NCBI RefSeq assembly: GCF_016744155.1 | Contig: NZ_JADGEW010000031.1 | Coordinates: 1 to 44,690 of the forward strand | Origin: Amphritea sp. | GTDB taxonomy: Bacteria; Pseudomonadota; Gammaproteobacteria; Pseudomonadales; Balneatricaceae | DNA: 44,690 bases | Direction: 5' to 3' | Shown here: positions 1 through 44,690 of the stretch, piece after piece | Numbering within the stretch: position 1 is the stretch's first letter | Layout: each line of letters begins with the position of its first letter | The notes under the pieces: generated by a model | The model's database searches: none | What the model was told of the DNA's origin: nothing | What the model saw: the letters and a program-made list of their open reading frames with translations, nothing else | Translations under genes and position numbers: made by a program

Positions 1-98
1 AGCAACGAGCAACGAGCAACGAGCAACGAGCAACGAGCAACGAGCAACGAGCAACGAGCAACGAGCAACGAGCAACGAGCAACGAGCAACGAGCAACG
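1..98. repeat. 7-bp minisatellite, (AGCAACG)x14
   Basis: Fourteen perfect tandem copies of AGCAACG run from the window edge, so the array may continue to the left. The unit is a circular permutation of CGAGCAA, whose reverse complement TTGCTCG is the linker word of the hairpin repeats near 24-26 kb and is doubled at 28531-28544. Neither strand contains a stop codon in any frame, so open frames crossing the array are not evidence of genes. Because 7 is not a multiple of 3, a copy-number change would shift any reading frame through it. Confidence 0.95.
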
Positions 99-105
99 AT
101 ATTAC

Positions 106-119
106 GTGACCCTCGTCAC
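106..119. repeat. Hairpin beside the minisatellite (GTGAC/GTCAC stem)
   Basis: The perfect 5-bp stem GTGAC-CCTC-GTCAC lies 7 bases after the heptamer array. The same GTGAC/GTCAC arms occur beside two TTGCTCG units at 28496-28544, so hairpin plus heptamers recurs as a combination. No function is assigned. Confidence 0.6.
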
Positions 120-138
120 CATTAACTTGATCGGCTTA

Positions 139-167
139 TTGTTTGGCTTGCTAGCAGGCGAAATAAT
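139..167 (+). promoter_or_regulatory. Possible sigma-70 promoter for sdhE-ygfX
   Basis: A TTGTTT box (139-144), a 17-base spacer and AATAAT (162-167) lie about 77 bases upstream of the sdhE start. The spacing is ideal but both boxes are imperfect. This is inferred from sequence alone. Confidence 0.3.
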
Positions 168-243
168 TTATATATTGCCTACCTTGTTTCAGGCGTGCAG
201 TGATTGTCGCGATAACTGAATCTAAATTATAAGCAGGTAGATA

Positions 244-504
244 ATGTATACCGAAGAAGATGTTCGTCGTTTACGCTGGCAGAGCCGAAGAGGCATGCTG
301 GAGCTGGATGTATTGTTTGTGCCGTTCGTTGAAGAGGCTTTTTCAGGGCTTGATTCGGAAGATCAGGATCGGTTTGTTAAGTTGCTTGCCTGCGAGGACG
401 TTGATCTGTTTGTCTGGTTGATGGAGAGAGAGGAGCCTGAAGACCCTGAGATGAAGCGTATCGTTCGGATCATACTGGATCGTGTTCAGCCCACTGCAAG
501 TTGA
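244..504 (+). CDS. sdhE: SdhE, FAD assembly factor
   Basis: This small all-helical protein of 86 aa promotes covalent attachment of FAD to succinate dehydrogenase SdhA and related flavoproteins. The family signature RGMLELD is at residues 16-22 and includes the RGxxE motif, and the acidic C-terminal half is typical. The length matches the family (about 80-90 aa). The start ATG follows a weak AGGTAG. It overlaps the GTG start of ygfX by 23 bases, the conserved sdhE-ygfX pair. It lies beside nadB, which encodes another flavoprotein of the fumarate reductase superfamily, but on the opposite strand. Confidence 0.93.
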   Translation: MYTEEDVRRLRWQSRRGMLELDVLFVPFVEEAFSGLDSEDQDRFVKLLACEDVDLFVWLMEREEPEDPEMKRIVRIILDRVQPTAS

Positions 505-934
505 GATTAACGCCTCTGTCTATGGCAGAGCATGCATAGTATTACTTACCTTGTTTTCGCTGTTCTCGGTTTGGGCAGCGGACTTAGTATTAATATATAA
601 ATTACTGCTTTCCCTGGCCTGTCTTGGCTATAGTTGTTTCTGTTGGTCCCGTTTTATCTGGTTAAATAACCCTTATTCGGTCACCGGTTTACGCTGGCTC
701 GTTGAGCGAAAAGGGATTGTAGTCTGCCTTAATAAAGGTAGCTGGGTTCATGTTGATCGTATTGAACAGAAATTTGCTTTTCCCTTTCTAATTGGGCTTA
801 AACTGAAATTATGTACTGAAGACCGCTCTGTCGCTGTGCTTATCTGGCGGGATAGTGTGGTTGAGGATGATTTCCGTAAGCTTCGTGTTTTATCTCGTTT
901 TGCGCCACCACCGGTTAGCGCCACTCATAGTTAA
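482..934 (+). CDS. ygfX: YgfX family membrane protein
   Basis: This 150-aa protein of the YgfX (CptA) family is encoded directly after sdhE. Two hydrophobic segments at about residues 18-35 and 38-56 should form a membrane hairpin, followed by a soluble domain beginning near the typical [11 protein letters not shown] stretch. It starts at GTG within sdhE, giving a 23-base overlap and suggesting translational coupling. Its 3' end overlaps the 3' end of the convergent nadB by 20 bases. In E. coli, YgfX has been described as a membrane toxin acting on cytoskeletal proteins with SdhE as partner. That role is contested and cannot be judged from this sequence. Confidence 0.82.
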
Positions 935-2510
935 CCGGTGTGAGTATGGTGTCTCTGGCTTCAATGTTGCTGTCGGGATAATCAAGTGTGTAATGCAGTC
1001 CCCGGCTCTCTTTTCGCAACATAGCTGAACGAATAATCAGGTCGGCAACTACGGCTAGATTCCTCAGTTCCAAAAGGTCACTGCTAACTTTATAGTTGCT
1101 GTAGTACTCACTAATTTCCTGCTGTAAAAGGTCTACTCTGTGTTTGGCTCGCTGTAGTCGCTTATCGGTTCTTACTATCCCGACGTAATCCCACATGAAG
1201 CGACGAAGCTCATCCCAGTTGTGGGCGATGATGACGTCTTCATCAGAATCTGTGACCTGGCTCTCATCCCAGAAGGGGATTTCCGGTAGTTCCCCTAGAG
1301 GCCGGTTGTGTGCCGCCATATGCCGAGCAGCAGATGAGGCATAGACGATGCATTCGAGCAATGAGTTGCTGGCCAGCCGGTTGGCACCGTGGAGACCGGT
1401 AAATGCTGTTTCGCCGATAGCGTACAGGCTTTCAACATCGGTCATGCCATGCTTGTTGGTCATGATGCCGCCGCAGGTGTAATGAGCAGCTGGGACTACG
1501 GGGATAGGCTCTTTCGTGATATCAATACCGTATTCCAAGCAGCGTTCATAGATTGTTGGAAAGTGTTGTTTGACAAATTCTTCTGGTTTATGGGATATAT
1601 CCAGAAACAGGCAGTCGTGACCCAGTCGTTTCATCTCATGGTCTATCGCTCTGGCCACTATGTCACGGGGAGCCAGTTCACCACGCTTATCAAATTTATC
1701 CATAAATCGGCTGCCGTCTGGCAGCAGTAGTTTTCCGCCTTCTCCGCGTACAGCTTCAGAGATGAGGAAAGACTTTGCCTGGGGATGATACAGGCAGGTG
1801 GGGTGAAACTGATTGAATTCCAAATTACCGACCCTACACCCAGCACGCCAGGCCATTGCGATGCCGTCTCCGGAAGCGCCGTCTGGATTGCTGGTATAGA
1901 GATAGGCTTTACTGACTCCTCCTGTCGCTAAGACAGTCGAACCCGCTTTGAATACATCTACATGGCCGCTGCGGTTATCCAATACGTAGGCGCCGATACA
2001 GCTATTGTTTGGTAGGTTTAGTTTATGTCGAGTAATAAGGTCTACAGCAAGATGATCTTCAAAAAGGTCGATATTGGTTCGCGTGCGAGCTTGTTCTATT
2101 AATGTTTGCTGAATTGCCTGGCCGGTAGCATCGGCTGAATGAATAATGCGGCGATGACTGTGTCCACCCTCTTTGGTTAGATGGTATTCATCGCCTTCCC
2201 GTGTAAAAGGTACTCCCTGCTGAATTAGCCAGTCGATGCTCTCTTTACCATGCTCTATGGTAAAGGCAACAGCGTCCATTCGACTCAAATTTGCGCCTGC
2301 GCTGATAGTGTCTTGTATGTGTGCTTTGGTGCTATCTGTGCCGTCAATGACCGCAGCTACACCGCCCTGTGCTTGATAGGTCGAGCCGCTTGTTAGGCTG
2401 GCTTTGCTGAGCACGGCAATTTTGTAGGTCTCAGGTAGCTGCAAAGCAAGGCCAAGGCCGGACGCGCCACTGCCAATGATTAGTACATCATATTCAAACT
2501 TTTTGCTCAT
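915..2510 (-). CDS. nadB: L-aspartate oxidase NadB
   Basis: NadB is a flavoprotein that oxidises L-aspartate to iminoaspartate, the first step of de novo NAD synthesis, and hands the product to NadA. The N-terminal FAD-binding motif GSGASGL sits at about residues 13-19. The FNQFHPT region and the [13 protein letters not shown] stretch of the succinate dehydrogenase/fumarate reductase superfamily are present. The length of 531 aa is normal. It is transcribed divergently from rpoE, a neighbourhood conserved in many gammaproteobacteria. It converges on ygfX with a 20-base overlap of the coding ends, and no terminator is visible between them. Confidence 0.97.
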
Positions 2511-2612
2511 TAGCGGACTCTCTATTAACTACAACCTAGGCGGCAATTATTGCCTGAACTGGCGCCATGAGCCAGTCTGTATGGTCAAATAGTTATTTTT
2601 TTTTGTTGTAAG

Positions 2613-2640
2613 GGAACTTACTTAAAGTAAAGGGCTCATA
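2613..2640 (+). promoter_or_regulatory. Sigma-E type promoter upstream of rpoE
   Basis: GGAACTT (2613-2619), a 16-base spacer and TCATA (2636-2640) match the extracytoplasmic sigma-E/AlgU consensus GAACTT-N16-TCtga. The site lies 124 bases before the rpoE start, consistent with the known autoregulation of rpoE operons. The -35 box lies in a small palindrome GTAAG-GGAA-CTTAC (2608-2621). Confidence 0.7.
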
Positions 2641-2763
2641 GGTTATAACTTAATACCTGTATTGAAACGGGGTTGCATAGAGCAAGGGGTGGCATTCATA
2701 CTTCCTTGAGACTGTTTTTCAGTCATGTAAGTTAGGGGTTGTTCATACATATTAAGGAATAGA

Positions 2764-3348
2764 ATGTCCGACGAAAGCCAAGCATCGATAGACCAGAAGC
2801 TGGTAAAACGTGTTCAGGAAGGTGATAAAACTGCTTTTGATCTGTTGGTAAAAAAATACCAGCACAAGATTATTGGGCTGATTGGTCGTTATGTTTATGA
2901 CCACCATGAGGCGATGGATGTTTCTCAGGAAGCTTTTATAAAAGCGTATCGTGCGCTACCCAATTTTCGTGGTGACAGTGCTTTTTATACATGGTTGTAC
3001 CGAATTGCTATCAATACAGCGAAGAACCATCTGGTCGCCAAAAGCCGCAGACCACCTGATATGGATATTGATGTAGATGATGCGCATCACTTAGAAGGTG
3101 ATAGGGGATTGAAAGATATTGAAACCCCTGAAAATAGTTTATATCGGGATGAGCTGGCCAAGGTCGTGAGAAATGCGATGGATAAGCTACCTGAAGATCT
3201 ACGAGCAGCAATCTCTCTACGTGAGTTTGAGGGGCTGAGTTATGAAGATATTGCACAGATTATGGATTGTCCTGTAGGCACAGTGCGTTCGCGTATTTTC
3301 AGGGCACGGGAAGCGATCGATAAAGAGATTGCTCCTTTGTTAGGTTAG
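2764..3348 (+). CDS. rpoE: RNA polymerase sigma-E factor (RpoE/AlgU)
   Basis: This ECF sigma factor of 194 aa directs the envelope-stress response. Region 2 contains the DVSQEAFIKAYRALPNF stretch (about residues 48-65), and region 4 contains LPEDLRAAISLREFEGLSY followed by the helix-turn-helix ending GTVRSRIFRAREAI. The protein is collinear with E. coli RpoE and P. aeruginosa AlgU. It starts at ATG after AAGGAA and is followed by rseA, rseC and a DegP-type protease, the standard sigma-E operon apart from a separate rseB. A sigma-E-like promoter lies upstream. Confidence 0.97.
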   Translation: MSDESQASIDQKLVKRVQEGDKTAFDLLVKKYQHKIIGLIGRYVYDHHEAMDVSQEAFIKAYRALPNFRGDSAFYTWLYRIAINTAKNHLVAKSRRPPDMDIDVDDAHHLEGDRGLKDIETPENSLYRDELAKVVRNAMDKLPEDLRAAISLREFEGLSYEDIAQIMDCPVGTVRSRIFRAREAIDKEIAPLLG

Positions 3349-3462
3349 ATAACTGAATTTGATGTTGAACTAGATTGTCGAATTCAACTCATAGAATAAA
3401 GAGCTGAGCGGGTAATTGTCCGGTGGCTCAATATAAATACTTAATCCGTTAGGAGTTGGCTA

Positions 3463-4311
3463 ATGAGCGAACAACCCAGAGAAGCTCTTTCTGCATTGAT
3501 GGATAATGAAGTTGGTGACTTTGAGTTACGTAGTCTTCTGAAACAGAGTGCTGATAACAATGAGCTGTCAGGGCAGTGGCAACGTTATCATGTTGCTAGT
3601 TCAGTGCTAAAACAGGAGCAACTTGCTGGAGGTGATATTAGTGCTTCCGTTATGGCGGCGCTTGAAGACGAACCTGTGCTTACTATTGCTTCTTCTGAGG
3701 ATGTGGTGGTTAAAGAAAAATCATCAAGTATTAGCTTTTGGAAACCTCTTGCCAGTATGGCTGTAGCGGCATCGGTCACAGCAGTTGTGATCTTGGGTGG
3801 GCAGAACTTTGGTGTAGGTCAGCCTGTCACCGTGACTCCTGATCTTGCACAGGCTCCGGCCCCTGAAAAAACGCTTTCTCAGCCTGGTTTTACTGTTCCC
3901 CGCGATTTTATGCAGGCGCAGTTTGGCGCACCGCGTATTACACAACAAGCTGATAATAACGAAAATATTATTCGATTGAATTCAGGTCTTAATAGCTATA
4001 TCAAGCAGCATAATATTCTAAGTGATGGTGTTTTAGTCAGCTCTAATCCTGGTTGGTTACCTGAGGGTTTTACACCGATTAAGAATGCGCTTGCTCCTGG
4101 GGCTGAGTTGACGGTGTTTAGTAACGGTGAACACTCCTTTACTTTGAGTATTGAGCGAACAGGCAATGCCTCAGTACCGGAAGGTGCTACCCAGATGGGT
4201 GATCTGGTTGCTGTGGGTAAAAAAATGGATCAGTTTTTTGTTACTGTTGTAGGCGATGTGCCGCTTATGGTTGCTGATCGGGTAGCAAACTCTGTTAAAA
4301 GAATTCAATAA
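3463..4311 (+). CDS. rseA: Anti-sigma-E factor RseA fused to an RseB/MucB C-terminal-like domain
   Basis: This inner-membrane anti-sigma factor of 282 aa (usual RseA/MucA about 195-215) should hold sigma-E inactive until proteolysed. Residues 1-65 resemble the cytoplasmic RseA domain (EALSALMDNE start), and residues about 95-113 are a single transmembrane helix. The periplasmic stretch includes LNSYIKQHN (176-184), like the end of MucA. Residues about 197-282 look like the C-terminal domain of RseB/MucB: PGWLPEGF, a VFSNGEHSFTLSIE stretch and VTVVGDVPLMVADRVANSV. The LolA-like N-terminal domain of RseB is absent. The next gene is rseC, where rseB would normally intervene. The domain match is my reading of motifs, not a database result. 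Confidence 0.85.
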   Translation: MSEQPREALSALMDNEVGDFELRSLLKQSADNNELSGQWQRYHVASSVLKQEQLAGGDISASVMAALEDEPVLTIASSEDVVVKEKSSSISFWKPLASMAVAASVTAVVILGGQNFGVGQPVTVTPDLAQAPAPEKTLSQPGFTVPRDFMQAQFGAPRITQQADNNENIIRLNSGLNSYIKQHNILSDGVLVSSNPGWLPEGFTPIKNALAPGAELTVFSNGEHSFTLSIERTGNASVPEGATQMGDLVAVGKKMDQFFVTVVGDVPLMVADRVANSVKRIQ

Positions 4312-4314
4312 TTT

Positions 4315-4749
4315 ATGATTGAAGAAAATGGGCGTGTTGTTCGGGTTGAGTCAGATTTTGTCTGGGTTGAAACGATAAAGCAGAGCGCCTGTTCAAGTTG
4401 TACTGCGCAAAAAGGTTGTGGGCAAAGCTTGATAGCTAAAATAGGTGATGGAAAACGGATGGAGATTCAGGTCGATAATCCGCACCATATCGCAGCGCTT
4501 GTAAATGATCAGGTCACTTTAGGTGTCGGTGAACGATCTTTTTTGACGGCATCGTTTCTGGTTTATCTGTTACCTCTGATTGTGATGTTTATTGTGGCTG
4601 TGTCAGTACAGCTGTCTGGCTTTACCGAGCCAACGGTTATATTGAGTGCGTTAGTTGGGTTAGCGGGTGGTTTTCTGTTAACCCATTATATCTCCGGTCG
4701 CATAAGCCGGAACTGCAGCTACCGACCGGTACTGCTTCGTAAAATCTGA
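4315..4749 (+). CDS. rseC: RseC/MucC family regulator of sigma-E signalling
   Basis: This inner-membrane protein of 144 aa belongs to the RseC/MucC family, positive modulators of sigma-E activity. The N-terminal domain has a cysteine cluster CSSCTAQKGCG (Cys26, Cys29, Cys35), typical of the family and suggestive of a metal or Fe-S site. Two transmembrane helices lie at about residues 77-98 and 106-125. It starts 3 bases after the rseA stop, so it is very likely cotranscribed and translationally coupled. Confidence 0.92.
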   Translation: MIEENGRVVRVESDFVWVETIKQSACSSCTAQKGCGQSLIAKIGDGKRMEIQVDNPHHIAALVNDQVTLGVGERSFLTASFLVYLLPLIVMFIVAVSVQLSGFTEPTVILSALVGLAGGFLLTHYISGRISRNCSYRPVLLRKI

Positions 4750-4784
4750 TTTATATTTAAATAGCTGAATACAGGATAAAAGAT

Positions 4785-6191
4785 ATGAAACTGGTCAGAG
4801 CGACTTTTAGTCTGGTTCTTTTCTGTTTGTGTATAAGTAGCGCCCAAGCGGCATTGCCTGAATTCAGGGACCTGGTTAAACAGACGTCCCCTGCGGTAGT
4901 GAATATTAGTACAGTTCAGCAGGTGCAAACCCAGGCTCAGGCAGTGCCGGAATTTCAGTTGCCTGAGGGACAGGAAATTCCTGAAATCTTTAAACACTTC
5001 TTCCGCTTTCCTCAGGGGCCAGGAGGAAATGCTCCCCGGCGAAAAGCGCCACAGTCTTTGGGCTCAGGTTTCATTATATCTGAGGATGGCTATATCCTGA
5101 CTAACCACCATGTGGTTGCTGAAGCTGACAAAGTTATTGTTAGATTGAGTGATCGTCGGGAGCTTGAAGCTGAAGTGGTTGGTTCTGATAAGCGTTCTGA
5201 TGTCGCCTTGCTGAAAATCGATGCCACCGACCTTCCAGTGGTCAAAATTGGCGATTCAGATAAAGCTGAGGTGGGTGAGTGGGTACTTGCTATAGGCTCT
5301 CCTTTTGGTTTTGACCATTCGGTAACCGCCGGGATTATCAGTGCAACAGACCGCAGTCTGGCGAATGAAACTTATGTTCCTTTTATTCAGACCGACGTGG
5401 CGATCAATCCGGGTAACTCCGGAGGCCCTTTGTTTAACCTGAGTGGGGAAGTGATCGGTATTAATTCCCAGATCTACACGCGCTCGGGTGGCTTTATGGG
5501 CTTGTCGTTCTCTATTCCGATGAGCGTTGCTATGGAAGTGGTTGAGCAACTCAAGGAGAAAGGTTCAGTAAGTCGTGGCTGGTTGGGTGTCATTATTCAG
5601 GAAGTAAGTCGTGATCTGGCTGAATCTTTCGGTTTGGATAAGCCAGAAGGTGCCTTGGTAGCTAAAGTGCTACCAGATAGCCCTGCCGAAGCGGCTGGAC
5701 TACGTGAAGGCGATATTATCTATAGCTTTAACGGTCAGCCGATTGATCGTTCAGGTGATCTGCCGCATCAGGTTGGCCGGATTCCCCCTGAGACAGACGC
5801 TAAAGTGGGTGTTGTACGGAGTGGCAAGAAGCAATTTATCACGGTTACTATTGGCCTTTTACCGGCTCCCGGTGAAGAGTTGAAAGCAGCTAATAGTAAA
5901 AGTAAACAGTCATCAGCTAATCGCTTGAATATCCAGATTAGTGCATTGGATGATCAGTTACGCGAGCGTTTAAGTGTTACTGACGGTGTTGTAGTACGTA
6001 GGGTTGAAGAGGGTGCTGGGGCTGAATCAGGTTTGATGGTGGGTGATGTTATAACCATGTTGAATGGCGAGGAAGTTGACTCAGTTGAGACCTTTGCCGG
6101 AGTGGTTGCAGAGCTTCCGGACAAGAAAGCCGTACCAATGCGTATCGTTCGTCGGGGAAGTCCGATGTTTGTGCCGCTCAAACTTAAATGA
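4785..6191 (+). CDS. mucD: Periplasmic serine protease MucD (DegP/HtrA type)
   Basis: This is a DegP-family periplasmic protease/chaperone of 468 aa for quality control of envelope proteins. A signal peptide ends near AQA-ALPEF (residues 20-27). The catalytic triad reads His109 (TNHHVV), Asp139 (SDVALL) and Ser212 (GNSGGPL). Two PDZ domains follow (about 265-355 and 375-460). MucD-type proteases close the sigma-E operon in Pseudomonas relatives and counteract activation by removing misfolded proteins. The gene follows rseC by 35 bases with an AGGA ribosome site and ends just before a clear terminator. Confidence 0.96.
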   Translation: MKLVRATFSLVLFCLCISSAQAALPEFRDLVKQTSPAVVNISTVQQVQTQAQAVPEFQLPEGQEIPEIFKHFFRFPQGPGGNAPRRKAPQSLGSGFIISEDGYILTNHHVVAEADKVIVRLSDRRELEAEVVGSDKRSDVALLKIDATDLPVVKIGDSDKAEVGEWVLAIGSPFGFDHSVTAGIISATDRSLANETYVPFIQTDVAINPGNSGGPLFNLSGEVIGINSQIYTRSGGFMGLSFSIPMSVAMEVVEQLKEKGSVSRGWLGVIIQEVSRDLAESFGLDKPEGALVAKVLPDSPAEAAGLREGDIIYSFNGQPIDRSGDLPHQVGRIPPETDAKVGVVRSGKKQFITVTIGLLPAPGEELKAANSKSKQSSANRLNIQISALDDQLRERLSVTDGVVVRRVEEGAGAESGLMVGDVITMLNGEEVDSVETFAGVVAELPDKKAVPMRIVRRGSPMFVPLKLK

Positions 6192-6217
6192 CCAGGTTTC
6201 AATTCTTCTGATCATAA

Positions 6218-6245
6218 GAGGGGCTATATGCCCCTCTGTTTATTA
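6218..6245 (+). terminator. Rho-independent terminator after mucD
   Basis: Stem GAGGGGC (6218-6224), loop TATAT and GCCCCTC (6230-6236) are followed by a T-rich tract. It closes the rpoE-rseA-rseC-mucD operon before lepA. Confidence 0.85.
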
Positions 6246-6362
6246 TCCGATGGCATTCTCTTTGATGGTCGTAACTGATGAAATACGGTACACTTGCCCG
6301 CTTCAGATTTGCTCCCTCATATTGGGGTTGCATGCTTAAATTTATTAGCTGGTGATTCCGTA

Positions 6363-8162
6363 GTGACTAAGCTCGACCACATCCGTAATTTTTCGATTAT
6401 TGCCCATATAGATCATGGTAAATCCACGCTGGCGGATCGTTTTATCCAGACCTGTGGTGGCCTGGCTGAGCGTGAAATGGAGCAACAGGTTCTTGATTCA
6501 ATGGATCTGGAGCGGGAGCGTGGAATCACCATCAAAGCGCAGAGTGTAACGCTTAATTACACCGCTGAAGATGGTGAAACTTATCAACTGAACTTTATCG
6601 ACACACCGGGGCATGTAGACTTCAGTTATGAAGTATCCCGTTCGCTGGCGGCTTGTGAAGGCGCATTGTTGGTCGTTGATGCTGCCCAAGGCGTAGAAGC
6701 TCAGTCAGTAGCGAATTGTTATACTGCTTTGGAGCAGGGGCTAGAAGTATTGCCCGTCCTCAATAAGATGGACTTACCTCAGGCTGACCCGGAGCGAGTG
6801 CGTAAAGAGATTGAAGAGGTTATCGGCATTGAAGCTAGTCATGCTGTGCAATGTAGTGCTAAAAGCGGCCTGGGGATCAACGATGTTTTAGAGCAGCTAG
6901 TACAAGATATCCCCGCGCCGGAAGGCGATGTTGATGGCCCTCTTCAAGCGCTGATTATCGACTCATGGTTTGATAACTATCTTGGCGTCGTTTCTCTGGT
7001 CCGTGTGAAACATGGAACTCTGCGCAAAAAAGACAAGATTAAGATGATGTCCACCGGTCAGTTACATCCGGTCGATGGCGTGGGTATCTTCACACCCAAG
7101 CGAAAGGAAACCGGCGTGCTAAAAGCTGGTGAAGTAGGATATGTGGTTGCGGGGATTAAGGATATCCATGGAGCGCCAGTAGGTGACACTATCACCCATG
7201 CTAAAACGCCGGACGTTGAGCGGTTGCCGGGTTTTCAAAAGATTCAGCCGCAAGTCTATGCCGGTCTTTTCCCTACCAGCTCCGATGATTATGAAGATTT
7301 CCGTGAAGCGTTGAATAAACTTACTCTGAATGATGCTTCGCTGTTCTTTGAACCTGAATCATCAGATGCCCTGGGGTTTGGTTTCCGTTGTGGTTTTCTC
7401 GGCATGCTACACATGGAGATTATTCAGGAGCGTTTGGAGCGGGAATATGACCTTGATCTGATCACTTCAGCCCCAACTGTTGTCTATGAACTTGAACTCA
7501 ATAATGGCGATGTAGTTCATATTGATAGCCCGTCAAAAATGCCTGATCCAACATCGATCAAAGAGATGCGTGAACCGATTGTTGAAGCGAATATTCTGGT
7601 ACCTCAGGAATATCTTGGGCAGGTTATCGGGCTCTGTGTAGAAAAAAGGGGTGTTCAGAAAGATATGAACTTCGTCGGCAATCAGGTGCAGGTTTCCTAT
7701 GAACTGCCGATGGCTGAGGTTGTATTGGACTTCTTTGATCGACTTAAGTCGGTTAGCCGGGGTTACGCTTCTCTGGAATATAATTTTGTCCGCTTTGAAG
7801 TTGCACAGCTTGTGCGTCTTGATATCTTGATTAATAGTGAAAAAGTGGATGCGTTGGCGTTAATTCTTCACCGTGACAATGCGCAGCATCGTGGTCGTCA
7901 GTTGTGTGAAAAGATGAAAGAGTTGATTCCACGTCAGATGTTTGATGTGGCTATTCAGGCTGCTCTTGGTGGTAAAATTATCGCCCGTACCTCGGTAAAA
8001 GCTCTGCGTAAAAACGTGACTGCCAAGTGTTATGGCGGTGATGTGAGTCGTAAGAAGAAACTGTTGCAGAAGCAGAAAGAGGGCAAGAAGCGGATGAAGC
8101 AGGTGGGTAGCGTTGATATTCCGCAGGATGCATTCCTGGCTGTACTGAAAATAGATAATTAG
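6363..8162 (+). CDS. lepA: Elongation factor 4 (LepA), ribosome GTPase
   Basis: LepA is a translational GTPase that remodels stalled or mis-translocated ribosomes. Starting at GTG 6363 gives 599 aa, the same length as E. coli LepA, and the expected opening [21 protein letters not shown] longer in-frame TTG start at 6294 would add 23 residues without family support. The G1 motif AHIDHGKST lies at residues 14-22, G3 is DTPGHVDF and G4 is NKMDLP. The lysine/arginine-rich C-terminal domain ([17 protein letters not shown]) is diagnostic of LepA. It is followed 11 bases later by lepB, the classical pair. Confidence 0.97.
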
Positions 8163-8173
8163 GACTCGTTAAC

Positions 8174-8986
8174 ATGGATTTTGATTTCGCTCTGGTACTC
8201 GTTGTACTGACCTTTATTGCCGCTCTGGGTTGGGTTTATGACCGGGTTATACTGGCCGGGGCACGTAAGCTCAGGATTGCCGCGGCAGAGGAGCAAGTGA
8301 ATGGCGCTCTGCCGGAAAATGCATTAGAACAATTGAACAAGGAAAATGGCCTGATAGATCTGTGTCGTTCTCTATTCCCTGTCTTACTGGTAGTGCTTAT
8401 TCTTCGCTCTTTTGTTGTAGAACCTTTTCAGATCCCATCGGGCTCTATGAGGCCAACGCTAGAAGTTGGTGATTTCATTTTGGTGAATAAGTGGCATTAC
8501 GGCTTCCGCCTGCCGGTACTTGGTACTAAGGTTGTGCCAATGAATGATCCGCAGCGAGGCGATGTAGCTGTATTTAAATTTCCGGATGATCCGAGGATCA
8601 ACTACATTAAACGTGTCGTTGGTTTACCGGGTGACCGGATAGGCTACCAGAATAAGACTATCTTTATTAATGGTAAGCCGCAGGTTCAAACATTGCTGGC
8701 CCAGTTGCCGCCACAGAAACCACGACTGTTGCTAACAGAAGAACAGTTGGGTGATGTTAGTCATCAGCTTTATCGTGATGTGACACCGCCGCGAATTGCC
8801 GCAGAATGGGTAGTCCCTGAAGGTCACTACTTTGTTATGGGCGATAATCGTGATAATAGTAATGACAGTCGCTTCTGGGGTTATGTGCCGGATGATCTAC
8901 TGGTAGGTAAAGCATTTGCTGTCTGGATGCATTGGCCAGAGTTTTTCACACTGCCTGATTTCAGTGATGTAAGAACTATCCATTAA
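8174..8986 (+). CDS. lepB: Signal peptidase I
   Basis: LepB is the inner-membrane leader peptidase that cleaves signal peptides from secreted proteins. At 270 aa, it has two N-terminal membrane helices (about residues 5-25 and 62-80) and then the periplasmic catalytic domain. The Ser/Lys dyad is visible: Ser91 in PSGSMRPTL and Lys146 in YIKRVVGLPGD. The C-terminal box MGDNRDNSNDSRFWG is complete. It starts 11 bases after lepA with AGGA upstream. Confidence 0.96.
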   Translation: MDFDFALVLVVLTFIAALGWVYDRVILAGARKLRIAAAEEQVNGALPENALEQLNKENGLIDLCRSLFPVLLVVLILRSFVVEPFQIPSGSMRPTLEVGDFILVNKWHYGFRLPVLGTKVVPMNDPQRGDVAVFKFPDDPRINYIKRVVGLPGDRIGYQNKTIFINGKPQVQTLLAQLPPQKPRLLLTEEQLGDVSHQLYRDVTPPRIAAEWVVPEGHYFVMGDNRDNSNDSRFWGYVPDDLLVGKAFAVWMHWPEFFTLPDFSDVRTIH

Positions 8987-9006
8987 CAGGGGAAAAGGGG
9001 TACGTT

Positions 9007-9381
9007 ATGTCGATGTATAAAACACAGCGGGGGATGTCGTTTTTTTCGCTGATGATAATTTTGATTGTCGCAGGTGTTTTTCTTGCTGTCGGTATGAAGC
9101 TGATGCCTCCTTACTGGGATCATAGCCTTGTCACCTCTATGATGGAGGAGTTAGTTGAACAGCCAGAAACTAAGACCGATTCTCCAAGAGATACCCGCAC
9201 AAAAATAAATAAACGTCTGCGAATCAATCAAGTAAAGCTGCCGTCACAGGATTCAATAACCATTGATGTGAAAGAGGGTATTAAAACCCTGACGCTGAAA
9301 TACGATATTATCGTGCCGATGTTTTACAATGTAGATGCTGTTGTGAAGTTTAATGAGCAATATGAAGTGATTATCCGTTGA
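9007..9381 (+). CDS. DUF4845 family membrane-anchored protein
   Basis: This 124-aa protein is of the type found between lepB and rnc in many gamma- and betaproteobacteria (DUF4845). The N-terminus [19 protein letters not shown] resembles a type IV pilin-like anchor (hydrophobic residues about 11-31), but I see no clear prepilin cleavage glutamate. The rest is a small soluble domain, presumably periplasmic. No biochemical role is known to me. Its position suggests a link with membrane-proximal processing, but that is only inference. Its stop codon overlaps the rnc start. Confidence 0.85.
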
Positions 9382-10067
9382 TTATAAAACCTGCCACAGA
9401 CCTGGCAAAAAAGCTGGGTTATAAGTTTAATGATGAGAGCATGATAGAGCTGGCTCTCACCCACCGTAGTCACGGAAAACGTAATAATGAACGCCTGGAG
9501 TTTCTGGGTGATTCGATTCTCAACTTTGTCATCGCCGAAGCGCTGTATCTTCGTTTTCCTGAAGCGAAAGAAGGGCAGCTTAGTCGACTGCGGGCTCTAT
9601 TGGTCAAAGGTGAAACCCTGGCTGAACTCGCCCGAGAGATGAAGCTGGGAGACTACCTTCGATTGGGCTCCGGCGAATTGAAAAGTGGTGGCTTTCGCCG
9701 CGATTCGATTTTGGCCGATACCGTTGAAGCTATTATTGGTGCTATCTATCTTGATAGCGATATGGAATGTTGCCGTCCTTATATCCTCAAATGGTACCAG
9801 TCTCGCCTTGAGCAGACTTCTCTTGAAGATAACCAGAAAGATTCAAAAACCCGACTGCAGGAATTTCTGCAATCTCGGCGGGCACCGCTGCCCGAGTATG
9901 ACTTGCTTTCAGTCACCGGCGAAGCGCACAAACAGACGTTTGAAATTAGTTGTCAGGTGAGTCTTTTAGATGAACCCACAGTAGGCAAAGGCAGTAGTCG
10001 TCGTCAGGCGGAGCAGAATGCTGCTGGAGCTGCACTTAAACTTATGAAAGTAGGTAGTAAAGTATGA
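9378..10067 (+). CDS. rnc: Ribonuclease III
   Basis: RNase III is the double-strand-specific endonuclease that matures rRNA and cleaves structured mRNAs. At 229 aa, it has the catalytic signature [13 protein letters not shown] (residues 37-48, Glu41 and Asp45 acidic pair), the second acidic set in [14 protein letters not shown], and a C-terminal double-stranded RNA-binding domain (about 155-225). The best start is TTG at 9378, overlapping the stop of the preceding gene as TTGA. It gives a normal N-terminus, and no in-frame ATG precedes the conserved core. The stop overlaps the era start as ATGA. Confidence 0.95.
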
Positions 10068-10999
10068 GTCGCGATCTGAGTTATCTACTGGATCAGCCCA
10101 GTGAAGATCAGCATTGCGGTTTTGTCGCAATCGTTGGCCGTCCGAATGTGGGTAAGTCTACCCTGATGAATAATATTCTGGGCCAGAAGTTGAGTATTAC
10201 CTCGCGTAAACCGCAGACGACCCGTCATCAGATCGTTGGAATTAAAACCGAGGGGGATGTTCAGGCTGTATATGTCGATACCCCCGGGCTGCATAAAGAT
10301 CAGGACAAAGCGATTAACCGCTATATGAACAAGGCGGCCAGTTCAGCACTTCGTGATGTTGATGTGGTGGTGTTTGTTATTGATCGTACCGCCTGGACTG
10401 AAGAAGACGAAATCGTTTTTGAAAAATTTGGTGGGATTAAGTGTCCTGTTATTCTGGTGATTAATAAGATTGATCAACTGGATGATAAAGAGTCACTGCT
10501 GCCTCATCTGGAAGAACTTTCTAAGAAAATGGAATTTCTGGAAATTATTCCTATCTCAGCGAAAAATGGCACTAGTGTTGATCGCCTTGAATCGGTGATC
10601 AATGAGCAATTGCCAAAGAGTGTGCATTTCTACCCGGATGATCAGATTACAGATCGTAGTTCTCGCTTTCTTGCAGCTGAGTTGGTGAGAGAGAAGTTGA
10701 TGCGTAACCTTGGGGATGAAGTTCCTTATGGTACCACTGTCGAGATTGAAGAGTTCAAGCGCAACGAACGGGGTATTCTTATTATCAGTGCGCTGATTCT
10801 GGTTGAACGTGAAGGGCAGAAGCGTATCGTTATCGGTGATAAAGGCGATAAAATCAAAGGTATTGGCCGTGATGCCCGTCTTGATATGGAAAAAATGTTT
10901 GATTCCAAAGTGATGCTTAACCTTTGGGTTAAGGTGCGCAGTAACTGGTCTGATGACGAGCGGGCGCTGCGAAGCCTGGGTTACAACGATATAGATTGA
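10064..10999 (+). CDS. era: GTPase Era
   Basis: Era is an essential GTPase that binds the 3' end of 16S rRNA during 30S subunit assembly. At 311 aa it is slightly longer than E. coli Era (301). G1 GRPNVGKST begins at residue 25, G3 is DTPGLH and G4 is NKID. The C-terminal KH domain includes the [15 protein letters not shown] stretch. It is coupled to rnc by an ATGA overlap, the conserved rnc-era arrangement, and is followed by recO after 13 bases. Confidence 0.97.
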
Positions 11000-11012
11000 G
11001 TGATGGCAGCCG

Positions 11013-11720
11013 ATGAGTTATCAGGTAGACGCTCAGGCTGCTTATGTCCTGCATACCCGACCTTACAGAGAAACTAGTCTGCTGGTCGATCTGTTTACCC
11101 TAGAGCAGGGTAAAATCAGTGCCGTCGTAAAAGGCGCGCGCAGTCCCCGTTCCCGCATGCGAGCTATGATGCAGCCCTTTACGCCCTTGCAGATCAGTTG
11201 GCGGGGGCGCCATGAACTGAAAACACTGACTCAGGCTGAAGCTGTTGCAGCGCCACTGTTCCTTACAGGCGACTCACTGATCTGTGGGCTTTATGTTAAT
11301 GAACTTCTGGAACGCCTGTTACAGCCTTCGGATTCTCATCCCCAACTCTTCGTATATTATCAGTATGTATTGAATGAGTTGAGAGAGACTAGGGATGTTG
11401 AATTGGCGCTGCGCACCTTTGAGCAGCATCTGTTACAGCAGCTGGGCTTTCAGTTTGATGTGCAAGGCTGTCAGCCAGAAGTTGTCTATCGATATGACCC
11501 TACTCAGGGTTTTATTCCTGTCACTCTGTTAAGTGAGAAGATCAGACCTTTCTGCTTCACCGGTGAGCAGTTAGTGGGCATTGTAGGCGAGCAATATCAG
11601 CGCCCTGAGATCCGTCGGGCTGCGAAAAGGCTAATGCGACTGGCCTTAGAGCAACAGCTGGGGAATCGGCCGCTGCGCAGCCGAGAATTGCTACAGGGCT
11701 ATAACCCTCATAAGGTATAG
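11013..11720 (+). CDS. recO: DNA repair protein RecO
   Basis: RecO is the mediator that loads RecA onto SSB-coated single-stranded DNA in the RecFOR pathway. At 235 aa (E. coli 242), it has an N-terminal OB-fold segment beginning AYVLHTRPYRETSLLVDLFT and the VVKGARSPRSRMRAMMQPF basic stretch. The C-terminal half is helical and ends LRSRELLQGY. The position between era and pdxJ is the standard operon order. Confidence 0.94.
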   Translation: MSYQVDAQAAYVLHTRPYRETSLLVDLFTLEQGKISAVVKGARSPRSRMRAMMQPFTPLQISWRGRHELKTLTQAEAVAAPLFLTGDSLICGLYVNELLERLLQPSDSHPQLFVYYQYVLNELRETRDVELALRTFEQHLLQQLGFQFDVQGCQPEVVYRYDPTQGFIPVTLLSEKIRPFCFTGEQLVGIVGEQYQRPEIRRAAKRLMRLALEQQLGNRPLRSRELLQGYNPHKV

Positions 11721-11792
11721 CCAGACTGTTGCTCAGAGTGCGATTCTAGTAAGCTCTGTTTTATTATATTTTTGTTTGAGAAGAGGTTAACT

Positions 11793-12566
11793 GTGGTAGA
11801 GCCAAGTCGATTACTGCTGGGTGTGAATATCGATCATATTGCGACCTTGCGTCAGGCTCGGGGGACTCGTTACCCTGATCCGGTTCAGGCAGCTGCCTTA
11901 GCCGAAGAAGCCGGAGCTGATGGTATTACCGTTCACCTGCGGGAAGATCGTCGCCATATTCAGGATCGTGATATCTACCTGCTTGCAGAAACTTTGCAAA
12001 CGCGGATGAATTTTGAGATGGCGGTGACCGATGAGATGCTAAGCATCGCTGAGAAAGTTAAACCTGCCCACGCCTGTCTGGTACCGGAAAAGCGTGAAGA
12101 GCTGACTACTGAGGGAGGCTTGGACGTGGTGGGCCAGCTTACGAAAGTAAAGGCGGCCTGTGACAGGTTAGCTGCTGCAGGGGTGGAAGCCTCACTGTTT
12201 ATTGATCCGGATAATGCCCAGATTGATGCAACTCTTAGTTGTGGAGCGCCTGTGATTGAATTACACACCGGTGCTTATGCTGATGCAGAAACGGCGGCAG
12301 AGCAGAAGACCGAGTTGGAACGAATTAGATCAGCCGCGACCTATGCGTTTAGTAAAGGGTTAATTGTTAATGCAGGCCACGGTCTGAACTACCAAAACGT
12401 AGAGCAGATTGCTGAAATTCCTGAGATAAGTGAACTGAATATCGGTCACGGTATTATCGCCCGGGCAGTGTTTGTCGGTCTTAAAAAGGCGATTGCTGAG
12501 ATGCGCCGATTGATGATGGAAACCCAGGGGCGGATACAGCCGCTAAGGGATGCGGTACGCCGATGA
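11793..12566 (+). CDS. pdxJ: Pyridoxine 5'-phosphate synthase PdxJ
   Basis: PdxJ condenses 3-amino-2-oxopropyl phosphate with 1-deoxyxylulose 5-phosphate to give pyridoxine 5'-phosphate, the last ring-forming step of the DXP-dependent vitamin B6 pathway. The start is GTG 11793, placed 6 bases after a good AAGAGG ribosome site. An in-frame TTG at 11772 would lie upstream of that site and is less likely. The product is 257 aa. [16 protein letters not shown] opens the TIM barrel, and [11 protein letters not shown]-like and [14 protein letters not shown] motifs are present. The stop overlaps acpS as ATGA. Confidence 0.95.
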
Positions 12567-12940
12567 TTTTTGGTGTGGGGACAGATCTACTTGATATCCG
12601 GCGTATAGAGATGGCATTGGCGCGTACGCCACGTCTGTCAGAGCGGATTCTGACCCCCACCGAATTGTCGCAATATCAGCAATCTAATCAACAACCCCGG
12701 TTTCTGGCCAAACGTTTTGCAGCAAAGGAAGCGGCTGTGAAAGCGTTGGGTACCGGTATTGGACGAGGTATTAGTTGGCAGCATTTTGAAGTTGGTCATA
12801 ATGAACTGGGCCGACCGATAATGACTCTTACTGGCAATGCGCGACAGCGAGCGGAGGATCTGGGGATCGCTACCTTCCACCTTTCCTATAGCGATGAGCA
12901 GGATCAAGTTATCGCATTTGTTGTGGCAGAACAGCTCTGA
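12563..12940 (+). CDS. acpS: Holo-[acyl-carrier-protein] synthase AcpS
   Basis: AcpS transfers 4'-phosphopantetheine from CoA to the acyl carrier protein of fatty acid synthesis. At 125 aa, it has [13 protein letters not shown] (Asp of the Mg site) near the N-terminus and the second signature [14 protein letters not shown]. It overlaps pdxJ by 4 bases and is the last gene of the lepA-acpS run. No strong terminator is visible before the next gene. Confidence 0.96.
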
Positions 12941-13026
12941 TTAAGCGTTATTCCTGAAAGTCGTGTTCGACTATTTTTATAGACTAAACTGAAAGCAGAC
13001 ATCAGAGAGTTCTAGGAGGTGGTGCG

Positions 13027-13422
13027 ATGAACACTATTATGGTTGCTACCAATTTTTCACCGCTCAATGAAAAGCTTATCGATCTAGCTCAGGTTTTTAC
13101 CAGCACTGTTTATCTGTTGCATGTGGTTTTGCCGAACGAAGATATCAGTTATCGGGATAAGAAGGAGATGGGGCAGGAGTTTGCCGAAGAGTCATCAGCG
13201 CTTAATAAGCAGGCTCAGCAATTGCGGCATCAGGGTATTGAAACCCATGCGCTCTTGCTGGAAGGAATTGCTCCGGTGGCAATTCTTGAAGAGGCTGATC
13301 GATTAAGTGCTGACCTGATTGTTCTGGGCGGGGTTGGTAAACGCAGCTCAACAGTTCTCGGAGATGATCTCGTTCATAAAGTTGTTAAACAGTCGCAACG
13401 ACCGGTACTGGTCCTTCCGTAG
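13027..13422 (+). CDS. Universal stress protein, UspA family
   Basis: This single-domain universal stress protein has 131 aa with a Rossmann-like fold: MNTIMVATNFSPLNEKLID at the N-terminus and LIVLGGVGKRSSTVLGDD near the end, where nucleotide-binding members carry GxxG-x9-G(S/T). The final glycine of that motif is not obvious here, so ATP binding is uncertain. An excellent AGGAGG (13014-13019) lies 7 bases before the ATG. It stands alone between acpS and cysM. Confidence 0.88.
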   Translation: MNTIMVATNFSPLNEKLIDLAQVFTSTVYLLHVVLPNEDISYRDKKEMGQEFAEESSALNKQAQQLRHQGIETHALLLEGIAPVAILEEADRLSADLIVLGGVGKRSSTVLGDDLVHKVVKQSQRPVLVLP

Positions 13423-13591
13423 TCGGAGTGTGCCTCTGGCGAGTGTATTCATTAGAGCATGAATTATTCTGTATTGAGCTTTATCGGTAGGCTCGGTATG
13501 ATCGCGATCTATATTTAAGTTATATCAAATACATTTTTAATTTCTTCTGGTTATATTTTTATATATTCAGGACGATCACTGGTAATAAGTT

Positions 13592-14485
13592 ATGAGCGTG
13601 CAGTTTCCAACCATCGAAGATTATGTGGGTAATACACCATTGGTGCGCCTGCAGCGGTTGTCTGTGGGGCGGGGCAATACGGTGCTTTGTAAACTAGAAG
13701 GCAATAATCCGGCGGGCTCGGTAAAAGATCGTCCAGCGATGAGCATGATTCAGTTGGCTGAGCAGCGAGGGTTGATAAAGCCTGGAGACACCCTGATAGA
13801 AGCTACTTCTGGAAATACCGGTATCGCGCTAGCGATGGCGGCGGCAATTAAAGGCTACAATATGAAGCTGATTATGCCGGATAACAGCAGTGAAGAGCGC
13901 AAAACTTCAATGACCGCTTATGGCGCAGAACTGATTCCTGTGACTAAAGAAGAGGGCATGGAGGGAGCCCGTGATCTGGCGCTGCAGATGCAGGCGGATG
14001 GTAAGGGCATTGTACTCGACCAGTTTGCCAACATGGATAATCCAGAAGCACATTATCGCGGTACCGGTCCAGAACTGTGGCAACAGACAGATGGCAGAAT
14101 AACTCACTTTGTCAGTGCTATGGGGACAACGGGAACTATCATGGGTACCTCCCGGTACCTGAAAGAGCAGAATCCTGATGTTCAGATTGTGGGTCTTCAG
14201 CCTGCTGAAGGAGCCTCTATCCCGGGTATTCGTCGCTGGCCTGAAGAGTACTTACCTAAAATCTTCGAAGCATCCCGGGTTGATTCGGTACTGGATATAA
14301 CTCAGGAAGAGGCTGAAAATACCATGCGTGCTTTAGCTCAACAGGAGGGTATCTTCTGTGGGGTTTCATCTGGTGGGGCCGTTGCTGGAGCTTTACGTTT
14401 GGCGCAGGAGGTAGAAAACTCCATTATAGTCTGCATTATCTGTGACCGGGGCGACCGCTACCTGTCGACCGGAGTCTTTAGTTAG
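13592..14485 (+). CDS. cysM: Cysteine synthase B (O-acetylserine sulfhydrylase)
   Basis: This PLP enzyme makes cysteine from O-acetylserine and sulfide, or S-sulfocysteine with thiosulfate for CysM-type enzymes. At 297 aa, it has the PLP lysine Lys45 in AGSVKDRPA, the substrate loop EATSGNTGIALA (about 66-77) and the glycine-rich phosphate cup AMGTTGTIMG. The short length and EYLP...ASRVD stretch favour CysM over CysK. The 169-base AT-rich leader upstream probably holds its promoter, and a strong terminator follows. Confidence 0.93.
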   Translation: MSVQFPTIEDYVGNTPLVRLQRLSVGRGNTVLCKLEGNNPAGSVKDRPAMSMIQLAEQRGLIKPGDTLIEATSGNTGIALAMAAAIKGYNMKLIMPDNSSEERKTSMTAYGAELIPVTKEEGMEGARDLALQMQADGKGIVLDQFANMDNPEAHYRGTGPELWQQTDGRITHFVSAMGTTGTIMGTSRYLKEQNPDVQIVGLQPAEGASIPGIRRWPEEYLPKIFEASRVDSVLDITQEEAENTMRALAQQEGIFCGVSSGGAVAGALRLAQEVENSIIVCIICDRGDRYLSTGVFS

Positions 14486-14512
14486 AGTTGTATCGCCTTA
14501 TTGATTTAACTG

Positions 14513-14537
14513 AAGGAGCCTAGGCTCCTTTTTTTAT
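14513..14537 (+). terminator. Terminator after cysM
   Basis: The 8-bp stem AAGGAGCC / GGCTCCTT with a 2-base centre (TA) is followed by TTTTTT. It is strong and directly downstream of cysM. The remaining bases to relA (14538-14762) show no gene. In Pseudomonas relatives rlmD occupies this interval. Confidence 0.85.
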
Positions 14538-14762
14538 GGTTAAAATGCTCCTTTTCCCGAGTTTGGATTAACCTGATTTGGTTGCTAACCATAATGAACT
14601 TACTCGCTATTGACGGTCTGAGATAATAGAATGTGCCGCTATATGTGCTGTGAAGTGAAGAAAGCTACCTACTTTCTGCTTCTATTTTAAAGCTGTAATT
14701 ACATAAAAGATCCATGGCGTAGTTGAAATGGACATCAGGTTAATCGGGAGTGGCGCGAAGCC

Positions 14763-17015
14763 GTGGTAAAAGTACGCGAAGATCATCCAATACATGCTGA
14801 TGGCAGTGTCGATCTGGAATTGTGGCTTGAACGGCTGCAGGAACAGGTTGAAGTTAAGAATATAGACACGATTCGTCAGGCATGCCTTTATGCCAAGCAA
14901 CTTAAGGAAGAGGCTGAGCCCTCAGAAGATTCCTGGGAAAATACTGACAGCTACCTCACCGGGCTGGAGATGGCCCAGATATTGATTGAGTTGAATCAAG
15001 ATCAGGATGCACTGGTTGCTGCAATCCTTTATCGCAGCGTACGTGAGAAACGCGCGACGCTGGAAGATATCCGCCGTCGTTTTGGTCAGACGATAACCTC
15101 TCTTATCGAAGGTGTACTTCAGATGGCTGCAATCGGCAGTCGTCAAAATCCCCGTCGCGAAAATGTACTGGGCCAGAGTGGTAATCCCCTAGACAACGTA
15201 CGTAAGATGTTGGTGTCGATGATCGACGACGTGCGGGTTGTGCTGATTAAAATTGCTGAGCGTACCTGTGCTATCCGTGGGGTAAAAGAGGGCTCCCGCA
15301 AAAAACGTTTCCTCGTTGCCAGAGAGGTCTTTGATGTTTATGCCCCGTTGGCTCACCGTCTGGGTATCGGTCATATTAAATGGGAACTGGAAGATCTTTC
15401 CTTTCGCTATCTAAAGCCCAACGATTATAAGCAGATTGCTAAACTGTTGGACGAGAAGCGCCTCGATCGGCAGCAATTTATTAAAGACTCTGTGAGTCTT
15501 CTTAATACTGAGCTGGACAAGGTCAGTATCGACGGCGAGGTGATGGGCCGGGCTAAGCATATTTACAGTATCTGGCGCAAAATGCAGAACAAGAATATCG
15601 ACTTTAATCAGGTCTATGATATTCGTGCGGTACGGATTCTGGTGCCGGAAATCAGGGACTGCTATACGGTTTTAGGTATAGTCCATGGCCTGTGGCGTAA
15701 TATTCCTCATGAGTTTGATGATTACATCGCTTCGCCAAAACCGAACGGTTACCGGTCACTGCACACTGCTGTATTTGGCCCCTCCGGTAAAGTATTAGAG
15801 ATTCAGATCAGAACCTTTTCGATGCATGAGGAGGCTGAGCTTGGCGTCTGTGCTCACTGGCTTTATAAAGGTACCGATACTCAGTCCCAGAGCTCAAGTT
15901 ACGAAGATAAGATCGCTTGGTTGCGTCAGGTCCTGGAGTGGACTGAAGATCTAAGTGACACTGAAGAATTTTCTGATGTTATTGGTGCAGATATTACCCA
16001 TGACCGGGTTTATGTATTTACCCCGGAAGGCCATGTTGTCGATATGCCGGTGGGTTCTACACCGGTGGATTTTGCCTATCGGGTACACACGGAAGTTGGA
16101 CATCGCTGTCGTGGAGCTAAAGTAAACGGGCGGATAATGCCATTGACCCGTCAGTTGCAGACCGGTGACCAGGTCGAGATTCTTACCGCCAACACTGAAC
16201 ATCCCCGACGTGACTGGCTTAACCCTAACCTGGGTTATATCACCAGTGCCCGTTCCCGGGCTAAGGTGCAGCATTGGTTTAAGCTGCAGGATAAAGACAA
16301 AAATGCGGCGGCAGGTAAGAAAATTATCGACCGCGAATTTCGTCGTCTGGCACTTGATAATGCCGAACTTAATTTTGCGCAGATGGCTGAGTCTGTTAAT
16401 CACAAATCCTCAGAAGATATGTATGCCGCGCTGGGCGCTGGTGATATTCGTTTGTCGCAGATTATCAATGTTGCACAGCAGCAGGTTGAGACAGTTCATT
16501 ACGACGAGCAGTTAGATCTTGAATTGCCGGGTAGCAGTCTTAAACCTCAAACAGTATATGACGGTATTAAAATCCGTGGCGTTGGTAACCTGCTTACCTC
16601 TATCGCACCCTGCTGTAAGCCCGTTCCGGGGGACCCTATCATTGGTTATATAACTAAGGGCAGGGGCGTATCGATTCACCGGGAAGACTGTACTAATGCT
16701 TTCCAGTTGCGCCAGCAAGAAAGTGAAAGAATTGTTGAAGTAAACTGGGGTGAAGACAGTGAATCAACGTATCCTGTTGATCTCTTTGTTGAAGCCTTTG
16801 ACCGTGCTGGCTTGCTCCGTGACCTGATGATGGTGCTGTCAAACGAGAGCGTCAATCTGGTTGCAGCTAATACCCAGTCGGATAAAAAGAGTAATGTTGC
16901 CCAGTTGACACTGACTATTGAGATCAGTCGATTGGAGCTGCTAGGTAAAATTATGGATAAGATCAATCAGATACCAAACGTTACCGACGTACATCGTCAG
17001 CGAAGTGGTTCCTGA
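14763..17015 (+). CDS. relA: GTP pyrophosphokinase RelA
   Basis: RelA is the ribosome-associated (p)ppGpp synthetase of the stringent response. At 750 aa, it has a degenerate hydrolase domain (about 50-200) in which the catalytic HD is replaced (LVAAILYRSVREKRATL), as in monofunctional RelA. The synthetase domain (about 255-365) contains YDIRAVRIL and SPKPNGYRSLHTAVFGP. The TGS domain (about 405-465) begins DRVYVFTPEGHV, and a C-terminal ACT domain is present. The start is GTG 14763, and a GGGAG lies about 14 bases upstream. The stop overlaps the mazG start by one base. Confidence 0.96.
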   Translation: MVKVREDHPIHADGSVDLELWLERLQEQVEVKNIDTIRQACLYAKQLKEEAEPSEDSWENTDSYLTGLEMAQILIELNQDQDALVAAILYRSVREKRATLEDIRRRFGQTITSLIEGVLQMAAIGSRQNPRRENVLGQSGNPLDNVRKMLVSMIDDVRVVLIKIAERTCAIRGVKEGSRKKRFLVAREVFDVYAPLAHRLGIGHIKWELEDLSFRYLKPNDYKQIAKLLDEKRLDRQQFIKDSVSLLNTELDKVSIDGEVMGRAKHIYSIWRKMQNKNIDFNQVYDIRAVRILVPEIRDCYTVLGIVHGLWRNIPHEFDDYIASPKPNGYRSLHTAVFGPSGKVLEIQIRTFSMHEEAELGVCAHWLYKGTDTQSQSSSYEDKIAWLRQVLEWTEDLSDTEEFSDVIGADITHDRVYVFTPEGHVVDMPVGSTPVDFAYRVHTEVGHRCRGAKVNGRIMPLTRQLQTGDQVEILTANTEHPRRDWLNPNLGYITSARSRAKVQHWFKLQDKDKNAAAGKKIIDREFRRLALDNAELNFAQMAESVNHKSSEDMYAALGAGDIRLSQIINVAQQQVETVHYDEQLDLELPGSSLKPQTVYDGIKIRGVGNLLTSIAPCCKPVPGDPIIGYITKGRGVSIHREDCTNAFQLRQQESERIVEVNWGEDSESTYPVDLFVEAFDRAGLLRDLMMVLSNESVNLVAANTQSDKKSNVAQLTLTIEISRLELLGKIMDKINQIPNVTDVHRQRSGS

Positions 17016-17833
17016 TGGACGCTCAATATACTCTGGACGACCTGCTCAATCTGATGGTGCGCTTGCGAGATCCCACCGATGGCTGCCCCTGGGACCTGAA
17101 ACAGAGTTTTGCCAGTATCGTACCGCATACGTTGGAAGAAGCTTATGAAGTGGCTGATACCATTGAGCGGGAAGACTGGGAGCATCTGCCGAGTGAATTA
17201 GGCGATCTGCTATTTCAGGTTGTTTTTTATGCACGTCTGGGGCAGGAAGAGCAGCGTTTTGGTTTTGACGAGATAGTCGATACCCTGGTCAGAAAACTGC
17301 TTCGCCGCCACCCCCACGTTTTTCCCGAAGGGACGCTGGAGAGTCGTCGTGGCTCGGAATCCATTGATGAGAAGGATGTTAAAGCTACCTGGGAGGCGAT
17401 TAAAGAACAGGAGCGGGGTGATAAACCGCAACAGGAATCGCGAGTGTTGGACGATATTCCAATGGCGCTTCCTGCGTTGAATCGGGCAGAAAAGTTGCAG
17501 AAACGCGCCGCGCGAGTGGGGTTTGACTGGGGTGATGTTGGCCCGGTTCTGGATAAGATTGAAGAGGAAATTGCTGAGTTGCGTGAGGCTATCGCAGCAG
17601 GGGATAAGCTTGAGATGGAGCACGAACTGGGCGATCTGATGTTTGCTCAGGTTAATCTGGCTCGTCACATGGGCATCAATCCAGAGTCAGCGCTGCGCTA
17701 TACCAATCAGAAATTCACTAATCGTTTTGCGCATATCGAAGACCAGGTAAAAGGTTCCGGTAAAGACTGGCAGACCTTCAGTCTTGAAGAGTTAGATGGC
17801 TGGTGGAATGAAGCAAAGCGCAAAGGGTTATAA
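17015..17833 (+). CDS. mazG: Nucleoside triphosphate pyrophosphohydrolase MazG
   Basis: MazG hydrolyses (d)NTPs to NMP and pyrophosphate and in E. coli lowers ppGpp accumulation during starvation. At 272 aa, it has two tandem MazG helical domains. The first carries LEEAYEVAD and SELGDLLFQVV metal-binding acidic motifs, and the second carries EEIAELREAI and EHELGDLMFAQVN. It starts on the last base of the relA stop codon, so synthetase and pyrophosphohydrolase are translationally coupled, a conserved arrangement. Confidence 0.96.
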   Translation: MDAQYTLDDLLNLMVRLRDPTDGCPWDLKQSFASIVPHTLEEAYEVADTIEREDWEHLPSELGDLLFQVVFYARLGQEEQRFGFDEIVDTLVRKLLRRHPHVFPEGTLESRRGSESIDEKDVKATWEAIKEQERGDKPQQESRVLDDIPMALPALNRAEKLQKRAARVGFDWGDVGPVLDKIEEEIAELREAIAAGDKLEMEHELGDLMFAQVNLARHMGINPESALRYTNQKFTNRFAHIEDQVKGSGKDWQTFSLEELDGWWNEAKRKGL

Positions 17834-17859
17834 TTAGAGCGATTAAACGGAGGCGACTA

Positions 17860-18246
17860 ATGGGAACATTACAATGGGTGATCCTGGCGGTAGTGGTAAT
17901 GGCTGGCCTGGGTTACTGGAATTATCAGCGTATTGATGGGCAGCGCAAGGCTCTGGAAGGCGCAGGTTTTGTCGTGTCAGATGATCTTAAAGGTAATCCC
18001 GGCCTGTTAGTCAGTACGACGCAACAACAGATAGCGGTTTTAATTCCCACCGGCTACCTGCGTGTTGGTTTTGATCAGTTAAAGCACGGTGAGATCCGCC
18101 AGGATGCATCGGGCGAAAAAGACAGCAACTACCGCATAGCGCTGATACTGAACGGCGCATCTCAATCCGAAGTTGAAAACCGCTATCAAGATGAACATCA
18201 GGCGGATAGCGCTTTTAAAAAGCTCAGAAATTTAACCAGCCACTAA
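17860..18246 (+). CDS. Unknown single-pass membrane protein (128 aa)
   Basis: I do not recognise this family. The ATG has a textbook GGAGG ribosome site 6 bases upstream. One N-terminal membrane helix (about residues 4-22, WVILAVVVMAGLGYW) is followed by a soluble domain of about 105 residues rich in polar residues and ending in a charged helix. It lies 26 bases after mazG and before a hairpin terminator, so it is probably the third gene of the relA-mazG unit. Confidence 0.7.
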   Translation: MGTLQWVILAVVVMAGLGYWNYQRIDGQRKALEGAGFVVSDDLKGNPGLLVSTTQQQIAVLIPTGYLRVGFDQLKHGEIRQDASGEKDSNYRIALILNGASQSEVENRYQDEHQADSAFKKLRNLTSH

Positions 18247-18250
18247 GTCT

Positions 18251-18285
18251 AAACAGGCCGCTTTCTTAAATGAGGGGCCTGTTTT
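18251..18285 (+). terminator. Terminator after the 128-aa membrane protein gene
   Basis: The 9-bp arms AAACAGGCC (18251-18259) and GGCCTGTTT (18276-18284) are separated by 16 bases and followed by only a short T tract. The arm is also A-rich on its left side, so it could act in both directions. Confidence 0.65.
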
Positions 18286-18318
18286 AAGCCTGGCCCTCCC
18301 TCTCATACTTTCCTTCTG

Positions 18319-18346
18319 ATACTAAGATAGTATTTGTGCTTCGCAC
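18319..18346. promoter_or_regulatory. Two adjacent small palindromes upstream of ppc
   Basis: ATACTA-AGA-TAGTAT (18319-18333) is followed immediately by the palindrome GTGC-TTC-GCAC (18336-18346), and TAGTAT recurs at 18355-18360. They lie 60-90 bases before ppc and could be operator sites or part of a leader. No regulator can be named. A loose TTGTGC / TATCAA promoter overlaps. Confidence 0.3.
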
Positions 18347-18406
18347 GAAAACTGTAGTATCAATAGTCTGAATTATAAGTATTTAATATCTGACAGGGGA
18401 CGTGGT

Positions 18407-21013
18407 ATGACAACTCTTCATGAAGACCTGCGCGATGATGTCCGGATGCTCGGTGAATGTCTGGGGCAAACTATTGCGGCTCACAAAGGGCAGCAGTTCC
18501 TCGATAAGATTGAAGCCATTCGGGCCTTGTCTAAAGCGGGCCGTTCCTCAGTCAAAGGGGCGGATGATGAACTGCTGAAAACCCTTAGCGAGCTTGAAGA
18601 TGACGAGCTACTACCGGTTGCCAGAGCTTTTACCCAGTTTCTTAATCTGTCTAATGTTGCTGAGGAACACCATCGGGTTCGACGCCGTTCCGGAGTATTG
18701 GATGTCTGCACCAGCGACTCATTCTGCGGTCTGGTAGGGCGCTTACAGCAGCAAGGGGTCTCCAAACAGCAGATCGCTAAAACGGTTAGCGAAATGGATG
18801 TCGAGCTGGTACTAACGGCCCATCCAACCGAAGTAAACCGTCGCACACTCATTCAGAAATTTGATTCCATAACCGACTGTCTCCAGAGGATTGATCGGGG
18901 TGAGGATCTGCGTCATCGGCTGCATGAGCTGATCAGCCAAGCCTGGCATACCGATACGATTCGTAAGCAGCGGCCAACCCCAGTGGATGAAGCAAAATGG
19001 GGTTTTGCTGTTATCGAAAATTCTCTCTGGGAAGCGGTACCCGTCTTCTTGCGACAAATTGATCAGCAACTGTTTGATGCGACTGGTGAGCACCTGCCGC
19101 TGACTCGCTCTCCGGTCCGTTTTGCTTCCTGGATGGGAGGTGATCGTGACGGCAACCCCAATGTGACCTCAGTGACCACTGAAAAGGTATTATTGCTGTC
19201 GCGCTGGGTTGCTGCTGATCTGTACCTGAAGGATATCGATCTGCTGCGCAGTGAGCTATCAATGAACCGTTGTAGCCCTGAAGTACGGGCCTTGGTAGGT
19301 GATCATCCAGAGCCCTATAGGGCTTTGCTGCGTGAGGTGCGCAATCATCTGCGCGTCACCAAGCATTGGACCACCGAGCGACTGGATGGGCGTCCTGTGG
19401 ATAAAGAGGGGGTTTATATTTTACCCCAGCAGTTGCTTGAGCCTCTGATGTTGATTGAAAAATCTCTGCGAGACTGCGGTATGGAAGTCATTGCAGAGGG
19501 TCTGTTAACCGATACTATTCGTCGGGTTGCCTGCTTTGGCATGACGTTGGTCAATCTGGATATCCGACAGAACGCAGATCGACACGCTGAAGTGCTCGAT
19601 GAGCTGACAGGCTTTTATGGCATAGGTTGTTACAGCGAGTGGAGTGAAACTAATAAGCAGATGTTTCTGTTGAAAGAGTTACAGGAGAAGCGTCCGCTGC
19701 TACCACGGGATTGGCAGCCCTCTGAGAATGTTCAAGAAGTGCTGGAGACCTGCCGGGTTGTTGCAGAAGAGGAACCTAGCTCTTTAGGTTCCTATGTTAT
19801 CTCGATGGCCAGTCAGCCTTCTGATGTTTTGGCGGTTATTCTGCTGTTAAAAGAGAGTGGTATCCGCCATAACATCCGTGTGGCGCCTCTATTTGAGACC
19901 CTCGATGATCTGGACGGTGCAGAAGACTGTATTCGACAGCTATTAGGTATTCCCTGGTATAAGGCTTATACCGAAGGCCATCAGGAAGTGATGATTGGTT
20001 ACTCTGACTCATCCAAGGATGCAGGCCAGCTGGCCGCCGCCTGGGGACAATATCGTGCCCAGGAAGCGCTAACGAAGGTCTGCGTTGATAACGGTGTCCA
20101 TCTGACTTTATTCCATGGTCGTGGTGGTACTGTTGGCCGGGGTGGCGGTCCAAGTCATACGGCTATTTTGGCTCAGCCCCCTGGGTCGGTCGCTGGTAGC
20201 CTGAGGGTGACAGAGCAGGGTGAGATGATCCGCTTTAAGTTTGGTATTCCGGAAATTGCGGTACGCAATTTAGAGCTTTATACCTCAGCGACGCTTGAGG
20301 CTACTTTGGCGCCGGCACCGGGCCCCAGACCTGAATGGCGACAGCTGATGGATGATTTGTCAGCCAGTGGCTTAACCGCTTATCGTGATGTAGTGCGTTT
20401 TGACCCTCAGTTCGTGCCTTATTTCCGTTCTGCGACGCCGGAACAGGAGTTGGCAAAGTTGCCGCTTGGGAGTCGTCCTGCTAAGCGTAAAGCGGATGGT
20501 GGTGTCGAAAGTTTGCGGGCGATCCCATGGATATTTGCCTGGACGCAGATTCGCCTGATGTTACCGGCCTGGCTAGGGAGCGATGTTGCGCTTCAGGATA
20601 TTCTTGATAAGGGACAGTTCGAGCTGGTTCAAACGATGCGACGTGATTGGCCGTTTTTCCGTTCCTATATCGATATGCTCGAGATGGTCGTGGCTAAATC
20701 GGATGGTAATATTGCTTCGTACTATGAGAAACGTCTGGTTTCAGATGAACTGAAAGTGCTGGGTGCTGATTTGCGTTGCCGCTTAGCGAATACGGTTGAA
20801 CTGGTAAAGAAGATTAAACAACAGGATGAACTGTTAGAAGAGAATCCGATTATCCGGCAATCGATCGATGTCCGTAACCCTTATATCGATCCGTTACATT
20901 TTCTGCAGGCTGAGCTGCTCTATCGGGACCGAAATCATCCAGATGAACGCTTGGAACAGGCCCTGATGATTACCATGGCGGGGATCTCTGCGGGTATGCG
21001 CAACACAGGTTGA
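18407..21013 (+). CDS. ppc: Phosphoenolpyruvate carboxylase
   Basis: Ppc carboxylates phosphoenolpyruvate with bicarbonate to oxaloacetate, replenishing the TCA cycle. At 868 aa it has the normal bacterial length. The catalytic histidine segment VLTAHPTEVNRRT, the second motif GYSDSSKDAG, the glycine-rich loop FHGRGGTVGRGGGP and the C-terminal ...SAGMRNTG are all present. It is preceded by AGGGGA 7 bases before the ATG and appears monocistronic with its own terminator. Confidence 0.98.
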   Translation: MTTLHEDLRDDVRMLGECLGQTIAAHKGQQFLDKIEAIRALSKAGRSSVKGADDELLKTLSELEDDELLPVARAFTQFLNLSNVAEEHHRVRRRSGVLDVCTSDSFCGLVGRLQQQGVSKQQIAKTVSEMDVELVLTAHPTEVNRRTLIQKFDSITDCLQRIDRGEDLRHRLHELISQAWHTDTIRKQRPTPVDEAKWGFAVIENSLWEAVPVFLRQIDQQLFDATGEHLPLTRSPVRFASWMGGDRDGNPNVTSVTTEKVLLLSRWVAADLYLKDIDLLRSELSMNRCSPEVRALVGDHPEPYRALLREVRNHLRVTKHWTTERLDGRPVDKEGVYILPQQLLEPLMLIEKSLRDCGMEVIAEGLLTDTIRRVACFGMTLVNLDIRQNADRHAEVLDELTGFYGIGCYSEWSETNKQMFLLKELQEKRPLLPRDWQPSENVQEVLETCRVVAEEEPSSLGSYVISMASQPSDVLAVILLLKESGIRHNIRVAPLFETLDDLDGAEDCIRQLLGIPWYKAYTEGHQEVMIGYSDSSKDAGQLAAAWGQYRAQEALTKVCVDNGVHLTLFHGRGGTVGRGGGPSHTAILAQPPGSVAGSLRVTEQGEMIRFKFGIPEIAVRNLELYTSATLEATLAPAPGPRPEWRQLMDDLSASGLTAYRDVVRFDPQFVPYFRSATPEQELAKLPLGSRPAKRKADGGVESLRAIPWIFAWTQIRLMLPAWLGSDVALQDILDKGQFELVQTMRRDWPFFRSYIDMLEMVVAKSDGNIASYYEKRLVSDELKVLGADLRCRLANTVELVKKIKQQDELLEENPIIRQSIDVRNPYIDPLHFLQAELLYRDRNHPDERLEQALMITMAGISAGMRNTG

Positions 21014-21099
21014 TTGCGGGCTTTTCAGAGTGCCTGCGTATCTCTGCATAAGGCGGCGGAATCACTTAGGGGTTGATACATCAGGCAGTTTTGACTACT

Positions 21100-21136
21100 C
21101 TCGATCGTTCGTTTTGAATGAATCGAGGGTTTTTTA
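21100..21136 (+). terminator. Terminator after ppc
   Basis: CTCGAT (21100-21105) pairs with ATCGAG (21122-21127), with further partial pairing inside, and is followed by GGTTTTTTAT. It lies about 90 bases after the ppc stop. Confidence 0.75.
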
Positions 21137-21994
<858 letters not shown>

Positions 21995-22012
21995 CGCTTT
22001 GTACTGATTGTT

Positions 22013-22057
22013 AAAAAACCGCTGCTTTGATGTATGAGTCAAAACAGCGGTTTTTTA
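22013..22057 (+). terminator. Terminator after adk
   Basis: AAAACCGCTG (22015-22024) pairs with CAGCGGTTTT (22045-22054) across a 20-base loop and is followed by more T residues. It is close to the adk stop. Confidence 0.85.
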
Positions 22058-22109
22058 TTGCCTGTAATTCCGGGATAATAGCGCTTTGCTTTCAAACGGA
22101 ATTAAACGG

Positions 22110-23156
22110 ATGTCTCAGCCTAAAACAGCGGTACTGCTTGTTAATTTAGGGTCGCCAGATCAACCCACCCCGGGAGCGGTTCGCCGTTACCTGAAAGAAT
22201 TTCTTTCAGATCGTCGGGTCGTTGAAGGCGATGGCATCATGCGTCTGGTTTGGCTGACGGTGCTTAACGGTATTATTCTGACCTTTCGACCTCGTAAAGT
22301 GGCAAAGCTCTACGCATCTATCTGGGATCAAGACTCTCCACTACGGTTGATACTCAATCAGCAGGTTGCCGCGCTGCAATTGGCGCTTCAGCAGCAGATG
22401 CCGGGGCAGGATATTCAGGTTTTCTCGGCGATGACTTACGGTAATCCGGGTCTCACGCCGCGGTTAGCCGAGCTAAAACAGGCGGGCTATCAGAAAATTT
22501 TAGTATTACCGCTATATCCGCAATACTCCGACACCACCACTGCGCCGATCTATGATCAGATCGCCCGGTTTCAGTTACAGAATCGTAATCCACCGGATAT
22601 TCGGGTGCTGCATGATTACCATGACCACCCGCTCTATATCCGAGCGCTGGCGGATTCAGTACGTGATTATCGCGTTGAGCAGGGGCAGGGAGATAAGTTA
22701 ATTCTTTCTTACCACGGTATACCCCAAGAGTATGCTGAACGGGGTGACCCCTATCCTGATCACTGTCACCGCACCTCAGAACTGCTAGCACATGAACTGG
22801 GGCTGGCTCCAGATCAGTGGCAAACCACTTTTCAGTCCCGTTTCGGGCCTAAGGCCTGGCTACAGCCCTATACCGATAAAACCCTAGAGAAACTGCCTGA
22901 GAGCGGCGTGAAACAAGTCGATATCATCTCTCCTGCGTTCTCTGCCGATTGTCTGGAAACATTGGAAGAGCTCTCGGTAGAAAACCGCGATATTTTTATG
23001 GAAGCGGGTGGCGAGCAGTACCAGTATATTCCAGCATTGAATGCCGATAAGGGTATGATTCGCCTGCTGGTGGATCTGGTACAACAGAATAGTTCAGGCT
23101 GGTTTAATCCGGTCAGTACAAATAATGAACAGAATGAGATAAACGATGCGCCCTGA
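22110..23156 (+). CDS. hemH: Ferrochelatase HemH
   Basis: HemH inserts Fe2+ into protoporphyrin IX, the last step of haem synthesis, at the inner membrane. Starting at ATG 22110 gives 348 aa with the usual opening KTAVLLVNLGSPDQPT. A TTG at 22086 would add 8 residues and is not favoured. The catalytic histidine segment ILSYHGIPQEYAERGDPYP and the conserved QSRFGPKAWLQPYT and SPAFSADCLETLEE motifs are present. The 3' end overlaps rlmB by 11 bases. Confidence 0.95.
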   Translation: MSQPKTAVLLVNLGSPDQPTPGAVRRYLKEFLSDRRVVEGDGIMRLVWLTVLNGIILTFRPRKVAKLYASIWDQDSPLRLILNQQVAALQLALQQQMPGQDIQVFSAMTYGNPGLTPRLAELKQAGYQKILVLPLYPQYSDTTTAPIYDQIARFQLQNRNPPDIRVLHDYHDHPLYIRALADSVRDYRVEQGQGDKLILSYHGIPQEYAERGDPYPDHCHRTSELLAHELGLAPDQWQTTFQSRFGPKAWLQPYTDKTLEKLPESGVKQVDIISPAFSADCLETLEELSVENRDIFMEAGGEQYQYIPALNADKGMIRLLVDLVQQNSSGWFNPVSTNNEQNEINDAP

Positions 23157-23886
23157 GTATATTTTTGGAATACATGCCGCGACCACCACGCTGGAGCGAG
23201 ATAGTAAGCGTGTCAAAGGGATGTGGGCGTTGAAAGGCCGTGCCGACGCGCGGATGCAAAAACTGCTGGACCTGGCGAAAGCCAAACAGATTCAAGTGGA
23301 ATGGGTGAGTCGTAAAGAGCTGGACGATATGGCGGAAGAGGGCGTGCACCAGGGCGTCGTTGTTGCCTGTGAGCCGATTCAAACGAAGAACGAACAGTTC
23401 CTCGATGCGATGTTAGAAAAGCTTGAAGAGCCCGCTTTTCTATTGGTTTTAGATGGCGTAACCGACCCTCACAACCTGGGTGCTTGTCTGCGTACCGCTG
23501 ATGCCGCGGGCGTCCATGCGGTGATTGCACCAAAAGACAAGTCTGCACCGCTGAATGCGGTTGCGAGTAAAGTTGCCTGTGGCGCCGCGGAAGTTGTGCC
23601 CTACGTACTGGTCACCAATCTGGCGCGTACCCTGAAAGACCTACAGCAGAAGGGAGTCTGGATTACCGGAACCGCTGGCGAAGCCGAAACTCTGGTTTAT
23701 AACGCCGACCTGAAAGGGCCGATGGCGCTGGTGATGGGCGCCGAAGGCCAGGGCATGCGCCGTCTCACCCGTGAAAACTGCGACTTTCTGGTAAAGATTG
23801 ATATGGCGGGCGAGGTTTCCTCACTGAACGTATCAGTAGCCACCGGGGTTTGCCTGTTTGAAGCCGTTCGGCAGAGGAAAGCTTAA
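23146..23886 (+). CDS. rlmB: 23S rRNA (guanosine-2'-O-)-methyltransferase RlmB
   Basis: RlmB is a SPOUT-fold methyltransferase that modifies G2251 of 23S rRNA in the peptidyltransferase P loop. At 246 aa, the N-terminal L30e-like RNA-binding domain (about 1-75) is followed by the SpoU domain with LDGVTDPHNLGACLRTADAA, VMGAEGQGMRRL and SSLNVSVATGVCLFEA, the three SpoU knot motifs. It starts inside hemH (11-base overlap), suggesting translational coupling. Repeat-rich DNA begins about 20 bases after its stop. Confidence 0.96.
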   Translation: MRPEYIFGIHAATTTLERDSKRVKGMWALKGRADARMQKLLDLAKAKQIQVEWVSRKELDDMAEEGVHQGVVVACEPIQTKNEQFLDAMLEKLEEPAFLLVLDGVTDPHNLGACLRTADAAGVHAVIAPKDKSAPLNAVASKVACGAAEVVPYVLVTNLARTLKDLQQKGVWITGTAGEAETLVYNADLKGPMALVMGAEGQGMRRLTRENCDFLVKIDMAGEVSSLNVSVATGVCLFEAVRQRKA

Positions 23887-23908
23887 AAGCCGTCGCTAGT
23901 AGTTAGAT

Positions 23909-23963
23909 GGGGAGCAATCTCCCCTTGCTAGACGCGACTGCGTCGCTTGCTAGAAAAATCTGC
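23909..23963 (+). repeat. Linker-hairpin repeat, copy A (2 hairpins)
   Basis: Hairpin GGGGAG-CAAT-CTCCCC (23909-23924) is followed by linker TTGCTAGAC, hairpin GCGAC-TGC-GTCGC (23934-23946) and the end block TTGCTAGAAAAA. The linker and end block recur in copies B, C and D, while the stems differ but remain perfectly paired. Confidence 0.85.
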
Positions 23964-23968
23964 CCTTC

Positions 23969-23997
23969 TGTAGGAGCTGCGTCCCGCGGCGATAAAC
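23969..23997 (+). repeat. REP-like palindrome, copy 1
   Basis: This 29-base unit starts TGTAGGAGC and ends CGATAAAC around a stem GCTGCG-TCC-CGCGGC with one G-U pair. It differs from the copy at 24756-24784 at a single base. It resembles the short palindromic REP elements of Pseudomonas and relatives. Translated on the minus strand it yields the frame SPRDAAPTEG, a typical source of false gene calls. Confidence 0.85.
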
Positions 23998-24028
23998 GAC
24001 TGAAAAATAGGTTAAAAAGGAGGTTCTG

Positions 24029-24247
24029 ATGGTGCTGTTCTGGCCAATTCAACAAGAACTTGATTGCATTAGTGGTAGCGGGCGCATTCTCGGAAAGATA
24101 AAGTTTGATGGCTATAAAGATGAGCACAGATTCTGCCCTGATAATGAATCACTCGTCTTATCAAGTCTGGAACAATCCTGTATTGCTGAGCGGCTATCTG
24201 GCCTTGATTCAGGTAAGTATTCAATACCTATGCAAGATGATGATTGA
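24029..24247 (+). CDS. Small protein of unknown function (72 aa)
   Basis: I do not recognise this family. The ATG follows an excellent AAGGAGG with 5-6 bases spacing, which supports real translation. The protein is soluble and acidic at its end (MQDDD), with no signal peptide or membrane helix and two cysteines (about 13 and 36, 51 also Cys). It sits alone between REP-like repeats and the convergent yjdM. Its start lies 32 bases after a REP-like unit, so its promoter must lie within or just after the repeats. Confidence 0.6.
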   Translation: MVLFWPIQQELDCISGSGRILGKIKFDGYKDEHRFCPDNESLVLSSLEQSCIAERLSGLDSGKYSIPMQDDD

Positions 24248-24271
24248 TGTAACTCGGGAATTGAATTCGCG

Positions 24272-24610
24272 CTAAGCTTTCTTTACAAACTTAGCCGTAA
24301 CCATCATTTCACCAGCACCCGCCAGCTTGCAGTCAAGCTCGTGATCCTTGCCTTCTACTATTCTTCTTATACTGGCTTTTATGCCGACTTTAAGAACTTG
24401 CGAACTGCCTTTAACTTTAAGGTCTTTAATCAGTGTGACCTTATCGCCCGCTTCAAGCAGGGTTCCGTTCGCATCTTTTACGGCAAAGATCTCTTCTTCC
24501 TGCGCCGTTTCCGACGGATTCCATTCGTGCGCACATTCGGGACAAACCAGATTATTCTGATCTTCGTAGACAAACGCTGAGTTACAGTTTGGGCAGGGGG
24601 GGTATGACAC
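24272..24610 (-). CDS. yjdM: YjdM/PhnA family zinc-ribbon protein
   Basis: This 112-aa protein of the YjdM (formerly PhnA) family has an N-terminal zinc ribbon (Cys6, Cys9, Cys23, Cys26 in CPNC...CPEC) and a C-terminal SH3-like domain with DANGTLLEAGDKVTLIKDLKVKG. Despite the old PhnA name, no role in phosphonate use is established, and no phn genes are nearby. It converges on the 72-aa gene with a 24-base gap. Confidence 0.93.
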   Translation of the reverse strand: MSYPPCPNCNSAFVYEDQNNLVCPECAHEWNPSETAQEEEIFAVKDANGTLLEAGDKVTLIKDLKVKGSSQVLKVGIKASIRRIVEGKDHELDCKLAGAGEMMVTAKFVKKA

Positions 24611-24655
24611 GGGCTTTATCCTTTTGGACTCTTCAATACGGGTATAACAATAACA

Positions 24656-24684
24656 GCTAAAAAGGGCTCTGACCCTTTAAATTC
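24656..24684. repeat. RAYT/REP-type fragment with GGGTCAGAG word (reverse)
   Basis: AAAGGG-CTCTGA-CCCTTT forms a 6-bp stem. The minus strand reads GGGTCAGAGCCCTTT, which shares the word AGGGTCAGAG with 25977-25986. Such words commonly flank REP-associated tyrosine transposase (RAYT) elements in marine gammaproteobacteria. No transposase gene is present here. Confidence 0.55.
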
Positions 24685-24690
24685 GTAGTA

Positions 24691-24745
24691 GCTAGACGTG
24701 GCTGCGCCACTTGCTCGAACGCCACTGCGTGGCTTGCTAGAAAAA
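24691..24745 (+). repeat. Linker-hairpin repeat, copy B (2 hairpins)
   Basis: GCTAGAC is followed by hairpin GTGGC-TGC-GCCAC (24698-24710), linker TTGCTCGAAC, hairpin GCCAC-TGC-GTGGC (24721-24733) and end block TTGCTAGAAAAA. The two stems are the same arms in swapped order, so longer-range alternative pairing is possible. A REP-like unit follows at the same distance as in copy A. Confidence 0.85.
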
Positions 24746-24755
24746 GCGGGCCCTC

Positions 24756-24784
24756 TGTAGGAGCCGCGTCCCGCGGCGATAAAC
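24756..24784 (+). repeat. REP-like palindrome, copy 2
   Basis: This is the same 29-base unit as at 23969-23997, here with a perfect stem GCCGCG-TCC-CGCGGC (24763-24777). It directly follows linker-hairpin copy B with an 11-base spacer, the same layout as copy A, so the two modules travel together. Bases 24785-25060 beyond it contain no gene I can support. Confidence 0.85.
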
Positions 24785-25060
24785 CACCTATGTCACCATC
24801 ATATAGAACGGCCTTAACCCAGGGATCGTATCGCTTCCCTCCACTCGTTAGAGAAAACTGTACTCTGACGTACTTTCGGCATGTGTCGGAAAAACGCCTT
24901 TGGTTGATCGTGTCGATCAATCGCGACATAGGTATCGTTCCCATTGGTACTAAATAATTAGAATATCGAGTAATAGCCCAGTTTATTGGCAATATTCCGT
25001 TAAATTGACTAAATGTTAATGGAGCCAGTTCCTTTACCGAGCTGGCAGGAGGGTATTGTA

Positions 25061-25306
25061 ATGTTGGGCGAAGACCACTCTTTAGTGCATGACTTTCCTG
25101 ATCTTCAGGATGCTATTGTCCGGCTTTCTGAAGCCGATCAGAAGTTTGCGTTAGATAATAAATATTACCAATCGATCGATAAACAGATCCGGGTGTTGGA
25201 ACTGAACAACTCCCCCATCGATGATCTGACTATGCATCAGTTAAAGCATGAGCGTTCAGAGCTCAAAGACTCGCTCTACCGACGGCTGGTTAAAGAGCGT
25301 CATTAG
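25061..25306 (+). CDS. YdcH family (DUF465) protein
   Basis: This small coiled-coil-forming protein of 81 aa belongs to the YdcH/DUF465 family, function unknown. The start ATG at 25061 is preceded by CAGGAGGG 7 bases upstream. An in-frame ATG at 25013 lacks a ribosome site. Family features are the N-terminal HDFPDLQDAIVRLSEAD, the central YYQSIDKQIRVLE and the C-terminal LKHERSELKDSLYRRL. It stands alone, flanked by repeat-bearing spacers. Confidence 0.88.
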   Translation: MLGEDHSLVHDFPDLQDAIVRLSEADQKFALDNKYYQSIDKQIRVLELNNSPIDDLTMHQLKHERSELKDSLYRRLVKERH

Positions 25307-25329
25307 AAGGGGCTAGATAGGCGTTGCCA

Positions 25330-25740
25330 TTACGGCACTAGTTCATCCAGCTCGGGTAGCATCACTACACTTTCCTGAGCGGTTGGTTCATTGCGCACGC
25401 CGACAAACACCGCAGGCGTAGCACCTCTGTTTACCGCCACATGGGCAACATTAGCGGGAATAAATAGATAATCGCCGGTCTGCGCCAAGGCTCTGTTCTC
25501 AAGTTGCGGCCCCGTACAGAGTTCAACATTTTCACCGCTCAAAAGATAAAAAGCCGATTCATGATGTTGATGTAGATGCGCCTTAGTACGCGCGCCTTCA
25601 GGTATAGTGACAACGCCCAGAAAGACGGCTTCTGATCCCACGGTTTCCGCACTGATGCCCGGAGAGTAGATAGAACCCTGTTGACTGGTGTAACTATCAG
25701 CGCCCTTAACAACACTGCCAATCTTATCCTTTGAAGACAT
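25330..25740 (-). CDS. Single-domain cupin protein
   Basis: This 136-aa small cupin has the first motif HLHQHHESAFYLLSGE (metal-binding histidines and glutamate) and the second motif GDYLFIPANVAHVAVN. The fold suggests a metal-dependent enzyme, isomerase or ligand sensor, and the substrate cannot be deduced. I prefer the ATG at 25740 because GAGG lies 5 bases before it. An upstream in-frame ATG at 25755 adds 5 residues but lies before that site. It converges on ydcH with a 23-base gap. Confidence 0.85.
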   Translation of the reverse strand: MSSKDKIGSVVKGADSYTSQQGSIYSPGISAETVGSEAVFLGVVTIPEGARTKAHLHQHHESAFYLLSGENVELCTGPQLENRALAQTGDYLFIPANVAHVAVNRGATPAVFVGVRNEPTAQESVVMLPELDELVP

Positions 25741-25832
25741 AACTACCTCATACATGAGCCTATTTTCGTCGATTTCTACTATCGAATAAAACTATAGACG
25801 CTAAAGGGGCATTAGACGCTATTTATCAGACC

Positions 25833-25932
25833 GTATCGCTTCGCGATACTCGCTAGACGGGAAGTAAGCTTCCCTTGCTAGACGTGGTTTCGCCACTTGC
25901 TCGAACGCCACTACGTGGCTTGCTAGAAAAAA
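25833..25932 (+). repeat. Linker-hairpin repeat, copy C (4 hairpins)
   Basis: Four hairpins occur in series: GTATCGC-TTC-GCGATAC (25833-25849), GGGAAG-TAAG-CTTCCC (25859-25874), GTGG-TTTCG-CCAC (25884-25896) and GCCAC-TAC-GTGGC (25907-25919). They are joined by CTAGAC, TTGCTAGAC and TTGCTCGAAC and end with TTGCTAGAAAAAA. The last two hairpins resemble copy B. The downstream REP-like unit is interrupted after TGTAG. Confidence 0.85.
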
Positions 25933-25950
25933 CGGTTCCTTCTGTAGCGA

Positions 25951-25980
25951 GTAAATAGGAGTAAATAGGAGTAAATAGGG
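25951..25980. repeat. 10-bp direct repeat x3 (GTAAATAGGA)
   Basis: Three tandem copies of GTAAATAGGA occur, the last ending GGG. They replace the REP-like unit seen in copies A and B and run directly into the word GGGTCAGAGTACATTTAAAT (25978-25997) typical of RAYT/REP-type repeat ends. Confidence 0.85.
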
Positions 25981-26045
25981 TCAGAGTACATTTAAATTAT
26001 CTCTTCGTGGTTCTACTTGTTCTGGATTAGGTTACTCCCCCACCC

Positions 26046-26076
26046 ATAAAAAAGAGAGCCAATAGCTCTCTTTTCT
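26046..26076 (-). terminator. Terminator after ackA (bidirectional)
   Basis: Stem AAAGAGAGC / GCTCTCTTT (26051-26073) with loop CAATA has A-rich sequence before it and T-rich after it, so it can work on both strands. On the minus strand it lies about 90 bases beyond the ackA stop, past linker-hairpin copy D. Confidence 0.8.
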
Positions 26077-26082
26077 TTTGCT

Positions 26083-26147
26083 TTTTCTAGCAAGGAAAAC
26101 GAAGTTTTCCGTCTAGCCACGAGCAAGTTGCGAAGCAACGTCTAGCT
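26083..26147 (-). repeat. Linker-hairpin repeat, copy D (2 hairpins, inverted)
   Basis: Read on the minus strand: CTAGAC, hairpin GTTGC-TTC-GCAAC (26127-26139), linker TTGCTCGTGGCTAGAC, hairpin GGAAAAC-TTC-GTTTTCC (26094-26110) and end block TTGCTAGAAAAA. It has opposite orientation to copy C, with A-rich ends facing across the ackA terminator. It begins 13 bases from the ackA stop and would form part of the ackA mRNA 3' end. Confidence 0.85.
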
Positions 26148-26160
26148 ACTCGAAGGCGTT

Positions 26161-27351
26161 TTATCCTTCGGCTAAAACCTCTTCGGCATGCAACGCGATC
26201 ATAGCCTCTTCATTAGTCGGTATCACCCGCACAACAACAGGGCTGGAAGCTTTGCTGATAATAGCCTCCCCCTCTTTGTTGGCGCTTTTGTTTAATTTGA
26301 TGCCTAACCATTCCAGCTGATCGCAGATGCGCTTGCGCAGTTTGTTATCGTTTTCACCCACGCCACCGGTAAATACCAGTTGTTCCAAGCCTTGCAGAGC
26401 GGCGCTAAGGCGGCCGATCTCAAGTGCTGCGCGGTAGGCAAACATGGCGATCGCTTCTTCGGCTTCCGGCTTATCTGATTGTTCTAGTTCCAGCATATCG
26501 GCGCTGATACCTGAAACGCCCAGCCAGCCACTCTCTTTATAGAGGAAGCTTTCCAGCTGATCGGCATCCATATGATAGTGGCGCTGTAGGTAGAGTAAAA
26601 CACCGGGGTCAATATTGCCGGTACGGCTGCCCATTGGTAGACCATCTACCGCGGTAAAGCCCATCGTTGAAGCGATGGATCTGCCTTCTTTGACAGCACA
26701 CATACTTGCGCCAGCACCTAGGTGACAGACGATGGTTTTAGCACTTTCAGCACCGCGACCGATGCTCTCTAGCGAACGCTGGATAAACTCGTAAGATAAG
26801 CCGTGGAAACCGTACTTATGAATGCCCGCTTCAGTGTACTTACGGGGAATGGCGTAATGGCGTTCCACATTTGGCTGGCCGACATGGAACATCGTATCGA
26901 AGCAAGCGATTTGGGGTAGTTCCGGTTCCAGTTGCTGGCATGCCTGAATCAGTTTCAGATTATAGGGCTGATGCAAGGGAGCCAGAGGGATAAACTCTTC
27001 CAGCTGCTGCATAATCTGATCTGTTATCAATACCGGGTCAGTGAATGCTTCACCACCGTGTACAACTCGGTGACCAAAGGCGCTGATGCGGCTATCTGGC
27101 AGCTGTTTATGTACCCACTGAATAACCCGGTCAAGACAGGCCTGATGGCGATTTTCGGTTGCGATCTCGGCCATATCTAATTGATATTGATCCAGAGTCT
27201 CGCCCTGGTTAGAAATTACCTTCATCACTGGCGCATTAAGAATATTGGCCAGCTTAAATTGGTACAGGCACTCGGCATTGCCAGTGTTACGTGAAAAGAG
27301 TGCACATTTCAGACTGGAGGAGCCGCCATTTACGGTCAGAATCAGGCTCAT
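26161..27351 (-). CDS. ackA: Acetate kinase AckA
   Basis: AckA interconverts acetyl phosphate + ADP and acetate + ATP. Starting at ATG 27351 gives 396 aa with the expected opening LILTVNGGSSSLK. A longer frame upstream runs inside pta and is rejected. The motifs HRVVHGGE, CFDTMFH, HLGAGASMCAV and GLPMGSRTGNIDPG and the ending FTGGVGEN...EEAMIA are present. It starts 1 base after the pta stop, so the two genes form an operon for acetate/acetyl-CoA metabolism. Confidence 0.96.
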   Translation of the reverse strand: MSLILTVNGGSSSLKCALFSRNTGNAECLYQFKLANILNAPVMKVISNQGETLDQYQLDMAEIATENRHQACLDRVIQWVHKQLPDSRISAFGHRVVHGGEAFTDPVLITDQIMQQLEEFIPLAPLHQPYNLKLIQACQQLEPELPQIACFDTMFHVGQPNVERHYAIPRKYTEAGIHKYGFHGLSYEFIQRSLESIGRGAESAKTIVCHLGAGASMCAVKEGRSIASTMGFTAVDGLPMGSRTGNIDPGVLLYLQRHYHMDADQLESFLYKESGWLGVSGISADMLELEQSDKPEAEEAIAMFAYRAALEIGRLSAALQGLEQLVFTGGVGENDNKLRKRICDQLEWLGIKLNKSANKEGEAIISKASSPVVVRVIPTNEEAMIALHAEEVLAEG

Positions 27352-27352
27352 A

Positions 27353-28294
27353 TTATTTCGCTTCCTGTGGGTGTAGAACCATATGTGAGGCCAGAGCACA
27401 GGATGCCAGGCGTGCCAGCGTGCCATCAGAACGGCTATTCAGAATTATAGGTGCCCGGGCGCCCAGTGCGATACCCGCAGACTTAGCGTTGGCAAGATAG
27501 ATCAGCTGCTTTGCCAGCATATTAGCGGATTCCAAATCGGGGGCTAAGAGGATATCAGCATCGCCGGAGACCGGCGAAGTGATATGTTTATCGATAGCGG
27601 CCTGTAGAGAGATGGCATTATCGAAGGCCAGTGGGCCATCCAGAATGGCGCCGGTGATCTGTCCCCGATCTGACATTTTACATAGGGCTGCAGCGTCAAT
27701 GGTGCTTTGCATCGAGGGTTTTACTTTCTCAACGGCCGCCAGAATAGCGACTTTTGGCTCGTTGATGCCCAGCGCGTGACAGAAGTCGATGGCGTTCTGC
27801 AGAATATCCCGCTTTACCATAATATCAGGTGAGACGTTGATCGCGGCATCGGTGATCATCAGGGGTTTATGGTAATTCGGAACGTCCAGTACAAAGATAT
27901 GGCTCTGGCGACGTTCGGTACGAATACCCAGTGTTTTGTGGATAACAGCACTCAGGAGTTCGGAAGTACCCAGATCACCCTTCATCAGGGTTTCGGCCCG
28001 TGCTTCACGTATCAGGCGGACTGACATCTCTGCTGAGGCATGACTGTGTTCGACATCGATCAGTTCATAGCCATCGATATTAAGCTGATACTTATCGGCA
28101 GTGGCACGTATTTTTGCCTCTGGACCTATTAAAATAGGGACTATCAGGCCGCGTTCAGCAGCCTCTACGGCGCCCATTAAGCCGTTATGCTCAACCGGAT
28201 GCACGACGGCAGTTCGTACCGGACGCGCTTTAACCGCTTCTTCAATAAAGAATTCGAGTTGATTATGGATAGGGGGTTTTTCTGAAAGGATCAT
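27353..28294 (-). CDS. pta: Phosphate acetyl/butyryltransferase, short form (Pta)
   Basis: This enzyme converts acetyl-CoA (or another acyl-CoA) and phosphate to acyl phosphate, feeding AckA. At 313 aa it consists of the catalytic PTA/PTB domain only, whereas E. coli Pta has 714 aa with regulatory N-terminal domains. Conserved stretches include LMKGDLGTSELLSAV, LMITDAAINVSPD and ITGAILDGPLAFDNAIS. The GAILDGPLA region and short form leave acetyl versus butyryl specificity open, but pairing with AckA favours acetate. The ribosome site GGAG lies before ATG 28294. Confidence 0.88.
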   Translation of the reverse strand: MILSEKPPIHNQLEFFIEEAVKARPVRTAVVHPVEHNGLMGAVEAAERGLIVPILIGPEAKIRATADKYQLNIDGYELIDVEHSHASAEMSVRLIREARAETLMKGDLGTSELLSAVIHKTLGIRTERRQSHIFVLDVPNYHKPLMITDAAINVSPDIMVKRDILQNAIDFCHALGINEPKVAILAAVEKVKPSMQSTIDAAALCKMSDRGQITGAILDGPLAFDNAISLQAAIDKHITSPVSGDADILLAPDLESANMLAKQLIYLANAKSAGIALGARAPIILNSRSDGTLARLASCALASHMVLHPQEAK

Positions 28295-28495
28295 CTTACT
28301 ACTCCGGATGGTCGGTAGTTAATAGCGCAGGATCACCGCGTTACAACCGATACATTTCGCTCTATCAGCGTTTGTATTTACTCTATGCCAAGAGTATGAA
28401 CTTCTTATGACGCAGTGCAACAACTTGACTCATCATAATGGTGATTTATTGTTGTATGTGAAGGTTATTTTGTATAACGCAGGTGCGTAATAGGC
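28295..28495. other. Upstream region of pta
   Basis: About 200 bases upstream of pta show no gene and no repeat. The pta-ackA promoter should be here on the minus strand, but I see no box pair good enough to place it. Confidence 0.4.
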
Positions 28496-28544
28496 GTGAC
28501 TCGTAGCTCGATCGTCACAAAGAACGTGACTTGCTCGTTGCTCG
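28496..28544 (+). repeat. GTGAC/GTCAC hairpins followed by two TTGCTCG units
   Basis: GTGAC (28496-28500), GTCAC (28514-28518) and GTGAC (28526-28530) can pair in two alternative ways. They are followed directly by TTGCTCG twice (28531-28544). In reverse complement, the left-edge minisatellite also pairs a GTGAC/GTCAC hairpin with TTGCTCG units. Confidence 0.75.
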
Positions 28545-28608
28545 GTAAAAGCCTTCTTTATTGAGTGTAGAAATACCAGATAGATTAAAGCTTTGTAAGG
28601 AGGTTGTT

Positions 28609-28746
28609 GTGTTGCTTGTACGGGGGCTGATAATTCGTGAGCCACGAGCCACGAGCCACGAGCCACGAGCCACGAGCCACGAGCCACGAGCCACGAGCCA
28701 CGAGCCACGAAAAATATTTTACTTGAACTCTGTCCCGTCGGGATGA
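28609..28746 (+). CDS. Possible 45-aa peptide with heptapeptide repeat (doubtful)
   Basis: A strong AAGGAGG (28597-28603) lies 5 bases before GTG 28609. The frame is open to TGA 28744-28746 and reads through the 7-bp minisatellite as three copies of EPRATSH. It ends 32 bases before the HIT gene, so it could be a translated leader. Because the 7-bp array is stop-free in every frame, openness alone is weak evidence. Only the ribosome site supports it. Confidence 0.2.
   Translation: MLLVRGLIIREPRATSHEPRATSHEPRATSHEPRKIFYLNSVPSG
28639..28708. repeat. 7-bp minisatellite, (GAGCCAC)x10
   Basis: Ten perfect tandem copies of GAGCCAC. The unit, as CGAGCCA, differs from the left-edge unit CGAGCAA at one base. 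The minus strand also stays open, reading repeated SWLVARG, which is a known source of false gene predictions. It lies between the pta upstream region and the HIT gene. Confidence 0.95.
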
Positions 28747-28787
28747 TGTAATCTTGTTAACTGTTTTATCAGAGAAGGATGAGTGCT

Positions 28788-29153
28788 ATGGATTGTCTGT
28801 TTTGTAAGATTCTGAATAATGAAATTCCAGCGGATATTATCTATGAAGACGATAAAGTCATCGCTTTTAATGATATTAGTCCACAGGCGCCGACCCATGC
28901 ATTGATCATTCCGCGCAAGCATATCTCTACATTGAATGACATTGAGCCAGAGGACTGTGAGGTAGTGGGTCATATGACTATGGTGGCGGCTAAGATTGCT
29001 GAGCAGCAGGGGTTTGCCGCCGATGGGTATCGTACCGTATTCAACTGTAACAGCCATGGTGGTCAGACGGTTTATCATATCCACCTGCATCTTCTGGGTG
29101 GTAAGCCAATGGGCTGGCCTCCTTATCAGGATAAATTGAAAACTCCAGTTTAA
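28788..29153 (+). CDS. HIT family nucleotide hydrolase (HinT-like)
   Basis: This histidine-triad hydrolase of 121 aa is probably a purine nucleoside phosphoramidase of the HinT group. The N-terminal CLFCKILNNEIPAD and the active-site HIHLHLLGG (HxHxH) are present, and IPRKHIST is the second conserved segment. I choose ATG 28788 because GAAGGA lies 8 bases upstream. The ATG at 28779 overlaps that ribosome site. It converges on spoVR with a shared bidirectional terminator. Confidence 0.93.
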   Translation: MDCLFCKILNNEIPADIIYEDDKVIAFNDISPQAPTHALIIPRKHISTLNDIEPEDCEVVGHMTMVAAKIAEQQGFAADGYRTVFNCNSHGGQTVYHIHLHLLGGKPMGWPPYQDKLKTPV

Positions 29154-29181
29154 AAAAAACCGCCATACGGCGGTTTTTTTA
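29152..29181. terminator. Bidirectional terminator between the HIT gene and spoVR
   Basis: A perfect stem AAAACCGCC / GGCGGTTTT with loop ATAC has a long A tract before and a T tract after, so it serves both converging transcripts. Confidence 0.92.
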
Positions 29182-29197
29182 GGCTAATAAAGTGATA

Positions 29198-30715
29198 TCA
29201 GGCCACCTCTTCTACAGCAGGTTTGGGTGGGCAGTGGAGATCATCAATAACCTCTCCCTTCGGTGATACTGATTCCAGATGCACTTCAAAGCCCCATAGA
29301 CGGTGGACATGTTTAAGCACCTCATTGGTATCTTCACCCAGGGGCTGCAGATTATGCATGTAATGTCTAAGCGTTAGTGAACGATCTCCCCGAACATTGA
29401 CGTTATAGACCTGGATGTTGGGTTCCCGGTTACCGATGTTATAACTGGCGGCAAGGTCTTCCCGGACTTTTTGATAGCCCTCGTCATTGTGTATAGCACT
29501 TATCTGCATCGTACTGAGGGTAGAGTTATCGGTAATAGTAAAGAGCTTCAGCTCGCGGATCATGCGGGGTGACAGGTACTGTAGGATAAAGCTTTCATCT
29601 TTGTAGTTGCGCATCGCATGGTGCAACGTCTCATTCCAGTCGCTGCCCGCGATATCGGGGAACCACTTGTGATCTTCTTCGGTGGGGTGCTCACAGATAC
29701 GTCGAATGTCTTGCATCATGCCGTAACCCAATGCGTAGGGATTGATGCCGTTGAAGTAGGGCACGTCGAAAGGGGGCTGAAACACAACACTGGTGTGAGA
29801 GTGAAGAAACTCCATGATGAAACCATCAGTCACCAGACCTTCATCATGAAGGTGGTTTAGCAGGGTGTAGTGCCAGAAGCAGGCCCAGCCCTCATTCATT
29901 ACCTGAGTCTGACGTTGCGGATAGTAGTATTGAGCAATTTTTCGCACTATCCGTACCAGCTCTCTTTGCCAGGATTCCAGTAAGGGGGCATTTTTCTCAA
30001 TAAAATAGAGTAGATTTTCTTCCGGATCTTTGGGGAACTGAATACTTTTTGATTCTTTTATCTCCTCTTTTTTGGGAATGGTATTCCACAGCTGATTGAG
30101 GTGCCGTTGAATATATTCTTCCCGTTCTTCCAAGCGATTTTTTTCTTCCTCAGGGGTTATAGGTTGAGGCCGCAGGTAGCGGTTCACGCCATAATTCATC
30201 AGCGCATGGCAGGAATCCAGAACCTGCTCGACAGCATCAACGCCGTGGCGCTCTTCACATTTAGCAATATAGTTCTTGGCAAACAGCAGGTAATCGATAA
30301 TGGCCGAGGCATCGGTCCAGGTGCGAAACAGGTAGTTGCCCTTGAAAAATGAGTTGTGACCATAGCAGGCGTGGGCGATCACCAATGCTTGCATGGTCAT
30401 GGTGTTCTCTTCCATCAGGTAAGAGATACAAGGGTCTGAGTTGATGACGATTTCATAAGCCAGCCCCATCTGTCCGCGCTTGTATTGCTGCTCGGTGGAA
30501 ACAAATTGTTTGCCGAAAGACCAGTGGTTGTAATTCAGTGGCATGCCTACGGAAGAATAGGCATCCATCATCTGCTCGGAGGTGATGACTTCGATCTGAT
30601 TGGGGTAGGTGTCCAGCCCATAATGCTCAGCAACGCGGGCGATCTCTTCATCGTATTTCTGGATTAGTTCGAAGGTCCATTCTGACCCGGTGGAAATAGG
30701 CTCTCGCTTCTTCAT
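29198..30715 (-). CDS. SpoVR family protein (YcgB-like)
   Basis: This cytoplasmic protein of 505 aa belongs to the SpoVR/YcgB family, named for a Bacillus spore-cortex protein but widespread in non-sporulating bacteria. Its biochemical role is unknown. The start ATG 30715 follows AAAGGAGTGA. A longer frame into yeaH has no support. Typical features are the YGHNSFFKGNYLFRTWTDA stretch, the NEGWACFWHYTLLNHLHDEG segment and a C-terminal ADRSLTLRHYMHN-like region. It starts 4 bases after yeaH, completing the conserved prkA-yeaH-spoVR stress unit. Confidence 0.95.
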   Translation of the reverse strand: MKKREPISTGSEWTFELIQKYDEEIARVAEHYGLDTYPNQIEVITSEQMMDAYSSVGMPLNYNHWSFGKQFVSTEQQYKRGQMGLAYEIVINSDPCISYLMEENTMTMQALVIAHACYGHNSFFKGNYLFRTWTDASAIIDYLLFAKNYIAKCEERHGVDAVEQVLDSCHALMNYGVNRYLRPQPITPEEEKNRLEEREEYIQRHLNQLWNTIPKKEEIKESKSIQFPKDPEENLLYFIEKNAPLLESWQRELVRIVRKIAQYYYPQRQTQVMNEGWACFWHYTLLNHLHDEGLVTDGFIMEFLHSHTSVVFQPPFDVPYFNGINPYALGYGMMQDIRRICEHPTEEDHKWFPDIAGSDWNETLHHAMRNYKDESFILQYLSPRMIRELKLFTITDNSTLSTMQISAIHNDEGYQKVREDLAASYNIGNREPNIQVYNVNVRGDRSLTLRHYMHNLQPLGEDTNEVLKHVHRLWGFEVHLESVSPKGEVIDDLHCPPKPAVEEVA

Positions 30716-30719
30716 AGAG

Positions 30720-31994
30720 TCACTCCTTTTTCTCGAACAGCTTTCTGAATACCGGATAGATATCGGATGGCTCAATGATTGTTTGCATCGCAAAGGTTTC
30801 ACCAAATTTTTCCCGGATCTGCTCATACTCTAGCCACAGGTTTTGATGTGGCCCGGTAGTTATCTCTACATAGGCGAAGTATTGCACCAGCGGCAGTATT
30901 CGTTGTTCAAGCATTTCGCGGCAATGGTGGGAATCGCCATCCCAGTTATCTCCGTCTGATGCCTGAGCGACATAGACGTTCCAGTCTCCTGGGGGGTAAC
31001 GGTCGCGGATAATATCAGCACTAAGGTTTAGCGCACTGGATACAATGGTGCCGCCGGTTTCCCGGGAGTAGAAAAACTCCTCTTCATCGACCTCTTTAGC
31101 GTGGGTGTGATGGCGAACAAAGACCACCTCAATTTTTTTATAGCTACGGGTGAGAAACAGATAGAGCAGGATAAAGAAACGTTTGGCTATATCTTTGATC
31201 GATTGGGTCATAGAGCCGGAAACATCCATGACACAGAACATTACCGCTTTAGAACTGGGAACCGGAGTACGTACCAGATTGTTATATTTAAGATCAAACT
31301 CATCAATAAACGGCATCCGTTTGATCCGTTTATTAAGTGCTTTTATCTCCTCGTTGAGTGCTGCGATCTGTATTACTGCGTCATGATTCGGCAGCAGGCC
31401 TTCCAGCGTCTTGATCTCTTTCTTTAGTTCACGAATCTTGCGTCGCTCTTTGCCTGACAGAGCGATACGACGAGCATTGGCCGCTCTAAGAGACCTGACA
31501 ACATTAAGTTTGTCCGGTGAACCCACACTGGTAAAGCCAGCCCGGCGAACTTCAAAGCTGGTGGCATCCTTTAGCTGCTTTTTGATCATGTTTGGCAGCT
31601 CAAGATTCTCGAACATAAAGTCGAGAAACTCTTCCTGATTAATCTGGAAAGTAAATTCGTCTTCACCTTCGCCCTGGTTACTGGCTTGTCCTTCCCCCGA
31701 ACCACCTCCGCCGCCTCCTTCAGGGCGTTTTATCTCATCACCGACGACGAAGTCTTTGTTACCGGGGAAGACCCGTTCGCGAATACCGCCGTTCCCGTGG
31801 TGAAAGACTGGTTCAGAAATATCCTTATTGGGGATGCTGACTTCTCCACCCTTATCAATATCACGGATGCTACGGGTGTTTACCGCCTCTTCAACAGCAC
31901 GTTTGATATGTTTCTTATAACGTCTCAGAAAACGCTGCCGATTAACGGTGCTCTTTTTCTTTGCGTTGAGGCGGCGGTCGATGATGTAGCTCAT
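30720..31994 (-). CDS. YeaH family (DUF444) von Willebrand-like protein
   Basis: This protein of 424 aa has the YeaH-typical N-terminus [21 protein letters not shown] glycine-rich low-complexity segment follows at about residues 94-104, and a C-terminal von Willebrand A-like domain carries the MIDAS-type motif VMDVSGSM. In E. coli, yeaG-yeaH is induced in stationary phase and starvation and YeaH is thought to work with the kinase YeaG. The mechanism is unclear. It lies between prkA (39-base gap) and spoVR (4-base gap). Confidence 0.95.
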
Positions 31995-32033
31995 ACAGCG
32001 CTCTCCTGCTCCGGCCCGACATTGGCAAACCCC

Positions 32034-33956
32034 TTACTGGGATTTGCGCACTCTGATGTACCATTCAGACAGCAATCGAACCTGCTTCTCGGTATAACCG
32101 CGTTCGGTCATCCGTTTCACAAACTCGCTGTGTTTGTTCTGGTCCTCAGCAGATGCTTTCGGGTTGAAGGAGATAACGGGAAGAAGGTCCTCTGTGTTGG
32201 AGAACATCTTTTTCTCAATCACTGTGCGCATCTTCTCATAGCTGTTCCAGGCCGGGTTTTTGCCATCATTGTCAGCTCTGGCGCGTAGCACAAAGTTAAC
32301 GATCTCATGACGGAAGTCTTTAGGGTTACTGATGCCGGCTGGCTTCTCTATCTTTTCCAGTTCTTCACTGATTGATTGTCGGTTGAGGATGTCGCCGGTA
32401 TCCGGGTCGCGATATTCCTGATCCTGAATCCAAAAATCAGCGTAGGTGACATAGCGGTCAAAGATGTTTTGGCCGTACTCTGAATAGGATTCCAGATACG
32501 CGGTTTGAATCTCTTTACCCAGATACTCGATATATTTAGGCGAGATAAATTCCTTCAGATAACCGATCAACTTCTCGTGGGTTTCCTGTGGGAACTGTTG
32601 CTGCTCTATCTGCTGCTCCAGCACATACATCAGGTGTACTGGGTTGGCGGCTATCTCGGTTGAGTCGAAGTTGAATACTTTAGATAGGATCTTAAAGGCA
32701 AAACGGGTTGAGATGCCTTCCATGCCCTCATCGACACCTGCGCTGTCTTTATATTCCTGCATAGACTTGGCTTTAGGATCAGTATCTTTCAGGTTCTCAC
32801 CGTCGTAGATCCGCATTTTTGAATAGATGTTAGAGTTTTCAGGGTCTTTTAAGCGTGAGAGCACTGTGAACTGAGCTAGCATGCTCAGTGTGTCGGGTGC
32901 GCAGGGCGATTGATTCAGAGAACTGTTTTCCAACAATTTTTCGTAGATTTTGACCTCTTCAGATACCCGCATGCAATAAGGTACTTTGACGATATAGACC
33001 CGGTCGATGAAAGCTTCGTTGGTTTTGTTGTTCTTAAATGTTTGCCACTCCGATTCGTTGGAGTGGGCCATGATGATTCCGTCAAAGGGGATCGCTGCCA
33101 TCCCTTCGGTACTGTTGTAGTTGCCTTCCTGAGTGGCAGTCAGTAGAGGGTGCAACACCTTAATAGGTGCCTTGAACATCTCGACGAATTCCATCATCCC
33201 TTGGTTTGCGTGGCATAGCGCACCGGAGAAACTATAGGCATCGGGATCGTGTTGTGGAAATTCCTCCAACATTCGGATATCGACCTTACCCACCAGGCTG
33301 GATATGTCCTGATTGTTTTCGTCACCAGGTTCCGTTTTAGCCACCGCTATCTGATTGAGAATAGAGGGGTAGAGTTTTACCACTTTAAACCGGGTGATAT
33401 CGCCACCAAATTCATGCAGTCGTTTAACCGCCCAGGGAGACATCAGCCCTTTAATATAACGCAGGGGGATGTTGTATTCTTCGTTGAGAATGGTGCCGTC
33501 CTCAATGGGATTGAAGAGTCCCAGTGGTGACTCATGAATGGGAGATCCCTTGATGGCATAAAAAGGGATGTGTTCCATTAACGCTTTAAGTCGTTCTGCG
33601 AGTGATGATTTACCACCGCCAACGGGGCCCAGCAGATAGAGAATCTGTTTACGTTCTTCCAGACCCTGCGCCGCGTGTTTGAAGTAATCAACTATCTGCT
33701 CGATAGCATTTTCCATGCCGTAGAATTCGAAGAAAGCAGGGTAGCGGCGGATCATTTTGTTGGAGAAAATTCTACTGAGTTGAGAGTCGCGGGAAGTGTC
33801 GATCATCTCGGGTTCACCAATCGCGGCCAACAGCCGCTCTGCTGAACTGGCGTAAGCCATGGGATCGTTTTTACAAATTTCCAGATACTCCTGCAAGCTA
33901 TATTCCTCTTCCTGCTTGGAGTCGTAACGCGCCTTATACTTTTCAAAAATACTCAT
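32034..33956 (-). CDS. prkA: PrkA-type serine protein kinase (YeaG)
   Basis: This 640-aa protein of the PrkA/YeaG family has an N-terminal AAA-type ATPase domain with Walker A GPVGGGKSS (Lys116) and a C-terminal kinase-related domain. It phosphorylates itself and proteins in E. coli and Bacillus, and homologues act in nitrogen-starvation and stationary-phase responses. It is first in the prkA-yeaH-spoVR transcription unit. The 179-base gap to the upstream E2 gene presumably holds its own promoter. I see no clear sigma-54 or sigma-70 boxes in the right orientation. Confidence 0.95.
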   Translation of the reverse strand: MSIFEKYKARYDSKQEEEYSLQEYLEICKNDPMAYASSAERLLAAIGEPEMIDTSRDSQLSRIFSNKMIRRYPAFFEFYGMENAIEQIVDYFKHAAQGLEERKQILYLLGPVGGGKSSLAERLKALMEHIPFYAIKGSPIHESPLGLFNPIEDGTILNEEYNIPLRYIKGLMSPWAVKRLHEFGGDITRFKVVKLYPSILNQIAVAKTEPGDENNQDISSLVGKVDIRMLEEFPQHDPDAYSFSGALCHANQGMMEFVEMFKAPIKVLHPLLTATQEGNYNSTEGMAAIPFDGIIMAHSNESEWQTFKNNKTNEAFIDRVYIVKVPYCMRVSEEVKIYEKLLENSSLNQSPCAPDTLSMLAQFTVLSRLKDPENSNIYSKMRIYDGENLKDTDPKAKSMQEYKDSAGVDEGMEGISTRFAFKILSKVFNFDSTEIAANPVHLMYVLEQQIEQQQFPQETHEKLIGYLKEFISPKYIEYLGKEIQTAYLESYSEYGQNIFDRYVTYADFWIQDQEYRDPDTGDILNRQSISEELEKIEKPAGISNPKDFRHEIVNFVLRARADNDGKNPAWNSYEKMRTVIEKKMFSNTEDLLPVISFNPKASAEDQNKHSEFVKRMTERGYTEKQVRLLSEWYIRVRKSQ

Positions 33957-34135
33957 ATGCCACCTTCCTGCAATATCTGACTCTATCGGGCTTCCTGTAT
34001 TCGGTGCCCGTAACTAATTAAGGGCTCATAACATCTACTCTCTCTTTATTCCTATTTTAAGTTTAGTTCATGGTTAACTAGCTTGTAGAAAATCTAAGAA
34101 TTTTTTTATCCTCGCTTTGGTGATCTTAATTATGA

Positions 34136-35251
34136 TTAACTGATTGATTCTCTGGCTAAATCGTCTATTACGGCACGCATGAACCGTGCAGCTTCGCCGC
34201 CAGTGGTCGCACGATGATCGAAGCTGAGAGACAGAGGTAAAATCCTTCGAATCGCTATCTCTCCTGCTACGGGAACCACTTGCTCCCGGATCACTCCCGC
34301 ACCCAGAATGGCCACCGTCGGTGGCACTACGATTGGGCTGGCGTATCGGCCGGCAATGGTGCCAAAATTACTCAGGGTGATTGTGCCGCCCTGTAACTCA
34401 GAGGGTGGGATGGTGCGGTTGATAACATCTTGTCGGAGTTGATTCAGGCCATCCCGAATGTCGCTCAGGCTGCGGTTGCCTATATCGCGTACCACCGGGA
34501 CAAATAGCCCCTGTTCTGTATCAACGGCGACACCCAGATTAATTTGAGATAGCACTCTTCGCGCCAACTGCTGCCCATCGAACCAGGTATTCAGCGCCGG
34601 TTCGGCTTTGCAGCCGGCAGAAATAGCGTGGATAAGGCGAATGGTGACATCTTCGTTGGCTTCCCAATCGTGAATATCAACATCTTCATTGAGGGTGACA
34701 GGTACTACTTCGGCATGGGCGCGTGCCATATTTCGTGCCATCTGTTTGCGTACCCCTCGTAATGGTTCAGCCTTGCCATGGGTACGGTCGGTTCGTGCTC
34801 GCCGTTCAATATCCTCGGGGGTTAGCTGGCCATTCCCTCCGCTGCCCTGGAGGTTGTCGGTATCAACATTAAGGCGATTGGCTAGCGAGCGCACTGCTGG
34901 CGTCATTTTCTGACTGTGTGCCTGGGTACTGGGCGCGGCGCCGATAAAGAAATGGTCTTCAGTAGTGGCTTCAGATGTTTTTTTTAATTCGCCGACAACC
35001 GTTCCGCTGTCATCTTCTTCCCCGGCAAACTCAAGCAGGGGTTCTCCGGTGTGGATAGTATCTCCGGCTTGTCCGAAGAGGTGGGCGATAACACCGTCTT
35101 GGGGGGAGGGTATCTCGATAATCGCTTTAGCGGTCTCGACGGTAGCGAGGATTTGATCGGTTGTTACTGCGTCTCCTTCGTTGATCATCCATTCAACAAT
35201 TTCAGCTTCGGGCAGGCCTTCGCCGAGATCAGGTAGCTTGAAATATTTCAT
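34136..35251 (-). CDS. 2-oxo acid dehydrogenase E2 (dihydrolipoamide acyltransferase)
   Basis: This is the core E2 subunit of an alpha-keto acid dehydrogenase complex, 371 aa. It has one lipoyl domain (1-80) with lipoylation lysine Lys42 in VETAKAIIEIP, an E1/E3-binding domain (about 116-152, TPAVRSLANRL...LTPEDIERRA) and a catalytic domain from about 160. The active-site His346 lies in SFDHRATTGG, where the usual HxxxDG aspartate is Thr350. I recall the same change in some proteobacterial E2 proteins, so it may mark a subfamily. It overlaps the E1 beta stop as ATGA. Branched-chain specificity is inferred from the operon. Confidence 0.92.
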   Translation of the reverse strand: MKYFKLPDLGEGLPEAEIVEWMINEGDAVTTDQILATVETAKAIIEIPSPQDGVIAHLFGQAGDTIHTGEPLLEFAGEEDDSGTVVGELKKTSEATTEDHFFIGAAPSTQAHSQKMTPAVRSLANRLNVDTDNLQGSGGNGQLTPEDIERRARTDRTHGKAEPLRGVRKQMARNMARAHAEVVPVTLNEDVDIHDWEANEDVTIRLIHAISAGCKAEPALNTWFDGQQLARRVLSQINLGVAVDTEQGLFVPVVRDIGNRSLSDIRDGLNQLRQDVINRTIPPSELQGGTITLSNFGTIAGRYASPIVVPPTVAILGAGVIREQVVPVAGEIAIRRILPLSLSFDHRATTGGEAARFMRAVIDDLARESIS

Positions 35252-36231
35252 GAGAACTCCAAAGTACTTGTTACCGCATCGATAATGTCAGCGGTATTGG
35301 GCATATAGTGGTTTTCCATTCGGTAGTAGGGCATAACGGTGTCATAACCGGTCACTCTGTTGACCGGTGCCTGCAGGTTGAGTAATCCACGCTCGGCGAT
35401 AGTGGCAGATATTTCGGCCCCGACGGCACAGCTTTTTGGTGCTTCATGAATGATGACGCAGTGGCCGGTTTTGGCTACTGACGCCAGGATGGTTTTGTGG
35501 TCTATTGGGTTAAGGGTGACTAGATCAATCACCTCGCAACTGATCGCCTGTTCAGCCAGCTTGTCGGCGGCCTCTAGTGTTTCCTTGATCATCGCTCCCC
35601 AGCTAATCAGCGTAATGTCAGCGCCCTCTCTCAGGGTGTAGCAGGTATCCAGCGGCAGTGCTTTACCACTGTCTTCCACTGGCTGGGCATTAAGTCGATA
35701 GATCCTTTTGGGCTCCATAAAGAGGACCGGATCAGGGTTGCGAATGGCCGCTAATAACAGGCCGTAAGCCCGCGCGGGAGAGGAGGGAATAACAACTCGC
35801 AGGCCGGGAATATGAGCGAACAGGGCTTCAGTACTTTCTGAATGGTGCTCCGGCGCATGGATGCCTCCGCCGAAGGGTACACGTAGCACCATTGGGCAGT
35901 TTAATCGGCCGCGGGTACGGTGACGTAATCGGGCTGCATGGGCGATAATATGTTCCATTGCAGGAAGAATAAAGCCCATAAACTGTATCTCTGCCACCGG
36001 TTTTAGCCCCTGAGAAGCCATACCAACAGAGAGCCCCGCAATCATCGTTTCTGCTAAAGGTGTGTCTAAGACCCGCTTGATGCCAAACTCATCACGCAGG
36101 CCCACGGTAGCCCGGAAAACACCGCCATTAACACCCACATCTTCACCCAGAATGACAACCGATGGGTCCCGCTGCATCTCTGAGTGCAGGGCAAGGTTGA
36201 CTGCTTCAACCATCGTTATTGAATTACTCAT
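35248..36231 (-). CDS. 2-oxo acid dehydrogenase E1 component, beta subunit
   Basis: This is the thiamine-dependent E1 beta subunit (transketolase-like) of 327 aa that pairs with the upstream alpha subunit. I place the start at ATG 36231, 7 bases after GGGAGGA. An in-frame ATG 24 bases upstream would lie before that site. Conserved stretches are VVILGEDVGVNGGVFRAT, DTPLAETMIAGLSVGMA, VPFGGGIHAPEHHSES and GYDTVMPYYRMENHYMP. It overlaps the alpha gene by 8 bases and E2 by 4 bases, so all three are translationally coupled. Confidence 0.94.
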   Translation of the reverse strand: MSNSITMVEAVNLALHSEMQRDPSVVILGEDVGVNGGVFRATVGLRDEFGIKRVLDTPLAETMIAGLSVGMASQGLKPVAEIQFMGFILPAMEHIIAHAARLRHRTRGRLNCPMVLRVPFGGGIHAPEHHSESTEALFAHIPGLRVVIPSSPARAYGLLLAAIRNPDPVLFMEPKRIYRLNAQPVEDSGKALPLDTCYTLREGADITLISWGAMIKETLEAADKLAEQAISCEVIDLVTLNPIDHKTILASVAKTGHCVIIHEAPKSCAVGAEISATIAERGLLNLQAPVNRVTGYDTVMPYYRMENHYMPNTADIIDAVTSTLEFS

Positions 36232-37312
36232 GATGATTTCCTCCCGGCTGAGCATTGCGGATCAGGCGTTCCCGCTGCTCTTTTAGTGCATCAGGTAATG
36301 TCGCGTAGAGGTAATCGATCAGGTCTGATGCCGGTTGGGGTGGCCGTTGGAGATATTCATTAAGCCCTAGCTGAATAATCTGACCGACTTCGTTATGCCA
36401 AGCGGTTTCCTGTGTCTCATCCCACCATCCCTTGCTGTGGAGGAAGGTTTGCAGTCGTTTTATCGGTTCTCGCTCCCAGGCCGCTTTCAACTCTTCATTA
36501 CTGCGATAGCGAGTCGCATCATCCGCAGTTGTATGATCTGAGAGTCGATAGCTGATTGCTTCAATCAGTGTCGCTCCTTTCCCTTCCCGGGCCTGCTTAA
36601 GTGCTTCGCTGATCGATTCATGCAGAGCGATAACATCGTTGCCATCGACCTGCTCGCCACGAATACCCGCGCCGATCGCCTTCTGGGCAAGGGTTGGGGC
36701 ACCACACTGCAAGCTTCGGGGAACGGAGATCGCCCACTGGTTATTGTTGATGACAAACACAACCGGTAGCTGCCAGGTGCCGGCTACATTCAGTGCTTCC
36801 ATAAAATCGCCCTTGGAGGTGCCGCCATCGCCACAGATAGTGACAGCGGCGCGTTTCTCATTGCGAATTTTAAATGCTGTGGCAACGCCTGTTGCATGCA
36901 GTGCCTGGGTTGCAATAGGCACGGCGACAGGGAAATCTTCTCCTGCTGCTACAGAAGCATTGCCGCGTTCATCGCCTCCCCAGTAACTGAGCATATCTGC
37001 CATAGACATGCCTCTGAGCATCTGTAAGGCGTGGTTGCGATAGTAGGGCACCAGCACATCATCGCTATGCATCAGCTCACCAAGCACTATATCAATCGCT
37101 TCAGCGCCGAGTTGTGATGCGTAGGTGCCTATCTGGCCAGTACGTTGCAAGGCGATTATTTTATTGTCTAGCTGGCGGGCCAGTACCATATTGCGGTAGT
37201 AACGTACCAGTGTATCGGGTTGTTCTGTCCAGTTGGGCAACGACTGTAATGGCTCTCCTGTTTCTGACAGGTAGCTGTTATAGGTGACTCCGGCGGTAAA
37301 TACGGTTTCCAT
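36224..37312 (-). CDS. 2-oxo acid dehydrogenase E1 component, alpha subunit
   Basis: This is the thiamine-diphosphate-binding E1 alpha subunit, 362 aa. The ThDP motif runs from GDGGTSKGDFMEALNVAG to VINNNQWAIS (GDG...NN). The phosphorylation-loop-like YRLSDHTTADDATRYR segment is conserved in both pyruvate and branched-chain E1 alpha. The family alone does not separate pyruvate from branched-chain specificity. The leucine/valine dehydrogenase gene 11 bases upstream favours branched-chain 2-oxo acids. Confidence 0.93.
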   Translation of the reverse strand: METVFTAGVTYNSYLSETGEPLQSLPNWTEQPDTLVRYYRNMVLARQLDNKIIALQRTGQIGTYASQLGAEAIDIVLGELMHSDDVLVPYYRNHALQMLRGMSMADMLSYWGGDERGNASVAAGEDFPVAVPIATQALHATGVATAFKIRNEKRAAVTICGDGGTSKGDFMEALNVAGTWQLPVVFVINNNQWAISVPRSLQCGAPTLAQKAIGAGIRGEQVDGNDVIALHESISEALKQAREGKGATLIEAISYRLSDHTTADDATRYRSNEELKAAWEREPIKRLQTFLHSKGWWDETQETAWHNEVGQIIQLGLNEYLQRPPQPASDLIDYLYATLPDALKEQRERLIRNAQPGGNHHE

Positions 37313-37323
37313 AACTGAACTCC

Positions 37324-38370
37324 TTAGGCGACCTGGTGAGGTTCCAGGCTGGCTTGGCTGAGAATGGCTTCAGCCCGAATATCGGCGATATGGCTGGTGG
37401 ATTGCTGATCTGCTTCGGCATGCTTATATAGCTCAAGCAGGGCATCATAGATCGTTGATACTTTCTGCTGAATCGCCTGCTCAGGGTGTTGAGCGTGTTG
37501 CAGGGCGACGAATATCAGTCCCCCAGAGTTGATTAGATAATCGGGTGCATAAAGAATTCCGCGTTGATAGAGTGCTTCCCCCATGGCGTCATCAGCTAAT
37601 TGATTGTTGGCAGAACCGGCGACGATGCTGCACTGAAGGCGACTAATCGTATCGGGGCTGATAATGGCGCCCAGTCCGCAAGGGCAAAATATGTCGGCAT
37701 CGACATCATAGATTTCATTAGGGGAAACAACGACTGCACCCAGCTCTGCTTTGGCCCGTTCGGTTTTTTCCGGGTCAATGTCGGTGACGCTGAGACGGGC
37801 GCCTGCAGTATGTAGCAGTTTTGCCAGTGCCCAGCCGACATGCCCTAGTCCCTGTAAGGCAATATGAATATTATCCAGTTCGCTGCTGCCAAATCGAAAT
37901 TGAAGGCTGGCTCGGATACCCGCAAATACCCCTCGGGCAGTTGAAGGTGAAGGGTCGCCCATATCCTGAGTGCAGGTTACGTAGCGGGTGGAAAGCGCGA
38001 TGTTATCCATGTCGCTGATCTGAGTGCCGCTATCCATAGCGGTGATATAGCGTCCACCCAGGCTTTCAATAAAACGGCCAAAGCTCTGCATCAATAGATC
38101 TCGGTTATGCAATCCAGAAGGTTTTATAATGACGGATTTTCCGCCGCCATGGGGTAAGCCGGCGAGAGCAGCTTTGTAGCTCATTCCTTTTGCCAAACGG
38201 ATCGCATCGTTGATCGCTGCTGCGGTATCCGGATAGTTGATAAAACGGCAACCGCCAATGGCTGGGCCGCGGAATGTGTCGTGGATGGCGATAATCGCCT
38301 GCAAACCGGAGTAGGGATCTTGCCAAAAGTGGAGATCCTGCAAACCGGCGCTTTCCATCTGTCTAAACAT
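37324..38370 (-). CDS. Leucine/valine (Glu/Leu/Phe/Val family) dehydrogenase
   Basis: This NAD-dependent amino acid dehydrogenase of 348 aa oxidatively deaminates branched-chain amino acids to 2-oxo acids. The catalytic lysines are Lys66 (GMSYKAALAG) and Lys78 (LPHGGGKSVI), spaced as in leucine dehydrogenase. The dinucleotide motif GLGHVG lies at about 174-179. It is the first gene of the operon with E1 alpha, E1 beta and E2, so product 2-oxo acids would feed that complex directly. GGAGG lies 8 bases before the ATG. Confidence 0.93.
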   Translation of the reverse strand: MFRQMESAGLQDLHFWQDPYSGLQAIIAIHDTFRGPAIGGCRFINYPDTAAAINDAIRLAKGMSYKAALAGLPHGGGKSVIIKPSGLHNRDLLMQSFGRFIESLGGRYITAMDSGTQISDMDNIALSTRYVTCTQDMGDPSPSTARGVFAGIRASLQFRFGSSELDNIHIALQGLGHVGWALAKLLHTAGARLSVTDIDPEKTERAKAELGAVVVSPNEIYDVDADIFCPCGLGAIISPDTISRLQCSIVAGSANNQLADDAMGEALYQRGILYAPDYLINSGGLIFVALQHAQHPEQAIQQKVSTIYDALLELYKHAEADQQSTSHIADIRAEAILSQASLEPHQVA

Positions 38371-38906
38371 GACGGGATCCTCCGTACGCGTTTCAAACTT
38401 TGGAACTACCTGATAACTATGTCTTACTATCTTGGCTGACCTTTTGGATCAGTTTTTTACTTGAGCCTGTCTTTTGGATAGCACAGCTTTGAAGAAAGTT
38501 CAGCTGGTCTCTGAGGGCTGAAAATAAAATTATGGCCGATTCTGTAACCTATATATTGTGTTGCAGTGCGTTATCATCAGTAACTGCAAGGGGTGTAAGG
38601 CCAGTGATAAAAACGTCTATCCGAACGGGGTATGCACTAAAAATAAATGTGAAAAAAATTGCCCTTGAATAAAGCCAGATTCTTGCTAGCCCCAGCCTAA
38701 AAAGGCAGGTTTTGTTGTTAATAGCGATGAACGTGATTGATATAGAGGCTTTTGTCGGGGAAAAAACATAAAGTCTAATGTGACTTGGCCATTATCTGGT
38801 TAGAATGAGTTGCCGAATGCAGATTAGAGCTGCAAAACCTTAGTGTATAGGTATAATTTGGCGAACATACTGAATCTGTTGTAGTTAAAGGTTACCGATC
38901 CGAGTT
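38371..38906. other. 536-base divergent intergenic region
   Basis: This region between the leucine dehydrogenase operon and the L,D-transpeptidase gene has no supported ORF, RNA gene or known repeat. It is AT-rich. A short hairpin GCCT-AAAA-AGGC (about 38695-38706) and one TTGCTAG word at 38682-38688 are visible. It must hold both promoters and perhaps sites for an Lrp/BkdR-type regulator, which I cannot identify. Confidence 0.5.
38852..38857 (+). promoter_or_regulatory. Possible -10 box for the L,D-transpeptidase gene
   Basis: A perfect TATAAT lies 50 bases before the ATG at 38907. The best -35 candidate at the right distance (CTGCAA) is poor, so the promoter call is tentative. Confidence 0.35.
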
Positions 38907-40130
38907 ATGAAAACTCCTCCTTTTTTATTCTTTAAAAAGCCGTTGATAAGAGCGCTGCTGGTTTCTGTATGTGCAGTGACAGCGTTAAATGTTCAGGCTG
39001 ATGATACCGAACTGAGTCTGGATCAGGAGACTCTGTTACTGGCAAGCCTGGGTGATCTACAACAGAACCAGATGAATGGGGCAATGTCTAAGCTACGCAC
39101 TTTGATCGATGAGCAGCCAGATTTCAGGTTGGCTCAACTGATCTATGCGGATCTTATGTCGGCTCAGGGCGGCACTTTGAGTGCTGTTGGAAACAATGGC
39201 CAAAGCGATAAAAAAACCTTGCAGGGGCTTATTTCTGAAGCTCGTGCTCGCATGAGTGTCGATCGCTATACACCACAGCCGAATACCATCCCTGGTAGTT
39301 TGATACAGATGTCTGCAGAGCAGAAGCATGTGATTGTTGTGGATACAAATCTGTCCCGCTTATACCTGTTTGAAAACAGTGCCGGTGTACCGAAACTGAT
39401 TAAGGACTATTACGTCTCTTATGGTCGGGGTGGTGTTGAAAAGACTAAGCGTGGCGACCTGAGAACCCCTCTAGGTGTCTATTTTACTACCGGCCGCTTG
39501 ACTGATGATCAGTTGCCACCTCGTTACGGTACCGGGGCACTGCCTATAAACTACCCTAATGCCTGGGATCAGCGATTGGGTCACACTGGAAGTGGAATCT
39601 GGGTTCACGGCTCACCAAAAGATACCTTTAGCCGAGCCCCTCAGGCGAGTGAAGGTTGTTTGTCTTTGAGCAATAACCATTTTACCGAGCTGGATGGCAT
39701 CATCGATCTGAATGCGACACCTGTTTTGATCGGAACCTCGTTTGAGTGGCTCGAACTGGATAGCTGGAAGCAGAAAAAAACGGCGTTTTCTCAAGTTGTT
39801 GATAATTGGCGCAGTGATTGGGAAAGTAAAAATACCGATAACTATCTGAGTCATTATTCTAAGCAGTTTAAAAATGGGGACATGGGCTTTGAGAAGTTTG
39901 CGACCCATAAGCGTCGCGTTAATAGCAGTAAGTCGTTTATTGATGTTGATGTAGAAAATTTGAGTATTTATCAACACCCGGATAACCAGGATATGTTTAT
40001 TGCCACCTTCATTCAGAACTATCAGAGTGATAATTACAGTGGCAGCGATATTAAACGGCAATACTGGGTGAATGAAGAGGGTAACTGGCGGATCGCCTAT
40101 GAGGGGCTTCCGCAGAAAGGAAAGCCATAA
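38907..40130 (+). CDS. L,D-transpeptidase (YkuD type) with C-terminal NTF2-like domain
   Basis: This secreted peptidoglycan-modifying enzyme of 407 aa has a signal peptide ending near VQA (29-31). A helical N-terminal part follows, then a YkuD catalytic domain (about 140-277). The active-site motif is IWVHGSPK...EGCLSLSN, with His234 and catalytic Cys251. Residues about 296-398 form an NTF2-like (SnoaL/DUF4440-type) domain, beginning VVDNWRSDWESKN and ending NWRIAYEG. Such enzymes make 3-3 crosslinks or attach or release Braun-type lipoproteins, and this architecture is closest to the YafK group. The convergent neighbour carries the same domain type at its C-terminus. Confidence 0.9.
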   Translation: MKTPPFLFFKKPLIRALLVSVCAVTALNVQADDTELSLDQETLLLASLGDLQQNQMNGAMSKLRTLIDEQPDFRLAQLIYADLMSAQGGTLSAVGNNGQSDKKTLQGLISEARARMSVDRYTPQPNTIPGSLIQMSAEQKHVIVVDTNLSRLYLFENSAGVPKLIKDYYVSYGRGGVEKTKRGDLRTPLGVYFTTGRLTDDQLPPRYGTGALPINYPNAWDQRLGHTGSGIWVHGSPKDTFSRAPQASEGCLSLSNNHFTELDGIIDLNATPVLIGTSFEWLELDSWKQKKTAFSQVVDNWRSDWESKNTDNYLSHYSKQFKNGDMGFEKFATHKRRVNSSKSFIDVDVENLSIYQHPDNQDMFIATFIQNYQSDNYSGSDIKRQYWVNEEGNWRIAYEGLPQKGKP

Positions 40131-40149
40131 GTGATAGATAGAAAAATAT

Positions 40150-40177
40150 AAAAAACCTCCTTTTGGAGGTTTTTTTA
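40150..40177. terminator. Bidirectional terminator between the L,D-transpeptidase and TPR genes
   Basis: Perfect stem AAAAAACCTCC / GGAGGTTTTTT with loop TTTT lies between two converging genes. The T tract on each strand allows termination of both. Confidence 0.92.
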
Positions 40178-40194
40178 TATCTTGTCAGCCGGTA

Positions 40195-41667
40195 TTAAAG
40201 CGTCGATTCAGTCGTGATTTTCCATTGGCCGTTTTCCAGGGCCAGGATCAGCGTTTTGTAGACCTTATCCTGATAGGTATCAGACTGATATGTCTGACTG
40301 AAGACAGAGCGTACTCTGCCATTACCGGCTTCTGCAAGGGAGATATCAGAAACTTCTATCTTGATGAAAGCGGGCTTGCTTATACGTTTATGGCGACCCC
40401 ATTCCCATTGTTTGTGGGTTACTTGAGGGTCGGGAGAGTATTCGCCGGTATAGAAATCCAGATAGGCTTCCACATTTTGAGCAGACCAGGAGCTCGCCCA
40501 GTTAGTGATCAATTGCTGGAGCTCGCTTCGGACTTTGTCAGATAAAAGGGGGGTGTCGCCAATCTCAGTTGCAGAAGTTGTCTGTACTTCGCTTTGCTCT
40601 GGGGTGTCTGCTGAAGCAACAACTGCTGGTGCTGTCGTTGGAGCGGTTTCAATCTTAGGTGCTGCAACTGGAGCAGTTTCAATCTTTGGTGCTTCAATTG
40701 TCGTGTTGGCTTCTGTTGTTACTACCTGGAAAGCAGGTACTCTGCCTTCTGATACCTGTCGCTCTTCGATAATAAGTTCAGACGGTTGCTTCTCTAAGGT
40801 TTTTATTGCTGCTTCAGAGCTCACGACAGAAGGCGGCTTCGCCGGGGTTTGTTCCGAAGACGCTATGATAATTTGTGTTGGAGCGGGATTATAAACCTGA
40901 TCGAGAATGCCCAGATTAGCCCGGCGGCTTTGAGTGGTTGAATCCAGATTTAGAGCTCGATTGTAAGCCTGCGTGGCAAGGGTTGCGTAAACTGCTTTCA
41001 GATTTGTCTGCACTTGGGCGTAGCTGGGGTGGGTTTCAAATGCTTGTAACAGCACTTCGACCGCTTTATCATTTTCCCCTTTTCGAGCGTGAACCACCGC
41101 GAGATTGTTATAGGGTTCAGGTGATTCTGGATAGAGTTGAACCAGTCGGCTGAATACATCGGCTGCCTCATCTAGTTTGTTCTGGTTAATCAGTGAGATT
41201 CCGTACAGTAGCCACCCATTTGGATCTTTTGGATTGCTAGCCAGGTAGCTATTTACCTTATCGAAAGCGCCTTTCAGATCACCTTTTCTCTGCAATTTTT
41301 TCGACAGTTTCAGCTCAGTCGCTAACAGCTGAGAATTAAATTCTATTTTTTTTCTCAGTTTTTCCGAGTCTGGGTTTTCAGCTGAAACTAATGGTGTACT
41401 TAAAGCCCGTTCTTCATCTTCTAACCAGTTATTCAATGCGTTAAGCCTGGAATCAATGTCCGCCTGGTTTGCCTGAAAATCAGGTTTCTTGGTGCAGTCA
41501 TAATCATTTTTGGAACCGGCGCTTTGACAGAAAATCTCAGGCTGACCAGCAGCACTAACAGTCATAGATCCGGTAAGCAGACCGATAGCTAAAGCTAACG
41601 TCAGTTTACGGGTTATGGCAGTACGCATGTAGTTTTTACCGTTGTTAGTCATCGAAGGCGTGTCCAT
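40195..41667 (-). CDS. Secreted TPR protein with C-terminal NTF2-like domain
   Basis: This predicted periplasmic protein of 490 aa has an N-terminal signal peptide ending near VSA-AGQ (37-41). A helical region follows, then TPR repeats (about 124-240, with NPKDPNGWLLYGISLINQNK and SPEPYNNLAVVHARKGE). A Pro/Thr/Ala-rich linker (about 260-375) contains two copies of APKIETAP. An NTF2-like domain (about 384-486) is similar to that of the facing L,D-transpeptidase gene (NWASSWSAQN versus NWRSDWESKN; FSQTYQSD versus FIQNYQSD). The start is uncertain: ATG 41667, 41652 or 41628 all lack a good ribosome site. The shortest begins just before the signal peptide. Confidence 0.82.
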   Translation of the reverse strand: MDTPSMTNNGKNYMRTAITRKLTLALAIGLLTGSMTVSAAGQPEIFCQSAGSKNDYDCTKKPDFQANQADIDSRLNALNNWLEDEERALSTPLVSAENPDSEKLRKKIEFNSQLLATELKLSKKLQRKGDLKGAFDKVNSYLASNPKDPNGWLLYGISLINQNKLDEAADVFSRLVQLYPESPEPYNNLAVVHARKGENDKAVEVLLQAFETHPSYAQVQTNLKAVYATLATQAYNRALNLDSTTQSRRANLGILDQVYNPAPTQIIIASSEQTPAKPPSVVSSEAAIKTLEKQPSELIIEERQVSEGRVPAFQVVTTEANTTIEAPKIETAPVAAPKIETAPTTAPAVVASADTPEQSEVQTTSATEIGDTPLLSDKVRSELQQLITNWASSWSAQNVEAYLDFYTGEYSPDPQVTHKQWEWGRHKRISKPAFIKIEVSDISLAEAGNGRVRSVFSQTYQSDTYQDKVYKTLILALENGQWKITTESTL

Positions 41668-41760
41668 TCAAGAGTATTCAGGCTTTGAAGTTTGTAGTCA
41701 GAGGCGATTATAACTTGAAACGTGTATTGCGTAAGTATTTACGGGGTAAACCCTCATATA

Positions 41761-41791
41761 AAAAAACAGCCACTCGGAAGTGGCTGTTTTT
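41761..41791 (-). terminator. Terminator after purD
   Basis: The 10-bp stem AACAGCCACT / AGTGGCTGTT (41765-41788) with loop CGGA is flanked by A and T tracts. It follows the purD stop on the minus strand and ends the purH-purD transcript. Confidence 0.9.
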
Positions 41792-41808
41792 AAGGGTAGG
41801 CAGATTAA

Positions 41809-43092
41809 TTACTGCTGTTCGCGAGCGATCGCCCGGTAGGCAATATCATCGCGGTAGTAAACGCCATTCCAGTCGATCTGCTTAACCAGGTCGTAGGCTC
41901 GCTGTTGAGCTTCTGTAACGGTATTTCCCATTGCGGTAGCGCAAAGAACCCGGCCGCCGTTGGTAACGATCTGACCATCTTTCTGAGCTGTCCCTGCGTG
42001 AAATACTTTGGTGCCTTCAGCAACCTCGGTTGGCAGACTAATAGAATCCCCTTTGTCATAGTCGCCAGGGTAACCACCGGCAGCAAGAACGACACCAACC
42101 GCGCAACGGGAATCCCAGTCAGCTGTGGTCTGATCCAGTTTTCCATCCAACGCTGCATTACAAAGCTCAGCGATATTTGATTTCAGACGCAGCATAATAG
42201 GCTGTGTTTCAGGATCACCGAAGCGGCAGTTATATTCAATAACCTTAGGCGTATTGTCAGCCATTATCATCAGGCCGGCATAGAGGAATCCAACATAGGT
42301 ATTACCTTCCTCAGCCATACCTTTAACGGTTGGCAGGATAACCTCTTGCATAATGCGCTGATCGATTTCAGGTGTAACCACCGGGGCGGGAGAATACGCA
42401 CCCATACCGCCAGTATTAAGCCCTGTATCGCCGTTGCCCATGCGCTTGTGGTCCTGGCTGGTGGCCATAGGAAGTACATTGGTGCCGTCAACCATGACGA
42501 TAAAGCTAGCTTCTTCGCCATCGAGGAACTCTTCGATGACGACTCGGTGTCCAGCTTCGCCAAAGGCATTGCCAGCCAGCATGTCTTTTACGGCTTCTTC
42601 TGCTTCTTCCAGTGTCATCGCAACGATAACGCCTTTACCTGCAGCAAGACCATCTGCTTTTACTACAATTGGCGCACCCACTTTTTGTAGATATGCCAGA
42701 GCCGGCTCAACTTCGGTGAAATTTTGGTAATCGGCAGTTGGAATCTGCTGGCGTTCCAGAAAGTCTTTAGTAAAAGCTTTAGAACCTTCTAGTTGCGCGG
42801 CACCTTTAGAGGGGCCGAAACAGCGCAGGCCTTCACTCTGAAAGCGATCAACAATACCTTCGACCAAAGGGGCCTCGGGGCCAACGATGGTCAGAGCCAC
42901 ATCGTTATCTTTGGCAAAAGCGACCAGTGAATCCTGATCCATTACATCGATGGCAATATTTTCTACTTTCGGCTCGATCGCAGTACCGGCATTTCCCGGA
43001 GCGACAAATACTTTAGCGATTTTGCTGTCCTGAGCAGCCTGCCACGCTAATGCGTGTTCACGACCGCCGGAGCCAATTACTAATACGTTCAT
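41809..43092 (-). CDS. purD: Phosphoribosylamine-glycine ligase PurD (GARS)
   Basis: PurD is the ATP-grasp enzyme that joins glycine to phosphoribosylamine, the second step of purine synthesis. At 427 aa, it opens with MNVLVIGSGGREHALAW. The ATP-grasp region includes PIVVKADGLAAGKGVIVA, FLDGEEASFIVMVDG and GGMGAYSPAPVV, and the metal/ATP segment EYNCRFGDPETQPIM is intact. It is downstream of purH with a 74-base gap, the common purH-purD order, and ends at a strong terminator. Confidence 0.97.
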   Translation of the reverse strand: MNVLVIGSGGREHALAWQAAQDSKIAKVFVAPGNAGTAIEPKVENIAIDVMDQDSLVAFAKDNDVALTIVGPEAPLVEGIVDRFQSEGLRCFGPSKGAAQLEGSKAFTKDFLERQQIPTADYQNFTEVEPALAYLQKVGAPIVVKADGLAAGKGVIVAMTLEEAEEAVKDMLAGNAFGEAGHRVVIEEFLDGEEASFIVMVDGTNVLPMATSQDHKRMGNGDTGLNTGGMGAYSPAPVVTPEIDQRIMQEVILPTVKGMAEEGNTYVGFLYAGLMIMADNTPKVIEYNCRFGDPETQPIMLRLKSNIAELCNAALDGKLDQTTADWDSRCAVGVVLAAGGYPGDYDKGDSISLPTEVAEGTKVFHAGTAQKDGQIVTNGGRVLCATAMGNTVTEAQQRAYDLVKQIDWNGVYYRDDIAYRAIAREQQ

Positions 43093-43166
43093 ATCTCTAC
43101 CTTTATCCTGACTTCGTCCGACAAAAGAAGAGCCAGGTTAACTGGCTCATTCAGTGTGTACCGCGT

Positions 43167-44690
43167 TTAGTGGCGGAAGTGACGCATACCGGTGAATACC
43201 ATCGCCATACCGTGTTCGTTAGCCGCATCAATTACTTCTTGATCACGCATTGAACCACCCGGTTGGATAATCGCTTTGATGCCTGCAGCCGCAGCGGAGT
43301 CGATGCCATCACGGAACGGAAAGAATGCGTCTGATGCCATCACCGAGCCTTCAACTTCGAGGCCTTCATCGGCGGCTTTGATACCGGCAATCTTGGCGCT
43401 ATATACGCGACTCATCTGACCCGCACCAACACCGATAGTCTGGCCATTTTTGGCATAGACAATAGCGTTAGATTTAACAAACTTAGCAACTTCCCAGCAA
43501 AACAATAGATCACGGATCTCCTGTTCAGTAGGCTGGATAGTCGTCACAACTTTTAGTTCGCTGACATCAACCATGCCAAGGTCCTGATCCTGAACCAGCA
43601 GACCGCCGTTAACCCGCTTGTAATCGAATCGAGCGGTACGATCGGTTGACCACTCGCCGCATGCCAGTAGACGAACATTGGGCTTGGCAGCAACGATATC
43701 CGATGCTTCCTGGGTGACACTTGGTGCAATAATGACTTCAACAAACTGACGTGCAACGATCGCTGTAGCAGTGGCTGCATCCAGTTCACGGTTGAAAGCG
43801 ATAATGCCGCCAAAGGCTGAAGTAGGGTCGGTTTGGAATGCTTTGTTATACGCTTCCAGAATGTCTGCACCGATGGCTACGCCGCATGGATTAGCGTGCT
43901 TAACGATGACACAAGCGGGCTCTTTGAACGGCTTAACACATTCAAGTGCTGCATCGGTGTCGGCAACATTATTAAACGAAAGCGCTTTTCCCTGGAGTTG
44001 ACGGGCAGTAGATACACTGGCTTCAGCAGGGTTTGCTTCAACGTAGAAAGCTGCTTTTTGATGCGGGTTTTCGCCATAACGCATCTCCTGTGCTTTAACA
44101 AACTGAGTGTTAAAAGTACGAGGGAAATCCGCAGGTTCCTCTTCTGAACCATCGGTGATTGCGCCAAGATAGTTGGCGATCATGCCGTCATAGGCAGCGG
44201 TGTGCTCAAACGCCTGAACAGCAAGGTCAAAACGGGTCGGATGGGTAAGACCTTTATTCTCATCTAATTCAGCGATAATGCGTTCGTAGTTGTTAGCTGT
44301 AACAACGATGGCGACATCTTTATGGTTTTTAGCAGCAGAGCGAACCATCGTTGGGCCGCCGATATCGATATTTTCAATCGCCATAGGCAGATCGCAATCA
44401 GGACGGGCGATGGTTTGCTCGAATGGATACAGATTTACTACCACCATGTCGATTGGCGTAATGCCATGCTCGTTCATGATCGTATCATCGGTTCCGCGAC
44501 GGCCAAGAATTCCACCGTGAATTTTTGGATGCAGGGTTTTGACCCGGCCATCCATCATTTCAGGGAAGCCGGTGTAATCGGAGACTTCAATCGCCGGTAC
44601 ATCGTTATCTTTTAACAGTTTGTATGTGCCGCCGGTGGAAAGAATCTCAACACCGCGCTGGGTCAGTGCCTGGGCGAATTCAACGATTCC
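43167..44690 (-). CDS. purH: Bifunctional PurH (AICAR formyltransferase / IMP cyclohydrolase), 5' end cut by window edge
   Basis: PurH catalyses the last two steps of IMP synthesis. The frame stays open to the right edge, giving at least 507 residues. The first codons in the window read [13 protein letters not shown], so only about 15-25 residues including the start are missing, and the ATG at 44558 is internal. The N-terminal cyclohydrolase domain contains [11 protein letters not shown] and [18 protein letters not shown]. The formyltransferase domain contains [10 protein letters not shown] and the [20 protein letters not shown] stretch. Confidence 0.97.

Follow-up and report, generated by a model that had tools for sequence, protein, structure and literature searches.

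The window, the whole 44,690 nt stretch of Amphritea DNA that was analysed, carries rlmB and an acetate/propionate kinase gene, both of which have matches in 17 of 17 Amphritea genomes, together with four elements (A to D) built from small hairpins. All ten hairpins described at these loci in an earlier note were present when the sequence was read directly:

23146..23886, + strand: rlmB (23S rRNA 2′-O-methyltransferase; NCBIfam NF008386, above cut-off), with element A at its 3′ end
23892..23958, + strand: element A, with tag/linker GTCGCTAGTAGTTAGAT, two hairpins joined by linker TTGCTAGAC, and end block TTGCTAGAAAAA
23909-23924, + strand: element A hairpin 1, GGGGAG-CAAT-CTCCCC
23934-23946, + strand: element A hairpin 2, GCGAC-TGC-GTCGC
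23969..23997, + strand: neighbouring REP of another family, TGTAGGAGCTGCGTCCCGCGGCGATAAAC, from direct sequence reading
24688..24745, + strand: element B, with GTAGCTAGAC, two hairpins joined by linker TTGCTCGAAC, and end block TTGCTAGAAAAA
24698-24710, + strand: element B hairpin 1, GTGGC-TGC-GCCAC
24721-24733, + strand: element B hairpin 2, GCCAC-TGC-GTGGC
24756..24784, + strand: second neighbouring REP, from the family of TGTAGGAGCTGCGTCCCGCGGCGATAAAC, TGTAGGAGCCGCGTCCCGCGGCGATAAAC
25833..25931, + strand: element C, with four hairpins, linkers TCGCTAGAC, TTGCTAGAC and TTGCTCGAAC in that order, and end block TTGCTAGAAAAA
25833-25849, + strand: element C hairpin 1, GTATCGC-TTC-GCGATAC
25859-25874, + strand: element C hairpin 2, GGGAAG-TAAG-CTTCCC
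25884-25896, + strand: element C hairpin 3, GTGGT-TTC-GCCAC, with one G·T pair
25907-25919, + strand: element C hairpin 4, GCCAC-TAC-GTGGC
26082..26149, − strand: element D, with GTAGCTAGAC, two hairpins joined by linker TTGCTCGTGGCTAGAC, and end block TTGCTAGAAAAA
26139-26127, − strand: element D hairpin 1, GTTGC-TTC-GCAAC
26110-26094, − strand: element D hairpin 2, GGAAAAC-TTC-GTTTTCC
26161..27426, − strand: acetate/propionate kinase gene (ackA family; TIGR00016, above cut-off), with element D at its 3′ end

The first stem of element A begins 22 nt after the rlmB stop codon, and element D lies in the same sense as the acetate-kinase gene, 21 nt past its stop. A rule that combined linkers with pairing recovered nine of the ten hairpins and no extras in the 44,690 bases, against a mean of 0.125 and a maximum of 2 per window in 40 dinucleotide shuffles. 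The first hairpin of element C was missed because its 5′ linker has diverged; it was recognized by eye and by another rule. A known RNA family was rejected as the identity of the mini-hairpins, as no Rfam covariance model matched the window at gathering thresholds; between 23850 and 26200, a search up to E 1 returned only STnc420, whose 21.2 bits fall far short of its cut-off of 70. Within one intergenic gap of the window, the mini-hairpin family lies beside classical REPs of another family, a co-occurrence that allows a REP family with a transposase in the genus to be compared with one seemingly without.

The family unit can be written (GTNG)-YTMGA(A)C-stem-TNC-stem-TTGCTMG. The GTNG tag and YTMGA(A)C often precede the hairpin and TTGCTMG follows it; the stem is mostly 5–7 bp, and the loop is in most cases TNC (GNA when read from the complementary strand). 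GNA loops have special stability. Intrinsic terminators were rejected as the identity of the mini-hairpins because TTGCTAG, not a T run, comes after them. The counts of deviations, stems of 366 units, covariation, ortholog stems, orientation and linkage given below concern odd-length hairpins, mostly with TTGCT-type linkers, and a count of 451 hairpins additionally takes in 4–5 nt loops and TGCT-type linkers. The tag preceding the 366 units was GTNG in 226, including GTAG in 39 and GTGG in 128; 81 of the other 140 units (CTTG, CTCG, CTAG or CTGG) look fused to the preceding unit.

The genome that contains the window (4.15 Mb) yielded 111 unit matches at E≤10, from 150 scored sequences among 1001 candidates, and 71 at E≤0.001 under stricter filters, with a search model of 18 sequences that all come from this genome and hence match by construction. 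In 53 stretches of it (259 kb), 115 units formed 85 elements (56 single, 28 double and 1 triple under the rule applied), two further matches having been removed as unrelated and the reversed control giving 2. Of 35 pairs of neighbouring units (≤150 bp apart), 32 were arranged head to tail, with linkers in common. Short (20–40 bp) palindromes scattered in numerous copies, a REP feature, are thus present. The linker enrichment outside the four loci that the earlier note required holds genome-wide for the whole unit; it was rejected for bare TTGCTAGA, which occurs 117 times in the genome compared with 183 for the backward pattern.

Twelve of 17 Amphritea genomes were positive (11 of 16 besides the genome of the window), whilst none of 40 relatives from other genera had a unit at E≤0.001. 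A pattern scan of the genome contigs of 84,980 species, which required a 5-bp stem and a TNC-type loop and may omit records near the window's own genome, returned 48 stretches, 41 from Amphritea and 7 from MAGs. A virus-borne family was rejected, since the one stretch returned by the pattern scan of viral contigs held no unit under the linker and pairing rule. The repeat family thus seems to be confined to the genus Amphritea; a literature search with most subscription journals outside its coverage found no paper joining Amphritea with intergenic repeats. The rlmB–ackA gap was 65–121 bp in genomes G001, G002, G003, G007 and G012 (0, 2, 0, 0 and 0 matches, respectively), but it reached 0.9 kb in G014, which had no match, and 0.8 kb in G011, which had one. 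Gap size thus tracks the family imperfectly.

Elements tend to follow genes. An upstream ORF was present for 81 elements, and 60 of these lie behind it in the same orientation (p 1.7e-5 versus one half, by a simple ORF rule on uncurated genes with a 50:50 expectation; four elements without an upstream ORF stand outside this count), at a median of 23.5 nt from the stop codon. In convergent gaps, the upstream stop was the nearer one in 29 of 33 cases. TAG served as the stop codon in 53 of 129 element-bearing ORFs compared with 43 of 217 others (p 3.6e-5), a count that omits ORFs with a family linker only ~80–250 nt downstream. Location by gene 3′ ends and supply of TAG by the tag, both features of REPs, are therefore found here.

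The proposal of constant linkers and variable stems with pairing maintained was supported by covariation among 83 distinct 26-mers, selected on linkers and length alone. Pairing was seen in 94.2% of stem cells, compared with 76.1% in shuffles and only 21–59% when partners were slid by 1–3 columns, and both sides had changed in 94 cells compared with 36.8 in shuffles. The three inner stem pairs covary, so that alternative complementary stem residues, another REP feature, are present. Most predicted folds also pair the two CTMG linkers with each other outside the stem, yet no compensatory change was found among the 83; this pairing is unsupported and was rejected, as 19 and 11 of the 83 break two of the four pairs without compensation.

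The stems are, however, neither as different nor as free as the earlier note had suggested. Four hairpins of the window have GTGGC/GCCAC or the version with the arms exchanged (one of them with one G·T), where the stems had been said to differ completely. Free diversification, an idea that the note had made to depend on stems not being repeated, does not hold either: the same stems recur, with 40 types in 451 perfect hairpins, the seven commonest accounting for 319, 13 being singletons and the reversed control giving 3. Under a narrower rule there were 26 stems in 366 hairpins. This repertoire is common to several species, and stem, loop and linker type are associated with one another.

At orthologous places, the same stem was seen in 43 comparisons and two different perfect stems in 20; the comparisons are pairwise against the genome of the window and non-independent, with 14 lacking a single partner and 9 having a mismatch in one partner, and perfect stems are over-represented in the other genomes because their stretches were taken from the best-scoring matches listed. 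The 20 differences, 8 of which come from one locus and some of which may pair non-corresponding units, affected a single pair in 4 cases, two pairs in 11, three pairs in 1 and the length in 4. Examples are GGAAAAC versus GCGAC after ackA, and GCGAC, GTCAC and GCTGC after rlmB. Different perfect stems at the same hairpin position in sister species form a dense natural series, and the route of stem change (stepwise compensation, arm copying or block exchange) can therefore be tested in strain collections.

We considered whether the hairpins might act as RNA, in the 3′ untranslated region, as a barrier to 3′ exonucleases or as a pause or landing site behind the terminating ribosome, with selection for RNA pairing producing the covariation. 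The strength of that covariation, the marked sense bias and the short distance from stop codons are consistent with this model, as are terminator-like hairpins, found within 200 nt downstream in 17 of 53 cases and between stop and element, a shorter stretch, in 3 of 53. However, the opposite strand gave a nearly equal terminator count (14 versus 17 of 53), and selection for RNA structure, which the earlier note had put forward, predicts an excess of G·U on the sense strand that is not seen: single deviations comprised 13 G·T and 28 A·C (p 0.028), or 13 and 26 with identical hairpins removed (p 0.053), after a smaller initial count of 7 and 25. RNA folding of four hairpins also predicted, in every case, a stability advantage of ~1.1 kcal/mol for the complement over the sense strand. 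An RNA element seems unlikely to us.

The preponderance of perfect units (366, versus 57 with one deviation) would suit self-copying hairpins, a form of the copying mechanism suggested in the earlier note, in which one arm is rewritten on the pattern of the other when replication switches template, so that stems diversify and stay paired. Long perfect inverted copies beside elements, of 12 bp in L314 and at the ackA end of G013 and of 13 bp where rlmB ends in several species, point in the same direction. Yet 16 of the 20 ortholog differences involve two or more pairs or a change of length, and most of the incoming stems are frequent elsewhere in the family. Copying from gene ends was rejected as a general origin of stems, since inverted repeats across the stop are not enriched (at least 8 bp in 5 of 129 versus 3 of 217; mean 4.33 versus 4.24, p 0.86), and we regard self-copying as very doubtful. 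That the units are attC-like recombination sites, folded single strands of which a site-specific recombinase would use the complementary one, is exceedingly improbable: a structure that is kept although its stem varies, short conserved flanking sequences, GNA loops and a surplus of G·T over A·C on the complementary strand would all fit, but the elements are scattered over many contigs in both orientations beside ordinary genes. An integron array was rejected for the one dense cluster of the window's genome that was examined, where the ORFs are ordinary.

We conclude that the family probably consists of genus-restricted, REP-like, non-autonomous repeats that spread in trans and whose stems are swapped as blocks. 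A transposase supplied in trans, whether Y1/TnpA-REP-like or other, may copy such repeats into gene 3′ ends in the form of hairpins of single-stranded DNA, and the repeats may have amplified into sub-families that differ in stem, loop and linker. The constant linkers would then allow homologous exchange among the many copies, by which stems are swapped blockwise, as the pairwise differences suggest, and pairing would be kept because copies with broken hairpins are not propagated or are converted back. Any effect on mRNA 3′ ends would be secondary. Counting against this reading are the scarcity of the exact GTAG tag, the predominance of head-to-tail neighbours, the rlmB–ackA gap sizes and the surroundings of the Y1 transposase genes. 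Amongst 26 Y1 transposase loci of the genus (~1.5 kb examined each side, some shortened by contig ends or N runs), none was flanked on both sides by the mini-hairpin family; two had one unit, and L205 and L206 had an end-block fragment on one side only. Seven short RAYT-like genes lie among TGTRGGAG repeats and four others adjoin GTAGGTTGGG repeats. A RAYT was rejected as the mobilizer, as none of the 26 loci fits. We also entertain, as a rather improbable reading, a hairpin-module system in which interchangeable mini-hairpins stand on constant linkers behind the genes of one genus and loci trade modules as blocks; its active form would be the mRNA-complementary strand folded as DNA with extra-stable GNA loops, and the enzyme behind it would be something other than a resident RAYT or an integron integrase.

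Several known systems resemble the Amphritea family in part. Integron attC sites keep structure whilst sequence varies, and are folded from the complementary strand; the Amphritea unit shares the former trait and may share the latter, but is much shorter, with no cassette array in the cluster examined. Mitochondrial double-hairpin elements of fungi and algae are tiny and dispersed, with two hairpins each, a likeness by description to the Amphritea family but in other genomes. REPINs and REP/RAYT systems are miniature mobile DNA with a conserved tag and a variable palindrome, like the Amphritea family (PMC3116915, PMC3686654), and the REP/RAYT transposase is described as acting on the single-stranded hairpin (PMC8266576). 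In contrast, the short RAYT-like genes of this genus sit among other repeats, unflanked by the mini-hairpin family.

The earlier note saw here the reverse of ordinary REP families. This fails, because REPs have already been described with a conserved tag, a complementary stem that varies and a TAG stop provided by the repeat: Nunvar et al. (2013, PMC3686654) take as the mark of REPs a conserved GTA/GG tetranucleotide, after which comes a complementary region whose base composition varies, and Di Nocera et al. (2013, PMC3733652) describe REP sub-families with alternative complementary stem residues and GTAG REPs that adjoin gene 3′ ends and provide the TAG stop from their tag. What is unusual relative to REPs is the combination of head-to-tail strings, common linkers, 5–7 bp stems, no Y1 gene flanked on both sides and no G·T excess in sense. 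Classical and GTAG REPs favour inverted dimers, with head-to-tail arrangements rare, and, unlike the GTAG-tagged REPs, the Amphritea family flanks none of the 26 Y1 loci on both sides. Its tag is GTNG, 6–7 nt from the inner stem, and its 3′ end is TTGCTMG, which also sets it apart from the GTAG-tagged REPs (PMC3733652). With these REPs, especially the short-stem GTAG-1, it shares palindromes that are short and often carry a GTAG-like tag at one end, alternative complementary residues, placement at 3′ ends between convergent or co-directional ORFs, a TAG stop supplied by the tag and limitation to some species of a genus (PMC3733652). The family seems most to resemble a new variety of REP, not a wholly new kind of thing.

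Direct reading of the sequence bore out all ten hairpins described in the earlier note. They belong to four elements of a mini-hairpin family, in which a unit is one short hairpin with its linkers and an element is one or more units, often head to tail. The genes behind which A and D lie were named by family-model match.

Element A, 23892..23958, plus strand: two hairpins, in sense, 22 nt past the rlmB stop
Element B, 24688..24745, plus strand: two hairpins, upstream of the start of an opposite-strand phnA-like gene
Element C, 25833..25931, plus strand: four hairpins, upstream of the start of an opposite-strand ORF with a weak, below cut-off cupin match
Element D, 26082..26149, minus strand: two hairpins, in sense, 21 nt past the stop of the acetate kinase gene (ackA)

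Given the placement of B and C, two of the four elements are not in sense behind a stop codon. A linker-plus-pairing rule, which asks for a hairpin between a 5' and a 3' linker and tolerates up to two mismatches in the linkers, recovered nine of the ten hairpins and had no further match in the window's 44,690 bases. In 40 dinucleotide-shuffled windows it gave a mean of 0.125 and a maximum of 2 units. Elements A and B are each immediately followed by a REP of a second family, TGTAGGAG-hairpin-GCGAT (23969-23997 and 24756-24784). At 25949-25980, three near-tandem copies of AGTAAATAGG precede GGTCAGAGT, and GGGTCAGAG-like strings are present at other loci examined as well.

The unit consensus is (GTNG)-YTMGA(A)C-stem-TNC-stem-TTGCTMG, and strings frequently terminate in TTGCTAGAAAAAGC. 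A covariance model built on 18 own-genome units found at least 111 matches in that genome at E<=10, where 150 of 1001 candidates were scored; a search with tighter filters found 71 at E<=0.001. The family was detected in 12 of 57 genomes: 12 of the 17 that belong to the genus of the window, counting the own genome, and 0 of the 40 outside it. A pattern scan of 84,980 species, one genome each, returned 48 stretches, 41 of them titled Amphritea, six from one Oceanospirillales bacterium MAG and one from an uncultured bacterium MAG. One exact pattern match on a 52.8-kb IMG/VR viral contig (L334, 4394-4419) contained no unit by the linker-plus-pairing rule. Two arrays were observed: units with a period of ~205 bp, seven among the matches listed (L274, G010:C1:368739-370023), and a 41-bp tandem repeat in which a mini-hairpin alternates with a longer CTCGC...GCGAG hairpin (L241, 6970-7103).

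With exact linkers as sole criterion, 58 of 77 intervals in own-genome stretches were perfectly paired (reversed control, 1), as were 127 of 147 in other genomes' stretches (reversed control, 2). Relaxed linkers gave 516 odd-length intervals in the stretches covered. Of these, 366 were perfectly paired and 57 had a single non-Watson-Crick pair; the remaining 93 include some that are not units. The 366 perfect hairpins carry 26 stems, seven of which account for 287 (GCGAC 83, GTCGC 66, GTCAC 45, GCGGC 41, GTGGC 24, GTGAC 15, GTTGC 13). A wider rule admitting 4-5 nt loops and TGCT-type linkers raised this to 451 perfect hairpins with 40 stems (reversed control, 3); the top seven supply 319 and 13 are singletons, so the repertoire consists of a few dominant stems and a rare tail. 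The variability of stems described in the earlier note holds, but the same stems recur.

Loop and linker are linked to stem: GCGAC has the loop TGC in 63 of 83 cases and GTCGC has TTC in 44 of 66, while 50 of 70 AAC-linker units have the stem GTCGC, GTCAC or GCTGC. Such linkage is characteristic of sub-families that spread through copying. TGC predominates where the fourth stem pair is A-T (GCGAC, GTCAC, GTGAC), and TTC with the G-C fourth pair of GTCGC and GTTGC; GCGGC and GTGGC are nearly even. This tendency of loop type to follow the fourth pair may reflect ancestry or loop stability.

The covariation check proposed in the earlier note was positive for the inner pairs. Among 83 distinct 26-mers, stem pairs two to four showed 94 double-change cells versus 36.8 in shuffles, and 94.2% of stem cells were paired versus 76.1%; pair one (G-C in 80) and pair five (C-G in 77) are nearly fixed. 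Orthologous loci bear on how stems come to differ. At the ackA end, compared in 13 genomes, GTTGC is the first hairpin in seven; it is followed by GGAAAAC (7 bp) in G000 (own genome), G004 and G006, by GAAAAAC with one mismatch in G010, by GCGAC in G013, and by none in G009 and G016. G015 has a sole GCGAC hairpin, and five genomes have no clear unit. At the rlmB end, G000, G009 and G006 share a GGGGAG hairpin followed by GCGAC, GTCAC or GCTGC, and G005 has the same two-hairpin layout with two other stems. Automatic comparison of own and congener hairpins at aligned linkers gave 43 identical stems and 20 pairs of differing perfect stems; in nine comparisons one partner had a mismatch, and in 14 there was no single partner. 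The 20 differ by one pair (4), two pairs (11), three pairs (1) or length (4), which block exchange within a standing stem repertoire fits better than step-by-step compensation does, although the comparisons are non-independent, 8 of the 20 fall at the rlmB locus and some pairings are perhaps of non-corresponding units.

Selection for RNA structure, also raised in the earlier note, would on the sense strand make single deviations chiefly G·U. A first count gave 7 G·T versus 25 A·C, and a larger set 13 versus 28 (p 0.028) with 16 transversions; with identical hairpins removed, the figures were 13 versus 26 (p 0.053). On the complement, each sense-strand A·C becomes a G·T and the loop reads GNA; GNA loops are specially stable in DNA. 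Predicted RNA folds were ~1.1 kcal/mol better on the complement in four of four hairpins, and DNA folds 0.6 better in three and 0.6 worse in one. Deviation counts, loop and predicted folds are together weak evidence that the complementary strand folds and fair evidence that selection does not act on the sense RNA.

Elements lie in sense behind the upstream ORF in 60 of 81 cases where that ORF is known (p 1.7e-5). The count in co-directional gaps is 25 versus 11 (p 0.029), and of 33 elements in convergent gaps 29 are closer to the upstream stop (p 1.1e-5); the median stop-to-element distance is 23.5 nt. The stop is TAG in 53 of 129 element-bearing ORFs versus 43 of the 217 other ORFs (p 3.6e-5), which agrees with a stop supplied by the tag or CTAG. 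Perfect 12-13 bp inverted repeats adjoin an element at the ackA end of G013 (L180), in L314 and at the rlmB end (L177, L179, L185, L187); the left arm is the gene's last codons and the right arm lies at or just past the stop. These cases resemble gene ends copied in inverted orientation. Such repeats beside elements showed no overall enrichment. Between rlmB and ackA lie 65-121 bp in G001, G002, G003, G007 and G012 (0, 2, 0, 0 and 0 family matches). The gap spans 0.4 to 10 kb in eight genomes with at least 11 matches each, the own genome among them, but it is also long in G014 (0.9 kb, 0 matches) and G011 (0.8 kb, 1 match); G004 and G013, with the genes on separate contigs, are omitted.

Of the genus's 17 genomes, 12 have matches to the Y1 transposase family, 11 of them over the curated cut-off. 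Seven short RAYT-like loci lie amid 5 to 22 TGTRGGAG repeats; four further Y1 loci adjoin GTAGGTTGGG repeats, among them an own-genome remnant below the Pfam cut-off (L206 1473-1932, G000:C33), whose longer relatives in L204, L205 and L216 have the same repeats alongside. In L205 and L206 an end-block fragment of the mini-hairpin family lies just past a GTAGGTTGGG repeat. In congeners, short RAYT-like genes (L199, L200, L209, L211) lie among repeats like those of the window's other REP family (TGTAGGAG type), and the stems of these repeats vary. One mini-hairpin unit occurs at two of the 26 Y1 loci in the genus, and the family flanks none of the 26 on both sides. Since a transposase flanked by its repeat is a defining REP/RAYT feature, we class the family as REP-like, not as a REPIN.

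Variable stems are expected from published REP traits. According to Di Nocera et al. (PMC3733652), tagged REPs have alternative complementary stem residues, adjoin gene 3' ends and can supply TAG stops from the tag; in the definition of Nunvar et al. (PMC3686654), a REP is a conserved tetranucleotide with a complementary region of variable composition. The former also describes frequent G·T pairs, which the mini-hairpin family lacks on the sense strand, and head-to-tail dimers as rare. What is unusual in the mini-hairpin family is the lack of a cognate transposase among the 26 Y1 loci, the very short stems and the head-to-tail strings sharing linkers.
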